Shown here: piece after piece, positions 1-62,445 of the stretch | Numbering within the stretch: the stretch's first letter is position 1 | Layout of the letters: each line of letters begins with the position of its first letter | Assembly (NCBI GenBank): GCA_030432295.1 | Contig: JAUIHI010000037.1 | Coordinates: 1-62,445 of the forward strand | DNA length: 62,445 nucleotides | Source: Anaerolineae bacterium | GTDB taxonomy: Bacteria > Chloroflexota > Anaerolineae > Caldilineales > Caldilineaceae | Direction: 5' to 3' | The notes under the pieces: model-generated | Told to the model about the DNA's origin: nothing | The model's database searches: none | What the model saw: only the letters and a program-made list of their open reading frames with translations | Position numbers and translations under genes: made by a program

Positions 1-149
1 TTAAAGAATGGGCCTGTGCCAACAAACTTTTCGCTTCCGTCTTGGACCTACTTGCTTCGGCCACCAACTGCCTTCACAACCAAAACAATTTGCTTTCTGA
101 TGACCGATTTCTATTTCTAAAAACTTAATTGACTCTACTTATCGTCAGT
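1..149. other. Non-coding left edge
   Basis: This stretch lies beyond the 3' end of argH. I see no open frame with a ribosome binding site, no stable hairpin and no RNA gene. It is relatively AT-rich near 100-135. Any gene to the left is cut off by the window edge. Confidence 0.4.
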
Positions 150-1523
150 CTATCCCAGCCAGGCGCGCAGTTCGTCGATCTGGGCCAGGACAGCCCGGCG
201 ACTGCTGCCGCCGGTCGCGTCCCGCTGATCCACACTGCGCTCATAATTCCAGACATCGGCCACGTCGTCGCCAAAGGCCGGGTGCAGCGTCCGCAAATCG
301 GCAGGGGTGAGGCCGGAGAGGGGAAGACCCTTCTCCTCGGCCAGACGCACAGCCGCACCCGCCACGTGATGGGTCTCGCGAAAGGGGATGCCCTTGCGCA
401 CCAGATATTCGGCCAGGTCGGTCGCCAGCATTTCCGGGACCAGTGACGCGGCCATCTTTTCGGCGTTGACAGTCAGCGTCGCCAGCACACCGTTGGCAAT
501 CTGCACCGAATCCCGCAGGGTGTCCACCGCGTCGTAGAGCGGCTCTTTGTCCTCCTGCAAATCTTTGTTGAAGGTGCTGGGCAGCCCTTTCATCGTCATC
601 AGAAAACCGCTCAGCTCGCCAAATACCCGCCCGGATTTGCCACGCAGCAGTTCCAACGAATCGGGGTTTTTCTTCTGGGGCATCAGACTGCTGCCGGTGC
701 TATAGGCATCGGCCACCACCACAAAGCCAAATTCCCGGCTGCTGTAGATAATCAAATCCTCGGACCAGCGGCTCAGATGGAGCATTGTCAGGCTGGCCCA
801 GAAGAGGAACTCGGCCACAAAATCCCGGTCGCTCACCGCGTCCAGACTGTTGGACGCCACCGAAGCAAAGCCCAATTCCCCGGCCAGAAAGCCCCGGTCC
901 ACGCCGAAGGGATTGCCCGCCAGCGCGCCGCTGCCCAAGGGCAGTGAGCTGACCCGACTGGTCAATTCGTCCAGCCGTTGAGCGTCCCGCTGCCAGGCCC
1001 AGGCGTGGCTGAGCAGCCAGTGGCTCCAGCGGGTGGGCTGGGCCGGTTGCAGATGGGTGTAGCCGGGCATGAGCAGGTCGATCTCAGCGGCGGCCCGCTC
1101 GACTGCCGTGCGGATGAGGTCGTGCAGGTGGCGGCGCATCTCGACAATTTCGCCCAACAGCCAGAGCCGGGTGTCGGTCGCCACCTGATCATTACGGCTC
1201 CGTCCGGTGTGGAGTTTGCCCGCCACATCGCCCAACAGTTCAGTCAGCCGCCGCTCGTTGGCTGTGTGGATGTCCTCGTCGCCGGGACGCAACTCGAACG
1301 TCCCCGCGGCCCATTCGTCGGCCACCCGTTCCAGCCCGGCGCTAAGCGTCTCGGCCTCGTCGCCGCTGATGATTCCCGAACGGGCCAACGCCCGCGCGTA
1401 GGCCTGGCTGCCGGTGATGTCGGCCCGCCACATGCGCTTGTCAAAGGAGATAGAGGCGTTGAAGGCTTCCATCAGCGGGTCATTGGCGCCGGTAAATCGA
1501 CCGCCCCACAGTTTGGTTGACAT
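150..1523 (-). CDS. argH: Argininosuccinate lyase
   Basis: Cytoplasmic enzyme that splits argininosuccinate into arginine and fumarate, the last step of arginine synthesis. The 457-residue length is normal for the fumarase/aspartase superfamily. It opens with the family-typical KLWGGRF, carries the GRSRNDQ segment and has the signature GSSLMPQKKNP near residue 275, whose serine is the catalytic base. A frame extension of 30 residues upstream exists, but the ATG at 1523 is preferred because it precedes KLWGGRF and has GGAG about 10 bases upstream. It follows the CPBP protease gene on the same strand by 46 bp, so the two may be cotranscribed. No other arginine genes are nearby. Confidence 0.97.
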   Translation of the reverse strand: MSTKLWGGRFTGANDPLMEAFNASISFDKRMWRADITGSQAYARALARSGIISGDEAETLSAGLERVADEWAAGTFELRPGDEDIHTANERRLTELLGDVAGKLHTGRSRNDQVATDTRLWLLGEIVEMRRHLHDLIRTAVERAAAEIDLLMPGYTHLQPAQPTRWSHWLLSHAWAWQRDAQRLDELTSRVSSLPLGSGALAGNPFGVDRGFLAGELGFASVASNSLDAVSDRDFVAEFLFWASLTMLHLSRWSEDLIIYSSREFGFVVVADAYSTGSSLMPQKKNPDSLELLRGKSGRVFGELSGFLMTMKGLPSTFNKDLQEDKEPLYDAVDTLRDSVQIANGVLATLTVNAEKMAASLVPEMLATDLAEYLVRKGIPFRETHHVAGAAVRLAEEKGLPLSGLTPADLRTLHPAFGDDVADVWNYERSVDQRDATGGSSRRAVLAQIDELRAWLG

Positions 1524-1569
1524 AGAAAGTATACTCCAGGGAAAAAAGAATGAAAACGGTTGATTCAGC

Positions 1570-2544
1570 CTAGGGTTCGGGCCGATATTGGGCAAAGGGT
1601 GTGTGGACTGCAATTTGCCCCGTCCGCCAGCGTACCCAGAGCAGGGTCAATCCGCTGCCGATAGCGATGGCGATCAGCCCGATCAGCCCGGCTTCTGGAC
1701 CGAACGCGCCGCCGGTCCACTGCACCGGGCCGCCCTGCTGGATGGCAACGAAAGTGGCGTCGCTCACCCGCGTCCCGCTGACGGGGAAGCCAAAGACATT
1801 GCCCTGGAAGAAATTCCAGGTGATGTGCAGCCCAATCGGAATCGCCAGTTCACCGGTGAGCAGAATGCCCAGCCCCAGAAAAAGCCCGGCCAGCCCGATA
1901 TTGAACGAACTGACAAATGTGGCATTCGGGTTGCCCGCGTGGAGAAAGCCAAAGAGCGCGGAGGTGAGCAGCCAGGCCAGCAGCAGCGCCCAGCGGGAGG
2001 TGATCGGCCCAAATCCCAGCCCCTCGGCCAGATTGCGCAGGAGATAGCCCCGCACCAGCAGTTCCTCGTAGTAGCCGACAAAGAGAAAGGCGACCAGCGG
2101 CATGAGAATGGCGATGGGAAAGGCCAGGCTGCCTGAAGAACGCCAGATATCCGCAACTGTCACCCAGCCCAGCGCGACCTCAGCGGCAAAGATAGCCGCC
2201 ATCAGCAGCGCGCCCAGAGCCAGCCCAAAGCCGAAGTCGAGCCACCAGCCCCGGCCCAGATGGAAGCCAAAATCCGCGAAGCGCCGCCGGTCCAGCAGCC
2301 AGCCGGCCAGGGCAACACCGGCGGAGATGGCGAGGACAGCGCTTGCACCGTCCAACCCCCGGCTGATTTCCACGGCCAGTGTGCCAGATAACCGGGCAAG
2401 CAGTGAATCAGCCGCCTGGATCAGCCCGATCTGCACAGCAGCGGCGAGCACAATCAGCAGCAGCCCAAAGAGCAGCAGCCGCCAGCCAGCCCGCAGCCGT
2501 CGCTCGTCCCGATTCCAGAAAATGCCCGCCAGTCGCTGTCCCAT
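1570..2544 (-). CDS. CPBP family intramembrane metalloprotease
   Basis: A 324-residue polytopic membrane protein of the CPBP (CAAX protease/bacteriocin-processing, Abi) family. The three family motifs are visible: EELLVR (E160, E161, R165), FGFLH with H202, and HITWN with H240 and N244; these bind zinc and form the active site inside the membrane. Several hydrophobic helices surround them, the first around residues 22-42. Family members cleave prenylated proteins, bacteriocin precursors or anti-sigma factors; the substrate here cannot be told. The gene lies directly upstream of argH on the same strand. No good Shine-Dalgarno precedes the ATG, so the start is the longest reasonable one. Confidence 0.88.
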   Translation of the reverse strand: MGQRLAGIFWNRDERRLRAGWRLLLFGLLLIVLAAAVQIGLIQAADSLLARLSGTLAVEISRGLDGASAVLAISAGVALAGWLLDRRRFADFGFHLGRGWWLDFGFGLALGALLMAAIFAAEVALGWVTVADIWRSSGSLAFPIAILMPLVAFLFVGYYEELLVRGYLLRNLAEGLGFGPITSRWALLLAWLLTSALFGFLHAGNPNATFVSSFNIGLAGLFLGLGILLTGELAIPIGLHITWNFFQGNVFGFPVSGTRVSDATFVAIQQGGPVQWTGGAFGPEAGLIGLIAIAIGSGLTLLWVRWRTGQIAVHTPFAQYRPEP

Positions 2545-2653
2545 TGGAGTAGTCTATCACGGCTTTTCGGATTTTCCAGATCGCCCACGCGGATGGTACA
2601 TTTTTCCGTAGGACGGACTGGTAGACCGTACGGATATGCCTCGTCTCTGCTCA

Positions 2654-2727
2654 CCGCTGGTCCGTGACCAGCGGCGTGACGCGGCGAACGATACACATCA
2701 CGTTGGGCCGCCGGGTCACGGACCCGG
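2654..2727. repeat. Pair of short hairpins in the 2545-2811 spacer
   Basis: Two perfect stem-loops sit in the divergent spacer between the CPBP protease gene and the DUF1992 gene. The first has 9-bp arms and loop CGT (2654-2674); the second has 7-bp arms and loop ACG (2711-2727). Both contain the word GGTC/GACC. They resemble the other palindromic spacer repeats in this window. There is no U-tract, so they are unlikely to be terminators. Confidence 0.45.
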
Positions 2728-2811
2728 CTGGAGCAGAATAAGATCGCATCGATTACCCATTCATTTTTTGAATGCCCAACCAGTGCGATGTACGAAACAG
2801 GAGACTGCCCT

Positions 2812-3375
2812 ATGGCCGAAAAACCCAAGCCCCTCAGCCCCAGCCAGGTACGTGCCGAGCGAAAACTCGCCGCCGAAGTGCCGCCCTCCCAAGCCCGCCA
2901 CCCCCGGGGCGAGGACGAATGGCGGGATTTCGTCTCCCAGGCCATCGAAGAGGCCATGCGGGAGGGCGCGTTCGACAATCTGCCCGGCAAAGGCAAACCG
3001 CAGAATCTGAACGAAAACCCCAACGAGCCGCCAGATATGGCGATGGCGAACAAAATCCTCAAAAACAACGAGACGACGCCGCCCTGGATCGGAGATCGCA
3101 AGAAGCTGATGGAGGACATCGAAAGTCTGCGCAGCGAGATGGCCCAACGCTGGGGATGGATGCGGGACGATTGGATCGATCCCAACGCGGACCGGGCGCG
3201 GCTCTCCCAGCGCTGGGCGGATCAGATCGACTCGTGGACGGGCCAGATCGACACCCTCAACCGTCGCATCCGGGACCTGAATCTGATTCTGCCCATCTGG
3301 CGCATGGAACTGCTACGCATTCATCTGGCCGACGAACTGGCCCGCATCAGCGCTCCAGCCCGGTTGGGTGGGTAG
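2812..3375 (+). CDS. DUF1992 (DnaJ subfamily C member 28-like) protein
   Basis: A 187-residue soluble protein with the conserved DUF1992 block near residues 45-95: WRDFVSQAIEEAMREGAF followed by DNLPGKGKP. This domain is found in bacterial YhdN-like proteins and in eukaryotic DNAJC28; its molecular role is unknown. The C-terminal half is helical and ends with a predicted helix rich in Arg, Leu and Trp. An ATG exists 8 codons upstream (2788), but the ATG at 2812 is preceded by AGGAGA at the right distance. The gene is monocistronic and ends at a strong terminator hairpin. Confidence 0.88.
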   Translation: MAEKPKPLSPSQVRAERKLAAEVPPSQARHPRGEDEWRDFVSQAIEEAMREGAFDNLPGKGKPQNLNENPNEPPDMAMANKILKNNETTPPWIGDRKKLMEDIESLRSEMAQRWGWMRDDWIDPNADRARLSQRWADQIDSWTGQIDTLNRRIRDLNLILPIWRMELLRIHLADELARISAPARLGG

Positions 3376-3410
3376 GCGCGGGGGCACGTTTGTCCACGAG
3401 TGTGAGCAGA

Positions 3411-3447
3411 AGCAAAAGGCCGGGCGATTGTCGCCCGGCCTTTTGCT
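3411..3447 (+). terminator. Rho-independent terminator after the DUF1992 gene
   Basis: A perfect 17-bp stem with a TTG loop: AGCAAAAGGCCGGGCGA and its complement, with A-tract and T-tract forming the stem base. It lies 36 bp after the DUF1992 stop and could work on both strands. Confidence 0.85.
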
Positions 3448-3515
3448 TGCCCCGACACTTCACACACAACAACGGAATGAATGTAACGTACCGACTCGCT
3501 CACAAAGAAAGGCAT

Positions 3516-3557
3516 CGGTTGAAACCGAAGCCTGCGATAGAAAGTGGGTTGAAACCC
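3516..3557. repeat. Two GGTTGAAACC-type mini-palindromes
   Basis: CGGTTGAAACCG (3516-3527) and GGGTTGAAACCC (3546-3557) are spaced 18 bp apart. They have the look of a dispersed intergenic repeat. No coding capacity is supported here. Confidence 0.35.
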
Positions 3558-3719
3558 GCTGCCCTGTGTCAACGGGTGTCCCATCGCAAACGTGCGGCGC
3601 AGACGCGGAATGAATTCGGCGGGTTCGCGATTGCCCTGGAACTGTCAATTCCGGGCGTGCGTTTGCGCTTTGGACGCAACTGCCGGGGACAACCGGCTGG
3701 CCGGGAGAGGAGGCGCGGC

Positions 3720-3809
3720 GTGACGTGGGAATTCGTGACGATTCTGATGTTGGTGACGTTTATTCTGGGGTTGTTTATGGGCGCGGCGCTGGTGCGGCCC
3801 AAGGGGTGA
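3720..3809 (+). CDS. 29-residue single-pass membrane peptide
   Basis: A short frame starting with GTG encodes 29 residues: a hydrophobic helix (about residues 3-25, rich in V, L, I, F, M and small residues) followed by the basic tail VRPKG. The start is supported by GGAGAGGAGG about 7 bases upstream, one of the strongest Shine-Dalgarno sequences in the window. No homolog family is recognised. It has its own spacer on both sides and converges with the antitoxin-like gene at 3855. It may be a regulatory membrane peptide or a hydrophobic toxin; function unknown. Confidence 0.5.
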   Translation: MTWEFVTILMLVTFILGLFMGAALVRPKG

Positions 3810-3854
3810 GTGACAGGGGACTGTCAATAACAGAACACACCAAACATAACGACA

Positions 3855-4100
3855 TCACCGCGCTGGAACGCCATAGTGTGTTCTCCAGTTGTCGTAGATA
3901 GCGTCCTCGTCGTTATCCCAGTCCACCTCAAAAGCTGACAGGCCCAATGCCTGCCAATCTTTTTCCTCGTCGATTTCGCCGGTTAGTACACTGTCAAGCA
4001 ACCAGCGCGCCACAAATAACCGTTCCGCCGAAGTTAAGCGGTCAGCGGCGCTGAGGACTTCGCCGATTGGTGGCATTGTCGCCAAATCTGCAACTGTCAT
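3855..4100 (-). CDS. Small acidic antitoxin-like protein (orphan)
   Basis: An 81-residue acidic protein. The start ATG at 4100 is chosen over an upstream ATG because GGGAGG lies 6 bases before it. The N-terminal half (EVLSAADRLTSAERLFVARWLLDSV) looks like the short helical module of addiction-type proteins. The acidic C-terminal tail (WDNDEDAIYDNW) is typical of small proteins encoded next to MazF/PemK- or RelE-type toxins. No toxin gene is adjacent on this strand, so it is either an orphan antitoxin or its partner was lost; fragments in the neighbouring 4.1-4.8 kb scar fit such decay. The assignment is from overall pattern only. Confidence 0.5.
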   Translation of the reverse strand: MTVADLATMPPIGEVLSAADRLTSAERLFVARWLLDSVLTGEIDEEKDWQALGLSAFEVDWDNDEDAIYDNWRTHYGVPAR

Positions 4101-4250
4101 GAGAATCCTCCCGTTCATATACTGCGTTTCTACCAATAATATACACGATTGGTTGCTAACCGGAGTGGTTCGATATGTGATGGGAGACGAAGTTAAAGTT
4201 GGATTTGACGCGCCAGTGGCGACAGGGACTGAAACAGCCGCTCCATCGCC

Positions 4251-4283
4251 GTCAGGCGTGGCGTACCAGAACTCTTCGGCGGC
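4251..4283 (-). pseudogene. Duplicated gene fragment, copy 1
   Basis: A 33-bp segment that recurs at 4572-4604 with 31 of 33 identical bases. On the minus strand both copies read AAEEFWYATPD in one frame, and the differences are mainly at third codon positions, which points to protein-coding ancestry. The surrounding frames are not recognisable. Likely remnants of two related small genes. Confidence 0.4.
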
Positions 4284-4571
4284 TACGGCCCAACGAGTAA
4301 AGATGTCGGTTGCGCAGGTCTATGCGGGAGGCATGTATGTTCTCACTCCCGCAAACGATAGTAGCGTCGATTCAAATTTTCTTGTATACCGAAGTAAAAT
4401 CAAAGAAGTTTTTGGAAATAGAATTTCACGATAATCAGGTTAGGATTGACGAAAATAAAGCTAATTTATGTCTAAAAATTTTCTTGGAACTACTGAGTCA
4501 GTTCGTTAAAATTTTCGGCTATAAACTTTAGCACAACGCATCTGGTTCAAATTTACCGGAAGAAATTTGTC

Positions 4572-4604
4572 GTCGGGCGTGGCATACCAGAACTCTTCGG
4601 CGGC
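4572..4604 (-). pseudogene. Duplicated gene fragment, copy 2
   Basis: Second copy of the 33-bp segment at 4251-4283, again reading AAEEFWYATPD on the minus strand. It continues as an open stretch of roughly 20 codons that becomes AT-rich. Too short to name a family. Confidence 0.4.
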
Positions 4605-4625
4605 AGTGGTGCAGAGGTACGAAAA

Positions 4626-4763
4626 ATGACTATTTCAGATTTTTTGCACGTTGACGGCTACCCAATTCCCATCTACATTGGGGCCAACGAAATCACTCCT
4701 CTGTGGGCGAAAGTCGGCTTCACGCCGTGGGTCCGGGTAACGGGTCTGGCTACAGAGGGGTGA
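4626..4763 (+). CDS. Short open frame, possible acetyltransferase remnant
   Basis: 45 codons from ATG to TGA. The C-terminal part contains LWAKVGFTPWVRV, reminiscent of the C-terminal beta strand of GNAT acetyltransferases (LYxKxGF), but the acetyl-CoA binding site is absent. No Shine-Dalgarno is apparent. It may be the tail of a decayed gene. Confidence 0.25.
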   Translation: MTISDFLHVDGYPIPIYIGANEITPLWAKVGFTPWVRVTGLATEG

Positions 4764-4833
4764 TTTTCTTTTCCCTTTCGACCAGTGCTATACTGGTCTC
4801 AAATGTTCTATCCCTGCCTAGCCGCACCTGCCT

Positions 4834-7800
4834 ATGCCAGCCAACCACCCCATCTCTATCCTCTTCGTCACCGCCAACCCGGACGGGACCGAAAGCCTGG
4901 CCACCGACGTGGAAGCCCGCCGGATCGATGAAGCTCTCTGGAACTCGCTGAACCGGGAGCGCTTCGCCGTCCATAAATTGGGGGCGGCCCGCATCGGTGA
5001 CTTGGCCGTATACCTGCGCCGCCACCGCCCCCGCATTCTCCACATCGCCCTGCACGGGACAGCCGACGGGCTGCTCTTCAACGACCCGGAGGACTGGCAG
5101 GAGCAGACGCTGGCCGGGGAAGAACTGGCCGCGATTGTGGCCACCTATCAGGCGGAAGCAAAAGAGAAGCTGGGACTGGTGGTGCTGGCCGGCTGCGGCA
5201 CGGAAAATTCCGCCCGGCTTCTCTGCGCCCACACCGGCTGTGCCATCGGCACCAGCGACGACATCAGCGACCGGGCAGTGCTCCATTTCTCTCCCGCCTT
5301 CTACGCCGCCCTGGGCGACGAACGCACTGTCGGCAACGCCTTCGACAACGCCGTTGCCGAGGTGCAGGCCCACGGCCAGCAGAGCGACGCGGCGCTACTG
5401 CGTCTGCTCACCCGTCCCGGCATCGACCCCCACAGCCTGCGCCTGGACACGCCCACCCGCCGCCCCCTCTCCGACGCCCATCTGGACTATCTGCGCCGCT
5501 GGTTTGGCAAGGGGTGGGCCACCGTCAATCTGGCCGACATCTCCCAGCGCCAGGAGCGGGCCAGCCTGCTGGATGTCTACGTGCCCCTGCCCGTGGATTT
5601 CACACTGGACATCGAAGTCAAGGATCACCAGATTGTGGACTGGTGGGTCCATAGGGAGGCAGGGGCGGAACTTAACGCAGAGGCGCAAGGACGCAGAGGC
5701 GCAATCCGTAGGGGCGGTTTGCAACCGCCCGACGCCCCCGACGACGACACCGACGGGGCACACGAAATCGAACCCGCCAAAGAACGGGTCTGGGCTGATC
5801 TGGGCGTGGGCGAGACAGCGTTGCAGACGATTGTGGACGGCATTCAGGCCAAAATCGACGAACGCAAAAACGACGAACCGACTCTGCGCTGGAATCGCAA
5901 CCTCACAGAAAGCTGGCCGTTGGAGGCCGAACACGCGGCCTGCGTGCAGCCCCGCTTTGTCCTGCTGGGCGAGCCGGGCGGGGGCAAGAGTAGCTTTCTA
6001 CGCCACCTGGCCCTCTGTCTGGCCGGGGAGATGCGCCGCCGGGCCGGGCAAACGGATATGCCTGCCAACGCCAGTCTGGAGTCTCTGGGCGTAGACCTGC
6101 CGGATGTCTACACCCCCATCTACATTGAACTGCGGGCACTGGTCGCCAGCCACTTTCCACCCCTCTCGCCGGTCGAAGGCCCAAGCATACGCCTGCCCGA
6201 CGTGGACGATTTCTGGCGTTATGTGCAGGAAGAGTTGGGGGCTGGGCTGGCTGGCTTTGAGACAGAACTGCGCACCCTCTTCGCCGACAACGAAGCGATT
6301 CTGCTCCTGGACGGGCTGGACGAGATTCCCCAGGCCGGGGACAAACGGCGACGGGATCAGGTGAAGGCGTTCATTGCTTCTCTGCTGCGATCCTACCCAA
6401 GTCTGCGGGTGATTGTGACCAGCCGCCCCCACGCCTACCGGCGGGGCGAATGGGCGCTGGACGGCTTTGGCCGGGCCGAACTGGAACATTTGGACTGGGC
6501 GCGGCTGGACAAACTGGCCCATTCCCTCTTTGCCGCAATGAATGGCAATACAAACGGCGATGAGGCAAAAGCCTTTGTACAGGCCATCCGTGACGATCCC
6601 CACATCGAGCCGGGGCTGCATCGCAACCCCCTCTTTTTTACCCTTCTGGCCGCACTCTATCTGGCCTCGGACCCGAATGATCGCCGTCTGCCCGCCACCC
6701 GGGCCGATCTCTACCGTCAATCCACCGACCTGCTTTTGGGCCGCTGGACCCAGCGCCGGGGCACAGGCCCATTGGTGGACAATCCACCGGAACATTTGCG
6801 CCCGGTATTGGAAAGTTTGGCTTGTACGATCACAGAGCAGAGCGAAACAGGCCAGGATACGACTCTCTTTGACGCCGGCCTATTGGACCAGATTTTGCGC
6901 AGGGCACGGCTGCGCATTCTCCCCTTGGACGTTTCTGATTATCTCTCCCAGCACGCGGGCATACTGGTGGAACAGGCCCCGGAGGAATTCGCCTTTGTCC
7001 ATCGCAGCTTTCAGGAGCATCTGGCCGCCTGCGAATTGACCCACCAGATATCCCAGCCACGCATCCCCCCGATTCCAGAGGAACGGCGCTTTCCGGCGGG
7101 GCTGCTGCAGCGGGTGCTGGATCGGCCCGACCTGTGGGAGAATGTGGCCGGGCTGGCCGCGGATGAACTGCTGGCCCAGAAGCGCCAGGATGAACTGGTG
7201 CGCCTGCTGGTTGATATGGCCCGGCCCTATGACCGGGAACGGACCGCGCCCCAGACTGCACTGCTGGCCCTCTCCATTGCCAATCGCTTGAAACTGCTGG
7301 ACGACGAGCTGGAGGAGTTCGATCGCCGCCAGTTACTGTGCCGGGTCGCCTTGACTGCCCTGAGCGACATCGAACGCTTCGATCCGGAACAGCGGCTGAT
7401 CGCCGGGCAACTGCTGGGCGCCCGGCCCGGTCTGGACCCGCGCCCCGGCGTGGGGTTGCAGGCGAATAGGCTACCTGATATTGCGTGGGTAAAGATTCCC
7501 AAAGTGGATGAAAAGAGCCAAAGCGAATTCATCTATCAGGAGGGGAAACGGGATTCGCCGGACGACTTCTGGATGGCTCGGTATCCCATCACCTACGCCC
7601 AGTTTCAGACATTCAAAGATGCCGACGACGGCTGGTGCAATTCTCACTGGTGGGACGGATTGGCGCTGAACGATCAGGACAAGCCGGGCGACCAGGCATT
7701 TCCCTTCTGGAATCACTCCAGAGAGAGGGTAAGCTGGTATCAGGCCATCGCCTTCTGCCGCTGGCTCACAGAACAGGCCCGGCAACACCCGGAACTGTTA

Positions 7801-8259
7801 CCTGCTGAGGCCCAGGACAGAGCGGACTGGCGCATAACCCTGCCCACGGAATGGCAGTGGGAGAAGGCGGCCCGAGGCCACGACGGACGACAGTACCCCT
7901 GGGGTGGCGACAGCTACCAGCGCGGCTACGCCAACATCAACGAAACCCGTGAGAATGCCGGTCCCCACAATTTGCAGACCACCAGCGCGGTGGGGATGTA
8001 CCCCCAGGGCGGTACGCCCAGCGGCCTGCTGGACCTGAGCGGCAACGTCTGGGAGTGGTGTCTTAACGAATATGAAACTCCAGGTAATTTTCAGGAAAAC
8101 GGAAGTGAAGGCCGCGTCGTGCGGGGCGGTTCGTGGTACGACTTCCACTACCACGCTTCCGCCGTGTCCCGCGGCTGGTACAGCCCGTACAGTCGGGACA
8201 ACGGCAACGGTTTTCGGGTGGTCTGGTCGGCGTCTGTCCCTGTCACCTCTGCTCTCTGA
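4834..8259 (+). CDS. CHAT-NACHT-FGE protein, candidate DGR variable protein
   Basis: A 1141-residue multidomain protein. Residues about 5-190 form a CHAT caspase-like protease domain with the dyad H74 (HIALHG) and C121 (LAGCG). Residues about 370-540 are a NACHT-type STAND ATPase: Walker A GEPGGGKS (K385), Walker B LLLDGLDE (D493), then a helical part ending in the typical FVHRSFQEHLAA near residue 725. Residues about 880-1133 are a formylglycine-generating-enzyme/C-type-lectin fold module (LPTEWQWEKAARG, GNVWEWC, VVRGGSW, NGFRVV). The final part carries runs of NNC codons typical of a DGR variable region. A 20-residue linker near residue 280 is encoded by intergenic-type repeats. The likely role is a ligand sensor coupled to protease activation (defence or programmed death). 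The downstream neighbour is a toxin-antitoxin pair. Confidence 0.88.
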   Translation: MPANHPISILFVTANPDGTESLATDVEARRIDEALWNSLNRERFAVHKLGAARIGDLAVYLRRHRPRILHIALHGTADGLLFNDPEDWQEQTLAGEELAAIVATYQAEAKEKLGLVVLAGCGTENSARLLCAHTGCAIGTSDDISDRAVLHFSPAFYAALGDERTVGNAFDNAVAEVQAHGQQSDAALLRLLTRPGIDPHSLRLDTPTRRPLSDAHLDYLRRWFGKGWATVNLADISQRQERASLLDVYVPLPVDFTLDIEVKDHQIVDWWVHREAGAELNAEAQGRRGAIRRGGLQPPDAPDDDTDGAHEIEPAKERVWADLGVGETALQTIVDGIQAKIDERKNDEPTLRWNRNLTESWPLEAEHAACVQPRFVLLGEPGGGKSSFLRHLALCLAGEMRRRAGQTDMPANASLESLGVDLPDVYTPIYIELRALVASHFPPLSPVEGPSIRLPDVDDFWRYVQEELGAGLAGFETELRTLFADNEAILLLDGLDEIPQAGDKRRRDQVKAFIASLLRSYPSLRVIVTSRPHAYRRGEWALDGFGRAELEHLDWARLDKLAHSLFAAMNGNTNGDEAKAFVQAIRDDPHIEPGLHRNPLFFTLLAALYLASDPNDRRLPATRADLYRQSTDLLLGRWTQRRGTGPLVDNPPEHLRPVLESLACTITEQSETGQDTTLFDAGLLDQILRRARLRILPLDVSDYLSQHAGILVEQAPEEFAFVHRSFQEHLAACELTHQISQPRIPPIPEERRFPAGLLQRVLDRPDLWENVAGLAADELLAQKRQDELVRLLVDMARPYDRERTAPQTALLALSIANRLKLLDDELEEFDRRQLLCRVALTALSDIERFDPEQRLIAGQLLGARPGLDPRPGVGLQANRLPDIAWVKIPKVDEKSQSEFIYQEGKRDSPDDFWMARYPITYAQFQTFKDADDGWCNSHWWDGLALNDQDKPGDQAFPFWNHSRERVSWYQAIAFCRWLTEQARQHPELLPAEAQDRADWRITLPTEWQWEKAARGHDGRQYPWGGDSYQRGYANINETRENAGPHNLQTTSAVGMYPQGGTPSGLLDLSGNVWEWCLNEYETPGNFQENGSEGRVVRGGSWYDFHYHASAVSRGWYSPYSRDNGNGFRVVWSASVPVTSAL
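5671..5732 (+). repeat. Intergenic-type repeat inserted in frame
   Basis: This piece of the CHAT-NACHT gene contains the tandem word ACGCAGAGGCGCAAGG and a palindrome GGGCGGTTTGCAACCGCCC (5712-5730), both of the style seen in bacterial intergenic repeats. It encodes the Arg/Gly/Ala-rich linker between the CHAT and NACHT domains without breaking the frame. Confidence 0.55.
8119..8220 (+). other. Putative DGR variable region (VR)
   Basis: Codons for residues 1102-1107 are TAC GAC TTC CAC TAC CAC, all NNC, as expected when template AAC codons are mutated at both adenines. A conserved block (ASAVSR) follows, then GGC TGG TAC AGC, then CCG, TAC AGT, CGG, GAC AAC GGC AAC and the invariant GFRVV. 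The spacing matches the FGE-type DGR template pattern in which these positions are Asn: six positions, ASAVSR, four, P, two, R, four, GFR. No second copy of this sequence and no reverse transcriptase gene is visible in the window, so the template repeat must lie elsewhere or be lost. Confidence 0.7.
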
Positions 8260-8291
8260 TACTCTGATCTCCGATCTCTGATCTTCTCTGT

Positions 8292-8308
8292 CCGAACCGA
8301 AGGTTCGG
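8292..8308 (+). other. Hairpin downstream of VR (DGR-type cruciform candidate)
   Basis: CCGAACC-GAA-GGTTCGG, a perfect 7-bp stem with a GAA loop, lies 33 bp after the stop codon and about 70 bp after the variable region. DGR target genes commonly have a short inverted repeat with a GNA-type loop just after the VR that helps mutagenic homing. It could alternatively be an ordinary intergenic repeat. Confidence 0.5.
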
Positions 8309-8437
8309 CCGCCCCGCAGGGGCGCTCTGGGGGGGTGTGGGGGGCGTAGCGCCCCCACGTCCTATTACCGCCGTAGGCGGTCGAATTTTTTCGCAGATTG
8401 GCTTGCGCGGCCCTGTAACGCAAGCTGTCAGCTTGCG
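8309..8437. repeat. Spacer with stacked palindromes
   Basis: Between the large receptor gene and the toxin-antitoxin pair are a G-rich tract (8320-8345), a hairpin around ACCGCCGTAGGCGGT (about 8369-8383) and a 9-bp perfect palindrome CGCAAGCTG-T-CAGCTTGCG (8419-8437). These look like dispersed intergenic repeats. No gene is supported. Confidence 0.5.
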
Positions 8438-8454
8438 CCACTTTCTGCTATACT
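8425..8454 (+). promoter_or_regulatory. Possible promoter of the toxin-antitoxin operon
   Basis: CTGTCA, an 18-bp spacer and TATACT lie about 60 bp before the antitoxin start. The -35 element is inside the palindrome at 8419-8437, which could therefore be the antitoxin operator. The -10 is good, the -35 is weak. Confidence 0.35.
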
Positions 8455-8514
8455 CATTCTGCTCCCATCCGATGGGGGTCAGGCGGCCCGGAATGGAAAA
8501 CGACGGAGGTTGCG

Positions 8515-8739
8515 ATGATTCAGATACCCGAAGCACAGGCTGTTGAAAATTTCCCGAAACTACTCCACGAAGCCATAAACGGTCAGGAAGTTGTAATTAT
8601 CGACAGTGACGGCAACGCCTTCAAGCTGATCGCGTTGACACGCATCCCCACTCCGTTGTTCGGCAGCGCCAAAGGTCAGGTATCGTTCGGGCCAGATTTC
8701 GATGAACCGATCGAAGGATTTGAGGAATATATGCCGTGA
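8515..8739 (+). CDS. Phd/YefM-type antitoxin
   Basis: A 74-residue protein matching the short antitoxins encoded before COG3744-type PIN toxins: an N-terminal MIQIPEAQAVENFPKLLHEAINGQ segment that forms the DNA-binding Phd fold, followed by VVIIDSDGNAFKLI and an acidic C-terminal tail that would wrap the toxin. GGAGG lies 5 bases before the ATG. It overlaps the toxin start by 4 bp (GTGA), so the pair is translationally coupled. As in related modules it probably represses its own operon. Confidence 0.8.
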   Translation: MIQIPEAQAVENFPKLLHEAINGQEVVIIDSDGNAFKLIALTRIPTPLFGSAKGQVSFGPDFDEPIEGFEEYMP

Positions 8740-9131
8740 AACTGTTGCTCGATACCCACGCATTTCTCTGGTTCATCGGCGGTGATCCCCAACTGAGTAC
8801 GTACGCCCGTCAATGCATCGAGGACCCCAGCAATCAACGCTACCTCAGCATTGCAAGCGTCTGGGAAATCACCATCAAGTCCAGTCTGGGGCGGCTGATC
8901 GTACCTACACCTCCGAGCCGACTGATAAACGATCACATCTGGTCGAATTCGATTGCATTGCTCGCCATCTCATCCGAACATCTGGATGGGGTACACGCGT
9001 TGCCCTATCATCACAAAGACCCCTTCGACCGTTTGATAATTGCGCAGGCCGTTCACGAAGGAATGACACTGGTCAGCAAAGACCAGGCGCTGGCTGCATA
9101 CAATCTGCCTGTGCTGTGGAATGCCGCCTGA
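8736..9131 (+). CDS. PIN domain ribonuclease toxin (VapC-like)
   Basis: A 131-residue PIN-domain protein starting with GTG. The family pattern is clear: LLLDTHAFLW at the N-terminus with the first metal-binding Asp (D6), SVWEI in the middle, and KDPFDRLIIAQA followed by LVSKD near the end, which supply the remaining acidic residues of the magnesium site. Such proteins cut RNA, often tRNA, when their antitoxin is degraded. It closes a two-gene operon right after the CHAT-NACHT receptor gene; whether the neighbourhood is functional or a defence-type cluster is open. Confidence 0.88.
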   Translation: MKLLLDTHAFLWFIGGDPQLSTYARQCIEDPSNQRYLSIASVWEITIKSSLGRLIVPTPPSRLINDHIWSNSIALLAISSEHLDGVHALPYHHKDPFDRLIIAQAVHEGMTLVSKDQALAAYNLPVLWNAA

Positions 9132-9411
9132 CCCAGCAGCGGGCCAACCCACCACCGCCCTGCCGACGCGCTGTGCATCTGTTCGTCGCCTCCTCTCCCC
9201 TTCACAAAACAGCTCCCCAGCCGGGAATACTCCTTTCGACAGGCCTCAGATGTCTTCTCGTGCTGCTCTCTTGCCAGCGCCTGTCCCCGCTTGAACCCAT
9301 TGACAGTCAAAAATAATCCACAGATCACACAGGTTTACACCGACAAAATCCGTGCAAATCCCTCCCATCCGTGACCATCCGTGTCCTTTTGCATTTCACG
9401 TCGAACATGAT
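9132..9411. other. Spacer with repeat words, no gene
   Basis: No gene is supported. The stretch 9305-9400 is built from words such as ATCCGTG and CACAGATCACACAGG that recur in other spacers (for example around 10340-10400 and 47130-47215), marking it as dispersed intergenic repeat material. Confidence 0.45.
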
Positions 9412-9440
9412 TTGCACAAGTTTTGCAAATGTATTATACT
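9412..9440 (+). promoter_or_regulatory. Sigma-70-type promoter of the first ABC exporter operon
   Basis: TTGCAC, a 17-bp spacer and TATACT, located 47 bp before the ATPase start codon. Both hexamers match the housekeeping consensus in five of six positions (TTGACA, TATAAT) and the spacing is ideal. Confidence 0.65.
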
Positions 9441-9486
9441 GAAAACATAGACAAGCACAGCACGACGTTCTCGAAGGAGAAACCCG

Positions 9487-10329
9487 ATGTTCCAGAATCT
9501 ATTCGCACGCAAAGCACAGAACCCGAAGGCAAACCAGCCCGCCCCCCACCTCATCGACCTGAACGATGTGGTCAAGAGCTACGCCACCGCGGCGGGGGAT
9601 TTCCTGGCCCTGAAGAATGTGAGCCTGCAAGTGGACGGCGGCGAGTTTGTGGCCGTCATCGGCAAGTCGGGCAGCGGCAAATCGACCCTCTCCAATATGA
9701 TTACGGGTATCGACCGCCCCAGCAGCGGCGCGGTGACTGTCAACGGCACCTCCGTGGACCGAATGAGCGAAGGGCAGATCGCCCGCTGGCGGGGACTCTC
9801 CGTCGGGGTGGTCTTCCAGTTCTTCCAACTGCTGCCCACCCTCACCGTCCTGGAAAATGTGATGCTGCCTATGGATTTCTGCAACGTCTACAGCGGTCGC
9901 GAGCGGCGGGAGCGGGCCATCCATCTGCTGGAACAGGTGGATATGGCCGAGCAGATGGACAAACTGCCCACGGCCATCTCCGGCGGCCAGCAGCAGCGGG
10001 TGGCGATTGCCCGCTCCCTGGCCACGGACCCGCCGATTGTGGTGGCCGACGAACCGACCGGCAATCTGGATTCCCGCACCGCCGACGCCATCTTCAGCCT
10101 CTTCGAGGGGCTGGTGGACGGGGGCAAGACGATTCTGATGGTCACCCACGACGACGACCTGGCCGAGCGGGTCACCCGCACAGTGACGATTGCCGACGGG
10201 CGCATTGTGGACGACGTGCGCAGTGGGCGGCGTGTCCAGTCGGTGGCCCAGCCTGTCCGGGAGCAGACGGTCATCCGGCCCATTCCCGTCTTGCAGCCCA
10301 ATGGCGTGGGGGCCTATGCAGTGTCTTAG
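9487..10329 (+). CDS. ABC transporter ATP-binding protein (MacB/LolD type)
   Basis: A 280-residue cytoplasmic ATPase that would drive the adjacent FtsX-type permease. Walker [10 protein letters not shown] (residues 59-67), Q-loop region [19 protein letters not shown], signature [14 protein letters not shown] (about 165-178), Walker [12 protein letters not shown] and H-loop VTHDDD are all present. The [14 protein letters not shown] segment is typical of the MacB/LolD/FtsE group rather than importers. There are about 20 extra residues before the domain and a 40-residue tail. GAAGGAG precedes the ATG by 7 bases. First gene of a three-gene exporter operon. Confidence 0.93.
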
Positions 10330-10404
10330 TTTGTATACACGGATAGAAAAGAACACAGATAGGACTTAAAGCTATCCGTGTTTCTTCCCATCCGTGTATA
10401 CAAA
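10330..10404 (+). repeat. Intergenic palindrome (TTTGTATACACGGAT family)
   Basis: Outer arms of 15 bp (10330-10344 and 10390-10404) are perfect complements, with an imperfect inner pair. It starts one base after the ATPase stop codon and may attenuate or stabilise the operon mRNA. The same words occur at 47150-47215 and 61785-61800. Confidence 0.6.
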
Positions 10405-10481
10405 AAATTCCTGCGACCTCTCGCACCCGAAACGTAATTTTGCCGGTCAGGTACTACTGAAAGCACTACAAAGAGGGACTT

Positions 10482-12926
10482 ATGATTAGCCCACGCTGGC
10501 GCAAAGTGTTGCGCGATTTATCCTCCAACCGAACACGGACACTGCTGGTCATCGCTTCGATTGCCGTGGGTATCTTTGCGGTGGGCACAGTCCAGCAGTT
10601 GCAGGCGGTGATTCTCAGCGAGTTGCAGGCCGTCTACGACCGCAGCAACGCGGCCCAGGCCACGATTTTTGCTGGCAATCTGGACAGCAACCTGCTGGAG
10701 AGCGTGCGCAAGATGCCCGAAGTGGCCGCGGCTGAGGGGCGCAATTCCCTGGGCGTCTCGGTGGAGACCGCGCCCGGCGTCTGGCAGAGCCTGAACGTCA
10801 CCGCCATCGAGGATTTCCAGACCAATGCCATCAATCTGATCGAACCGCTCTACGAAAGCCGCCGCCACCCGGACTTCGGCGCGACAGCCACAGCCTGGCC
10901 GGTCAAGGACGAGATTGTGCTGGAACGCAGCGCGCTCGATTCTTCCAGCGCCCTGCCCGCGGACCTGCGCCTGGGCGACACTCTCAATCTGGAGACGGAA
11001 GAGGGCAAGGCCCGCAGCGTGCGGGTCAGCGGCCTGGTCTACGACGCCAACGCCTTCCCCACCACCTTTACCAGCAGCGCCAGCGGCTATGTGGATTTCG
11101 ACACTTTTGAGCGGCTGAGGGGCAGCCGCACCTTTTCCCAACTCAATCTGCGCTTCAACGGCACGCCCGAACAATTGATGGATTTAGAGTACATCACCGG
11201 GCTGGCCGACGGGGTGGGCGACAAAATTGAGAAGAGCGGGCGCACAGTCCAGCGCATTCAGGTCCCCGAACCGGGCGAGCTGCTCTTCCAGAGCATTTTC
11301 GATTCCCTGGCCCTGCTCCTGACACCTCTGGGATTGCTGGCCCTGCTGCTCAGCGGCTTTCTGGTCGTCAACACCATTTCGGCGCTGATGGCCCAGCAGG
11401 TGCGCCAGATCGGTGTGATGAAGTCCATCGGCGCCCAGCGGGGGCAGATCGTCTGGATGTATCTGGGCACAATCTTCTTTCTCAGCCTGCTGGCCCTGGC
11501 CGTGGCGATTCCGGTGACGACGCTGGTGGCGGGCGGAATCCTCCAGTTCCTGGGCATCTTTATCAATGTGGACTTCCCGGCCTTTGCCCTGCCCGTCAAT
11601 GTGCTGCTGATTCAGATCGGCGTGGGGGTGATTGTGCCCCTGCTGGCTGCGCTCTTTCCCATCTACCGGGGCACAGGCGTCACCGTGCGCGAGGCCATCT
11701 CCGACTACGGCGTGGGCAACGGCGGCGAAGATTGGCTGGGCCGTACGCTGGCCCGTATCCGTCTGCTGGGCCGCCCCTTGCAGATTTCCCTGCGCAACAC
11801 CTTCCGTCGCCGTGCCCGGCTGGTGGTGACGCTGATTATGCTGGTGCTGGGCGGGATGATCTTTATGACTGTGGGCAGCGTGCGGGCATCCCTGGCCGGT
11901 CTGATCGAGCAGGGGCTGGCCTACAACCAGTTTGACATTCAGATTCAGTTCGAGCGCTCCTACCGCACCGCGCAGATCGAGCAGGCCGTGCGCACGGTCT
12001 CGGCGGTGGAGGGGGTGGAGAGCTGGCAGTCGGGTCTCGTCACCCGCATCCGCCCCGACGGCACAGAGAGCAACCCGCTGACCGTCTTTGCCCTGCCTGC
12101 CGAGAGTGCGATGGTCCAGCCGGCCCTGGCCGAAGGGCGCTGGCTCCTGGCCGGGGACGAGAACGCGATTGTCGTCAGCCAGAATGTGCTCAACACCGAT
12201 GACGACATTACTGTCGGCAGCCAGATTGTGCTGGACGCGTCGGGCAAAGAGGGACTGTGGACCGTCGTGGGCATTGTTCAGTCTCTCTCCGGCCCGCCCA
12301 ACCAGATTCCCGTCTACGTCAACCTGCCCTACTATGCCCGCTATACCGACAGTGTGGGCCAGGGGGACAGCGTGCAGGTTACGGTCGACCGGGCCGCCTT
12401 TGCCAGCCTGGATGAGGCAGTGCAAACCCTGGAAACGACGCTGGAAGCGTCTGGGCTGCGGGTGGCTTCCACCTTTACCGTCGATATTATCCGACAGATT
12501 TCCGGCGGCTTTTTCGACATTATCATCTACCTGCTCTCCGGCATGGGTGTGCTGATTGCTACCGTCGGTGCGCTGGGGCTGATGGGCACCATGAGTACGA
12601 ATGTGTTGGAACGGACACGGGAGATCGGCGTCATGCGCGCCATCGGTGCCTCCGACGGCGCGGTGCAGTCGATTGTGATTGTGGAAGGCGTCATCATCGG
12701 CCTGATCAGTTGGCTGATCGGTGCGGCCCTGGCTTTCCCGATGGGTGCGCTGCTGAGCAGTGCGGTGGGGCAAGCCCTTTTCAGCCGTGGCCTGCCCTAC
12801 ACCTTTTCATCCGGCGGTGTTATCGCCTGGTTTGTGATTGTGGCCGTGCTGGCCGGTTTCGCCAGCTTCCTCCCCGCCTGGAACGCCTCGCGGCTGACCG
12901 TGCGGGAGGTGTTGGCGTATGAATAA
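10482..12926 (+). CDS. ABC transporter permease, duplicated FtsX type
   Basis: An 814-residue membrane protein with two FtsX/MacB core units. An N-terminal helix (about 18-40) and a periplasm-side domain (MacB_PCD-like) are followed by helices around residues 268-400, then a second N-terminal-type helix near 450, a second extracytoplasmic domain and final helices around 680-805. The repeated hallmark QIGVMKSIGAQRGQI (first half) and EIGVMRAIGASDGAV (second half) sits in the cytoplasmic coupling loop of each unit. Such double permeases act as exporters or mechanotransmitters, pairing with the upstream ATPase and the downstream adaptor. AGAGGG lies just before the ATG. Confidence 0.92.
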   Translation: MISPRWRKVLRDLSSNRTRTLLVIASIAVGIFAVGTVQQLQAVILSELQAVYDRSNAAQATIFAGNLDSNLLESVRKMPEVAAAEGRNSLGVSVETAPGVWQSLNVTAIEDFQTNAINLIEPLYESRRHPDFGATATAWPVKDEIVLERSALDSSSALPADLRLGDTLNLETEEGKARSVRVSGLVYDANAFPTTFTSSASGYVDFDTFERLRGSRTFSQLNLRFNGTPEQLMDLEYITGLADGVGDKIEKSGRTVQRIQVPEPGELLFQSIFDSLALLLTPLGLLALLLSGFLVVNTISALMAQQVRQIGVMKSIGAQRGQIVWMYLGTIFFLSLLALAVAIPVTTLVAGGILQFLGIFINVDFPAFALPVNVLLIQIGVGVIVPLLAALFPIYRGTGVTVREAISDYGVGNGGEDWLGRTLARIRLLGRPLQISLRNTFRRRARLVVTLIMLVLGGMIFMTVGSVRASLAGLIEQGLAYNQFDIQIQFERSYRTAQIEQAVRTVSAVEGVESWQSGLVTRIRPDGTESNPLTVFALPAESAMVQPALAEGRWLLAGDENAIVVSQNVLNTDDDITVGSQIVLDASGKEGLWTVVGIVQSLSGPPNQIPVYVNLPYYARYTDSVGQGDSVQVTVDRAAFASLDEAVQTLETTLEASGLRVASTFTVDIIRQISGGFFDIIIYLLSGMGVLIATVGALGLMGTMSTNVLERTREIGVMRAIGASDGAVQSIVIVEGVIIGLISWLIGAALAFPMGALLSSAVGQALFSRGLPYTFSSGGVIAWFVIVAVLAGFASFLPAWNASRLTVREVLAYE

Positions 12927-12944
12927 AGTGAAACTTGACCAGTG

Positions 12945-13070
12945 AGCGCTGATTGAGTGCCGAGTCTTCGAGGCGTATCGAAATCAAGCGAACGGGTATG
13001 CACGTCTGAGCGTTCTACCCGCTGGGTTTCGATACGGCTGGAAAAAGCCCCAGCCTACTCAATCGGCGCT
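12945..13070 (+). repeat. Dispersed 126-bp inverted-repeat element, copy 1 (family A)
   Basis: Ends are near-complementary (AGCGCTGATTGAGT... and ...ACTCAATCGGCGCT) and the inside holds a second inverted pair, GGCGTATCGAAA and TTTCGATACGGC. Two further copies lie at 31784-31910 (same orientation) and 56726-56854 (opposite). No coding capacity. It resembles a MITE or a large REP-type element. Confidence 0.75.
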
Positions 13071-13135
13071 AGTCCTGAGTTATCCCAAAATCTGCGTAAT
13101 CTGCGTTCCTATATTTTCTTGAAAGGATCGGACCT

Positions 13136-14428
13136 ATGAAAAAGCTTATTCTCCTACTCGTCGTGGCAAGTGTGGCGCTGGTCGGTTTTGTCTTTGCCCG
13201 TGACCAGTTCCCCCAGAACAGCGAAGCGGACGCGACCGCACAGGCTGAAGCTGCTGCGCCCATTCTGCCCGCTATCAAAGCAGGCAACAGCACAATTGTA
13301 GAAGCCCGTGTCGTCCCCAACCGGGAGGCCGGGCTGAGTATGGCCGCCAGCGGTCTGGTGACGGAAGTATTCATCGCCAACGGGGACCGGGTGGAGGCGG
13401 GCGATCCGCTGATTCAGTTGAGCAATGCCCGCCAGGCCGCGGCGGTGGCCCAGGCCGAAGCCAACCTGCGCAATGCAGAGCTGCGGGTGGCTGAATTGCA
13501 GGCCCCGGCTCGCGCCGAGGAGATCGCCCGTTATCAGGCCTCCATCACTCTGGCCCAGGCTGGCTTGCAGCAGGTGTTGGACGGTGCGGCCAACGGCGAA
13601 GTCGTAGCCGCCCGCAGCCGTCTGGCCAGCGCAGACGCGGCCCGTCGCGAGGCCCAGGCCGCCTATGACAGGGTGAGCTGGCGCAATGACATCGGCGCGC
13701 TGCCCCAGTCCTCCGCCCTGGAGCAGGCCACCAACGATTATGTGGCTGCCGAAGCCCAGTTGAACGACCTGCTGGTCGGCCCCCGCCGTGCAGATGTGGT
13801 GCGTGCCCAGGCCGAGATCGCCTCTGCCCAGGCCGAGTTGGACCTCTTCCTGGCTGGCACCCAGAGCGAGACGATTGCCGCGGCCGAGGCCAATGTGGCC
13901 GCGGCCCAGGCCGTGCTGATGGATGCCCAGGCCGCCCTGGCCGAGACGACGCTGCGTGCGCCCTTCGCCGGGACCATCGCCGCGGTGGATGTGGAAGTGG
14001 GCGAGCAGGTGTCGCCCGGCTTGGCCGTCATCCACCTGGCCGACCTGAACACCTGGCGGATCGAGACCGCGGATCTGAGCGAACTGAATGTGGTAGCTGT
14101 GCAGGCCGGGGACAAAGTGGAAATCAGCTTTGACGCCCTGCCCGATGTGGCCCTGGCAGGTCGGGTGAAGCACATCCAGCCCATCGGTGAGAATGTGCAG
14201 GGGGACATCACCTACACTGTGCTGGTGGAACTGGCCGAGCAGGAGGCTCGTCTGCGCTGGAATATGACGGCCCAGACGACGATTACCCCGGACGAGATCG
14301 GGCGGGCCGCGGCCATCTCCGGCGCAGAGGTCCCCGCGGGGATGAGTGTGGCCGACGCGCTGAAGGCGAAGATCAGCGCGGCCCGGGCAGATCAGGCCCA
14401 GACAGCGGTGGAGTTGGCCGGACAGTAG
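13136..14428 (+). CDS. HlyD/MacA-type membrane fusion (adaptor) protein
   Basis: A 430-residue secreted or membrane-anchored adaptor. An N-terminal signal/anchor helix (residues 3-22) is followed by half of a lipoyl domain (LVTEVFIANGDRVEAGDPLIQL), a long Ala/Glu/Gln-rich coiled-coil hairpin (about 95-265), the second lipoyl half (LRAPFAGTIAAVDVEVGEQV) and a beta-barrel domain (DKVEISFDALPDVALAGRV). It would link the upstream permease to its substrate or to the envelope. In a diderm it would contact TolC; no outer-membrane channel gene is present here. The operon ends at the hairpin at 14485. Confidence 0.9.
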   Translation: MKKLILLLVVASVALVGFVFARDQFPQNSEADATAQAEAAAPILPAIKAGNSTIVEARVVPNREAGLSMAASGLVTEVFIANGDRVEAGDPLIQLSNARQAAAVAQAEANLRNAELRVAELQAPARAEEIARYQASITLAQAGLQQVLDGAANGEVVAARSRLASADAARREAQAAYDRVSWRNDIGALPQSSALEQATNDYVAAEAQLNDLLVGPRRADVVRAQAEIASAQAELDLFLAGTQSETIAAAEANVAAAQAVLMDAQAALAETTLRAPFAGTIAAVDVEVGEQVSPGLAVIHLADLNTWRIETADLSELNVVAVQAGDKVEISFDALPDVALAGRVKHIQPIGENVQGDITYTVLVELAEQEARLRWNMTAQTTITPDEIGRAAAISGAEVPAGMSVADALKAKISAARADQAQTAVELAGQ

Positions 14429-14484
14429 GGCTTATCCGCCCGCCAATTGAAATATTCTTTCTGACTACGCAGAGAGAATCCCAG

Positions 14485-14517
14485 AGGAGTTCGACTTTTC
14501 AAAGAAGTCGAACTCCT
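14485..14517 (+). terminator. Hairpin of the AGTTCGACTT family, likely terminator (F1)
   Basis: A 13-bp perfect stem with a 7-base loop, located 57 bp after the adaptor stop and followed by TTTG. The arm sequence (AGGAGTTCGACTT) is shared with hairpins at 22342, 22514 and 43435, so this is a dispersed hairpin that doubles as a terminator. Confidence 0.6.
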
Positions 14518-14704
14518 TTGCTATTGGACAGCCTATGCCAGGGGCGCACAAATAATTGGCACACACAATTGTTAGAAATCTGTTATACTTATTGGCGGGG
14601 CTAGATGCACAAAAGCCGCCAAACATCGGAGCCGCTTCGATTACGAATTCGGGTATACTTTATTCTCCGATAACACGCTTACAGAGATTCATCCAGGTAT
14701 TTCT
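14518..14704. other. Spacer before the histidine kinase gene
   Basis: No gene seen. Two TATACT words (near 14583-14590 and 14651-14660) could be -10 elements for the kinase gene, but neither has a clear -35. Confidence 0.3.
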
Positions 14705-16732
14705 ATGGTATCCGCTTTGCTTCCCAAGGGGCTGACACGCCAGCTCGCTATTATTCTGATCCTCGTCGCACTGGCAGGTATCGTCGGTGTCAGCTTGGCT
14801 GCCTGGCAGGCAGAACGGCTGGTGCTGGAGGCCCAGGTCAATAAAAACCTGATGATTGCGGCCAACTTAAAGAGCGAGCGGCTGCACAATTGGTTGGCTG
14901 AACGCCAGGCCGATGCTCGATTGCTCGCGGTGAATCGGATAAACCAGGAGCATTTCACCAAACTTTTTGATGACCGCATAAATTTGCAACGCAAGCGGGA
15001 GTTTGCCGTTCTTTTGCGAGACAACCTGGCCGGGCTACAAAATTCCCGCAGGGGGTATATGGAAATCTCGATGACCGACAGCGAAGGAATTGTCGTCATC
15101 GGGACAAATTTTGAACGGGTGGACAAGCCCGCATTGCCTGCTGATATAAGCGCGCAGATGGTTCCTTCGATTGACGGCAGCTTTTTTTACGACATCTTTC
15201 TCCATCCCGACACCGGGAACCCAGTGATGGCCTTCGGCCACGATATTCGGGCCATCGATCTGGAAACACACAGGCCAACCGACAGAAGTATCGGCTCGGT
15301 GCTTATGCTTGTGGAAATGCAGGATACGGTCTACAGTTTTCTGGGGGCGATTCCGGAACTGGGAGATTCTGCCGAAGCCCTGCTGGTACGCCCCACCGAG
15401 AATGGGGTGCTCTATCTCAGCCGATTGCGTTTTTTGGACAACGCACCGCTCAAGCTCACCGCGGGTCTGGCCTCTCCAGTTGCCGAAGCCGCCCACCGTG
15501 CAAAAATGGGCGAGGCCAGCGCCTTTCATTCGCTAGATTATGCCGACCAGCCGATAATCGCCGCCTATCGCCAGATCGAACCTGCCGGTTGGGGATTGGT
15601 CATCAAGCAGTCCGAGGCGGAAGCCTTTGCGCCCATCTATGACCTGGCCCGTCGCATTTTCCTGTCGACTGTCCTGGTTTTGCTTGGGGCTATGCTGCTT
15701 GCCATCTTCCTGGCCCGTACATTGACCCGGCCCATCGGTGCGCTGGTCACTGCCACCCAATCCATTGCCGGGGGCAATCTGGGCGTCTCGCTGCACGAAA
15801 CCCGCACCGATGAACTGGGCGCGCTCTCGGCCTCGTTTCAGCAGATGGTGAAGGCCCTGCAAGAACGGGGCAAAGAGACCCAATACCTGACCGATATGCT
15901 CCAGCGGCACGCGGACGAATTGGAGGCAGCCTATTCGGACCTGCGGCGCTCGGATCAACTAAAAGATGCTTTCATCCGCAACATTACCCACGAACTGCGC
16001 ACACCCATCGCCATCCTCTCCGGCTTTACCGAGTTGCTGATGGACGATGTAGATGAGTTCACCCCAGAACAGCGAGAGATGCTGGAAGCGCTCTCCAGCC
16101 AGAGCCAGCAGGTCACCCAGCTAGTCAGCGATGTGGTTGCGCTCCACAATATAGCCGCAGATAGCAACGAACGCCGCCCCCTGCGTATGGTGGACATTGC
16201 CCGGGCCGGCCTGGAAGCCTATCGCCATCGGGCCAAAAGCAAGCAGACCAAAGGCGTCTATCAATTTGAGTTTTATTGCAGCGACCAGGAGATCGAAGTC
16301 TTTGTCCATCCCGGCCAGATCACCCGGGCGTTCGACTGCCTGCTGAACAACGCCTTCAAATTCAGCCCATCCGGTGGAGTGATCAGTGTCCAGCTTCGGC
16401 ACATCGAAAAAATCGACGAGGACGGTCAACGGGCAGACTGGCAGATAGTATCTGTGGCAGACGAGGGCATCGGGATCGATGAGGATGACCTGCCCCACAT
16501 TTGGGAACGTTTCTTCCAGGCCGACTACGGGCAGACCCGCCGCTTTGGGGGCACGGGGCTGGGGCTGGCATTGGTCAAAGAAGTGGTGGAAGCCCACGGC
16601 GGCCAGGTCTGGATTGACAGCCTGCAGGGCGAAGGCACGACAGTTTCCTTCTCCCTGCCCGTCTACCGCATTCGAGAACCGATTGCCCTAAACATCAAAG
16701 CCCTTTCCCCGGTCCAGGCCTATCACGACTGA
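14705..16732 (+). CDS. Membrane sensor histidine kinase
   Basis: A 675-residue sensor. A first transmembrane helix (about 10-32) and a second (about 317-341) bracket a large extracytoplasmic sensor region of Cache type. A HAMP linker follows (about 342-395), then HisKA with phospho-acceptor H429 in THELRTP, and a HATPase domain with the N box NNAFKFSPSGG, G1 box DEGIGI, F box HIWERFF and G2 box GGTGLGLALVKEV. It would autophosphorylate in response to an outside ligand. No response regulator gene is adjacent, so its partner lies elsewhere. The start has no strong Shine-Dalgarno but gives a correct first membrane helix. Confidence 0.92.
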   Translation: MVSALLPKGLTRQLAIILILVALAGIVGVSLAAWQAERLVLEAQVNKNLMIAANLKSERLHNWLAERQADARLLAVNRINQEHFTKLFDDRINLQRKREFAVLLRDNLAGLQNSRRGYMEISMTDSEGIVVIGTNFERVDKPALPADISAQMVPSIDGSFFYDIFLHPDTGNPVMAFGHDIRAIDLETHRPTDRSIGSVLMLVEMQDTVYSFLGAIPELGDSAEALLVRPTENGVLYLSRLRFLDNAPLKLTAGLASPVAEAAHRAKMGEASAFHSLDYADQPIIAAYRQIEPAGWGLVIKQSEAEAFAPIYDLARRIFLSTVLVLLGAMLLAIFLARTLTRPIGALVTATQSIAGGNLGVSLHETRTDELGALSASFQQMVKALQERGKETQYLTDMLQRHADELEAAYSDLRRSDQLKDAFIRNITHELRTPIAILSGFTELLMDDVDEFTPEQREMLEALSSQSQQVTQLVSDVVALHNIAADSNERRPLRMVDIARAGLEAYRHRAKSKQTKGVYQFEFYCSDQEIEVFVHPGQITRAFDCLLNNAFKFSPSGGVISVQLRHIEKIDEDGQRADWQIVSVADEGIGIDEDDLPHIWERFFQADYGQTRRFGGTGLGLALVKEVVEAHGGQVWIDSLQGEGTTVSFSLPVYRIREPIALNIKALSPVQAYHD

Positions 16733-16843
16733 TCGCCTCTCTCTGCGCCCGCTTTCCTGCGCCATAGGGTAGAGGTCACAAAAACAGCGCCGGGGACTTT
16801 GTCCGGGCGCTTCGTTCTTTGCAGTAGCCATCAGGAGAATCCT

Positions 16844-17830
16844 ATGCCGCTCTGGCTCACCCGCTCGGATGTTGGCTCGCTTTTGACAATGCCCGACGCC
16901 ATCGACGCGGTGGCCGAAGCCTTCCGCCTGCTCTCTGCCGGGCAGACGGCCTTGCCCCTGCGCACGAATATGGCTGTAAGCCGCCACAACGGCAGCCTGC
17001 TGGCTATGCCTGCCTACGTGGGGGGAGAGACCGACAGCCTGGGCGTCAAACTCATCACCCTCTACGGCGACAATCCCCACAACCACAATCTGCCCGCCAT
17101 CCAGGGCAATTTCGTCCTCTTCGATCCGGTGGATGGCCGATTGCTGGCTGTGATGGAAGCCGGGCTGATGACCGCCATCCGCACAGGCGCGTCGGGCGGG
17201 GTGGCGGCCCGGTATCTGGCCCGGCCCGACGCATCTGTCGCGACAATCTTTGGCAGCGGCGCGCAGGCCCCCCACCAATTGGAAGCGGTCATCTGCGAAC
17301 GCCCCATCGAGCGGGTCTGGGTCGTCTCCCGCAGCGCCCAGCACGGCGCCGCCTTTGCCGCTGAAATGGCCGACAAATTCGGCATACCTGTCCAGGCCAC
17401 CGCCGATGTGGAGATGGCCGTGGGGTCCGCGGATATTCTCATCACCGCTACCAGCAGCCACACCCCTCTGTTCAACGGGGAATGGCTGCGGCCCGGCTGC
17501 CACATCAACGCCATCGGCTCCCATCTGCCCACAGCGCGGGAGGTGGACAGCCACACTATTCAGCGAGCCACAGTCGTCACCGACCAGACCAGCGCCTGTC
17601 TGGCCGAAGCGGGCGAACTGGTCATCCCCCTGGCCGCCGGGGAGATCGACACCGGCCACATCCACGCCGAAATCGGCCAGATTGTGGCCGGTCACAGGCC
17701 GGGTCGCACATCGCCGGAGGAAATCACTTTCTTCAAATCCGTGGGGCTGGCCGTGCAGGATGTGGCCGTGGCCCGGCTGGTGGCGGAGAAGGCGCTGGCC
17801 GCCGGTGCAGGAACTGTACTGCCGGAATAG
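16844..17830 (+). CDS. Ornithine cyclodeaminase/mu-crystallin family protein
   Basis: A 328-residue NAD(P)-dependent enzyme of the ornithine cyclodeaminase, alanine dehydrogenase and ketimine reductase family. The substrate-side motif is LMTAIRTGASGGVAARYLA, and a Rossmann fold follows with TIFGSGAQAPHQLEAV. The exact reaction cannot be fixed from sequence: options include ornithine to proline, reductive amination of pyruvate, or imino acid reduction. An ATG 15 codons upstream is in frame, but the one at 16844 has AGGAGA six bases ahead and starts the conserved MPLWLTRSDV. The next gene on the strand is 79 bp downstream. Confidence 0.87.
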   Translation: MPLWLTRSDVGSLLTMPDAIDAVAEAFRLLSAGQTALPLRTNMAVSRHNGSLLAMPAYVGGETDSLGVKLITLYGDNPHNHNLPAIQGNFVLFDPVDGRLLAVMEAGLMTAIRTGASGGVAARYLARPDASVATIFGSGAQAPHQLEAVICERPIERVWVVSRSAQHGAAFAAEMADKFGIPVQATADVEMAVGSADILITATSSHTPLFNGEWLRPGCHINAIGSHLPTAREVDSHTIQRATVVTDQTSACLAEAGELVIPLAAGEIDTGHIHAEIGQIVAGHRPGRTSPEEITFFKSVGLAVQDVAVARLVAEKALAAGAGTVLPE

Positions 17831-17909
17831 CGAATGGCGAGTTGCGAATTGCGGGGGAAATCCGGCACCCCAACTGAAACAATACCCAATCACCCACACC
17901 CCAATCCCT

Positions 17910-18863
17910 ATGCCCACACTCACACCTTTTGAACTCAACAATCCCGAACATCACAGCCTGCTGGCTGCGCTCTGGAACAGCGGCCTGCCCGCGGACCTGG
18001 CCATCTCACCGGAATTTGTCCACTCTGTCACCCGTCCCTTCACGGGGGGCGTGCAGGCCGGGCGCATCGCCGAAGTGGGCGGTCAATCGGTGGGCGCAAT
18101 TTTTGTCAGCGCCCACCCCGGCGCGCCCCCGTCGATGCCCAGCGATATGGGCTGGATCGACGCCATTGCCGTAGACCCAGCCCACCAGCGCCAGGGCATT
18201 GGCCGGGAACTTCTGGCCTGGGCCGAAGGGTGGCTGAACGCCCAGGGAGCATCCACAATTCGCACAGGTGGCGGTCTCCGCCCGCTGACGCCGGGTGTGC
18301 CGGTCGCTGCCACATCTTTCTTTACAGCCTGTGGCTATGCGTTGGATGAAGAGCTTAGCTGGGATGTGGCCCGCAATCTGGCCGACTATACGCGGCCGCC
18401 GTCTCTGCGCGAGGTTCCGGCCGCGGCCAGCCCTGGCCAGCCCGGCCAGGAAGAACTGCTTCTGGGCTTTCTGCGCCGGGAATTTCCGGGGCGCTGGACT
18501 TTTGAGGCCGAAGAACTCCTGCAAGAGGGCGGACGCATCTCCGATTTTATGCTTCTGTGGACAGAAACCGGTGTGGAGGGGGCGTGTCGGCTGACCTTCG
18601 AGGATTCGATCTGGCCGATGGGTCGTTTTTACCCCTACAATCTGCCCCGGCCCTGGGGCCAGCTCGGCTCGATCGGTGTATCGGAAAGTGTGCGCGGCCA
18701 GGGGATGGGGCTTTTCCTGCTCGATGCGGGGCTGCGCCGTCTGCAAAACAACGGGGTCAACGGCTGCGTCATCGACTGGACCGGGCTGCTGGATTTCTAC
18801 GGGAAGGCGGGTTTCACGCCCTTTCATATGTGGGCCGTGCTGTGGAAGAAAGTAGGGGCCTGA
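17910..18863 (+). CDS. Tandem GNAT acetyltransferase
   Basis: A 317-residue protein with two GNAT domains. The first (about 1-155) has the acetyl-CoA loop HQRQGIGRELLAWAE; the second (about 165-317) has VRGQGMGLFLLDAGL and ends with the typical LLDFYGKAGFTPFH. It would acetylate a small-molecule amine or a protein; substrate unknown. The start ATG lacks an obvious Shine-Dalgarno and lies in a spacer made of CAATACCC-type repeats, so the N-terminus is provisional. Its stop is followed after one base by the start of the serine hydrolase gene, so the two are translationally coupled. Confidence 0.85.
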   Translation: MPTLTPFELNNPEHHSLLAALWNSGLPADLAISPEFVHSVTRPFTGGVQAGRIAEVGGQSVGAIFVSAHPGAPPSMPSDMGWIDAIAVDPAHQRQGIGRELLAWAEGWLNAQGASTIRTGGGLRPLTPGVPVAATSFFTACGYALDEELSWDVARNLADYTRPPSLREVPAAASPGQPGQEELLLGFLRREFPGRWTFEAEELLQEGGRISDFMLLWTETGVEGACRLTFEDSIWPMGRFYPYNLPRPWGQLGSIGVSESVRGQGMGLFLLDAGLRRLQNNGVNGCVIDWTGLLDFYGKAGFTPFHMWAVLWKKVGA

Positions 18864-18864
18864 G

Positions 18865-20022
18865 ATGAGTGGGGAATGGATTGGGTTGGAGAAAATTCTG
18901 CGAGACGCGGTGCCAGACGTCGCGCCCGCGATCGTCTGCCGGGTGGAGCGGGCTGGTGAATGCGTCTATGAAAACGCCTTTGGCTTGCTGGACCCGACAG
19001 AACAGACGCGTCCGGTGCAGGTCGATTCACTCTTCGATCTGGCGTCGGTGACCAAACTTTTCACCGCTACTGCCTTCTTGCGTCTGGTCGACGCGGGCAA
19101 AGTTGGGCTGGATCAGCCCCTGGCCGCTGTGCTGCCGGAATTTGGCGGTGTGCGTCCCATCGGCGACGCCGAAGACCCCCTGGCCAAGACGCCCCTGCCC
19201 GTCGATCCCCGGCGTGCGGGGGAAGTGGTGGATGCAAGTAGCGTCACCTTTCGCCATCTGCTCACCCACACCAGCGGTCTGCCCGCCTGGCGCAGCGTCT
19301 ATGCCCACTGCGGTCCGCCCCCGTTTCTGCCTGCGGCGGAAAGTGCAGTGGACGAACGTCAGGGCCGGGCGCTGGCTGCGCTGGTGGCCTATCCTTTCGT
19401 AGCCCAGCCGGGGGAGTGCTATCTCTACAGCGACATCGGACTGATGCTCCTCGGCTTTGCGGTGGCCCGTCTCAGCGGGCAGGGACGGCTGGACCGGGCG
19501 ATTGCCGGGCTGGTCACAGAAGCGCTGGGAATGGATGCCCATTTCAGCCCGACAGCGGCAGAGCGGTCAGCCATCGTCCCCACCGAGCATTGCGCCTGGC
19601 GGGATCGGCGGCTGCTGGGCGAAGTCCACGACGAGAACGCGGCGGGGCTGGGCGGGGTGGCGGGCCACGCGGGTCTCTTTGCCAGGGCAGCCGATGTCTG
19701 TCGATTGGGGCGGCTCTTTCTGAACCGGGGAGAGGGGATGCTGTCGCCAGAATTGGTGGCGGAAAGCATCCGGGAGGAGTACGCCAGCGCAGACGGCATC
19801 CGCCGGGGACTGGGCTGGCAGTTACGCAGCGACCCCGACCCGTCGTGCAGCACAGCCTTCAGCCTCGCCAGCTTCGGCCACACAGGCTTCACCGGCACCT
19901 CCCTCTGGTGCGATCCGGCCCGTGACCTGTGCGTAGCTCTGCTCACCAACCGGGTCTATCGCGGACGGGACGCGGCGGGGATTGTGGCGTTGCGCCCGCG
20001 GGTCCATTCGGCGATTGGATAG
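18865..20022 (+). CDS. Serine hydrolase, class C beta-lactamase family
   Basis: A 385-residue protein of the beta-lactamase/D-alanyl-D-alanine carboxypeptidase/esterase family. The catalytic SxxK is S61-V-T-K64, a YSD motif lies around residue 190, and the third motif is HTGFTGTS near residue 330. There is no signal peptide, so it probably acts in the cytoplasm as an esterase or amidase rather than on peptidoglycan. Its start is one base after the GNAT stop, implying joint expression. The stop codon abuts a 24-bp-stem palindrome that likely ends the transcript. Confidence 0.88.
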   Translation: MSGEWIGLEKILRDAVPDVAPAIVCRVERAGECVYENAFGLLDPTEQTRPVQVDSLFDLASVTKLFTATAFLRLVDAGKVGLDQPLAAVLPEFGGVRPIGDAEDPLAKTPLPVDPRRAGEVVDASSVTFRHLLTHTSGLPAWRSVYAHCGPPPFLPAAESAVDERQGRALAALVAYPFVAQPGECYLYSDIGLMLLGFAVARLSGQGRLDRAIAGLVTEALGMDAHFSPTAAERSAIVPTEHCAWRDRRLLGEVHDENAAGLGGVAGHAGLFARAADVCRLGRLFLNRGEGMLSPELVAESIREEYASADGIRRGLGWQLRSDPDPSCSTAFSLASFGHTGFTGTSLWCDPARDLCVALLTNRVYRGRDAAGIVALRPRVHSAIG

Positions 20023-20096
20023 CAGGTATTGGGTATTGGATATTTCATGACCGCTGCCGTGACACTGGTCACGAAATATCCAATACCCAATACCTG
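20023..20096. terminator. Large hairpin between convergent genes (family C)
   Basis: Perfect 24-bp arms (20023-20046 and 20073-20096) built from GGTATTGGGTATTGG words, followed by TTTT on the plus strand. It starts one base after the serine hydrolase stop and ends 3 bp before the stop of the convergent permease gene, fitting a bidirectional terminator. A related hairpin is at 62265-62314. Confidence 0.7.
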
Positions 20097-20098
20097 TT

Positions 20099-21010
20099 TT
20101 ACATCTCCACCGCCTGACGCACGAAGATTTTTTCCAGACCTGTCACAAGCAGAAAGAAGACCATTCCCGTCAGCGAGGCGAATAGGATGGAAGCCCAGAG
20201 CTTCTCCGGGCCGGTGGCGTAGTACTGGTTGAAGTTGAGGATCACCCGGCCCAGACCGTCGGCGATCCCGCTGGGCAGTTCGCCGATAATCGCACCCACG
20301 ACGCTGGCTGTAGCCGAGACTTTCAATGCCGTGAAAATGTAGGGCAAGGCCGCGGGAACCCGCAGCTTCCACAGAATATCCCAGGAGGAGGCCGCGTAGG
20401 AGTGCATCAGTTCCACCGCGGTTGGCTCCGGCGAGCGCAGGCCGCGCAGGGTGTTGATTGTGACCGGGAAGAATGTGAGATAGGCGGCGATGAGGGCCAC
20501 CGAAACCCAATTGCCCCCAAACCAAATGACGACCATCGGCGCAATCGCCAGCAGTGGCACAGTCTGGGACGCCACGACGTAGGGCAGCAATCCCCGCTCC
20601 AGCAGACCCGAATGGGCGAAGATCACCCCCAGCCCGAAGCCCAGCACAGCCCCCAGCACAAAACCGACCAGCGCCTCCTGCAAAGTAAAGAGCGCAGCCT
20701 GGGCCAGAATCGTCAGCAGCAGTGTGTCGCTGCCCCGTCGCGGCGGCTGGAAGATTGTGCCGATGATTTCGCTGATGTGGGGCATGGAACGGTCATCGGC
20801 ACGGATGGGCAGCTTCATCTGGCAGAGACCGATCGACCCGCAGAGCGCGCCCGCGGGCTTCTCCGCGGTGGCTTCCACAGGAACCGTCCCGGCCAGATAG
20901 ACGCCTCCCGGCGCGGCCAACAGCTTATAGCCTTCCCAGAGCAGGGCAAGCAGCAGGACGATGAGGAGGAAGTAGGCGATGGGTTTGAGTGATCTCATCG
21001 GTGTATCCAT
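20099..21010 (-). CDS. ABC transporter permease (SsuC/TauC/RibX type)
   Basis: A roughly 303-residue inner-membrane permease of the binding-protein-dependent family. It has a first helix at the N-terminus, a 50-residue extracytoplasmic insertion, then five further helices. The EAA loop reads HSYAASSWDILWKLRVPAALPYIF. Family members take up nitrate, taurine, sulfonates, thiamine precursors or riboflavin; the substrate is not decidable. Unusually, no ATPase or substrate-binding gene lies next to it. ATG codons at 21010 and 20998 are both possible; neither has a strong Shine-Dalgarno. Confidence 0.85.
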   Translation of the reverse strand: MDTPMRSLKPIAYFLLIVLLLALLWEGYKLLAAPGGVYLAGTVPVEATAEKPAGALCGSIGLCQMKLPIRADDRSMPHISEIIGTIFQPPRRGSDTLLLTILAQAALFTLQEALVGFVLGAVLGFGLGVIFAHSGLLERGLLPYVVASQTVPLLAIAPMVVIWFGGNWVSVALIAAYLTFFPVTINTLRGLRSPEPTAVELMHSYAASSWDILWKLRVPAALPYIFTALKVSATASVVGAIIGELPSGIADGLGRVILNFNQYYATGPEKLWASILFASLTGMVFFLLVTGLEKIFVRQAVEM

Positions 21011-21136
21011 AGAGAGATGGGCGCTATGACGAAAGACCAAAGACGATGGACGAACGTGCGGCGAAATCGCTCTGAACTTGAAGCATCCAACAGGCGTGGT
21101 TCGTCCGCGGTCTGCCGTCCGCCGTCAGAGAACCCC
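21011..21136. repeat. Spacer with GACGAACG/CGTCTGCCGTCC-type repeat
   Basis: Contains GACGATGGACGAACG and its partner GTTCGTCC...GTCTGCCGTCC, an inverted pair. The same words recur at 33420-33490, 50950-50995 and, in frame, inside the molybdenum hydroxylase gene. No gene. Confidence 0.5.
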
Positions 21137-21955
21137 CTAATACTTCGGATAGCGATCAATCGGCTGGAAGACAGGCGGGGTATAGACGGGCAGGCGGCGG
21201 ATGAGATCGGGCAGTTCGGCGTAGCTGCGACAAATGGCATTGGCCCGGCTCTTGTCGCTGCCCCGGTCTTTGATGCCGGTGAAGAGAATCGCCTTCATCC
21301 CAATCGCCAGGGGACCGGCCACGTCGTTGCTCTCCCGGTCGCCGATATGGACGATTTCGCTGGGTGCGGTCTGCATCCCCAGCGCGGCCTGGCGGAAGAC
21401 TTTGGCCGCTGGTTTGGACGCGCCCACTTCGTCAGAAAAGATCAGATAGCTAAAGTATTGGAGCAGTCCCTGGCGCTGCAGCAGATAGCGCAACCCCCGG
21501 CCAGTGGTGTGGATGGTGTCGGAGATGATGCCCAGTTTGTAGTGCTGGCGCAGCAGTTCTAGGGTTCCGTGGATGCCCGGTGCAAAATCCGGCGGGATAC
21601 GCACCTCCATATCCTCGATCTCCCGCACCAGCTCGTCCACCTCCCGCATCAGCCCGGCAAATTTACCCGGCTCCGGGCGCAGGCCCAAAAAGTCGTAGGC
21701 ATCGTAGAGCCGGGAAGCCACCCCCGGCGTGCGCTGCTGGGAGTGCCATTCGTCGTTGAAGTTGCGGTTGGCATATTGATAGGCGGCCGCGGCCTGCTCA
21801 AAGCTGATCTCCGGGTGGTTGGCCGTGACCCGGGCTGCAAAAAGTTGAATACGGGATTCCGGTTTGCTGGGCAGCCCAAGGCTGGCCCGTTTCGGCTCGT
21901 CCGAATCGTCGATGGCGATAGTATCCCAAAAATCGAAGGTAATGGCTTCGATCAT
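21137..21955 (-). CDS. HAD superfamily hydrolase
   Basis: A 272-residue phosphatase-like protein. Motif I is FDFWDT (the second Asp usually present in phosphatases is W-D here, with the nucleophile Asp at position 8 or so), motif II IISDT, motif III Lys in GASKPAAKVF and motif IV HIGDRESND. The helical cap lies between motifs I and II. Substrate unknown. The frame extends 69 codons upstream, but the ATG at 21955 directly precedes motif I and has GAGG 8 bases upstream. The next gene downstream on this strand is the lone ABC permease. Confidence 0.87.
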   Translation of the reverse strand: MIEAITFDFWDTIAIDDSDEPKRASLGLPSKPESRIQLFAARVTANHPEISFEQAAAAYQYANRNFNDEWHSQQRTPGVASRLYDAYDFLGLRPEPGKFAGLMREVDELVREIEDMEVRIPPDFAPGIHGTLELLRQHYKLGIISDTIHTTGRGLRYLLQRQGLLQYFSYLIFSDEVGASKPAAKVFRQAALGMQTAPSEIVHIGDRESNDVAGPLAIGMKAILFTGIKDRGSDKSRANAICRSYAELPDLIRRLPVYTPPVFQPIDRYPKY

Positions 21956-21979
21956 CTGTTTCCTCAATGATTGTCTTAT

Positions 21980-22075
21980 AGATTGAACGCTGATGCCGCT
22001 GAAAAAATTGATGCCCGCTGATTTGGTCCGCGCAGGCCATTTTTCAGCGCAAATCTGCGTCCTCTTGTATCGTTG
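21980..22075. repeat. CTGCG/CAGATTT-type spacer repeat (family D)
   Basis: Words such as GCTGATGCCGCTGAAAAAATTGA and CAGCGCAAATCTGCGTCC form an imperfect inverted repeat and recur around 47000-47180, 59152-59219 and 61685-61770. It lies between the divergent HAD gene and the gcvP leader. Confidence 0.45.
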
Positions 22076-22145
22076 TCTTGGGGTGGTCCCTTGTTCATCA
22101 TAGCATAGGCGCAAGCGAGAGAGAAAGAATCTGGATTTCCCTGCG

Positions 22146-22174
22146 TTTTCTTTCCGCGCCATTCCGTGTATACT
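22146..22174 (+). promoter_or_regulatory. Promoter candidate for the gcvP riboswitch transcript
   Basis: TATACT at 22169-22174 lies about 30 bp before the first riboswitch aptamer, with a weak TTTTCT 17 bp upstream. The position is right for a transcript that begins just before the riboswitch. Confidence 0.4.
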
Positions 22175-22207
22175 ATAGCCACAACCAAATCATCGGGCGC
22201 AAACGGT

Positions 22208-22465
22208 GTGGCGAGAGAGACCCTGACCCCAGGGCGCCGAAGGTGCAAGCCCAGGGAGAGCGCCCCTCCCCCTGGGTGACACTCTCAGGCAAAAGGATCG
22301 TCGCACGGTAGCCGCTCTGGAAAGCGTTGTGTCAGCCTGCCAGAAGTTCGACTTTTCTGAAAAGTCGAACTTCTCATCGGGCCAGCGCAACCACCGACGG
22401 GGCAAATCCCAGTCCGGCTCTCCCCAGCCGGCGGGATCAATCTCTCAGGTCCAGGACAGAGTGTA
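22208..22465 (+). promoter_or_regulatory. Tandem glycine riboswitch
   Basis: Two glycine aptamers in series. Aptamer 1 (about 22208-22327) has GAGAGACC, GGGCGCCGAAGGTGCAAGCC, ACTCTCAGGCAAAAGGA and CTCTGG in the canonical order. Aptamer 2 (about 22326-22464) has ACCACCGACGGGGCAAATCCC, AATCTCTCAGGT and CCAGGACAGAG. GTTGTGT (22326-22332) can pair with GCGCAAC (22385-22391) to form the stem at the start of aptamer 2; a dispersed 15-bp hairpin sits in its loop. A terminator follows at once. Glycine binding should prevent termination and switch on gcvP, the glycine-degrading enzyme. Confidence 0.92.
22342..22374 (+). repeat. AGAAGTTCGACTTTT hairpin inside the riboswitch (F2)
   Basis: Perfect 15-bp arms with loop CTG. 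It sits between the two aptamers in the loop of a peripheral stem of aptamer 2. Same family as hairpins at 14485, 22514 and 43435. Confidence 0.75.
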
Positions 22466-22494
22466 CGGGCATTCATTTGGAATGCCCGTTTTTT
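22466..22494 (+). terminator. Riboswitch expression-platform terminator
   Basis: CGGGCATTC-ATTTG-GAATGCCCG followed by six T residues, beginning two bases after aptamer 2. It is the regulated terminator of the glycine riboswitch. No alternative antiterminator pairing was worked out in full. Confidence 0.85.
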
Positions 22495-22513
22495 GTTGCC
22501 CTCTGGTCAATCC

Positions 22514-22546
22514 AGAAGTTCGACCTTTCTGCAATGTCGAACTTCT
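22514..22546 (+). repeat. AGAAGTTCGAC hairpin in the gcvP leader (F3)
   Basis: 11-bp arms with an 11-base loop, between the riboswitch terminator and the gcvP ribosome binding site. A decayed member of the same hairpin family. Confidence 0.6.
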
Positions 22547-22577
22547 CCCGCCGTCCCACCATCAGAGGAGAAACCCA

Positions 22578-25520
22578 ATGGAACAGACCCTGACCGTCGC
22601 CCGAACGCCTGTTGTTCCGTCCAATGGCCGTGGCCCTGCCCGCCGCACGGGCCAGGCCAGTCTGCTCGCCCCTACCGACGCTTTTGTGGAACGTCATCTC
22701 GGTCCTAACCCGGCAGAGGTGGACGAGATGCTGGCTGTGATTGGCCTGGCTTCGCTGGATGAACTGATCGACCAGACCGTACCCCCGACCATCCGCCTGA
22801 AGCGAAGCCTGCGCCTGCCCGCCCCCCGCCCGGAATCGGATGTGCTGGCGGAAATGGCGGCGATGGCGGCCAAAAACCGGGTCTACCGCTCCTTCATCGG
22901 GATGGGCTACTACGACACAATCACCCCCGGCGTCATCCTGCGCAACATTATGGAAAACCCCGGCTGGTACACCCAATACACCCCCTATCAGGCGGAGATT
23001 GCCCAGGGGCGTCTGGAGGCGCTGCTCAACTTCCAAACGATGATCAGCGACCTGACCGGACTGGACATTGCCAACGCCTCCCTCCTAGACGAGGCAACCG
23101 CTGCCGCCGAGGCGATGGTCATGTGCAAGCGCGCCCAGAAGCGCTCCTCCCAGGCCAACACCTTTTTCGTCTCGGAAAAGTGCCATCCCCAGACAATTGA
23201 TGTGGTGAAAGGCCGGGCCGAGCCATTGGGATACGAAGTCGTCGTCGGCGATCACCGCAGCTATGCCCCCGGCCCGGAGTGCTTCGGTGTGCTCCTCCAA
23301 TACCCGGACACAGAAGGGACGATCCACGACTTCCAAGCCTTTGCCGAACAGACCCACGTAGCGGATGGGCTGGTGGTCGTCGCCACAGACCTGCTGGCCC
23401 TGACGCTTCTCACCCCGCCCGGCGACTTCGGCGCGGACATCGCGGTGGGCAACAGCCAGCGCTTCGGCGTGCCTCTGGGCTACGGCGGTCCCCACGCCGC
23501 GTTTATGGCGACCACCGACGATCTCAAACGGATTATGCCCGGTCGGTTGGTGGGCGTCTCGAAGGATGCCGAGGGCAAGATGGCCATGCGCCTCTCTCTG
23601 CAAACCCGGGAGCAGCACATCCGCCGGGACAAGGCCACCAGCAATATCTGTACCGCCCAGGTATTGTTGGCGATAATGGCGTCGATGTATGCGGTCTATC
23701 ACGGTCCAGACGGTCTGCGCCGCATCGCCCGTCGGGTGCAGTTGCTCACCACAATTCTGGCAGGGGAATTGACCCGTCACGGCTACCGGCTGGGCGACGG
23801 CCCGATCTTCGACACCCTCAAAATCAGTCGCGGCCCCAGCGATCAGGACGAACTGATCGAAGAAGCCCTCTCCCGCCAGGTCAATCTGCGGGTCTACGCG
23901 GATGGAGCGGTCGGCGTCTCCCTGGACGAGGCGACGACTGTGCAGGAACTGCGCACGCTTCTGGAAATCTTTGGTGTGGACGGGGACGAGGAGTTGGAGG
24001 GGCTGGCCGAGGCCGCAGAGCTGGACTACCCCGCGCCCTTCGCCCGCAGCAGCGAATATCTCGCCCATCCGATTTTCAACGTCATCGGCTCGGAAACCGA
24101 AATGCTGCGCTACATCACAAAGCTGGAGAACCGGGACCTGTCGTTGGCCCATTCGATGATCTCCCTCGGCTCCTGCACGATGAAATTGAACGCGACCACA
24201 GAGATGATTCCCGTCACCTGGCCCGGTTTCGGCCATCTGCACCCCTTTGTGCCGACGGAACAGGCCCAGGGCTACGCTGAGCTTTTCCGCAAACTGAGCA
24301 GCGCGCTGGCCGAAGTGACGGGTTTTCACGGCGTCTCGCTCCAGCCCAACGCGGGTTCCCAGGGCGAGTATTCCGGGCTGATGGTCATCCGGGCCTGGCA
24401 TCGCAGCCGGGGCGACGACCAGCGCACAATCTGCCTGATTCCCTCCTCGGCCCACGGCACAAACCCGGCCAGCGCGGTAATGGCGGGGATGGATGTGGTG
24501 GTGGTGGCCTGCGACGAAAACGGCAATATCGATGTGGACGATCTGCGGGCCAAAGCCGAGGAAGCAGGGGAGAATCTGGCAGCGTTGATGGTCACGTACC
24601 CCAGCACCCACGGCGTCTTTGAAGAGGCGATTGTGGAGATTTGCCGCATCGTCCATCAGCGTGGCGGCCAGGTCTATATGGATGGGGCCAATATGAACGC
24701 GCAGGTGGGGCTGTGCCGGCCCGGCGACATCGGCGCGGATGTCTGCCACCTGAACCTGCACAAGACATTCTGCATCCCCCACGGCGGCGGCGGGCCAGGG
24801 ATGGGGCCCATCTGTGTAGCGAAGCACCTGACCCCCTTCCTGCCCGGCAGCGCAGTTGTGTCCGGTGTGGGTGGAGAGAAGGCCATCGCCGCCATCTCGG
24901 CCGCGCCCTGGGGCAGCGCCAGCATTCTGCCCATCTCCTACGCCTATATTGCAATGATGGGCGGAAGTGGGCTGACCGAGGCCACGAGGTACGCCATTCT
25001 CAACGCCAACTATATGGCGGCCCGGCTTTCCAGCGTCTATCCGGTCCTCTACACCGGGGCCAACGACCGGGTAGCCCACGAGTGCATCATCGACACCCGC
25101 CCGTTGAAGGAGTTTGGTGTGCAGGTGGAGGACATCGCCAAACGGCTGATCGACTACGGCTTCCACGCCCCCACAATGTCCTTCCCCGTGGCAGGGACGC
25201 TGATGATCGAGCCGACGGAATCCGAGTCCAAAGACGAACTGGACCGTTTCTGCGATGCGATGCTGGCGATTCGGGAGGAGGCTGGCGTGGTGGAACGGGG
25301 CGAGTTGACCCCGGAACAGTCTCCCCTGCACTACGCGCCTCACACGGCAGCGGCCATCAGCGCCGCGGAGTGGGACCGTCTCTATAGCCGGGAGGTGGGG
25401 GCCTTCCCCGCGGCCTGGGTGAAGGAGAATAAATTCTGGCCCTTCGTAGCCCGCATTGATAACGTCTACGGCGACCGCAATCTGGTCTGCGCCTGTCCGC
25501 CGATGGAGGAATATGCGTAG
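22578..25520 (+). CDS. gcvP: Glycine dehydrogenase (decarboxylating), P protein
   Basis: A 980-residue single-chain P protein of the glycine cleavage system. It decarboxylates glycine with PLP and passes the aminomethyl group to the lipoyl arm of GcvH. The N-terminal half starts with [17 protein letters not shown], and the C-terminal half carries the PLP lysine in [21 protein letters not shown] (Lys in HKTF). Length equals the usual single-chain form, not the split gcvPA/gcvPB. The frame is open for 83 codons upstream through the riboswitch, but the ATG at 22578 has AGAGGAG 7 bases ahead. Controlled by the glycine riboswitch; gcvT and gcvH are not in the window. Confidence 0.97.
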
Positions 25521-25531
25521 GGTTTGCACAG

Positions 25532-25606
25532 CAGAGTAACCAGTGAACAGTTATCAGTGGGTGTCGTGCGTTGAGCGACTGGTAACTGTTCACTGGTCAC
25601 TCTCTG
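25532..25606 (+). terminator. Hairpin with AGTGAACAGTTATCAGT arms (family B)
   Basis: Imperfect long inverted repeat starting 12 bp after the gcvP stop. The same arm words occur at 40562-40625 and 46118-46185. Probably a transcript end between the convergent gcvP and EEP genes. Confidence 0.55.
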
Positions 25607-25607
25607 C

Positions 25608-25738
25608 CTCGTTCCCATCGCTCCGCGTGGGAACGTCTGTGGGCCGCTCTGCGGCTGGTGTAATCGGTTCCGCCGTCCGGCGTTATGGACGCGGGGCGTC
25701 CGGGCTGCGTGCCCACGCGGGAGCGTGGGTACGAGGGA
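25608..25738. repeat. GTTCCCACGC-type palindromic spacer repeat
   Basis: Contains CGTTCCCATCGCTCCGCGTGGGAACG and a second GCCCACGCGGGAGCGTGGG, plus GACGCGGGGCGTCC. These are nested palindromes of a widespread intergenic style. No gene. Confidence 0.5.
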
Positions 25739-26821
25739 TCACAGACAAATTTCCACCAGCAGCGGGCAGTGGTCCGAGCCGAGGTTGTCTTGGATCACTT
25801 GCATTTTTGTCGTAGTCAGAGCGAGGGCAAAACGGCAGCCTGTGTGCATTGCGTAGTCCAGGCGCAGGACCGGCAGTGCAGGACTGTTCAGATACGGATT
25901 CAGCCGCCGGGGCCAGCTCCAGCCGGGACCGTTGCCCGCCTCCCGCCAGCCGTCCACCAGTTGGCTGGCAGCCCGACGGTAGGCGTCGCTGCCTTCGGTG
26001 CTGTTCCAATCCCCGGCCACCACAGCCGCCACTTTTCTGCGTTCAATCTCCGCCAATACCCAATCGATCTGCTGTTCCCGCAAACGGAGGAGGGCGGTCA
26101 GTCCGACGCGCCGCACTTCGTTGGTGGGGGAGATGAATTGGACACAGTAGATGTCGAGTTTATCCCCAGACCTGACAGGTGGGCCTGCCACATCAATGGC
26201 TCGACAGTCAATGACCGTTGGCCCACCTGTCAGGTCTAGAGTGACACGGGCGGCGAAGGGTTCAAAGCCGGGGTATTGCCAGAAGCCGGTGAGGGCGAAG
26301 GGGTGACGGCTGGCGATGCCGAAGCCCATCCCGTATTCCGGTGCGGGCAGCCAGAGCCGGTGGGGAAAGCAGTGGGCTAGCCCGGCATCCAACTGGGCCG
26401 CGTGGCTGGGGATGCATTCCTGAAAGAGCAGAATATCCGGGGTTGCCCGTTCCACCAGTTGCAGAAGCGGTGTCAGTCCCCGTTTGCGGTTGAGAAGATT
26501 GAAGGTGAGCAGCGAGAATTTACCGAACTCCCCGGTGGTGGGGCGAGGCGTATTTTGTAATGGGGACTTCTGTTGCAGCGGCGCGGGCCACATCCACCCA
26601 TTTTCCCTCTGCCAGAGCAGCCCCCCCGCGATTGCCCAGGCCAGCGCCGCCAACTTTGAGCGTCGCCAGAGGGCTGCGATGCCGGTGGGAATGGCGGCGG
26701 TGAGGAGCCACCAGGCCCAGGCGTTGGCGAGGGCAAGCCAGCCGTTGCGATCCCCCAGCAGCCGCCAGGCGGCCAGCCAGAGCAGAAAAACAAGTACGAG
26801 AAGGTCAAAAAGAGTAGACAT
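25739..26821 (-). CDS. Membrane-anchored endonuclease/exonuclease/phosphatase protein
   Basis: A 360-residue protein with two to three N-terminal membrane helices (about residues 4-75) followed by an EEP (DNase I-like) domain. Visible motifs are LLTFNLL, ILLFQE with the metal-binding Glu, VAGDWNS and the terminal SDHCPL with catalytic His. The catalytic domain most likely faces outside, as in similar membrane-bound EEP proteins of unknown substrate (phosphodiester, sphingomyelin or inositol phosphate). The ATG at 26821 starts the hydrophobic segment; an upstream start would add six residues. Divergent from the hydrolase gene at 26890. Confidence 0.85.
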   Translation of the reverse strand: MSTLFDLLVLVFLLWLAAWRLLGDRNGWLALANAWAWWLLTAAIPTGIAALWRRSKLAALAWAIAGGLLWQRENGWMWPAPLQQKSPLQNTPRPTTGEFGKFSLLTFNLLNRKRGLTPLLQLVERATPDILLFQECIPSHAAQLDAGLAHCFPHRLWLPAPEYGMGFGIASRHPFALTGFWQYPGFEPFAARVTLDLTGGPTVIDCRAIDVAGPPVRSGDKLDIYCVQFISPTNEVRRVGLTALLRLREQQIDWVLAEIERRKVAAVVAGDWNSTEGSDAYRRAASQLVDGWREAGNGPGWSWPRRLNPYLNSPALPVLRLDYAMHTGCRFALALTTTKMQVIQDNLGSDHCPLLVEICL

Positions 26822-26889
26822 AGCCGGGCAGTATAGCATATGATTGGGGAGAAGATTGATTCAATCCAGTCCCCTTTCAGGAGGTTTAT

Positions 26890-27939
26890 ATGGCAGAGTT
26901 GCAGGTGATTTCCACGTCCCGGCTGCGCACAGCCGTGCGTGTCAGCGGCGACCCGGACGGGATTCCGGTGCTGCTTGTGCATGGCAATGTGTCGTCGTCC
27001 CGTTTTTTCGACGAACTGATGGGGCTGCTGCCGCCGCTCTGGTATGTGCTGGCCCCGGACCTGCGGGGCTTTGGCGATTCGGAACGGCTGCCTGTGGACG
27101 CCCGGCGGGGGGTAGGTGATTATGCGGAGGATCTGCACAGTCTGGTCGAGGCGATGGGGCTGGCGGGGAGACCGGTTCATCTGTTGGGCTGGTCGTTGGG
27201 CGGCGGGGTGGCCATGCAATACGCCATCGACCACCCGACTCAGCTTGCCTCGCTGACGCTGGTGGCGCCGGTCTCGCCCTATGGCTTTGGGGGCACAAAG
27301 GATGCGGAGGGCACGCCCTGCTTCCCGGACTACGCGGGGTCGGGCGGAGGCACGGCCAACCCGGAGTTTGTCAAGCGGCTGGGCGAGGGGGACGCTGGCC
27401 AGGACAGCGACTTTTCCCCCCGCAATGTGATGAGCGCCTTTTACTTCAAGCCGCCCTTCCATCTGGAAGAAGAGCGGGAGAGCGCGTATGTGACGTCGAT
27501 GTTGCAGACTGCGGTGGGCGAGGGCAACTATCCCGGCGATATGACACCGTCGGCGAATTGGCCGATGATTGCACCGGGCCAGTCGGGCAATCTCAACAGT
27601 CTGGCAGCGGGCAATTTCAATACTGTGGCCATTGTGGATATGGACCCGAAGCCGCCGATCCTGTGGATACGGGGCGACAGCGACCAGATCGTCTCGGACA
27701 CTTCGCTCTTTGATTTGGGCTTTCTGGGGCAGATTGGCGCGGTGCCGGGTTGGCCGGGCGTGGATGTTTTTCCACCCCAGCCGATGCTGGCCCAGACCCG
27801 GGCTGTGCTGGAACGGTATCAGACAAATGGCGGACGTTATGAGGAGGAAGTCATTGAAGATGCGGGCCACTCCCCCCACATCGAGCAGCCCGAAGCCTTT
27901 TTGGAAGCGTTCGTAAGCTCGGTCCGACGCAACAGCTAA
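26890..27939 (+). CDS. Alpha/beta hydrolase
   Basis: A 349-residue alpha/beta hydrolase. HGNVSSS supplies the oxyanion hole, GWSLGG the nucleophile serine in the elbow, and DAGHSPHIEQPEAF the catalytic histidine near the C-terminus. A cap domain of about 100 residues sits after the elbow. It lacks a signal peptide and should be cytoplasmic; the substrate (ester, epoxide or haloalkane) is unknown. AGGAGG lies 7 bases before the ATG, an ideal ribosome binding site. It is a single gene facing away from the EEP gene. Confidence 0.92.
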   Translation: MAELQVISTSRLRTAVRVSGDPDGIPVLLVHGNVSSSRFFDELMGLLPPLWYVLAPDLRGFGDSERLPVDARRGVGDYAEDLHSLVEAMGLAGRPVHLLGWSLGGGVAMQYAIDHPTQLASLTLVAPVSPYGFGGTKDAEGTPCFPDYAGSGGGTANPEFVKRLGEGDAGQDSDFSPRNVMSAFYFKPPFHLEEERESAYVTSMLQTAVGEGNYPGDMTPSANWPMIAPGQSGNLNSLAAGNFNTVAIVDMDPKPPILWIRGDSDQIVSDTSLFDLGFLGQIGAVPGWPGVDVFPPQPMLAQTRAVLERYQTNGGRYEEEVIEDAGHSPHIEQPEAFLEAFVSSVRRNS

Positions 27940-28023
27940 TCCCAATACAGTAGAACGCCCCACCAGTCTGTGACCAGTGGGGCGTTCTATTTTTCTGTCA
28001 GTTTTCAGGGTTGGCTCGTTGTA

Positions 28024-28389
28024 TCAGCCAGCGTTATTCTTCTGAGGTCCGTTCCAGTTGACCGATGCAATGGCGTCATCCTGCGGGCCATTCCAGTTGA
28101 CCGATGCGACAGCGTCATCCTGCGGGCCATTCCAGTTGACCGATGCGACGGCGTCATCTAAAGGGCCGTTCCAGTTGACCGATGCGATTGCGTCATCCAA
28201 AGGGCCGTTCCAGTTGACCGATGCAATGGCGTCATCCAAAGGGCCGTTCCAGTTGACCGATGCAAGCATCAATTTTTCACTGTTCCAGTTGACGGCCAGG
28301 GCTTCTGAATTGGTAGCAACCAACGAAATGGCACTGATGATCAAAAGACTGAGGGCGATAATCAGGACAGTTCTGCTCTTGAGGTTCAT
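28024..28389 (-). CDS. Secreted tandem-repeat protein (13-residue ASVNWNGP repeats)
   Basis: A 121-residue protein with a clear signal peptide (residues 1-32, hydrophobic VLIIALSLLIISAISLV, then ATNSEALA). The mature part is almost only repeats: six copies of SVNWNGP spaced 13 residues, with a unit ASVNWNGPLDDAI, preceded by a decayed first unit (AVNWNSEKLML). The DNA repeats at 39 bp. GGGAGAAAAG precedes the ATG. No family is recognised. Repeated Trp/Asn/Gly-Pro units suggest a surface or extracellular structural peptide, an amyloid-like or carbohydrate-binding repeat, or a multi-core peptide precursor; no processing enzyme is adjacent. Confidence 0.8.
   Translation of the reverse strand: MNLKSRTVLIIALSLLIISAISLVATNSEALAVNWNSEKLMLASVNWNGPLDDAIASVNWNGPLDDAIASVNWNGPLDDAVASVNWNGPQDDAVASVNWNGPQDDAIASVNWNGPQKNNAG
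28044..28262. repeat. 39-bp coding tandem repeat
   Basis: Six near-identical 39-bp units within the secreted repeat gene. Differences between units are few and cluster at the Leu/Gln and Ile/Val codons, indicating recent unequal exchange. Confidence 0.85.
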
Positions 28390-28714
28390 TGTTCTTTTCT
28401 CCCAAAGAATAATCGTTAGGTTGGTTACACGTTATCAAACCATTTACTTTCTTCACTTGACACGATGGTACTACGGTACTAGTCCGGTGTCAACCCCATT
28501 TGCGCCAAAAATAGACGATATACGCATAATTGCCTATTCCTTACGTAATAAATTTGTGCATATCCACAACCAGAGTCATTGTCCCCATCCATTTTGCCCC
28601 GTGCCACAGGGAATCCCTCCATTTTAGAAGTCAGGCTGTCCGTAGGTCTGCGAATTTGTGGTATAGTATAGGCATTCAATATCTTGCATTCAGCGCGATC
28701 TGAAGGAGACCTTT
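28390..28714. other. Divergent regulatory spacer
   Basis: 325 bp between the repeat-protein gene and the molybdenum hydroxylase gene. AT-rich around 28400-28560. It holds the minus-strand promoter listed separately and a TATAGT/TATAGG stretch (about 28660-28672) that could serve the plus-strand gene. No open frame is convincing. Confidence 0.45.
28465..28493 (-). promoter_or_regulatory. Promoter of the secreted repeat gene
   Basis: On the minus strand: TTGACA (28493-28488), a 17-bp spacer and TACCAT (28470-28465). The -35 is perfect, the -10 matches 4 of 6. It lies about 75 bp before the start codon. Confidence 0.5.
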
Positions 28715-31700
28715 ATGCCCCGCCTGCACCTGACTGTCAACGGCATCGAACGCGAGTTGGACGTACCCGCCAGCCGCTATCTGGCCGAAGTGTTACGCTA
28801 CGATCTGAAACTGACCGGCACGAAAATCGGCTGCAACGAGGCCGAATGTGGAGCGTGTACAGTCGTCGTCAACGGCCAGCCTGTGGACTCCTGCATCTAT
28901 CCGGCCTTCAAAGCCCAGGACGCGGCGGTGACGACGATCGAAGGACTGGCGGCGGAATGGGAAGCGAGAGACGGCGGACAGCAGACGGCCGACGGCGACG
29001 CGCAATTCGCAATTCGCAATTCGCAACTCCATCCCCTGCAAGCCGCGTTTGTGATGCACGGCGCGACCCAATGCGGTTTCTGCACCCCGGGCTTTTTGAT
29101 GCAGGCCAAGACGCTGCTGGACGAAAATCCGAATCCCAGCGACGAAGAAATCGCACATTGCCTGAAGGATACCTTCTGCCGCTGCACGGGCTATGCGTCG
29201 ATCATCAGCGCGGTGAAGGCCGCGGGGGAGCAGATGCGCACAGGCCATCTGCCCGGCCCTCAATTGCCGGAGGTGATGGAACCCTTGCACCAGATCGGCC
29301 ACCCCCACGAGCGGCCCGACGCGGTGGCAAAGGTGACCGGCGCAGCCCTCTACACCGACGATTACCTCTTTGACGGGATGCTCCACGCCGCGACGTTGCG
29401 CAGCGCTCACCCCCACGCCCGCATTCTTTCGATTGACACATCCGCGGCCGCGGCCCTTCCCGGCGTCCACGCGGTGCTGACCCACGCGGATGTGCCCGGG
29501 GACCCGCGGCACGGGCTGGTGGAAAACGACTGGCCCGTCTTCGCCGGGGGCAAATATCCGGCCCGCTACGTGGGCGATCCGCTTGCGCTGGTAGTGGCTG
29601 AGACAGAAGCGTTGGCCCGGCAGGCGTTGGGGCTGATCGAAGTGGCGTACGAAGTCTTGCCGTCAGTCACCGACCCGGTGGCGGCGCGCCGGGAAGACGC
29701 ACCGGTCCTGCACCCGGACCGGCCCACAGGCAATCTGCTCAAACACATCAAAGTGCGCAGCGGCGACGTTTCGTTGGGCTTTGCCGAGGCCGATGTGATT
29801 GTGGAGCGAACCTATCGCACGCCCATGACCGAGCACGCCTTTTTAGAGCCAGAATGTTCGGTGGCTGTGCCCGCGGGCTACGACGCCGAGCACCAGAAGC
29901 TGACAATTTATGTGGGCAGCCAGATTCCCTACAGCGACCGGCGGCAGGTGGCCAAGAGTCTGGGGCTGGAGGATGAGCAGGTGCGGGTGCTGGGCACACT
30001 GATGGGCGGCGGCTTCGGCGGCAAAGAGGACATCGCCGGTCAGGTCCACGCCGCGCTGGCCGCGCAGGTGACGGGACGACCGGTCAAAATTCTCTACAGC
30101 CGCAGCGAGAGTCTGCGCTTCCATCCCAAACGCCACGGCACGCTGATTCGGGTCAAAACCGGCGCGCGGCGGGACGGCACACTGACCGCAGTCGAAGCCG
30201 AACTCTACGGGGACAGCGGGGCCTATGCCAGCTTGGGCGAAAAGGTGATGACCCGGGCCACCACCCACGCCACCGGCCCGTATGTGGTTCCCAATTCCAA
30301 AATCGACTGCTATGCGATGTACACCAACAACGCGCCCTGCGGCGCGTTCCGAGGCTTCGGCGTCACCCAATCGGCCTTTGCCGTGGAAAGTAATATGGAC
30401 ATCCTGGCCGAGCAGTTGGGAATGGACCCCGCGGAATTGCGCCGCAAGAACGCCATGCGCGTCGGCGCAACGACAGCGACGGGGCAGTTGCTGCGGGAGA
30501 GTGTGGGGCTGTTGGATTGTCTCGATAGAGTAGAAGCGGATATTCGGACGGCAGACGGCAGACGGCAGACGGCGGAAGTGGCGGATCAGAGTGCGGTCGG
30601 CGGTCGGCGGTCGGCGGTCAGTCCTTGGCTTCCCTATCAGATCGGGTCAAAACGCTACGCCTGGGGCATTGCCGCGGGCTACAAGAACACCGGGCTGGGC
30701 GGGGGCGCGCCGGACAAATCCACGGCGGAGGTGGAGGTTTTTCCCGACGGCACTGCCGAAATCCGCACCAGCAGCGCGGAGATGGGACAGAATCTGATCG
30801 GCGTGCTGGCCGCCTGCACCGCCGAAGAGCTGGGCCTGCCTATCGACGCGGTGCGGGTGCTGGTGATGGACACGGACCGCACGCCGGACGGCGGTCCCAC
30901 CACCGCCAGCCGCCAGACGTATGTGAGTGGCAACGCGGCCCGATTGGTCGCCCGCTCCATGCGCCAGCAGATGCAGGCCGTCCTGGCCGAGAAGTTCGAC
31001 GTCCACCCGGATGTGATCGCCTTCCACGAGGGGCTGGCGTATGTGGACGAGGCGCGGCTCGCGCAGGTTCACGGGGCGAATGGAAACGGGACGGCGGACG
31101 GCGGACGGCAGACGAACGGAAATGGCAATGGTTCCGTAACTCGCAACTCGCACCTCGCAACTCGCACTATTTCCTTCGGCGAAGCCGTCCAGTCGATGCT
31201 GGCTGAGGGTCGGGACGCCAAATTGCAGTACGAATACTGGGCACCCAAAACCCAGCCGCTGGGGACCGGGGGCGATATGCACTTTGCCTTCTCCTATGCG
31301 GTCCACGCCGCGCTCGTCAGTGTAGACACGGAGACCGGCGAAGTGGCGGTGGAGCGGGTCATCACTGGCCACGACGTGGGACGGGCCATCAATCCCCTGA
31401 GCCTGACCGGCCAGTTGGACGGCGGGGTGGTGATGGGGATGGGCAACGCGCTGACCGAGCATTACATTGTGGAGGAGGGCGTGCCCTGGACCGAGCGGCT
31501 GGGCCAGTACAAAATGCCCGGCATCAAAATGACGCCCCAGATGACCCATCACATTGTCGAGCACCAGACTGAGGACGGTCCCTACGGCGCCAAGGGTGTG
31601 GGCGAGATCAGCTCCATCCCCATCAGTCCGGCCATCACCAACGCCATCTACAACGCAGTGGGCGTGCGCTGTCTGGCCCTGCCCGTGGACCAGGACGCGC

Positions 31701-31756
31701 TGCTCCTGGCGATGCAGGCGGGGACGCGGGAGATTGACAAGCGCTGGGGGGATTGA
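28715..31756 (+). CDS. Molybdenum hydroxylase, fused Fe-S and Mo-cofactor subunits
   Basis: A 1013-residue xanthine dehydrogenase/aldehyde oxidoreductase family enzyme. The N-terminal part has a plant-type [2Fe-2S] domain (CNEAECGAC, then a fourth Cys in DSC) and the helical second [2Fe-2S] domain (CGFCTPG, CRCTGY). The rest is the molybdopterin-cytosine-dinucleotide domain, with GGGFGGK and the catalytic glutamate in KGVGE near the C-terminus. There is no FAD domain, the layout of Desulfovibrio aldehyde oxidoreductase, so electrons must go to a separate carrier. Three in-frame insertions of repeat DNA lie at residues about 83-107, 609-637 and 787-819, in probable surface loops. AAGGAG precedes the ATG. 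Confidence 0.93.
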   Translation: MPRLHLTVNGIERELDVPASRYLAEVLRYDLKLTGTKIGCNEAECGACTVVVNGQPVDSCIYPAFKAQDAAVTTIEGLAAEWEARDGGQQTADGDAQFAIRNSQLHPLQAAFVMHGATQCGFCTPGFLMQAKTLLDENPNPSDEEIAHCLKDTFCRCTGYASIISAVKAAGEQMRTGHLPGPQLPEVMEPLHQIGHPHERPDAVAKVTGAALYTDDYLFDGMLHAATLRSAHPHARILSIDTSAAAALPGVHAVLTHADVPGDPRHGLVENDWPVFAGGKYPARYVGDPLALVVAETEALARQALGLIEVAYEVLPSVTDPVAARREDAPVLHPDRPTGNLLKHIKVRSGDVSLGFAEADVIVERTYRTPMTEHAFLEPECSVAVPAGYDAEHQKLTIYVGSQIPYSDRRQVAKSLGLEDEQVRVLGTLMGGGFGGKEDIAGQVHAALAAQVTGRPVKILYSRSESLRFHPKRHGTLIRVKTGARRDGTLTAVEAELYGDSGAYASLGEKVMTRATTHATGPYVVPNSKIDCYAMYTNNAPCGAFRGFGVTQSAFAVESNMDILAEQLGMDPAELRRKNAMRVGATTATGQLLRESVGLLDCLDRVEADIRTADGRRQTAEVADQSAVGGRRSAVSPWLPYQIGSKRYAWGIAAGYKNTGLGGGAPDKSTAEVEVFPDGTAEIRTSSAEMGQNLIGVLAACTAEELGLPIDAVRVLVMDTDRTPDGGPTTASRQTYVSGNAARLVARSMRQQMQAVLAEKFDVHPDVIAFHEGLAYVDEARLAQVHGANGNGTADGGRQTNGNGNGSVTRNSHLATRTISFGEAVQSMLAEGRDAKLQYEYWAPKTQPLGTGGDMHFAFSYAVHAALVSVDTETGEVAVERVITGHDVGRAINPLSLTGQLDGGVVMGMGNALTEHYIVEEGVPWTERLGQYKMPGIKMTPQMTHHIVEHQTEDGPYGAKGVGEISSIPISPAITNAIYNAVGVRCLALPVDQDALLLAMQAGTREIDKRWGD
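28961..29035 (+). repeat. In-frame repeat insertion 1 in the Mo hydroxylase
   Basis: GACGGCGGACAGCAGACGG followed by three CGCAATT units. It separates the two Fe-S domains and codes for a polar, low-complexity loop (GGQQTADGDAQFAIRNSQ). Related words occur at 17833-17860, outside genes. Confidence 0.7.
30546..30620 (+). repeat. In-frame repeat insertion 2 in the Mo hydroxylase
   Basis: Three GGCAGAC units and four GGTCGGC units form an inverted-style pair around a short centre. Codes for RTADGRRQTAEVADQ and SAVGGRRSAV, sequence foreign to the enzyme family. Confidence 0.7.
31082..31166 (+). repeat. In-frame repeat insertion 3 in the Mo hydroxylase
   Basis: GGCGGACGGCGGACGGCAGACG-type units and three ACTCGCA units. 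Codes for NGTADGGRQTNGNGNGS and NSHLATR, again a low-complexity loop. Confidence 0.7.
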
Positions 31757-31783
31757 AAGTGGCGCATGAAGATCGGATCAGTG

Positions 31784-31910
31784 AGCGTCGGTTGAGTAGC
31801 CGAGTCTTCGAGGCGTATCGAAACCAAGCGAACGGGTATACCAGTCTGAGCGCTCTACCCGCTAGGTTTCGATACGGCGGGAAAAAGCACCCGCCTACTC
31901 AACCGGCGCT
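31784..31910 (+). repeat. Dispersed inverted-repeat element, copy 2 (family A)
   Basis: 127 bp, nearly identical in layout to 12945-13070: outer ends GGTTGAGTAG and CTACTCAACCGGCGCT, inner pair GGCGTATCGAAACC and GGTTTCGATACGGC. It lies between the molybdenum hydroxylase and PhyH genes. Confidence 0.8.
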
Positions 31911-31945
31911 AGTCTTTGTGCTTTTTCCGTATGGAGGATTTGACT

Positions 31946-32830
31946 ATGCAGTTTAATGGCATGACCGATTTGTACAACCGCCCCTTCCCCGCGCTGACCC
32001 CCGCCCAGCGCTATCACTTTGACGTCTACGGCTACGTCGTAGTCGAAAATACGCTGACGGAAAACGAAGTGGGCACGCTGCAGGAGGCATTGCAGAAGCT
32101 CAAGCAAGACCTGGTAGCGACCGGTGATCCGACCAGCGCGCTTGTACGCAACGCGCGCGCCTCCGCCTACAAGCCCCATCACATCCACCTTTCCCACGTG
32201 ATGGAGAGCGACCCAGCCATTCTGGACTATCTGACCCACCCCCGGCTGCTGGCGATGGTGGAAGAGGTGGTGGGCGGCTCGGTGCGCATCGAAGAATCGG
32301 AAGCGATTATCAATTCCCGGGACCCAAATGCGGAACCGAACGCGCCCCTGACCTACGGCTTCCACACGGGAACCCGCCCCCCCTACGGCACCTACACGGA
32401 AAATGGCCTCTACCACTGCAATTTCGTCAAAACCCTGACAAATCTGACCGATCTCGGCCCAGACGACGGGGGGACGGTCTGCATTGCGGGCAGCCACAAA
32501 ATCCAGTGCAGCGAGGCGGAGATTATCGCCTGCGCCTACGAAGACCCGTCGCTGATCCACCAGGTGATTGCGCCGGCTGGCTCGACGCTGCTCTTCGGCG
32601 AAGCACTGATCCACGCCACCGGGCGCATCCGCAGTGACCGGGAGCGGGTGATTCTGATCGGCGGCTATACACCGCCGATGTTCCAGGCGTGGGCGGGCCA
32701 GGAACCCAGCGCCGAATTTGTGGCCCAGACGCCGGAGAGCCTGCGTCCGCTGGTCACTGGCAGCGACAAATGGCGCTGGCAACGGCGCTTCCGCACCCTG
32801 GGAATGCCAATGGAGCAATCCGCCCAATGA
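31946..32830 (+). CDS. Phytanoyl-CoA dioxygenase (PhyH) family protein
   Basis: A 294-residue Fe(II)/2-oxoglutarate-dependent oxygenase. The family start RYHFDVYGYVVVENTLTENEV is clear. Candidate iron ligands are in GFHTG near the middle and in a later His (LIHATGR), with Arg following for 2-oxoglutarate. Substrate unknown. ATGGAGG lies 8 bases before the chosen ATG; ten more codons upstream are open but fall in spacer. The stop overlaps the next start (ATGA), so it is coupled to the GNAT gene. Confidence 0.87.
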   Translation: MQFNGMTDLYNRPFPALTPAQRYHFDVYGYVVVENTLTENEVGTLQEALQKLKQDLVATGDPTSALVRNARASAYKPHHIHLSHVMESDPAILDYLTHPRLLAMVEEVVGGSVRIEESEAIINSRDPNAEPNAPLTYGFHTGTRPPYGTYTENGLYHCNFVKTLTNLTDLGPDDGGTVCIAGSHKIQCSEAEIIACAYEDPSLIHQVIAPAGSTLLFGEALIHATGRIRSDRERVILIGGYTPPMFQAWAGQEPSAEFVAQTPESLRPLVTGSDKWRWQRRFRTLGMPMEQSAQ

Positions 32831-33435
32831 CCGAATCAGCCCAAACAGCCATCCCAGCCCCACCGCCCGAACAGTTGCGGATGATCTGGCCCCCGGAGCG
32901 TCTGGACGCGCCCCCGGCGGTGACGATCCACCCGGACTACGAACTGCGCACATTTCGGACGAGCAGCGCAGAGGACCTGAACGGCTGGTATCGGCTGATG
33001 GAACTGGCCGGTTTTGGCGTCTGGGACGAGGCCCGGCTGGCCCCAATTCTGGCCCGGATTCTGCCCAATGGCTGGTTCTTCGCCGAGCATCGGGAGACGG
33101 GTGTGCTGGCTGCTTCGGCAATGGCCTGCCACGAACCCCGGCCCCTGCACCCCTTCGGCGGCGCGCTCAATTGGGTCTGTGGCGACCCGGCCCACCGGGG
33201 CAAGGGGCTGGGGATGAGCGTCTGCGCGGCAGTGACGGCCCGGCTGCTGGCCGCGGGCTACGAGAATATCTTCCTGCTCACCGACGATTTTCGTCTGCCC
33301 GCGATTGCGATTTATCTCCGGCTCGGCTATCAGCCCCTCCTCTTTGCACCGGATATGGTGGAGCGGTGGCGGGTGGTCTACGAGCAGTTAGGCCGAACCG
33401 ATTATGCAAAAGTGACGGCAGACGACGGACGATAG
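32827..33435 (+). CDS. GNAT family N-acetyltransferase
   Basis: A 202-residue acetyltransferase with the acetyl-CoA loop HRGKGLGMSVCAAVTARLL and the C-terminal IYLRLGYQPLL. It starts in the ATGA overlap with the PhyH gene, so both are made together and may act on the same metabolite. The last residues (TADDGR) and the stop codon are encoded by the GACGGCAGACGACGG spacer repeat, suggesting the repeat replaced the original end. Confidence 0.87.
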   Translation: MTESAQTAIPAPPPEQLRMIWPPERLDAPPAVTIHPDYELRTFRTSSAEDLNGWYRLMELAGFGVWDEARLAPILARILPNGWFFAEHRETGVLAASAMACHEPRPLHPFGGALNWVCGDPAHRGKGLGMSVCAAVTARLLAAGYENIFLLTDDFRLPAIAIYLRLGYQPLLFAPDMVERWRVVYEQLGRTDYAKVTADDGR

Positions 33436-33526
33436 ACGAACGAATGGCATGAATAGGTGCTTTCGGTTCGTCCTCCGTCTGCCGTCCATCTCTCCGTTCA
33501 CAACTCACCCACAGGAGACCCCATCC

Positions 33527-34867
33527 GTGCAACTGACCGAACGCCAGACCCGCCTGCTGCGCAACACTTTCATCGACTACCAGCAGACCGAAGAGTTTCT
33601 CAAAAATCCGCTGATTGTGGAGCGGGCCAAAGGGCTATACTACTGGGACACCGATGGCAAGGAGTATTTTGACGCTATCGGTGGCATCTTTGTAGCGTCG
33701 CTGGGCCACGGCCATCCCCGGCTGTTGGATGCTATGCGCAAGCAGATGGAAGTGATGAGCTTTGCCCCGCCCCTGCACGGCATCGCCGAAGTGACTCTGG
33801 AATTTGGCGAGCGGCTGGCCGAAGTGACGCCAGGCGACCTCAACTTCGTCAAACCCTTCAGCGGTGGCTCGGAGTCGGTGGAAGCCGCTCTCAAATTCAC
33901 CCGCCAATATTTCAAACAGACCGGCCATCCGGGCAAGTACAAATTCATCAGCCGCTACTTCGGCTATCACGGCGGCACACTGGGCGCGATGTCGGCCAGC
34001 GGAACCGGCCCGCGCAAAACCCCCTTCGAGCCGCAGATGGCGGGCTTCCTCAAAGTCTTCCCCCCCACCTGGTATCGGGACCAGTTCGAGTCCTGGGAGG
34101 AGTGCAACCGCTTCTCGGCGCGGATGTTCGAGGATGTGATCCGCAACGAAGACCCGGAGACGGTGGCCGGGATAATCGTCGAACCCATCGGCAACACAGG
34201 CGGCATCATCACCCCGACTGCCGAATACTTTCAGATTCTGCGCGAGATTGCCGACCGCTACAATGTGGTGCTGATCTTCGACGAAATCATCACCGGCTTT
34301 GCCCGCACAGGCCGGATGTTTGCAGCCCAGACCTTCGGCGTCACCCCGGACATCATCTGCGGCGGCAAGGGGCTGTCTAGCGGGATGATTCCCCTGGGCG
34401 CGCTGATGGCGAAAGAGGAGATGGCCCAGGCTTTTCTCGGCCCCGGCGAAGCGAATGTGAACTTTGCCCACGGCCACACCTTTGCGGGCAATCCCCTGGC
34501 CTGCGCGGTAGGCATCGCCGTGTTGGATGAGATTGCTGAGAAGAAGCTGGACGAAAAGGCGCAGGGGCTGGGCGACTATCTGGCCGGTCGGCTGGGTGAA
34601 TTGACTAAATACGGGGTCATCCGGGAGGTGCGGGGCAAAGGGATGCTGCGGGGCGTGGAGCTGGTGCGGGACACAGCCACGATGGAGCCTTTCCCCGCGC
34701 TGGGCACGGCGCTGAAGAAGACGGCCCTGACCAACGGGCTGATTATGCGCATCGACCCCAACTGGTTCGCTGTGGCCCCCGCGCTGATCGCAGAGAAGTC
34801 GGACATCGACGAACTGATCAACCGCATCGACCGCAGCCTGGCTGAAGCGTTGGAGATGGTGGGATAA
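33527..34867 (+). CDS. Class III pyridoxal-phosphate aminotransferase
   Basis: A 446-residue aminotransferase of the ornithine/4-aminobutyrate/alanine-glyoxylate group. YYWDTDGKEYFDAIGG near the start, SGSESVEAALK for PLP phosphate binding (here SGGSESVEAA), LIFDEIITGFARTG with the PLP-binding Asp and DIICGGKGLSSG with the Schiff-base Lys are all present. The exact substrates are not evident. A GTG at 33527 with AGGAGA ahead is chosen; the frame is open 26 codons further, but that part is CGTCTGCCGTCC repeat sequence. It follows the PhyH-GNAT pair on the same strand. Confidence 0.93.
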   Translation: MQLTERQTRLLRNTFIDYQQTEEFLKNPLIVERAKGLYYWDTDGKEYFDAIGGIFVASLGHGHPRLLDAMRKQMEVMSFAPPLHGIAEVTLEFGERLAEVTPGDLNFVKPFSGGSESVEAALKFTRQYFKQTGHPGKYKFISRYFGYHGGTLGAMSASGTGPRKTPFEPQMAGFLKVFPPTWYRDQFESWEECNRFSARMFEDVIRNEDPETVAGIIVEPIGNTGGIITPTAEYFQILREIADRYNVVLIFDEIITGFARTGRMFAAQTFGVTPDIICGGKGLSSGMIPLGALMAKEEMAQAFLGPGEANVNFAHGHTFAGNPLACAVGIAVLDEIAEKKLDEKAQGLGDYLAGRLGELTKYGVIREVRGKGMLRGVELVRDTATMEPFPALGTALKKTALTNGLIMRIDPNWFAVAPALIAEKSDIDELINRIDRSLAEALEMVG

Positions 34868-34958
34868 ATTGACAGAATCCCCGGCCAATGTTACCTTTCG
34901 AGCAGGCAAACGCCACAACTGAAACTTCGATCCACTCTTAACCGAAGGAGACTATTAG

Positions 34959-35378
34959 ATGTCTATTCGCAATTCGACCGCTACTTGGAAAGGCACGCTG
35001 AAAGAGGGCGCAGGCACAATGACAGTCGGTGCCGGCCACTACGAAGGCCCCTTCACCTTTGCTTCCCGCTTTGAGAGCGGCCAGGGCACAAACCCGGAAG
35101 AACTGATCGGCGCGGCCCACGCGGGCTGCTACTCTATGTTCTTCGCGGCCCTGCTCACCGGCAACGGCACGCCCCCTGTGCGTGTAACCACCACGGCTGC
35201 CGTACACCTGGGCGAAGGCCCCACCATCACGCAGATCGATCTGGTCTGCGAGGCTGAGGTCGAGGGCATCGACGCCGCGAAATTCGCCGAGTTGGCTGCG
35301 GACGCCAAAGCCAAGTGTCCCATCTCCAAGGCCCTGGCCGCGGTGGAGACGGTGACCCTGGACGCGAAGTTGGTCTAG
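34959..35378 (+). CDS. OsmC family peroxiredoxin
   Basis: A 139-residue OsmC/Ohr-type thiol peroxidase that reduces organic hydroperoxides. The two redox cysteines are in HAGCYSMFFAALL and KAKCPISKAL. Length fits OsmC rather than the YhfA group. GGAG lies 8 bases before the ATG. The gene has its own spacer and ends at a strong terminator, so it is probably expressed alone in stress. Confidence 0.93.
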   Translation: MSIRNSTATWKGTLKEGAGTMTVGAGHYEGPFTFASRFESGQGTNPEELIGAAHAGCYSMFFAALLTGNGTPPVRVTTTAAVHLGEGPTITQIDLVCEAEVEGIDAAKFAELAADAKAKCPISKALAAVETVTLDAKLV

Positions 35379-35402
35379 TCGCTCAATCCCATAAAAATTG
35401 GA

Positions 35403-35450
35403 CAACAAAAATGCCGGGACGAAGTGCACTTCGTCCCGGCATTTTTGTTG
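35403..35450. terminator. Bidirectional terminator palindrome
   Basis: A perfect 48-bp palindrome: 24-bp arms meeting at GTGCAC, GC-rich in the core and ending in AAAAA/TTTTT. It separates the OsmC gene from the convergent small gene at 35470 and can end both transcripts. Confidence 0.85.
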
Positions 35451-35469
35451 CATCTGTACTGCAAATTCC

Positions 35470-35685
35470 CTATGCAGGAATCCGCTGGTCTCTATAATAC
35501 GTAGCGAGCAACTCTCGAACGGCAGGAATCAATTCAATCGGGATTTCCATAATCGTTTGCGTCCGATCGGCAAAAGCCACCTCGTCTTCGGCGGTTGCCT
35601 CATCCTCCGTCTGTGCCTCGTAATGTGAGAGCACTCGCTGCACGCGATCCGCATCCCACCCACCTGGAAATTTCATCTGTTTCAT
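35470..35685 (-). CDS. Small antitoxin-like protein
   Basis: A 71-residue acidic protein (KFPGGWDADRVQRVLSHYEAQTEDE...). It starts with ATG at 35685; a GTG one codon earlier is also possible. CGGAGATAA precedes it. It follows the BrnT-like gene so closely (3 bp) that the two must be coexpressed. By position and charge it would be the antitoxin or partner of that gene. No named family is recognised. Confidence 0.6.
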   Translation of the reverse strand: MKQMKFPGGWDADRVQRVLSHYEAQTEDEATAEDEVAFADRTQTIMEIPIELIPAVRELLATYYRDQRIPA

Positions 35686-35688
35686 CAC

Positions 35689-35970
35689 TTATCTCCGTTT
35701 CCGTTGTCTGCGGCGATAGGCAGCCAACGGCTTGCCCTGTAACTCATACGCCGTTACGACAAATACACTGCCTGGTTCAGAATCGGGCACATAAATCACA
35801 CGCAAGTAACGCCCATTTTGCGTTTGCCCAATTGCGACACGTGAACCTTCCCGTCCGGGTCGATCCTCACCCGGACGAGCCAAAACATCTGCCACCTCAT
35901 CTTCGTCCACGTTGTGATTATAGATGTGTGCTTCATCCGTGGTTGGGTCAATATAAAAACGCAAATCCAC
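35689..35970 (-). CDS. BrnT/DUF4258-like toxin candidate
   Basis: A 93-residue basic protein: FYIDPTTDEAHIYNHNVDEDEVADVLARPGED followed by beta strands (RVAIGQTQNGRYLRVIYVPD, FVVTAYEL) and the basic tail RRRQRKRR. The strand order with a late Tyr/Arg-rich end resembles the RelE/BrnT ribonuclease fold and DUF4258. Paired with the small acidic gene at 35470 in toxin-first order, as in brnTA modules. The function as a toxin is inferred. Confidence 0.6.
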   Translation of the reverse strand: MDLRFYIDPTTDEAHIYNHNVDEDEVADVLARPGEDRPGREGSRVAIGQTQNGRYLRVIYVPDSEPGSVFVVTAYELQGKPLAAYRRRQRKRR

Positions 35971-36086
35971 GTTCGTCCCTCACCCAAGCGCCGCTTGATA
36001 CAAGACAGCCATAGCAGTCACCACAGATCCTACAGGAACATCTGTGCTCTGTCAAGCAGAATATTATTCCTGTGCTCAACCGCAGG

Positions 36087-37187
36087 TCAAATCACCTCCA
36101 ATCCATTCAGCCCCGGCAGTTGCGGAAAGGGGGCGTGGGGTTCGGCCTGATACCAGAAGGCGGTGGAGGCGATGTCGTCTTGCAGGGGCAGATAGCGGCG
36201 CTTGTCCTCTAGCGCGGATCGCCAGCCCAAAGCCTGAATCGTCACCCGCAGATCGTCCTGAAAACGGATGGGGTCCTGCACGTGCCAGCGGTACATTCCA
36301 AAGCGGGTCTGGCTGCGGTAAAGACCGTCGGGCTGGATGACCTGGGGCAGGCCCAGATAAGCCGTGGAGTAGACGCCGTACTGCCCTTTGGGATGTTCCC
36401 AGTTCCACGCGCCGCCGAAGTAATCCTCCGTGCCTGTGCCAGCGATCGTCGGCCACTCGCCGTCCCCGTCCAGATAGAATTTGATCTCCCCTTCGCCCCA
36501 CCAGCCGGTGGTGTTGGACTGCCAGGCGATGTACGTGCCCACATACTGCCCCTGGCCGCTCACCCCGTCCAGCAGCGTATGGACTTCGCCGTAGGGCAGG
36601 GGATTGTTGCGCCGCCATTGGGCGTGGAAATAGGCCGCGTCGTCTGGCACGTCGGTCAGGCAGTAGTCGATGGAATAGTAGAAGCCCCGCACCTCATCCG
36701 GTGAAAGATTCTCCAGAGTGATACGCGCGCTGCCCCGGAAGGGCATCTCCCAATAGCTGTTGAAGCCTCCCGCCGGGTTGACCGCCACGGGCAATGAATT
36801 CACATTGCAGCGTTCGCCCCAGCCGTTGCAGAAAAAGTCCCCAATCGGCGTCTCCACTGAAGGCGTCTCCTCCCCGTCCCAATAGATGCGCAGGACCAGC
36901 CGCCGCCAGTGCTGCGGGTGTACCGTACACCAGATGTGCTGGATCGCGCCCGGCCCGTCGATTTCGGCCAGTGTCACCAACTGATTGGGCGCGATGTGGA
37001 TGCTGGGCGAGACCTTCCAGCCCTGGCCCAACTCCCGCGCCGCGACTGCGCCCGTGCCGTCCGTGGCTCTGGCCCCTTCGCCCTTTGCCCCGCTGAAATT
37101 TTCCGGGCTGATAGAGCGGCTCTGTGCGTTGGAGAGCCGGGAGAGATTGCCCAAGTGAACGCCGAGACCGTTGAATGGTGTGGACAT
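36087..37187 (-). CDS. DUF2961 protein (glycoside hydrolase family 172 type)
   Basis: A 366-residue protein with the DUF2961 pattern: an N-terminal block ISPENFSGAKGEGARAT, then PGAIQHIWCTV, GDFFCNGWGE, NPAGGFNSYWEMPF and GTGTEDYFGGAWNW with the conserved acidic residues. DUF2961 founded GH172, whose members act on fructose- or arabinofuranose-containing sugars. No signal peptide, so an intracellular role. The ATG at 37187 has AAGGAAAAG ahead; 21 upstream codons are rejected. It opens a stretch of minus-strand carbohydrate genes. Confidence 0.88.
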   Translation of the reverse strand: MSTPFNGLGVHLGNLSRLSNAQSRSISPENFSGAKGEGARATDGTGAVAARELGQGWKVSPSIHIAPNQLVTLAEIDGPGAIQHIWCTVHPQHWRRLVLRIYWDGEETPSVETPIGDFFCNGWGERCNVNSLPVAVNPAGGFNSYWEMPFRGSARITLENLSPDEVRGFYYSIDYCLTDVPDDAAYFHAQWRRNNPLPYGEVHTLLDGVSGQGQYVGTYIAWQSNTTGWWGEGEIKFYLDGDGEWPTIAGTGTEDYFGGAWNWEHPKGQYGVYSTAYLGLPQVIQPDGLYRSQTRFGMYRWHVQDPIRFQDDLRVTIQALGWRSALEDKRRYLPLQDDIASTAFWYQAEPHAPFPQLPGLNGLEVI

Positions 37188-37339
37188 TTGTCTTTTCCTT
37201 TGCTGTGAATGAGCCACTGTTGTGACTGAACGACGAAGAATTTTGCTCAAATTGGGATGGCACTATAAAATGTATAGCGAAGAAATCGTCGCTCCCAATG
37301 GAGCGGTCAGCAAACCATTTTCAGGAGGTCACATTTTTC

Positions 37340-37543
37340 ATGCCCATTTTCGAATACGTCTGCACCAATTGTGGACACGAATTTGAGTTGTTTGTACGTG
37401 GCGGCGCGGCGGTAAAGAATCTCTGCCCCACCTGCCAGAGCGAGAAGATCGACAAGCGTTTCAGCACTTTTTCCGCTTCTGTGGGATCAAGCCGGGGAAC
37501 GGCTGCCGCCAACCCGGCCCCCGCCTGCGCTGGCCCTGTCTGA
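37340..37543 (+). CDS. FmdB-type zinc ribbon protein
   Basis: A 67-residue protein: MPIFEYVCTNCGHEFELF with CxxC, then CPTC, forming a zinc ribbon typical of the FmdB regulatory protein family. The tail is Ala/Pro-rich. AGGAGG lies just before the ATG; a 14-codon upstream extension is spacer. The role of this family is unclear (possible regulators). A second member is at 61296. Confidence 0.85.
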   Translation: MPIFEYVCTNCGHEFELFVRGGAAVKNLCPTCQSEKIDKRFSTFSASVGSSRGTAAANPAPACAGPV

Positions 37544-37585
37544 GGTCTCCGCTAACCGCTGGCCGTGCGCCAGTGTCAACTGAAA

Positions 37586-37648
37586 AACCAAAAAGAGACG
37601 AAGACACAAAGGCAGACTGCCCTGACTGTTCTTCGTCTCTTTTTGGTT
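37586..37648. terminator. Hairpin terminator between convergent genes
   Basis: 19-bp perfect arms (AACCAAAAAGAGACGAAGA and its complement) around a 25-base loop. It ends at the stop codon of the convergent TIM-barrel gene. A relative is at 49625-49687. Confidence 0.7.
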
Positions 37649-38540
37649 AAGCCGTGTATGGCAGCACAATCTCCCGCAGCACCGCCAGATTGTCCCATTC
37701 GTCCTCGCCCCGGTGAAAAGGGGTGTCGAAGATCAGGGAAATCGGCCCGTCGAAACCTGCCGCGGCCATCACATCCAGACAGCGCTCCATCTCGGCCTGG
37801 TCCGGGTGGCCTTGCCCGTCGTAGAGCGCTTTGGCGTGGGCAGATGTGGATTTGGGCGCAATCGCCGCCAGTTCGTCATATTTGCCCGGCCCTTTGCCCT
37901 GTCCTGAGCGTGTCGAAGGGAAGTTGCCGAAGTCCGCGCAGGTCCCCACCGCCCCGTCGCACAATTCCAAAATGGCGAGAATCTGATCCGCCCGCTCTGC
38001 GGTGGAGCGGAAATTTTCGGTGATGACCTGCACGCCCTGGACTGCGCCGTAGGCGGCCAAGGATCGCAGATTGGCCGCGCTCTGGCGGATGATCGGATGG
38101 GTCCGCAGATCGCCCCCGTTTTGTTCGACGAATCCGTCGCGCGCTACGGACGCATAACCAGCGATCACCCGGCTGTGGGACGCACCGATGGCCGCCGCCA
38201 CATCCAGCCAGCCCCGAATCCAGGCCAAATCCCGGGCCAATGCGTCGAGATCAGAGGCAGTGATGTCCCCGGCATCGATGAGGACGCTGAAAATCTCCAC
38301 CCCCGCATCCTGGGCCGCGGCCTTCAACTCGGCCAGATAGCCCGCGTCTGTGCTGGGAAAATGAAAGTGACAGATTTCGAGTGTGCCGATGCCCGCCGCG
38401 GCCAGACGCCCCGGCAGTTCGAGCAGGGAAAGTTGCGCGCCGGGGACCGGCCCAGCCGCAGGCGGGCTGTCCGGCGTGGCTACGGCTGGCTTACCCAAAG
38501 AGCGATGCAGACTCCAGGAGGAAGTAGAAATACGGGGCAT
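37647..38540 (-). CDS. Sugar phosphate isomerase/epimerase (TIM barrel)
   Basis: A 297-residue protein of the xylose isomerase-like/AP endonuclease 2 TIM-barrel family, which isomerises or epimerises sugars and inositols. Typical elements are LEICHFHFPSTD, VITENFRS with a metal-binding Glu, CADFGNF, HAKALYDG and a terminal region GFDGPISLIFD. Residues PSTRSGQGKGPGK near 210 are encoded by a TTCGACACGCTCAGGACAGG-type spacer repeat inserted in frame. AAGGAGACCCCA precedes the ATG. Confidence 0.87.
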   Translation of the reverse strand: MPRISTSSWSLHRSLGKPAVATPDSPPAAGPVPGAQLSLLELPGRLAAAGIGTLEICHFHFPSTDAGYLAELKAAAQDAGVEIFSVLIDAGDITASDLDALARDLAWIRGWLDVAAAIGASHSRVIAGYASVARDGFVEQNGGDLRTHPIIRQSAANLRSLAAYGAVQGVQVITENFRSTAERADQILAILELCDGAVGTCADFGNFPSTRSGQGKGPGKYDELAAIAPKSTSAHAKALYDGQGHPDQAEMERCLDVMAAAGFDGPISLIFDTPFHRGEDEWDNLAVLREIVLPYTA

Positions 38541-38638
38541 TGGGGTCTCCTTGATGGGTAAATGGGTGAGCGTGTGCGGTCAACCGTCTATTTTACGAGC
38601 CAGTCGCTCCAATTGTACACCAGTTTGCGGTCCGATGC

Positions 38639-40054
38639 TCACGCCCACAAATCGTAAACCTGCAACCCGGCCCGCTCCCGGCGTCCGTCCCGCCAGGCTT
38701 CGTTGCGGTTGTGGACCCGCTGAAACTTCACAGTCCGGCCACTGTACGCGCTCTCTTCGTGGCGGCTGTGCCAGCCTTCCATTTGCTCGTCCAGCGCGCT
38801 TTGCACCGAGCGATACTCATCCCAGCCCGCCCGGTTGAGAGTTTCGTCCGGGTCTTCGGCCAGGTTGAACAGGTCAAGCGGGCCGTTGGGGTAGCGTTTG
38901 ACATATTTATATTCGGGCGTGCGGATCATCCGCAGGTCGCCGTATTCGCCGTAGCGGGTGTCGTCCCAGGCGCATTCCTCGCCCCCGGCAATCGGCGCGT
39001 AGCTGTGGCCCGGATAGCTGCGATCCGCCAGTTCCACCCCGGCCCAGCCGCAGATAGCCTGGAAGCTGTCGTAGTGATCCACACACTGCTCGGCCACTCT
39101 GCCCGGCCCAATTCCCGGCCCTCGCGCCAACAGAGGAACCCGCAACGAAGTCTCGTACATATTCAGCGGGCGGGTGCTGTTGCCTTTGCCCCAATAGCCG
39201 TGATGGCCCAGAGAGCAGCCGTGATCCGACGTGTAGATGACGATTGTGTTCTCCAACTGGCCGCTCTCTTCCAGCTTCGCCAGCAGGCGGCCAATCTCCC
39301 GGTCGATCTCCGCCACTGCCGCGTAGTAGCCGATATAGCGGGTGCGAATCTGCTCGGCGGTCGGGTTGAAGCCACCGGCCAACCCTTCGTTGCGGTTCCA
39401 GGGGTGGGGATGATAGGGTGGAATTTCGGCGAAGTCGTGATCGGCAAAACGGGCGGTCAGGGCCGGGTCGTGGCTGGCCGCGTCGTAGGGGGAGTGGGTG
39501 GCGATGTAGCCCACATTGAGAAAAAAGGGTTTGTCGTCCGGCGCATCTTCCAGAAATTCCAGCGCGTGGTCGGTGATGAGGGTGCTTTTGTTGCCGTCCA
39601 GTTCGACGGCTTCCCCGTTGCGGTGATAGGTGTAGCGCCCGTTGTGGACGCCCTGCCAGCGGGGCAGGCCAAAGGCCCAGTCGAAGCCAGGCGGTGTGGC
39701 GTGGGAGCGGCCCAGATGCCATTTTCCCGACAGCCCGCAGTGATAGCCCGCGGCCGAGAGCAGTTGGGGCAGGGTGACTTCGCCAGCCAGCCAGTCGAAG
39801 TCACCGATCACCGGCTCGGCCTCTTGCAGCCAGTCGTGGATGCCCACCTGGGAGGGTGTGCGCCCAGTCAACAGGCAGGCCCGGGCCGGGGAGCAGACCG
39901 GGCTGGGAGTGAAGGCGTTGGCAAAGCGCACCCCTTCGGCAGCCAGCCGGTCCATATTGGGCGTGGGCAGGGCGGCATTGCCATAGCAGCCCGCGGCCCA
40001 CTGGCCGTGATCGTCGGTGAGAAAGAGGAGGATATTGGGTTTAGCAGAAGACAT
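38639..40054 (-). CDS. Sulfatase (cysteine type)
   Basis: A 471-residue type I sulfatase. NILLFLTDDHG at the start gives two metal-binding Asp residues, and the active-site motif is VCSPARACLLTGR, where the Cys must be turned into formylglycine by a separate generating enzyme. IVIYTSDHG supplies two later metal ligands and GKWHLG a further Lys-His. It lacks a signal peptide. It could remove sulfate from a sugar handled by neighbouring genes. No dedicated maturation enzyme is nearby: the only FGE-fold domain in the window is in the CHAT-NACHT protein, which is not expected to be catalytic. Confidence 0.92.
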   Translation of the reverse strand: MSSAKPNILLFLTDDHGQWAAGCYGNAALPTPNMDRLAAEGVRFANAFTPSPVCSPARACLLTGRTPSQVGIHDWLQEAEPVIGDFDWLAGEVTLPQLLSAAGYHCGLSGKWHLGRSHATPPGFDWAFGLPRWQGVHNGRYTYHRNGEAVELDGNKSTLITDHALEFLEDAPDDKPFFLNVGYIATHSPYDAASHDPALTARFADHDFAEIPPYHPHPWNRNEGLAGGFNPTAEQIRTRYIGYYAAVAEIDREIGRLLAKLEESGQLENTIVIYTSDHGCSLGHHGYWGKGNSTRPLNMYETSLRVPLLARGPGIGPGRVAEQCVDHYDSFQAICGWAGVELADRSYPGHSYAPIAGGEECAWDDTRYGEYGDLRMIRTPEYKYVKRYPNGPLDLFNLAEDPDETLNRAGWDEYRSVQSALDEQMEGWHSRHEESAYSGRTVKFQRVHNRNEAWRDGRRERAGLQVYDLWA

Positions 40055-40117
40055 AGCGGTCCTGTTTTCGGTTGTGTAAAGGGGATGGGTTAGGGCGAGA
40101 GATAGCGATCCCCTTCT

Positions 40118-40516
40118 TTACTTCCCTGTCACTTCCACCCGCACCCCTTCGGTCGCGGCTGCGTCGATGAAAAAAGCCCGTTTGCCCTGTGTCCCCTGAT
40201 GGGGTTTGGCCTGGGCCAGGGGCAGGCCGTGGGTCGGCGCTTCCGCCATTGCGTCGTCCACATTCTCGGCTTTGAAACAGATGTGGTGCAGGTGGATGCC
40301 CCGTTCGGCGATCTGCGCGTGCAGGGGACTCTCCGGCGTCAGCGGCTCCACCAACTGCACGTGGGTATTGCCCGCGTCCAGATGGGTCAGGCGGGTGGTG
40401 CCGTTGTTGACCACTTCGCTGTAGAGGAGCGTCAACCCCAACTTATCCCGAAAGGTCTTCAACGCCTCGTCCGTATCCGGCACGACGATTGCCACGTGAT
40501 CGAGTCCCGTAAACAT
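40118..40516 (-). CDS. VOC family protein (methylmalonyl-CoA epimerase-like)
   Basis: A 132-residue vicinal-oxygen-chelate protein. LDHVAIVVPDTDEALKTFRDKLG is the classic start with a metal-binding His, then HVQLVEPL, HLHHICFKAENVD and VRVEVTGK. The order strongly resembles methylmalonyl-CoA epimerase, but no mutase gene is near and glyoxalase-like roles are possible. AGGAGACTG precedes the ATG at 40516; the 29-codon upstream extension runs through the family B palindrome and is rejected. Confidence 0.82.
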   Translation of the reverse strand: MFTGLDHVAIVVPDTDEALKTFRDKLGLTLLYSEVVNNGTTRLTHLDAGNTHVQLVEPLTPESPLHAQIAERGIHLHHICFKAENVDDAMAEAPTHGLPLAQAKPHQGTQGKRAFFIDAAATEGVRVEVTGK

Positions 40517-40561
40517 TTTCAGTCTCCTTTGTCTGTTCAGCGTGTGATGTGGGTCAAAAGA

Positions 40562-40625
40562 AGTGAACAGTTGCCAGTAATCAGTGGCGCGCTCGCGACT
40601 CACTGATTACTGGCAACTGTTCACT
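40562..40625. terminator. Family B hairpin between the aldolase and VOC genes
   Basis: Perfect 25-bp arms (40562-40586, 40601-40625) of AGTGAACAGTTGCCAGTAATC type with a 14-base GC-rich loop. It lies 3 bp after the aldolase stop codon on the minus strand. It probably ends or attenuates the aldolase transcript. Confidence 0.65.
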
Positions 40626-40627
40626 GA

Positions 40628-41407
40628 TTACCGGGCCGCAATCTGCCGCACAGCGTTCGCGCCCTGCACCACCGCGGCCCGGTAGAGCGCGTGATCCGCG
40701 CTGTAGGAAATCATATTGAAGCCCATTCCCATCCATTGCTGGGCCTGCTCCGGGCTGCCGGGCTGGATACCCGCAGCCAGCCCGTGACGGCGACAGGTAT
40801 CCACCACCTGTGTCAGCGCGTCCAGAAAACGCTGGCTGCCGAACTGGCCGGGGATGCCCATGGAATTGGTCAGGTCGAAGTGGCCCACCCACAGGCAGTC
40901 CACGCCGGGGGTGCTGGCGATGGCCTCCAGATTTTCCAGCCCCTCTTCGCTCTCGATCTGGCAGATGATTGTGGTGTTGCGGTTGGATTCGGCCAGAAAC
41001 TCCGCGGGGCTGACGGCCTGGTAGCCGGTCAGCGCGCCGCCCAGAGCCACGCCCCGATCCCCCAAAGGCGCATATTTGACGCAGGAAACAATCTCCTGGG
41101 CCTGGGCGCCGGTCTTCACATTGGGGACCATCACGCCCAGCGCGCCGGCATCCATACAGCGGGCGATGAAGTGGTATTGGGTCATAGGCACACGCACATA
41201 TGGGGCAATATCTGTGGACTGGAACCAGGCCACCAGCCGGGCCACATCCTGGCTGGTGAAGGGCGAATGTTCCATATCGATCAGCACAAAGTCCAGATCA
41301 GCGGTCGCCAACATCTGGGCTACGCCGTGGGTGGCGAACTCCATCAGCATATGGCCGACAGCGACGTTGCCCGCGGCGAGAACGTTTTTGGCGCGATTCG
41401 TTTTCAT
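40628..41407 (-). CDS. HpcH/HpaI family aldolase
   Basis: A 259-residue class II pyruvate aldolase. FVLIDMEHSPF, ICQIESEEGLEN (metal-binding Glu) and VDCLWVGHFDLTNSMG (metal-binding Asp) match the HpcH/HpaI group, which splits 2-keto-3-deoxy acids to pyruvate and an aldehyde. Next to a galactonate-type dehydratase and a GntR regulator, a 2-keto-3-deoxy sugar acid is the likely substrate. AAAGGAAAACC lies before the ATG at 41407. Confidence 0.88.
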   Translation of the reverse strand: MKTNRAKNVLAAGNVAVGHMLMEFATHGVAQMLATADLDFVLIDMEHSPFTSQDVARLVAWFQSTDIAPYVRVPMTQYHFIARCMDAGALGVMVPNVKTGAQAQEIVSCVKYAPLGDRGVALGGALTGYQAVSPAEFLAESNRNTTIICQIESEEGLENLEAIASTPGVDCLWVGHFDLTNSMGIPGQFGSQRFLDALTQVVDTCRRHGLAAGIQPGSPEQAQQWMGMGFNMISYSADHALYRAAVVQGANAVRQIAAR

Positions 41408-41480
41408 TGGGGTTTTCCTTTGGGTGAGAGTGGGGTGATGGGGCAAAAGAGAATCGAATGATTTCACATCGCCATCGGGC

Positions 41481-42089
41481 CTACTGAATGTTGGCGGCCA
41501 GTGCGGTCAGGGCCGCCTCTTTGTCTCCGGCGCGAATAGCTTCGAGGATAGCCTTGTGTTCGTCGTAGCTGTCCATCAGATTGTCAAAACGATTATACTG
41601 CATCAGCATCCGCAACGCCACCGGCCGCCAAAGGGTCATCAGCCCGTCGTCGTCGTGGCTTTGGATGAGCGCGCTGTGAAAGCGCAGGTCACATTCCACT
41701 AACGCTGCGGTGTCGCCCTGCTCACAGGCCCGACGCATATCGGCCAGAATCCCATCCCAGCGGGCAATGTCGGTGGGAGTGATGCGCTCGAAAACGGCTT
41801 CCAGGGCAAAGTTTTCGATGGTGCGTCGCAGTTCGGCGATCAGCGGACGCAATTTCAGGCTGGGCAGGGGTGCGACCCGCACGCCTTTGTTGGGTTCCAA
41901 CACCAGCAGTCCCTGTTCGGTGAGCTGGCGAAATGCCTCCCGGATCGGTCCTCGGCTGACCGCGAACTGTTCGGCGATCTCCTGCTCGCGCAAGGGTTGG
42001 CCGGGGGCAAAGACACCGCCCAGAATATCCTGGCGCAGACGCACGGCGATCTGTTCGGGAATGGAGCGGAAAATCGGTGATTGGGTCAT
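41481..42089 (-). CDS. GntR family transcriptional regulator (FadR/FCD type)
   Basis: A 202-residue repressor. Residues about 8-72 form the winged helix (QIAVRLRQDILGGVFAPGQPLREQEIAEQFAVSRGPIREAF), and the rest is an all-helical FCD domain with His and Asp residues for metal and ligand. It is divergent from the galactonate-dehydratase-like gene, with a perfect palindromic site between them, and upstream of the aldolase on its own strand. It likely senses a sugar acid or its keto-deoxy product and controls both directions. Confidence 0.9.
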   Translation of the reverse strand: MTQSPIFRSIPEQIAVRLRQDILGGVFAPGQPLREQEIAEQFAVSRGPIREAFRQLTEQGLLVLEPNKGVRVAPLPSLKLRPLIAELRRTIENFALEAVFERITPTDIARWDGILADMRRACEQGDTAALVECDLRFHSALIQSHDDDGLMTLWRPVALRMLMQYNRFDNLMDSYDEHKAILEAIRAGDKEAALTALAANIQ

Positions 42090-42111
42090 AGGCAAAGGAT
42101 AGTCGAAGGGT

Positions 42112-42133
42112 TGTAGATTGTCAACAATCTACA
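42112..42133. promoter_or_regulatory. Palindromic GntR operator
   Basis: TGTAGATTGT-CA-ACAATCTACA, a perfect 10-bp inverted repeat, 23 bp upstream of the regulator start and directly abutting a TTGACA -35 box. Size and symmetry fit an FCD-type GntR dimer. Confidence 0.75.
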
Positions 42134-42134
42134 T

Positions 42135-42163
42135 TTGACAGGGAAACGGGCTTGGGGTAGCCT
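42135..42163 (+). promoter_or_regulatory. Promoter of the dehydratase gene
   Basis: Perfect TTGACA, 17-bp spacer, weak TAGCCT. The operator lies immediately upstream of the -35, so the regulator may block polymerase or act as an activator of this weak -10 promoter. Confidence 0.5.
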
Positions 42164-42210
42164 ACTTTGTGATTTGCAGAGCCACTTCAACCGAAAAGGA
42201 ACCCACAACA

Positions 42211-43383
42211 ATGAAAATTACCGACATCGAAGTCATCCGTATGCAGGCCAACGCGGAGCCGAGCAACAATTGGCTCTTTGTGCGGGTCCACACAGACGCG
42301 GGCATCACCGGCATTGGCGAGGGCAGTCTGCAATACAAAGACGCGGCCCTGACCGCAGAGATCGAAGCCTTTGCCCTCTACCTGCGCGGCCAAGACCCTT
42401 TTCAGATCGAACACATCTGGACATCCCTCTTCCGGCGCACCACCTGGAGCGGTGGCGCGGTGACGATCAGCGCCATCAGCGCCATCGACCTGGCCCTGTG
42501 GGATATCAAAGGCAAGGCCCTGGGCGTGCCGGTCTACGAACTGGTGGGGGGCAAAGTGCGGGATCGGGTTCCCCTATACGCCAACGGCTGGTTCACCCGG
42601 GGAAAACCCAGCGCGCACGGTCCCCAGGATGGCGCTGCGGACGAGCGCAAGTGGTACGCAGATTCGGCCAAAGTGGTGGTAGAGAAGGGCTTTCGCTGTC
42701 TGAAAATCTACCCCTTCAACGGCGAGCAGGTCATCACCCAGGAGCGCATCAATCGGGGCATCGGGCTGGTGAAGGCCGTGCGCGAGGCAGTGGGACCGGA
42801 CATCGAAATCGCCGTGGATGTGCGTGCCCGGCTCAACCCGTGGAGCACCAGCCGGGTCACACCTCTGCTGGAACCTCTGGACATCGCCTGGCTGGAAGAG
42901 CCGATTTTGTATGACAACGCAGAGGCAATGAGTGCGTTTGCCCGTTCCACCCGTATCCCCGTTGCCACGGGCGAGCAACTCTACACCCGCTGGGAGTTTC
43001 GCGACCTGTTGGAGCAGAACGCGGTCAAAATCATCCAGCCCGACATCTGCCACGCGGGCGGGATGTCCGAACTGAAGAAGATTGCAGCCATGGCCGACGC
43101 CTATTACGTCACCCTGGCCCCCCACAATTCCAACGGCCCCATCTCCACAATCGCCAGTCTGCATTTGGATATGAGCATACCCAATGTCCATCGCCAGGAG
43201 CTTTTCCTAAATTCTCTGCCCTACTATCAGGAAGTACTGACCAATCCGCTGATCATCGAAGATGGCTACGGCACCCCCCCCGCGGGTCCCGGCTGGGGCA
43301 CGGAACTGGACGAAGCGGTGCTTGCCAAATATCCGCCCGCCGAATATACGCCGATTGCTTCGGAGCCGTATCTGGCGTTTTGA
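42211..43383 (+). CDS. Enolase-superfamily sugar acid dehydratase (galactonate dehydratase-like)
   Basis: A 390-residue member of the mandelate racemase group of the enolase superfamily. Seen are KITDIEVIRM at the start, the capping domain, DLALWDIKGKALGVPVYELVGG, then the barrel metal ligands in DVRARLNPW (Asp), LEEPI (Glu) and ATGEQLY (Glu), and the base His in LAPHNSNGP. These fit D-galactonate or related acid-sugar dehydratases that yield 2-keto-3-deoxy acids, the substrate type of the nearby HpcH/HpaI aldolase. AAAAGGA precedes the ATG by about 10 bases. Confidence 0.88.
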   Translation: MKITDIEVIRMQANAEPSNNWLFVRVHTDAGITGIGEGSLQYKDAALTAEIEAFALYLRGQDPFQIEHIWTSLFRRTTWSGGAVTISAISAIDLALWDIKGKALGVPVYELVGGKVRDRVPLYANGWFTRGKPSAHGPQDGAADERKWYADSAKVVVEKGFRCLKIYPFNGEQVITQERINRGIGLVKAVREAVGPDIEIAVDVRARLNPWSTSRVTPLLEPLDIAWLEEPILYDNAEAMSAFARSTRIPVATGEQLYTRWEFRDLLEQNAVKIIQPDICHAGGMSELKKIAAMADAYYVTLAPHNSNGPISTIASLHLDMSIPNVHRQELFLNSLPYYQEVLTNPLIIEDGYGTPPAGPGWGTELDEAVLAKYPPAEYTPIASEPYLAF

Positions 43384-43393
43384 GTGACAGATC

Positions 43394-43433
43394 AAAAAGA
43401 GGCGGGGCTGCGACGCAGCCCCGCCTCTTTTTT
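43394..43433. terminator. Bidirectional terminator after the dehydratase gene
   Basis: Almost continuous palindrome: 19-bp arms AAAAAGAGGCGGGGCTGCG with complement and a T-run of six. It separates the convergent dehydratase and surface protein genes. Confidence 0.85.
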
Positions 43434-43434
43434 G

Positions 43435-43468
43435 AGAAGTTCAACTTTTCGGAAAAAGTTGAACTTCT
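43435..43468. repeat. AGAAGTTCAACTTTT hairpin (F4)
   Basis: 15-bp perfect arms, loop CGGA, one base after the terminator. The centre differs from the other family members by compensating changes (TTCAAC/GTTGAA in place of TTCGAC/GTCGAA), so the pairing is kept. Confidence 0.7.
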
Positions 43469-43476
43469 ATCAAATC

Positions 43477-44490
43477 CTATTCAGCAGCCAGGGCAAAGTA
43501 GACTACCTGGCCCGCCTCGGCGTCGATGTCCACAGTCACAGAGGCGCTGTTCTCGCCGTCCACGGCATAGCCGGGAACGCTTTCCAGCGAGACAGTGTAC
43601 TCACCTGCGGCCAAACCCTCGAAGAGTGCGCCGGTATCCGCACTGTCTACTGCCACTGCTTCACCCTCTGCCGGGGTCAGGGCAACCGTTGCGCCCACCA
43701 GAGCGGCCTCGTCCTCGTCCATCACACCATCAGCATTGGCATCCACAAAGAGCATCACCTGCACCGCGTCCGCGGCCAAGTCTGCGTGGACCGCCACAGC
43801 CGATGTGACAGAGGCGGCAATCGCTTCAGTCTCGGCAGGAGCAGCAGTTTCTGCGGCTGCGGCATCCACCGCAGGTGCTTCGGCTTCTGGCGCTGCGACT
43901 TCTGCCACAGTCGCTTCTGCGACAGGCTCGGCTTCCACAGCATTCACCGGTTCGGCAGCTGGAGCCGCAGTCGTGCCCATTTCAGACAGGGCCGAAGCCA
44001 GGGCAGCGGTGAAGGTGTCGAAGTTCTTGCGGGTCACATCCAGCGCGGCCACGGATTCGTCCAGGCCGTCAAGCCGTGAGCCTTGCTCGGACATAGCCGA
44101 ATTCAGGGCTGCGTCCAGGTCGGTCAGGCTGGTCTGCAATTGACCGATCACACCTGCTTCGCCTTCCATAGCGGCCAGACGAGCCGCCACAGTCTCCACA
44201 TTCTGGTTGACCGCGCCCACATTCTCATCTACCCGGGTCAGGCTGGCTTCGATGGCCGTCAGTTTGGCCGGGTTGATGAAGCGCAGGGTTCCGCCGTTCA
44301 AAATGTACAGAACAAGCAGTGTCGCCAGCACGCCAATAATCGCGCCGCTGATGGCGGAAATATAGGCTTCCAGCGACTCGTCAGCTTCCTTGACGCTGTA
44401 CTCCAACTTCGGTGGCTTTTCCACTTGCGCCTCCGCGTGCTCCGATACAGGGGTCTGTTTCATCGTCAAATGTTCTTGCTGTACGCTCAT
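43477..44490 (-). CDS. Membrane-anchored coiled-coil surface protein with SdrD_B-like domain
   Basis: A 337-residue protein. A 40-residue cytoplasmic start leads to one membrane helix (about 45-70, ISGAIIGVLATLLVLYIL). Outside are a heptad-like coiled coil (about 80-175), an Ala/Glu/Pro/Val-rich stalk (about 180-245) and a C-terminal beta domain (VMLFVDANADGVMDEDE, then EGLAAGEYTVSLESVPGY) that resembles the SdrD B / Cna B-like domain, including a calcium-style Asp-rich loop. It is probably a cell-surface stalk protein. AAGGAG lies 4 bases before the ATG at 44490. Confidence 0.8.
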   Translation of the reverse strand: MSVQQEHLTMKQTPVSEHAEAQVEKPPKLEYSVKEADESLEAYISAISGAIIGVLATLLVLYILNGGTLRFINPAKLTAIEASLTRVDENVGAVNQNVETVAARLAAMEGEAGVIGQLQTSLTDLDAALNSAMSEQGSRLDGLDESVAALDVTRKNFDTFTAALASALSEMGTTAAPAAEPVNAVEAEPVAEATVAEVAAPEAEAPAVDAAAAETAAPAETEAIAASVTSAVAVHADLAADAVQVMLFVDANADGVMDEDEAALVGATVALTPAEGEAVAVDSADTGALFEGLAAGEYTVSLESVPGYAVDGENSASVTVDIDAEAGQVVYFALAAE

Positions 44491-44886
44491 GATTCTCCTT
44501 TTTTGTTGCAAACGAACCCACACGCAGTGGGAGCCAACTGATTTCTATAGTACCATAGCCGCTGCCGATTGCCCGAAAAATCGTCTCTCAGCGCCCACGG
44601 ATTCTACCGATCTGATATTACAAAATAGATTACCACCCACCCAAAAAGGGCGTCGCTGGAGTTCATTGGGCGATGAGGGACCAGTCCCTATGGCTTCGTG
44701 AACTTTATCACATACGCAGCCCATCTATCATAGCGGTTAGAGGAAGTTCACGTCAAGTCGAACAGACTACAATTTGTATACGTTTCACGGGTTTTCCTCC
44801 CACCGAATTTGTCTGGCAAGTTTGTTGGCTGGGGCCGGGGGGCTATAATGGAAGAAGGAACGGGCGTGCATCGCATAGGGAGGGGT
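44491..44886. other. Divergent spacer
   Basis: About 400 bp between the surface protein and the methyltransferase gene. It holds a 9-bp inverted pair CGTGAACTT/AAGTTCACG (44697-44752) that could be a regulator site, and the promoter listed next. No gene seen. Confidence 0.4.
44822..44849 (+). promoter_or_regulatory. Promoter of the THUMP-like methyltransferase gene
   Basis: TTGTTG, a 16-bp G-rich spacer and a perfect TATAAT, 37 bp before the chosen ATG. If used, it rules out the upstream ATG at 44848. Confidence 0.45.
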
Positions 44887-46104
44887 ATGGCAACCCAAGG
44901 GACCGGAGAAGTGGATTTTCTCTTTTCCTCCAAAGCCGCGGATGTGTTGGCAAGGCTGACCGGCGCGGATCTTTCGCCCGCCGGTCACTTGGCGCTGCTC
45001 ACCGAACTGCGTGCCAGCTATACCCCGGCAGAGGCTGGAGCGCTGCTCCGGTTGGCGGTGGCCCGCCAGAAGGCAGCGGGCAAATTCCCCGACGCCGACC
45101 GCCTCTTTTTCACGCCAGAGGCATTGGAGCAGGCCACGGCCTGGCCCATCGCTCAACACAGGGCCGCCCATTTGCACCGCCATGCGCCGCCTGGACCGGT
45201 GCTCGATCTGGGCTGTGGTATCGGTGGGGACACCCTGGCCCTGGCCCGCCACCGCCCGGTCGTCGCCTACGAGACCGACCCCGTGCGGCTGCGCTTTGCC
45301 CAGGCTAATGCGGCCGCGTTGGGACTGTCGGAACAGGTCGAATTTCGTCTGGCCGACTGGACTGCCGAATTGAAGGCAGACCGCCTGCCCCCGGCTGCGG
45401 CGACCTTTGCCGACCCGGCCCGGCGTGTGGAAGGGCGGCGGCTCTTTGGCCTGGAGCAGATGATTCCGCCCCTTTCGGTGCTGTTGCGTCTGCAAGCCTG
45501 CATCCCGGCCCTAGGGGTGAAGGTGGCGCCGGGCGTGGCGGATAGTGAGATACCCGCGGGCTGCGGGGTGGAATTTATCAGCCACGAGCGCACCTGCAAA
45601 GAGGCAATGCTCTGGTTCGGCCCCCTGGCAGATGGGGGTGGGCGGCGGGCTTCGGTCCACGACGAAGCTGGTTGGCACAAGATTCGTGCCTCCCTTGTGC
45701 CGCCGCCGCTGGGTGAACTGAGCGTCGGTGACTATCTCCACGAGCCAGACCCGGCGGTGATTCGGGCCGGTCCTTTTGCCGAACTGTGTGAGATGCTGGG
45801 CGCACGTCTTTTTGATGCCCAGATTGCCTATCTGGTGGGGGCAACCAGCCCGACCGGAAGCGAAGCAGCGCCCTTTGTGCAGAGTTTTCAGATTGAGGAG
45901 ATCCATCCCTTCAGCCTGAAAACCCTGAACCGGCGACTGCACGCATTGGGCATCGGCCAGGTGGAGTTGAAGCGCCGGGGGCCACCCATCGAGCCGGAAT
46001 CCTTGCGCCCGCGGCTGAAACTGGTGGCAGGCGGGCGGCCCGGTGTGGCGATTTTAACCCGTCGGGGCGACGAACGGCTGTTGCTGATGGCACGGCGGAT
46101 TTGA
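44887..46104 (+). CDS. SAM-dependent methyltransferase with THUMP-like C-terminal domain
   Basis: A 405-residue class I methyltransferase. Motif I is VLDLGCGIGGDTLALA, followed by YETDP and a ATFADPARRVEGRR segment that replaces the usual DPPY motif. The C-terminal part (EIHPFSLKTLNRRLHALGIGQVELKRRG) matches the THUMP-like domain of this family, which points to RNA binding; the RNA target is unknown. ATG codons at 44887 and 44848 are both possible; the former follows the TATAAT promoter and a GGGAGG, though at short spacing. The next gene is CinA-type. Confidence 0.85.
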   Translation: MATQGTGEVDFLFSSKAADVLARLTGADLSPAGHLALLTELRASYTPAEAGALLRLAVARQKAAGKFPDADRLFFTPEALEQATAWPIAQHRAAHLHRHAPPGPVLDLGCGIGGDTLALARHRPVVAYETDPVRLRFAQANAAALGLSEQVEFRLADWTAELKADRLPPAAATFADPARRVEGRRLFGLEQMIPPLSVLLRLQACIPALGVKVAPGVADSEIPAGCGVEFISHERTCKEAMLWFGPLADGGGRRASVHDEAGWHKIRASLVPPPLGELSVGDYLHEPDPAVIRAGPFAELCEMLGARLFDAQIAYLVGATSPTGSEAAPFVQSFQIEEIHPFSLKTLNRRLHALGIGQVELKRRGPPIEPESLRPRLKLVAGGRPGVAILTRRGDERLLLMARRI

Positions 46105-46117
46105 AAAGAGAGTGAGC

Positions 46118-46185
46118 AGTGACCAGTCATCAGTAGACTGGCGCATAACGGCGCATCAGAAACTGATAACCGATGACTGGTCACT
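46118..46185 (+). terminator. Family B hairpin after the methyltransferase gene
   Basis: 14-bp perfect outer arms AGTGACCAGTCATC/GATGACTGGTCACT. 13 bp after the stop, 23 bp before the CinA-like start. Same family as 25532 and 40562. Confidence 0.55.
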
Positions 46186-46208
46186 ATCCATAACCAACGG
46201 AGCTTTCA

Positions 46209-46718
46209 ATGAATATAGAAGCACCCATCACAGAAACCGATCTCATCCCCCTGGCCCGGTCGATGGGTCAAGCCCTGACCAAGGCGGGCCTGCTGGCGGC
46301 CACTGCCGAAAGCTGCACCGGCGGGCTGGTAGGCCATCTGATCACCGAAGTTCCCGGCTCGTCGGGCTGGTTTGTCGGCTGTGCCGGTGTCTATAGCAAT
46401 GCGGCCAAGGAGCGGTTGCTGGGCGTGCGCCACGAAACCCTCCTGGCCTACGGCGCGGTGAGTGGGCAGACAGCCCAGGAAATGGCTCAGGGCGCGCTGG
46501 CCCTGTACGCCGCGGATGTGGCTGTCTCTATCACTGGGATTGCCGGGCCGGGGGGCGGCACAGCCGAGAAGCCGTCCGGGCTGGTCCATCTGCATCTGAG
46601 CGCCACCGACGGAACCGAACGGGCCGAGCGGGTCGTTTGGACGCGGGATCGCAGAGGAAACAAATTACTCAGTGCACAATTGGCCCTGCAAATGCTACTG
46701 GATTTTGCAGAGAAATAG
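46209..46718 (+). CDS. pncC: CinA C-terminal-type nicotinamide-nucleotide amidase
   Basis: A 169-residue PncC/CinA C-terminal domain protein. [38 protein letters not shown] and [20 protein letters not shown] are the family signatures, including the catalytic Ser and Lys region. It deamidates nicotinamide mononucleotide to recycle NAD. It is the short form without the molybdopterin-binding COG1058 domain. CGGAG precedes the ATG. The next small gene starts 10 bp downstream. Confidence 0.9.
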
Positions 46719-46728
46719 GAGATTTTTT

Positions 46729-46995
46729 GTGACAACTCAAGTTCTGGTTCAAGAAGACGTGCACGTGCTCGTGCGCGTGTTGCCGTCTGGCTCTGTGCGA
46801 CCCACCTCTTTTGTCTGGCGGGATCAGACCCGTTATGTGTCGGAGGTAGGCCGCCAGTGGGAGGAGCGGGTGGAAGGCAAGAGTATGCGCTGCTTTCTGA
46901 TCAAAGCCGTGGACAACACCCAATACGAACTGCGTTGGGACCCGGCCGGAGATCGGTGGACGCTGCACCGGGCCTGGCTGCAAAATCTGGTTTGA
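46729..46995 (+). CDS. Small conserved protein (DUF6504-like)
   Basis: An 88-residue protein starting with GTG; AGGAG lies 7 bases upstream. The sequence is beta-rich and aromatic (SFVWRDQTRYVSEVGRQWEE, YELRWDPAGDRWTLHRAWL) and looks like the small DUF6504 family, whose function is unknown. It is 10 bp downstream of the CinA-like gene and likely in the same operon. Confidence 0.6.
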   Translation: MTTQVLVQEDVHVLVRVLPSGSVRPTSFVWRDQTRYVSEVGRQWEERVEGKSMRCFLIKAVDNTQYELRWDPAGDRWTLHRAWLQNLV

Positions 46996-47238
46996 GGCTG
47001 AGGAGAGGGACGCAGATTTTTATGATTTGAATTGATCTGCGCTGATCCAGAGAAAATCTGCGTTTTCAGCGTCTATCTGCATCCAGCTTTTTCCTATCAG
47101 GCGACACGACCGGTTGACACCGATAACGACGAAAATCAGAACGCAGATTACACAGATTGCGCAGATTTTCGCAGAAGAAATCCGTGTTCCTTTTGATCCG
47201 TGTATACAAAGCTATTTTCAGAACAGGCGAGAGATTCT
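46996..47238. repeat. Spacer filled with family D and E repeat words
   Basis: GACGCAGATTTTTATGATTTGAATTGATCTGCG (split copy of the 59152 palindrome arm), AACGCAGATTACACAGATTGCG, and ATCCGTGTATACAAA. No gene. It separates the DUF6504-like gene and the DUF3291 gene. Confidence 0.55.
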
Positions 47239-47694
47239 ATGAATAGCCAAGACTTTCATCTGGCCCAACTGAATATCGGGCGCACCCGCTTTGCCGTGGA
47301 CGATCCGGGTATGGCCGATTTTATGGCAGGGCTGGATCGCATCAACGCGCTGGCCGAGGCGACGCCGGGCTTTGTCTGGCGTTTGCAGAGCGACAGCGGC
47401 AATGCCACCGACATTCAGGCCTTCGACGATCCCCGGCTGCTGGTGAATATGTCGGTCTGGGAATCCATCGACGCGCTGCGTGGCTATGTCTACCAGAGCG
47501 GACACGTGGATTTTCTGCGCCGCCGCAAGGAGTGGTTCGATGCAGCGGAGACGCCTTTTCAGGTGCTCTGGTGGGTGGTTCCGGGCCACATTCCCACTGT
47601 CAGCGAAGCCAAAGAGCGTCTGGAATACCTGAGCGTCCACGGCCCCACACCCCACGCCTTCACCTTTCGCACCCCCTTCCCGCCCCAGCCATAG
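47239..47694 (+). CDS. DUF3291 domain protein
   Basis: A 151-residue protein with the DUF3291 pattern: HLAQLNIGRTRFAVDDPGMADFMAGLDRINALAEATPGFVWRLQ, then NMSVWESIDALRGYVYQSGHVDFLRRRKEWF and WWVVPGHIPTVSEAKERLEYL. This dimeric alpha-beta barrel-like family is related to antibiotic monooxygenases; the activity is unknown. The ribosome binding site is weak (GCGAGAG). Confidence 0.88.
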   Translation: MNSQDFHLAQLNIGRTRFAVDDPGMADFMAGLDRINALAEATPGFVWRLQSDSGNATDIQAFDDPRLLVNMSVWESIDALRGYVYQSGHVDFLRRRKEWFDAAETPFQVLWWVVPGHIPTVSEAKERLEYLSVHGPTPHAFTFRTPFPPQP

Positions 47695-47838
47695 AAGCTC
47701 TTTACCGTCGATTTCATCTGTAATACGGCCTGCAATAATCCCCTGTCATACTACCCTCGCTATGCCAGAGAAAGCACTCTCGGCAATCAATCAAAATGTC
47801 AAACCAATGGACATAACCAGACACAGGAGTAAATACAG

Positions 47839-48426
47839 ATGAATACTGACCTCGCCGGAACATTGATCGGGATGTTGAGCAACGGAGAATTGGACAAACT
47901 CGGCAGCCAGTTGGGCACAGACCCGGCCAGCACGCAGAGAGCAGTGAGCGCGGCGGTGCCTATGCTGCTGAGCGCGCTGGGCAAGAACGCGGCTTCCCCT
48001 CAGGGGGCGGCAGAGCTGCTGGGTGCGTTGAGCCGGGATCACGACGGCAGTGTGCTGGATAACGTGGACGCGGCATTGGGCAGCGGCAGTCTGAGTCAAG
48101 ACGGCGCGGCCATTCTGGGCCACGTGTTGGGCAACAAACAGGGCACTGTGGCCGCGGGGATCGGCCAGGCCACTGGTCTGACTGCCGACACCAGCAGCCA
48201 ACTGCTGGCGATGTTGGCCCCACTGGTCATGGGAAGCCTGGGCAAGACCCAGCGCGAGAGCGGGCTGGATGCTTCGGCCCTGGCCTCGATGCTGGGCGGC
48301 CAGCGGGAACAGGCCAACGCGGGCCTGGGCGGTCTGGCGGGTCTGCTCGATATGGACGGCGACGGTGACATCACCGACGATGTGGTGAATCTGGGATCGA
48401 AGCTGCTGGGTGGATTGTTCGGGTAG
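47839..48426 (+). CDS. DUF937 domain protein
   Basis: A 195-residue protein, Gly/Ala/Leu-rich, starting LAGTLIGMLSNGELDKLGSQLG and ending with a Gly-Asp-rich calcium-type loop (MDGDGDITDDVVNLGSKLLGGLFG). This matches DUF937 (YidB-like), a family of unknown function that has been linked to stress. No signal peptide or membrane helix. AGGAG lies 9 bases before the ATG. Terminator downstream. Confidence 0.88.
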   Translation: MNTDLAGTLIGMLSNGELDKLGSQLGTDPASTQRAVSAAVPMLLSALGKNAASPQGAAELLGALSRDHDGSVLDNVDAALGSGSLSQDGAAILGHVLGNKQGTVAAGIGQATGLTADTSSQLLAMLAPLVMGSLGKTQRESGLDASALASMLGGQREQANAGLGGLAGLLDMDGDGDITDDVVNLGSKLLGGLFG

Positions 48427-48481
48427 AGGATACCACCCTTCAAAGCTCTACTTGTCAGAGACAGTTGAACTTTGAATCAAT

Positions 48482-48535
48482 CGGTTAACCAAAGGAGACC
48501 CGTCGCTTGTGGGCGACGGGTCTCCTTTGGTTAAC
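48482..48535. terminator. Strong terminator hairpin
   Basis: Perfect 24-bp stem (GGTTAACCAAAGGAGACC... and complement) with loop TTGTGG, 56 bp after the DUF937 stop. Confidence 0.7.
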
Positions 48536-48772
48536 CCGACTTGCAGTCTGGGAAAACTACCGGGCCATTCAGAGCAATCTGTGGCACATTCTTCTTCCAC
48601 CACCCATTGCACCAACCCTCCACACCCTCTCCACAATTTCTCCAGAATCCTCGTCCATACTAGGCAGAGGAGCCAGATGGTGGGATAATAAGATTCTGAG
48701 GAATGAGACGGCAGAATCCCAACATCTCATCATCTCACTACCCAGCCAGAGATTATTGCCCAAGGAAAAGTC
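48536..48772. other. Spacer before the second exporter operon
   Basis: No gene or repeat family recognised. GATAATAAG near 48685 could hold a -10 element, without a clear -35. Confidence 0.3.
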
Positions 48773-49618
48773 ATGGCCCAATCCACAACCAATCCCCTCA
48801 TCGAAATCGTCGATCTGACCAAAGTCTACAAAATGGGAGAAATGGAGGTCCACGCCCTGCGCGGGGTCTCCCTCTCTATCCAGCCCGGCGAATATGTGGC
48901 GATTGTGGGGACCAGCGGTTCCGGCAAGAGTACGCTGATGAATATGATAGGCCTGCTCGACCAGCCCACCGGCGGTATCTATCGGGTGCGGGGGACCGAA
49001 TCCCAGAAGTTGGGCAAGAAGGCTCTGGCCGATCTGCGAAACCGGGAGATCGGCTTTGTCTTTCAACGTTTTAATTTATTGGCCAGGGCCACGGCCATGC
49101 GCCAGGTGGAACTGCCCCTCTTCTACGCCGGGGTCAGCAACCGCAAATCCAGGCAGATGGCGACAGACGCGCTCACTCGGGTGGGGCTGGGCGAGCGCAC
49201 CCACCACCGCCCGGAGGAACTCTCCGGCGGTCAGCAGCAGCGGGTGGCGATTGCCCGCGCGATTGTCAACCAGCCCAGCCTGCTCCTGGCCGATGAACCC
49301 ACCGGCGCACTCGACACCCACACGGGCGAGGAAATCCTGACTCTCTTCGAGGAACTCCACAGCCAGGGCTTGACGCTTATCGTCGTCACCCACGACCCGG
49401 ACGTGGCCGCACGTGCCCACCGGGTGGTGACAATGCGGGATGGACTGATTGTGGAAGATCGGGTGCAGGTTCCCAGCAAAGCGGCCCCGGCCCCGGCCTT
49501 TCCCGCGCCTGCTGTGCCTGCGCCCCAGCCAGAGGCCGACTCAGTCACCCAGCCATCCGCCCAGCCAGCCACCCAGCCCCGTGTCATTCTGGAAACCCTG
49601 GACGGAGCTGCTGCTTAG
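48773..49618 (+). CDS. ABC transporter ATP-binding protein (MacB type)
   Basis: A 281-residue ATPase. Walker A GTSGSGKST (about residues 43-51), signature [14 protein letters not shown], Walker B LLADEPTGALD and VTHDPDVAARAHR are clear; VFQRFNLLARATAMRQVELP is the MacB-type Q-loop region. A Pro/Ala/Gln-rich tail of about 50 residues follows, unusual for these ATPases. First gene of the second exporter operon in the window; the pair at 49711 and 51035 completes it. Confidence 0.93.
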   Translation: MAQSTTNPLIEIVDLTKVYKMGEMEVHALRGVSLSIQPGEYVAIVGTSGSGKSTLMNMIGLLDQPTGGIYRVRGTESQKLGKKALADLRNREIGFVFQRFNLLARATAMRQVELPLFYAGVSNRKSRQMATDALTRVGLGERTHHRPEELSGGQQQRVAIARAIVNQPSLLLADEPTGALDTHTGEEILTLFEELHSQGLTLIVVTHDPDVAARAHRVVTMRDGLIVEDRVQVPSKAAPAPAFPAPAVPAPQPEADSVTQPSAQPATQPRVILETLDGAAA

Positions 49619-49624
49619 AAGCTC

Positions 49625-49687
49625 AACCACAAAGGCCCGAAGACTCAAAGAAAAGCGTTTCCTTCGTGCCCCTGTCTCTTTGTGGTT
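49625..49687 (+). repeat. AACCACAAAG hairpin between exporter genes
   Basis: 10-bp outer arms and a CGAAG/CTTCG inner pair. Related to the 37586 hairpin. It lies between ATPase and permease genes, as the 10330 hairpin does in the first operon. Confidence 0.5.
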
Positions 49688-49710
49688 GTAGTCATTTGGA
49701 ATTCTAAAAC

Positions 49711-50949
49711 ATGAAAATTCTTCGTTATTTTAATGTGGCCCTGGAAAGTATCTTCTCCCACAAGATGCGCGCCATCCTGACAATGCTGGGCATTATCATC
49801 GGCGTGACAGCGGTGCTGGTGACAATGGGCATTGGCCGGGGCGCGGCGGCCAGCATCACCGGAGAGATCGCCAGCCAGGGCACTACACAGTTGACAGTCA
49901 TGCCCGGCGCGCTCAACACCGGCGGGGTACGCCAGGCCAGCGGCTCGTCCAGCACCCTGACAATGGGGGATGCGGAAGCTATCAGCGACCGCATCCTGCA
50001 CCCCAATGTGGTTTTGGTGGCCCCGGCCTACACAGGCAGCAGCCAACTGGTGGTGGGCGACACCAACAACCAGAACCAGGTGGTGGGTGTCACAATGGAT
50101 ATGTTTATTGTGCGCAACTGGGAGATGGAGTATGGCCGCTTCTTTACCCAGGAAGAGATTGAGGATCAGGCCCATCTGCTCGTCCTCGGTGCCACCGCAG
50201 CCAAAGACCTCTTTGTCAATGTCAACCCCATCGGCCAGACCGTGCGGGTGAAAAACGAACCCTTTACCGTCATCGGCGTTCTGTCGGAAGAGGGCGGCTT
50301 TGGCGGCGCGGATGACCAGGCGATTGTGCCATTGGGTGTGGCCCAGGGACGTCTCTTCAACGCAGCCCGTTACCGGGGCGACTATACAGTGACAAGCATC
50401 TACGCCAATGCTTCCAGCGAAGAACTGGTCCCTATGGCCAAGGCGGAAATCGAACGCACTTTGCGTATGCGCCATCAATTGGATGTGGACGACAGCAACG
50501 ACTTCAGTATCATCGACCAGGCCAGCCTCCTCGACATCATCGGCAGCATCACCGGGACTCTGACCATCTTTCTGGGCAGCATCGGGGCTATCAGCCTGCT
50601 GGTGGGCGGCATCGGCATTATGAACATTATGCTCGTCTCCGTCACCGAACGGACCAAAGAGATCGGCCTGCGCAAGGCCCTGGGAGCCTACGACAGCGAC
50701 ATTCTGCTCCAATTTCTGGTGGAGGCGCTGGTGTTGACCGTCCTCGGCGGGCTGATCGGCGTGGGACTGAGCTTTGGCATCGGCTGGCTGGTTGGGCAAA
50801 TTCCCGGCTTTGATTTCGAGGTACTGATCGGCATCGATATTATTATTCTGGCTGTGGCAGTCTGTGCGGCCAGCGGTTTCATCTTTGGCCTCTATCCGGC
50901 CATGCGCGCCACCCGGCTCGACCCGATCGAGGCCCTGCGCTACGAATAG
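49711..50949 (+). CDS. ABC transporter permease (MacB type)
   Basis: A 412-residue MacB-like permease with the usual four helices: one at the N-terminus (about 20-42) and three in the C-terminal FtsX domain (about 280-405). The MacB_PCD periplasmic domain lies between. MLGIIIGVTAVLVTMGIGRGA and TKEIGLRKALGAYDSDIL are the family hallmarks. Works with the upstream ATPase and downstream adaptor to export an unknown substrate, for example a peptide, lipid or antibiotic. Confidence 0.93.
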   Translation: MKILRYFNVALESIFSHKMRAILTMLGIIIGVTAVLVTMGIGRGAAASITGEIASQGTTQLTVMPGALNTGGVRQASGSSSTLTMGDAEAISDRILHPNVVLVAPAYTGSSQLVVGDTNNQNQVVGVTMDMFIVRNWEMEYGRFFTQEEIEDQAHLLVLGATAAKDLFVNVNPIGQTVRVKNEPFTVIGVLSEEGGFGGADDQAIVPLGVAQGRLFNAARYRGDYTVTSIYANASSEELVPMAKAEIERTLRMRHQLDVDDSNDFSIIDQASLLDIIGSITGTLTIFLGSIGAISLLVGGIGIMNIMLVSVTERTKEIGLRKALGAYDSDILLQFLVEALVLTVLGGLIGVGLSFGIGWLVGQIPGFDFEVLIGIDIIILAVAVCAASGFIFGLYPAMRATRLDPIEALRYE

Positions 50950-51034
50950 AGACGGCGTGCAATCCGCACACTTGCGGTCTGTCGTCTGCCGTCGCAAGCA
51001 ATACCGATATTCTATATCCTCGGAGTAATACGTA
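50950..51034. repeat. GACGGC/GTCGTCTGCCGTC spacer repeat
   Basis: Starts with GACGGCGTGC and ends with GTCTGTCGTCTGCCGTCG, an inverted pair of the same family as 21011-21136. It sits between permease and adaptor genes. Confidence 0.45.
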
Positions 51035-52762
51035 ATGAAGAAAATTTTGTGGGCACTCCTTTACATCCTTCTCGCCCTCGTCCTGGTCGGCGGTGGATTT
51101 GTGGCCGCGGTCGGCTCGCCCCAGGCCGCGTGGAACCGGGTGCAGGCTCTGCTGCCAGGCGGCGGCCAGACGGCTTCGACACAGCCGTTGAGCAGCGGTC
51201 AGGCAGGCGGCGTGGCGACAACCCAGGACGACGGCCCCGCCCTTGACTTCGCGGCTATGACAGCGGAAGAACTGGATACGGTGACTACCCAAATCCGCAC
51301 AGCCGCAGACGTGACCAGCCAGGTGAGCGCGGCGGGCAACATCCAATTGTCGGCCCAACAGTTTGTGGTGCTGGAAACCAACGGCGTTGTCCAAGAGATG
51401 GCCGTGCGCGTGGGCGACGAAGTGGCCGCGGGCGATCTGCTGGCCGCGCTGGACCCGGCGGACGCGGAAAAAGCAGTGGAGCGTGCCCTGCTCAATCTGG
51501 CTTCGGCCCAACTGAGTCTGGAAAAACTCTACGACGAGACCGACCCCGCTGACATTGCGTCGGCCGCAGCCGATCTGGAATCGGCCCAGGAGAATCTGGC
51601 CGATCTCTACAACGGCCCGAACACGCTGGAAGTGGCCGCGGCCCGCAGCAATCTGGCCTCGGCCTGGGCCAAATACAACGATCTCCAGGCCGGCCCCAGC
51701 GAAGAGAAAAAGATTCAGCTTTCCACGAATATGCGTAAGTTCCAGGTAGCCCTGGACGAAGCCCGCCGGGCTTGGGAACCGGTCTCCTGGCGGCCCGATG
51801 TGGGACGCACGCCCCAGGCCGCAGCCTATGAGAAGGCGACTATCGACTACGAAAATGCCAAAGCCGCCTACGACGAAGCCGTCGCGCCCGCCTCGGCGGC
51901 GGATCTCCAGGCTGCGCTGAGCCAGGCCCAGAACGCCCAGAAGCAGTTGGACGATCTGCTGGAAAGCGCCACCTCCGCCGAGATTGCCGCGGCAGAAGCC
52001 CAGGTGGCATCCAAAGCCGCTACGCTGGCTGATCTGCGGGCTGGCCCCAATGCCAACGATCTGGAAAGCGCCCAGATTGCCGTGGACAAAGCCTTCCTCG
52101 ACCTGCAAGACGCGGCCGACGATCTGGCCGCCACCCGTCTGCTCGCCCCGATGGATGGCTCCATTCTGGCTGTCAACCTGACGGTGGGCCAGCAGGTGAA
52201 CAGCGGAACCAGTGCGGTGACCCTCGCCCGGCGGGACGATCTGGAGTTGGAAGTGAATGTGGCCGAGGTGGATGTGAGCAAACTCAGCCTGGGCCAGCCC
52301 GCGCAGATTACACTGGACGCGCTGCCCGGCGAAGAGTTCGAAGGCGAAGTGCTCTCCATCGCTCCCTCTGCCGATTCTCAGAGCGGTGTGGTCAACTACC
52401 CGGTCACCCTCCGGCTGATCAACCCGGACAGCCGGGTGCGGGCCGGGATGACTGCGGTGGCAACGGTTGTCAACCAGAGTGGGCTGTCGGGCTGGCTGGT
52501 GCCGGCCAGCGCGGTGCGTTCGGTGGGTGACAGCCCACGTGTGATGGTGCTGCGCAACAATCAGCCCACGCCGGTTGTGGTGACGGTCGGCGCACCCCAG
52601 GGCGAGTGGGTGGTGGTCGAATCCCCGGAGTTGCAGGCAGGCGACCGGGTGGTAGGCACGACAGCCACCTTTATCAATGACGAAAACCCCTTCCAGTTTG
52701 GACCGCCCAGCGACGGAGAGAGCGGCGGCCCCAGCGGGAGACCTGGCAGCAACGGCGGATAA
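51035..52762 (+). CDS. HlyD/MacA-type adaptor protein with long coiled coil
   Basis: A 575-residue adaptor. N-terminal membrane helix (about 3-28), first lipoyl half (VVQEMAVRVGDEVAAGDLLAALD), an unusually long Ala/Glu/Asp-rich coiled-coil hairpin (about 150-360), second lipoyl half (LLAPMDGSILAVNLTVGQQV), beta barrel (QITLDALPGEEFEGEVLSIAP) and membrane-proximal domain (VMVLRNNQPTPVVVTVGAPQG). The tail is Gly/Ser/Pro-rich. Adaptor of the second exporter; larger than the one at 13136. Confidence 0.92.
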   Translation: MKKILWALLYILLALVLVGGGFVAAVGSPQAAWNRVQALLPGGGQTASTQPLSSGQAGGVATTQDDGPALDFAAMTAEELDTVTTQIRTAADVTSQVSAAGNIQLSAQQFVVLETNGVVQEMAVRVGDEVAAGDLLAALDPADAEKAVERALLNLASAQLSLEKLYDETDPADIASAAADLESAQENLADLYNGPNTLEVAAARSNLASAWAKYNDLQAGPSEEKKIQLSTNMRKFQVALDEARRAWEPVSWRPDVGRTPQAAAYEKATIDYENAKAAYDEAVAPASAADLQAALSQAQNAQKQLDDLLESATSAEIAAAEAQVASKAATLADLRAGPNANDLESAQIAVDKAFLDLQDAADDLAATRLLAPMDGSILAVNLTVGQQVNSGTSAVTLARRDDLELEVNVAEVDVSKLSLGQPAQITLDALPGEEFEGEVLSIAPSADSQSGVVNYPVTLRLINPDSRVRAGMTAVATVVNQSGLSGWLVPASAVRSVGDSPRVMVLRNNQPTPVVVTVGAPQGEWVVVESPELQAGDRVVGTTATFINDENPFQFGPPSDGESGGPSGRPGSNGG

Positions 52763-52798
52763 CCGTAACCGCCGAGGAGAGCAGGTATTGGGTAATCG

Positions 52799-52878
52799 GT
52801 AGTTCACGAATTTTCTGCGGAGCAGGCATCCTCAGATGCCGGGTAAATCCGCCATCTTCTCCAACAATCGTGAACTAC
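52799..52878 (+). terminator. Nested inverted repeat after the second exporter
   Basis: Outer 11-bp arms GTAGTTCACGA/TCGTGAACTAC and an inner GGCATC/GATGCC hairpin. 36 bp after the adaptor stop, so it may end the operon. TATTGGG words outside it belong to family C. Confidence 0.45.
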
Positions 52879-52927
52879 GGTATTGGGAAGTTTGTATAGC
52901 AGATAATCGCAAGAAAGTTGAACTCGC

Positions 52928-54118
52928 ATGTCCAGGTATAAAATTCTCGGTATAGTTGTATTGATTGCTCTTTTTGGTGTGCTCCTGCGGCCTAGAATGA
53001 CCGATAGCATTGCCGAAGCAAATGGAGGGCAAGCGCCCGTGCAGGCAACGGCCCCGGCGATGGGTACGCCGGTGGTGGTCAAAAGCGGCGGCGCTGCGCT
53101 GCTCGACAGCCCCAACGGCGTCGTCGTGCGCGAGGTAGAGACGGGGACAATTGTGCAGGCCCTGAGCCGCACGCCCACCGGCGACTGGATTTTTGTGGAG
53201 GTGGAGGTGGGGGTGCAGGGCTGGCTGGCGAGCAGCGCATTGGTCAGCGTCAACCCGGCCTCTCTGCCTGTCTATGGCCGACCCCAGGCAGAACAGTCCA
53301 GCCAGCCTGTCCAGCCCACAGCCGCACCGGTGGAAGAAGCCTCGCCCACGGCTTCCCCCACCCCGGAGCCAACCGCAACTGCAACAGCGACGACGGCTCC
53401 TACTGTCAGACCGACGGCCACAGCCACAGCGACGGCTATCCCGCCCACAGCTACGCCTCTACTGACAGCCACAGCCCAGCCTACGGCCACGCCTGTAGCA
53501 GTGGCTCAGCAAGCAGAGGCTCAGCAGTCAGCGGCACAGCAAGCAGAGGCTCAGAGCCAGGCAAGTCCGAATCTGTTGCTGCGCGTCGTGGGTGTGGTCC
53601 GTTCCGGCGGTGCAGTCCTGGCCGATGAGCCGTCCGGCACGAGCGCCACTGTCCTGCCCGCGGGCGAGATCGTCACCCTTTTGCAGCGCAGCGAGGACGA
53701 CGGCTGGCTGGAGGTGGAACGGAGCGATGGGACGACGGGCTGGGTAGATAGCAGCGAACTGCTCACGGCGGGGCTTTCCAAACTGCCGCGGATGGGCGAG
53801 TCGATGGCTGGGTCTGCATCGTCAACCGCACCAGCGACCGCGGCCCCCGCTACTGAGACTGTCGCCACAGAAGCCCCAGCAGATGCGGACAGCGCGGCTG
53901 TGCTGGCAACTGTGCGCACCGACGGCAGCCGCCTGAATGTGCGTTCCGGCCCCGGCGTGGATTTCCCAGTGGTCGCCAAAGCCGACCACACCAGCAGCTA
54001 TCCAGCGCTTGCAACCAGCGCGGACGAAGAATGGGTGCAGATCGAAATCGCCGACGCGCCCGATGGGTCCGGGTGGGTCTCGGCCCGCTATGTGGTTTTG
54101 AGTGGGCCGCTTGAGTGA
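52928..54118 (+). CDS. Surface protein with three bacterial SH3 domains
   Basis: A 396-residue exported protein. A signal anchor (about residues 5-20) is followed by an SH3 domain (about 43-115, VVVREVETGTIVQALSRTPTGDWIFVEV), a Pro/Thr/Ala-rich stalk (about 120-200, with repeated TATATAT), a second SH3 (about 210-280) and a third SH3_3 domain (about 320-395, SRLNVRSGPGVDFPVV). SH3b domains bind cell-wall peptides or mediate wall anchoring. Downstream of the exporter and upstream of the secreted subtilase. Confidence 0.88.
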   Translation: MSRYKILGIVVLIALFGVLLRPRMTDSIAEANGGQAPVQATAPAMGTPVVVKSGGAALLDSPNGVVVREVETGTIVQALSRTPTGDWIFVEVEVGVQGWLASSALVSVNPASLPVYGRPQAEQSSQPVQPTAAPVEEASPTASPTPEPTATATATTAPTVRPTATATATAIPPTATPLLTATAQPTATPVAVAQQAEAQQSAAQQAEAQSQASPNLLLRVVGVVRSGGAVLADEPSGTSATVLPAGEIVTLLQRSEDDGWLEVERSDGTTGWVDSSELLTAGLSKLPRMGESMAGSASSTAPATAAPATETVATEAPADADSAAVLATVRTDGSRLNVRSGPGVDFPVVAKADHTSSYPALATSADEEWVQIEIADAPDGSGWVSARYVVLSGPLE

Positions 54119-54389
54119 ATAGTCAACCATAGCAAAACCTGATAGAAACCAGGAGTTTTCGTAGGGTGGGTTTCTGTATCCACCGCTGATGGCAGGTAAG
54201 AAATCTGCCCTACGAAAATCCACTTTTCAAAGTACAACTGAGTACTGGTAACTGCACACACCCTTGCCCAATACCCTAGCCACTGGGAACAAACCGGTGG
54301 TTTTTTTACGTTCAGAAGTGGTGGTGGTAGGGTAGAATAGGTTTACGCCAAATGGCGTAGGTGGTACTGAATGCAGCGGGGGCGTTTCT
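54119..54389. other. Spacer with CGTAGGGTGGG inverted repeat
   Basis: GTAGGGTGGGTTTCT (about 54162) pairs imperfectly with AGAAATCTGCCCTAC (about 54199-54215). It could be a terminator for the SH3 protein gene. A GTAGAATAGG element near 54330 may be a -10 for the subtilase gene. No gene. Confidence 0.4.
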
Positions 54390-56699
54390 ATGAACGGCAA
54401 GACTTTTCTTTTCTGGGATGTGGGGCAGAGAGGGCGGGTAGACGGACGAGGGGGTCGGCGCTGGCTGGGCTGGCTGCTGATTGGCGCGCTGCTTCTGCTC
54501 ACGCCCGGCCCGGTTCGGCTGCAAGCCGAGGGCGCTCCCCCAACGAGTGATCCCCTCTTCACAGCCACCGACGCGGACTTTTCCCCAGGGGAAGTATTGG
54601 TGGGTGTCCTGCGGGATGCACCCCTTTTTTCCCAGAGCAGCGTAGAGAGCGCGCAGGCCCTGGCAGGATTGGCCGGGATTTCCATAAATACAGCGGAGGA
54701 GTTGAGGATCAGCGATGCGGCGGATGCCCCCCGCTTTTTCCGGCTGGGGGTGGAGCCAGGCGCGGAGCTGGCGACGATTGAGCGGCTGCGCCTGGAGCCG
54801 TCGGTCGCCTTTGCCGAACCGAACTGGATTGTGCGGGCTGCGGTGGTCAACGGGGATCAAATCCCCGTGCCGGTGCTGCCCAGCGATCCGCTCTTTCGGG
54901 CCAACCAGTGGGGAATGCAGCGGGTGGGCGCGCCCCGGGCCTGGGCCATCAGCCAGGGGGCGACCATTCGGGTGGCGGTGATCGACAGCGGCATCGATTT
55001 CAGCCACCCGGAGTTTGCCGGGCGGCTGCTGGCAGGCAAGAATTATGTGACCCCCGGCCAGTCGCCCCACGACGATTCGGGCCACGGAACCCACGTAACG
55101 GGGATTATCGCGGCGTCGTTGAACAACGGCCAAGGGGTGGCCGGGCTGGCCCCCAATGTGCTGATCGACCCGCGCAAGGCGTTGAACAGCGGCAATGCGG
55201 GCACTGTTGCCAACATCGCTCAGGCGATTCGGGACGCGGCGGACGAGGGCGCACGGATAATCAATTTGAGCCTGACAACGCCAACCTCAAGCAGCATTCT
55301 GGAGGCAGCCGTCAATTATGCGGTTGGCAAGGGGATTCTGCTGGTGGGCGCGGCGGGCAACACCGCGCCCAATTCAGTCCAGTGGCCGGCTGCCTATGCC
55401 GGTGTGCTGGCGGTGGCAGCCACGGATAAGGAGGACCAGCGGGCCTATTACAGCAATCAGGGCGCGGTGGACCTGGCCGCACCGGGTGGTCTTTCCAATC
55501 AACTGATCTACAGCACCTGGCCGACAGGCGGGTTTCCCTGTGGGTCAATTGTCGTGGCTGGCTATTGCACGGCGTTCGGCACAAGTATGTCCGCAGCCTA
55601 TGTAAGCGGTGCGGCCGCGCTGGTCTGGGGAACCCGCCCGGAGCTGACGCTGGTGCAGGTGCGCAATATGCTGCTGGAGACTGTACGCCATACGAGCGCG
55701 CCGTCCACCGATCTGGGCGCAGGGCGGCTGGATGTGCAGGCAGCCGTGCGCAGGGCACTGTTGAGCAATATCCAACTCTCCCAGACCCAAATCTCAGGGC
55801 TGGCATTGCTGTCATCCCCGGCCTACACAGAAACAGTCAGCCTGGAAAATCCCAGCGGAGATCTGATTTTTTGGCAGGCATCTGTGACGAGCGGCAATCA
55901 GTGGCTGACTGTCCCGCCGAGTGCGTCGGGGACGGGCAACAGCATCCGCTATGGGGAACCCGCCCAACTGTCGGTGACGATTTCGCCCACTCTTCTGCTC
56001 GCGGGCGACTATACGGGGAGCGTGCAGGTGCTGGGAAGCCGCAGCAGTGGCTCGCAAGTCATCCAGACGATTCCGGTGGTTCTGGCTGTGCGGGAGAGTC
56101 TGCAATCCCTCTATTTGAGCCTGACCAGCCGCCAGACCGCCGGGCTGGAGTGGCAGACGGCCAACTCCGAGGGCAAGCAGACGATACAGATGACCGACAA
56201 CAGTAATATCGGTCTGCTGCTGCCCTTCACCTATACGACTGAATCGCTGGCGGTGACCACTGTCCGGCTCTACGCGGACGGCTTCCTCACCTTCCCTGCC
56301 AGCGAGAGTGTAGCCAGCCTGCCCGTGGCCTGCACACCGGACGAAACTCCAGCCCACCAGGCGCTCTACGGCTGGTGGAGCGATCTGAATCCGGGGCTGG
56401 GCGGCAAAGTAAGCACATTTACCAGCACGACCGGCGCCTTTGTGGTCGAGTTTCTGGACGTGCCGTTGGCCGGGTCGTCGGGGGAGCGGGTGAGCTTCCA
56501 GATGGCGCTCTTTGCCGATGGATCGGTGAAGCTGAACTATGCGGCGCTGCCCACTGCGCCAGGAAATGTTGTGGTTGGGATGGAAGTAAATGGAGGGCTG
56601 CTCTCGACCCGGATTGCCTGTCGCAAGGGGAGTACTGTGCTGGGAACCCTGCCCGTGGCGGGCGAGACGATTTCGATTGGGGCAACGGATTGGCGGTGA
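54390..56699 (+). CDS. Secreted subtilisin-like serine protease (S8)
   Basis: A 769-residue secreted protease. The signal peptide has a charged start and a hydrophobic core near 30-45 (WLGWLLIGALLLLTPG). A propeptide follows (about 60-150). The S8 domain carries VIDSGID (catalytic Asp), DSGHGTHVTG (His), GAAGNTAPN (oxyanion Asn) and GTSMSAAYVSGAAA (Ser). About 300 further residues contain Ig-like beta segments and a final region probably used for attachment. No sortase or PEP motif is visible. Neighbour of other envelope genes. Confidence 0.93.
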   Translation: MNGKTFLFWDVGQRGRVDGRGGRRWLGWLLIGALLLLTPGPVRLQAEGAPPTSDPLFTATDADFSPGEVLVGVLRDAPLFSQSSVESAQALAGLAGISINTAEELRISDAADAPRFFRLGVEPGAELATIERLRLEPSVAFAEPNWIVRAAVVNGDQIPVPVLPSDPLFRANQWGMQRVGAPRAWAISQGATIRVAVIDSGIDFSHPEFAGRLLAGKNYVTPGQSPHDDSGHGTHVTGIIAASLNNGQGVAGLAPNVLIDPRKALNSGNAGTVANIAQAIRDAADEGARIINLSLTTPTSSSILEAAVNYAVGKGILLVGAAGNTAPNSVQWPAAYAGVLAVAATDKEDQRAYYSNQGAVDLAAPGGLSNQLIYSTWPTGGFPCGSIVVAGYCTAFGTSMSAAYVSGAAALVWGTRPELTLVQVRNMLLETVRHTSAPSTDLGAGRLDVQAAVRRALLSNIQLSQTQISGLALLSSPAYTETVSLENPSGDLIFWQASVTSGNQWLTVPPSASGTGNSIRYGEPAQLSVTISPTLLLAGDYTGSVQVLGSRSSGSQVIQTIPVVLAVRESLQSLYLSLTSRQTAGLEWQTANSEGKQTIQMTDNSNIGLLLPFTYTTESLAVTTVRLYADGFLTFPASESVASLPVACTPDETPAHQALYGWWSDLNPGLGGKVSTFTSTTGAFVVEFLDVPLAGSSGERVSFQMALFADGSVKLNYAALPTAPGNVVVGMEVNGGLLSTRIACRKGSTVLGTLPVAGETISIGATDWR

Positions 56700-56725
56700 T
56701 GGTGGACAGCGGACGGCTGATGACC

Positions 56726-56854
56726 AGCGCCGGTTGAGTAGGCTGGTGCAGTTTCCAGCCGTATCGAAACCAAGCGAGTTAACGAAGAATCGACACATTA
56801 CCCGTTCGCTTTGGTTTCGATACGCCTCGCAGACTCGGCTACTCAACCGGCGCT
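56726..56854 (-). repeat. Dispersed inverted-repeat element, copy 3 (family A)
   Basis: 129 bp, opposite orientation to copies at 12945 and 31784. Ends are perfect complements (AGCGCCGGTTGAGTAG and CTACTCAACCGGCGCT). It lies between the convergent subtilase and rarA-like genes. Confidence 0.8.
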
Positions 56855-56868
56855 CACTACTCCAGCGG

Positions 56869-59133
<2,265 letters not shown>

Positions 59134-59151
59134 AACAGATTCCATTCAAAG

Positions 59152-59219
59152 AGGACGCAGATTTTCATGATTTGAATTGATCTGCGCAGATCAATTCAAA
59201 TCATGAAAATCTGCGTCCT
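59152..59219. repeat. Perfect 68-bp palindrome (family D)
   Basis: Two 34-bp halves that are exact reverse complements with no loop, centred between 59185 and 59186. It lies between the EEP gene stop (59232) and the rarA start. It may end the EEP transcript. Arm words recur at 47005-47060. Confidence 0.85.
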
Positions 59220-59231
59220 TCTCTTTGTTCA

Positions 59232-60092
59232 TCAATAATCAATCTCCGCTATCACAGGCCGGTGATCCGAGGCTTCGTGGCCTGACTCCTCTTGCCAGAC
59301 CTCCACACCGCGCAGGGATGGGGCCAGAGACTCGCTGAGAAAAATATAGTCGATGCGCAGAGGGGCCGCGGCTCGGATGAATGTGCCCTGGCCCGGCTGC
59401 CCGGCTGCGCGCATGGCGTCCGTATAGCCAGCCTTCTCCATCTGGGGGATCACCTGCATTCCGCTTTCTTGCATCAACGGGCCAGAGGGCGGGTGGTTGT
59501 CCACCAGATGCTGGAGATCGCCCGGGCGGTCGGCGAAGTCCCAGGGAGATACAGCGTTGAAATCGCCCATTACGATGTGGGGACGGTTGCGATCTCGTAT
59601 AGTCCACGTGCGCAGGGCGCGCAGTTGGATGAGGCGACTCGCCTCGTCCGTGTGGTCCAGATGGGTGACGTAGGCGGTGAAATTGCGGCCATCGGGCAGG
59701 AGGATGCGTCCTTCCAGCAGGCCCCGCTGCTCTTTCTCTGGCACAGGCGTCAGGTGATGGGCCGCGCTGGCGATTATCGGCCAGCGGCTGAGCAGCCCGT
59801 TGCCGTAGCTCTTTTCGGGCATTTCGTCGGTGGCGGGCCAGCGCAGGCAGGGACCGAAGATGGAGTGCATCCCCAATTCGTCAGCCACCCGTTCCAGCAG
59901 AGGGGTCAGGCTATGCGAATTTGGCCCTTCTGCCTCCCGCACGGGTCCTTCCGTTTCGCGCAAGGGGTGGTAGACTTCGTTCAGCCCGATAATATCTGCG
60001 CCCGTGGCGCGCAGTACATCCGCCACCTGTTGCCAGTTGGGCAGTCCGTCTGCTGTCTGCCATCCGTGGATATTGTACGTTGCAATCCGCAT
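59232..60092 (-). CDS. Endonuclease/exonuclease/phosphatase family protein
   Basis: A 286-residue soluble EEP-fold enzyme. MRIATYNIHG (Asn), IIGLNEVYHPL (Glu), VTHLDH (His), VMGDFNAV (Asp, Asn) and SDHRPVIAEI (Asp-His) are the complete set of DNase I-like active-site motifs. The substrate may be DNA, a phosphoinositide-like lipid or another phosphodiester. REAEGP and RETEGP occur in tandem near residue 50, another low-complexity patch. AGAGGA precedes the ATG. Confidence 0.9.
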   Translation of the reverse strand: MRIATYNIHGWQTADGLPNWQQVADVLRATGADIIGLNEVYHPLRETEGPVREAEGPNSHSLTPLLERVADELGMHSIFGPCLRWPATDEMPEKSYGNGLLSRWPIIASAAHHLTPVPEKEQRGLLEGRILLPDGRNFTAYVTHLDHTDEASRLIQLRALRTWTIRDRNRPHIVMGDFNAVSPWDFADRPGDLQHLVDNHPPSGPLMQESGMQVIPQMEKAGYTDAMRAAGQPGQGTFIRAAAPLRIDYIFLSESLAPSLRGVEVWQEESGHEASDHRPVIAEIDY

Positions 60093-60590
60093 AGATCGTC
60101 CTCTTTATCAATATACGAAATTATCCCCGGCTTATCCCCGGCTGTGGATAACTCCCCGATCTGGGGATAGTCCTGGGGATAAGTGGGCGCGAAAGTGGAT
60201 AAATAACCTGTTGAAACGCTAGGGAACGTTCTTTTCCCTCTTTTTATGACTTATCCACAACTCCAGCCATCCCTTTCTGTCGCCCCTACATCTCGCGTAA
60301 CACATCTGTTCGGCAGATGTGTCTCCCCACATTTCCCCGATTATGCAGCAACTTCTGCACAAGACTCCCCATCATTCGCCTCTACCGTTCCCCCAAATCC
60401 AGTGTCTTCTCGCTCCGCGCCTACAACATCTGGCGCTGCCCCGTTGCTCTCTCCCAGATTATCCCCATATCCCCAGTGACTACTATGACATACTAAAAAT
60501 TAATATATTTATAGGGATAAAAAGAACGATCTTTTTATCCACCAACACCAAACCCAAAATGTCGCTTTTGGGGAAAATTGAATCTCTTTT
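60093..60590. other. oriC: Candidate replication origin: DnaA-box cluster with AT-rich segment
   Basis: About 500 bp without a gene. It holds two perfect DnaA boxes, TGTGGATAA (60143-60151) and TTATCCACA (60251-60259), and at least seven more 9-mers with the TTATCC core on either strand: 60121, 60132, 60174, 60194, 60459, 60512, 60535 (and 60591 at the edge). Chance predicts less than one TTATCC in this span. An AT-rich tract lies at 60481-60535 (TACTAAAAATTAATATATTTATAG), a plausible unwinding element. CACATCTG-TTCGG-CAGATGTG (60301-60321) is a perfect hairpin. dnaA, dnaN or gyrB are not in the window, so this is inference. Confidence 0.65.
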
Positions 60591-61157
60591 TTATCCCCCA
60601 GGCATCAGAATATTTGTTGGGTCTAAAAAGGGCAGGGGATTGGAGAAGCCACCCCAGCCGTCGGAACGGTCGTAGGGATAGATGCGAATGGCAAAATGGA
60701 GATGGGGCGTTGTGCTGGCTCCGGTGTTGTTGGAAAAACCGAGCAGCGTTCCCCGTTTGACAATCTGGCCCGACTCGATGGCAAACCCCTGCATGTGGGC
60801 GTAGAGAGATTCACCCCAGCTATGCTGCAATTTAATGTAGAGGCCATAGCCGCCCGGATCGTTGCCGATTTCGATCACCCGGGCCTGGTCGGGAGCCAGC
60901 AGACGGGTATGGGCGGGCAGAGCGAAGTCCAATCCGTTGTGTCCACGCAGAGGTACGCCGCCAGGGCGAAATTGACGATAGTTTCCTGGATTTGCCCCCC
61001 ACAGTTGACTGATACGGCGACGACCCTCGAAGGGAGCGGAAAGGTAGATACCTTCCGGTTCGTAGTAACCCCGTTCGATGGGTCTGGCAAGAAAATCGAA
61101 CGACACAGGCAGATACTCCTGATAATCTGATGGAATGGACCAGTCATTGCTATGCAA
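60591..61157 (-). CDS. M23 family metallopeptidase
   Basis: A 188-residue LytM/M23 peptidase. GHNGLDFALPAHTRLLAP gives the first zinc His and Asp, and HLHFAI the third ligand motif (HxH), with SLYAHMQGF between. Such enzymes cut peptidoglycan cross-links or act as division activators. No signal peptide is seen, but the start is uncertain: the frame begins with a TTG at 61157 without a clear ribosome binding site. The stop codon lies in the edge of the DnaA-box region. Confidence 0.85.
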   Translation of the reverse strand: MHSNDWSIPSDYQEYLPVSFDFLARPIERGYYEPEGIYLSAPFEGRRRISQLWGANPGNYRQFRPGGVPLRGHNGLDFALPAHTRLLAPDQARVIEIGNDPGGYGLYIKLQHSWGESLYAHMQGFAIESGQIVKRGTLLGFSNNTGASTTPHLHFAIRIYPYDRSDGWGGFSNPLPFLDPTNILMPGG

Positions 61158-61295
61158 ATTCGACAGAGCCGGTCTAATTCAGTATACTCTGCTAGTTGAC
61201 GTTCGCCCATTTATGGGCGCTCCCATTTGTGACCGTGCCCGCTGTTACGGCCAATGCTATTTTGAGACACGAGTATAGTGCAGGAGATTGTAGTT

Positions 61296-61679
61296 ATGCC
61301 CATCTATGAATTTGTCTGTGGGGAATGCGGCTATGAGTTTGAGAAAATTCAGTCCTTTTCAGCGGGCACACCGGTCTGTGCCAGTTGTGGGGCCGAGAAT
61401 GTGACCCGTCAAATGGGCAAGCCGGCCATTCATTTCAAAGGGAGTGGCTGGTATATCAACGACAGCAAAAAGGGTGCCGGCAAGAAGGGCAACAACAATC
61501 CTGCCTCTGCTGTCAATGGGGAGGGCGGCGAAGGGGGCGCAGAAAACGCCAAGTCCGACGACGCACCTTCTGCCGAGAAAGGCAGCGGCGAAAGCAAGAG
61601 CGCCGAGAGCAGCAAGGAAGCCGCTCCCAGCAAAGAGAGTGCAAGCGCCCCCGCCAAGACCAAGGCCGAAACCGCTTAA
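61296..61679 (+). CDS. FmdB-type zinc ribbon protein with charged tail
   Basis: A 127-residue protein. Residues 1-45 form an FmdB zinc ribbon (MPIYEFVCGECGYEFE, then CASCG). A short KGSGWYIND segment follows, typical of the family, and then an 80-residue low-complexity tail rich in Lys, Glu, Ser, Ala and Gly. AGGAG lies before the ATG at 61296. Function unknown; the second such protein in the window (37340). Confidence 0.87.
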   Translation: MPIYEFVCGECGYEFEKIQSFSAGTPVCASCGAENVTRQMGKPAIHFKGSGWYINDSKKGAGKKGNNNPASAVNGEGGEGGAENAKSDDAPSAEKGSGESKSAESSKEAAPSKESASAPAKTKAETA

Positions 61680-61794
61680 TAATGGGACACTGATGGCGCT
61701 GAAAAGTCTGATTGACGCTGACAAAACCGATTGTTTCAGCCCAATCTGCGTCCGCAAAACCTGCGTCCTCGTTTCCGCCCCTATCCGTTTGTAT
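61680..61794. repeat. Family D spacer repeat
   Basis: CTGATGGCGCTGAAAAGTCTGATTGACGC and ATTGTTTCAGCCCAATCTGCGTCC form a loose inverted repeat like the one at 21980-22075. Confidence 0.45.
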
Positions 61795-61821
61795 ACACCC
61801 TTGCCCGCGCAAGGGTGTTTG
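61795..61821 (+). terminator. Hairpin terminator
   Basis: ACACCCTTG-CCCGCG-CAAGGGTGT followed by TTG TT. 115 bp after the zinc ribbon gene. Confidence 0.55.
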
Positions 61822-61864
61822 TTATCTGTGACACAGATCAATTGTTGCGAAAGAGAGCAGAATT

Positions 61865-62263
61865 GTGAGCGTACCCCAACGGTTCGGTGTTCTCCGTCTG
61901 ATCGGCACGCTGCTGAAGGTGGTGGCGTGGATTGTACTGGTGGGTTCGATTCTCCTAGCCCTGACCGCTGGTCTGGCTGGCCCCATCGCCCGCCAGTTTA
62001 TGGGAGATGCTGGGCTACAGACCGAACTGCTAGCCCTGGGCAGCGCTGGGGGGCTGATCGCCGGTGTTCTGTTGATGGTGTCGGGAATCGTTCTTTTCCT
62101 GTCTCTCTATGCCGCGGGGGAGAATATCTTCCTGCAACTGGCCATCGAAGAGAATACCCGGATGAGCGCGGCCCTGCTCCTGCGTGCCGCAGAAGAGAAA
62201 GCATCCCCCGCTGGCCCAGCCGACGCCAGACAGACCTACTACGGCGAGGTTATGGATAGTTGA
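61865..62263 (+). CDS. Small membrane protein, function unknown
   Basis: A 132-residue protein starting with GTG. Two strong membrane helices (about 16-38 and 56-82) are followed by an amphipathic, Ala/Glu-rich cytoplasmic tail (LQLAIEENTRMSAALLLRAAEE). No family recognised. AAGAGAG precedes the start. Its stop is one base before a family C hairpin. Confidence 0.7.
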   Translation: MSVPQRFGVLRLIGTLLKVVAWIVLVGSILLALTAGLAGPIARQFMGDAGLQTELLALGSAGGLIAGVLLMVSGIVLFLSLYAAGENIFLQLAIEENTRMSAALLLRAAEEKASPAGPADARQTYYGEVMDS

Positions 62264-62264
62264 T

Positions 62265-62314
62265 ATTGGGTATTTCGTTGGGACGACTTGTCGCTTCCCA
62301 ACGAAATACCCAAT
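62265..62314 (+). terminator. Family C hairpin
   Basis: Perfect 19-bp arms (ATTGGGTATTTCGTTGGGA and complement), starting one base after the upstream stop codon. Related to 20023-20096. Confidence 0.65.
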
Positions 62315-62375
62315 ACCCATGTACCGTCCTGATATATATTGACAGAGTCAAAACCAAGAAGGAGACTCTGGAAAG

Positions 62376-62445
62376 ATGACAAAATCGGTACTCAAGCGAT
62401 ATAGTGTGGCCTTCAAGCAGCATGTTGTAAGAGAGTACGAGACTG
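62376..62445 (+). CDS. Transposase N-terminus (partial, runs off window)
   Basis: 23 codons: KRYSVAFKQHVVREYE matches the start of IS3/IS911-type transposase helix-turn-helix proteins (usually RYSxEFKxxVVxE). AAGGAG lies about 10 bases upstream and a TTGACA at 62339. The rest is beyond the window, so whether the element is intact is unknown. Confidence 0.7.
   Translation, partial: MTKSVLKRYSVAFKQHVVREYET

Follow-up and report, generated by a model that had tools for sequence, protein, structure and literature searches.

Architecture of the locus

The window analysed is a stretch of 62,445 nucleotides that makes up the whole of contig C37 of a draft Caldilineaceae genome (G000; 6.72 Mb in 61 contigs, estimated completeness 100%). 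Near its left end, one open reading frame joins CHAT, NACHT, and FGE-type C-type-lectin domains and terminates in a sequence of the DGR variable repeat (VR) type. The following features, all on the forward strand, are discussed below:

4834-8259 (+), CHAT-NACHT-FGE gene, a single ORF of 1141 aa, probable former DGR target
4864-5367 (+), CHAT protease-like domain (Pfam; motifs LHGT and AGCGT)
5959-6516 (+), NACHT STAND NTPase (GEPGGGKSS at aa 379, LLLDGLDE at aa 490, TSRP at aa 529)
7552-8226 (+), FGE-type C-type-lectin domain (Pfam, phmmer, Foldseek)
8115-8239 (+), VR, 78-79% identical to the template repeats (TRs) of two congeners
8137-8208 (+), hypervariable VR codons, which are AAC, AGG, or AAT in the TR
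8209-8239 (+), invariant, IMH-like 3′ end of the VR, identical to the TR of locus L015
8292-8308 (+), hairpin CCGAACC-GAA-GGTTCGG, of putative role
8310-8324 (+), hairpin CGCCCC-GCA-GGGGCG, conserved downstream of the VR in four of five relatives checked
8409-8492 (+), probable scar, one copy of an ~80-bp repeat found on both sides of the TR-Avd-RT cassette in congener G030
8515-8739 (+), VapB-like antitoxin ORF (named by eye), adjoining the reverse transcriptase (RT) on the right in G030
8736-9131 (+), VapC/PIN-like toxin ORF (named by eye), syntenic in G030
9487-12926 (+), ABC transporter ATPase and permease genes (9487-10329 and 10482-12926), downstream of the RT in G030

All three domains scored above the Pfam cut-offs within the 1141-aa frame, with CHAT at aa 11-178 (E-value 9e-7), NACHT at aa 376-561 (4.5e-10), and FGE-sulfatase at aa 907-1131 (1.6e-33), which bears out the proposed fusion of a lectin module to NACHT and CHAT. 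The N-terminal part is a predicted CHAT domain by its Pfam score and its two motifs, and the His of LHGT (aa 73-76) and the Cys of AGCGT (aa 119-123) are what we take to be the His-Cys dyad. The NACHT NTPase, with its Walker A and B motifs, sits between the effector and sensor domains, the layout of a STAND sensor.

The FGE part matched PorK/GldK, FGE and EgtB enzymes, as well as TvpA of Treponema denticola (PDB 2y3c), a DGR variable protein; the TvpA match spans the VR (phmmer E 4.5e-7; Foldseek E 8.5e-5). A Foldseek search with the AlphaFold model of the sensor returned FGE-fold proteins, TvpA among them, the pLDDT of the VR being low (about 30-55). The FGE/C-type-lectin fold that had been suggested from the letters alone is thus supported by both Pfam and the TvpA matches. 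Identity as a formylglycine-generating enzyme was rejected, since no Cys occurs after aa 1076 of the protein and its C-terminal part accordingly lacks the catalytic Cys pair.

Two near-identical short stretches (GGCGTGGCxTACCAGAACTCTTCGGCGGC) lie upstream of the gene, at 4250-4290 and 4573-4610, and may be duplication relics. Elsewhere, the window contains tandem glycine riboswitch aptamers at 22202-22463 (Rfam RF00504) and, at 28045-28265, an array in which a 39-bp unit (13 codons if coding) recurs 5.7 times.

The variable repeat and its adenine-directed signature

The VR occupies the last ~125 bp at the 3′ end of the FGE/C-type-lectin domain, as is usual for DGR targets. The original prediction had placed a variable stretch at 8119-8220; the VR is indeed found there, and its actual extent is 8115-8239. 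The letters of 8119-8308 also read as had been described. At its terminus, TCTGTCC is followed by C in the window and by A in both congener TRs, an IMH differing from that of the TR.

The prediction relied on a pattern of NNC codons, and 18 of the 24 codons between GGSW and GFRVV do end in C, against 42% across the whole gene; this count, picked by eye, is a weak one. A test independent of it used the TR sequences of congeners G030 and G027. At the columns common to both TRs, the window differs at 15 of 28 adenines and at 4 of 78 other sites (Fisher p = 1.2e-7), an excess that upholds the proposed DGR variable region. Adenine-directed mutagenesis is likewise upheld by this distribution and by the VR/TR differences within the congeners themselves, which are confined to adenines.

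Comparison with the orthologue of G030 (73% identity) gave a concordant picture. In the VR core, 14 of 24 residues differ, with 14, 9, and 5 changes at codon positions 1, 2, and 3, whereas the rest of the FGE domain shows the opposite bias toward position 3 (17, 18, and 57 changes); the 14 codons past the VR are identical in the two genes. Ordinary synonymous-biased divergence, which the prediction had set against a DGR origin, was therefore clearly not seen. Among the five closest homologues, the mean number of distinct residues per column was 2.92 in the VR and 1.69 elsewhere. At the level of sequence, these comparisons show the 3′ end of the CHAT-NACHT-FGE gene to be the VR of a DGR, about 15 template-adenine positions of which bear the mark of rewriting by that element.

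The hairpin CCGAACC-GAA-GGTTCGG was found after the gene as predicted. It is absent after the VR of G027, which has its own TR, and for this reason its role as a homing hairpin stays putative. The adjacent CGCCCC-GCA-GGGGCG hairpin is present at loci L036, L037, L185, and L038 and absent at L039. Most other VRs have GC hairpins downstream, at varied distances.

DGR cassettes and orthologues in related genomes

Matches to the RVT_1 profile were found in 22 of 46 genomes of the same family, and many of these loci adjoin FGE genes for which a genuine TR/VR pair is present, mismatched almost exclusively at template adenines. The window gene has its closest orthologues in G030 (contig C19, 73%) and G027 (contig C94, 71%), followed by those in G043, G022, and G032 (53-58%). 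They keep the NACHT-FGE part and exchange the N-terminus, which is CHAT in the window and in G027, TIR in G030:C19, and EAD1 in G032.

In G027, the TR lies ~350 bp downstream of the orthologue's VR on the same contig, and the two differ at 12 of 30 adenines and at 0 of 88 other sites. The TR of the same type in G030 is located on contig C216 (L015). Two G030 sensors on separate contigs, C19 (L036/L181) and C22 (L185), match this single TR; the C22 sensor has a different NACHT part and the same FGE/VR type as C19. Over 118 bp, their VRs differ from the C216 TR at 17 and 15 of 28 adenines and at 0 of 90 non-adenine sites, which indicates that a single TR serves two receptors.

In L015, Avd (9185-9529, +) is encoded on the other strand from the TR and RT, and its gene overlaps the RT frame (8131-9213, -) at the 5′ end of the latter; Avd and RT share a strand in G030:C14, G030:C40, G027:C57, and G026:C23. 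At L039 (G022:C663), a truncated TR (CTTGCGGGGCGGGTCGTGGAACAATCATCC...) follows the orthologue's VR, in what looks like another decayed DGR.

Absence of the machinery and a one-repeat scar

The original prediction regarded the VR as a remote DGR target and looked to the rest of the genome for an adenine-mismatched near copy beside a DGR-type RT. In the genome of the window, the RVT_1 profile gave no match, nor did the DGR RT of G030 as a query at E<=10; the latter query matched in G026, G027, G029, G030, and G022. Avd (NF033474) was likewise absent here, with matches above the cut-off in G022, G026, G027, G029, and G030. A search of the genome with the TR as DNA query retrieved the VR itself and short matches at chance level only, and a scan with TR 14-mers gave a count equal to the control. 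None of the three components of an active DGR (RT, TR, and Avd) was therefore found in the genome, and together with the scar described below this runs counter to the idea of a remote target. The lack of RT and TR, along with the non-synonymous bias of the VR divergence, points to a VR that was diversified in the past and whose machinery was later lost.

The region downstream of the gene suggests how this loss took place. On G030:C216 the order is left repeat, TR, Avd (opposite strand; NF033474 over the cut-off), RT, right repeat, VapBC, and ABC transporter; the window, as read from the assembly alone, has the VR gene, one repeat copy, and the same VapBC and ABC transporter genes, the latter 85-91% identical to those of L015. 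By blastn, window positions 8352-8477 align to the left of the C216 TR, and positions 8409-10319, 10483-12930, 13087-14428, and 16827-18851 to the right of the C216 RT, all collinear. The left and right matches overlap at ~8409-8492, which is the repeat present in two copies in G030 and one in the window; within L015, one copy can be aligned to the other. The stretch from the VR to the repeat is shared with G027, where the TR comes next. Relative to the cassette-bearing arrangement, about 1.9 kb of DNA is absent from the window. In the assembled sequence, then, the cassette that relatives keep between such a gene and VapBC is missing, and one ~80-bp repeat is left.

The ancestral order is pieced together from two genomes. 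Contigs of the congeners break off at the junction, and no relative had the VR gene, TR, Avd, RT, and VapBC together on one contig. A comparable pair of direct repeats was not seen around the other DGR cassettes examined in the family.

The scar holds a promoter-like stretch (TTGCGC...TATACT) and a REP-like palindrome. The palindrome, AACGCAAGCTGTCAGCTTGCG, lies at 8418-8443 and is dispersed in many copies across the genomes of the genus.

Two further FGE genes of the same genome bear a VR signature, at ~9021 of L179 (G000:C3) and ~9239 of L178 (G000:C24). Compared with congener TRs, their VRs differ at 22 of 31 adenines and 8 of 91 other sites (p = 6e-11), and at 12 of 19 and 5 of 49 (p = 2e-5), respectively. 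The contigs of both genes are long (383 and 155 kb), and neither gene has a cassette nearby.

Interpretation and alternative explanations

The most probable reading, to which we assign a probability of about 0.8, is that the gene is a former cis target of a DGR that has lost its TR-Avd-RT cassette and now encodes an orphan, static sensor of an NLR-like, immune type. The adenine-directed signature in the VR indicates that the present state was derived by loss and does not represent the site before insertion. Recombination between the two flanking repeat copies probably removed the cassette. The ~80% likeness of the copies in G030 is lower than ideal for recombination, and they may have been more alike in the ancestor of the window; the dispersed REP-like palindrome in the repeat may have helped the deletion and makes another deletion route possible. 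With the cassette gone, the VR, and with it the specificity of the receptor, would be fixed and would change by ordinary mutation alone. By analogy with related systems, the C-terminal lectin face would bind a ligand of an invader, upon which NACHT would open, the protein would oligomerise, and proteolysis by the caspase-like CHAT effector would kill the infected cell or render it dormant (PMC10907252, PMC7159879).

A draft genome of 61 contigs could hide a cassette that exists in the organism and was skipped between the two repeats, or a junction that is misassembled or mixes strains. We consider such an artefact improbable: repeat copies only ~80% alike, as in G030, are unlikely to collapse, no part of a cassette was found anywhere in the assembly, and the two additional VR genes, equally cassette-free on their long contigs, make a fault at one place of the assembly less likely than a genuine loss of the entire DGR machinery. 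Continued diversification in trans by an RT and TR encoded elsewhere has a genuine precedent in the C19 and C22 sensors of G030, with their perfect agreement at non-adenine sites of the C216 TR, and trans activity has been proposed for Thiohalocapsa (PMC10907252). For the window it is improbable, given a genome of 6.7 Mb and 100% estimated completeness without RT, Avd, or TR, where the same queries were positive in congeners, and a cis site that bears a scar. Ordinary divergence of an FGE domain with no DGR history, in which the NNC codons would reflect GC-rich codon use, could draw on the frequency of C-ending codons in the gene as a whole; its probability is close to nil, as the divergence concentrates at TR-adenine columns and at codon positions 1 and 2 and the orthologues carry TRs in cis. 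Codon bias was therefore rejected.

Beyond the loss itself, the presence of three orphan VRs in the same genome, together with a one-repeat scar, allows the reading that recurrent loss of cassettes at flanking repeats locks in selected sensor alleles, leaving germline-fixed receptors, an extension that we regard as unlikely at present.

Significance and comparison with known systems

DGR-diversified NACHT-lectin receptors have been proposed as a form of bacterial adaptive immunity, for which the question is how useful variants are kept. Cassette-bearing congeners and a cassette-free scar make this locus a natural before-and-after pair, and a ligand could be sought for the fixed receptor without ongoing mutation. 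The exchange of CHAT, TIR, and EAD1, and the sharing of one TR by the differing TIR-NACHT (C19) and C22 sensors of G030, show a modularity near that of NLRs.

The antiviral Avs/bNACHT STAND proteins have the same effector-NTPase-sensor layout as the window protein, but their sensors are not DGR lectins. TvpA of T. denticola shares the FGE-type C-type-lectin fold and a C-terminal DGR VR, and is not known to carry NACHT or CHAT.

The closest systems in the literature on RT loss are described in two studies, beyond which nothing closer was found (PMC10907252, PMC7517822). DGR-diversified STAND/NACHT-CLec antigen sensors, whose wider set includes CHAT and TIR effectors, were reported by Dore et al. 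2024 (PMC10907252), along with RT loss, strain variants with a deleted RT, and RT-less loci; CLec-fused STANDs are noted there as untested. Like the window protein, those sensors have a central NACHT or nSTAND and a C-terminal FGE/CLec domain with a DGR VR. The window differs in carrying CHAT, NACHT, and FGE in one chain and in retaining a single-repeat scar in place of the entire TR-Avd-RT cassette; its genome, moreover, contains no DGR RT anywhere. In cyanobacteria, DGR variable proteins also have a C-terminal CLec VR with grafted domains (CHAT, TIR, or peptidase); one of them, all3226, shows remnant TR-VR homology with no RT nearby, and removal of the diversification components after selection was suggested (PMC7517822). 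Unlike these cases, the present one shows relatives that bear the cassette as well as the scar itself, and the absence of RT is genome-wide. What is new is thus a readable one-repeat scar beside cassette-bearing congeners, with the sensor in an apparently frozen state, and a single genome in which three VRs are orphaned and a DGR RT is absent.
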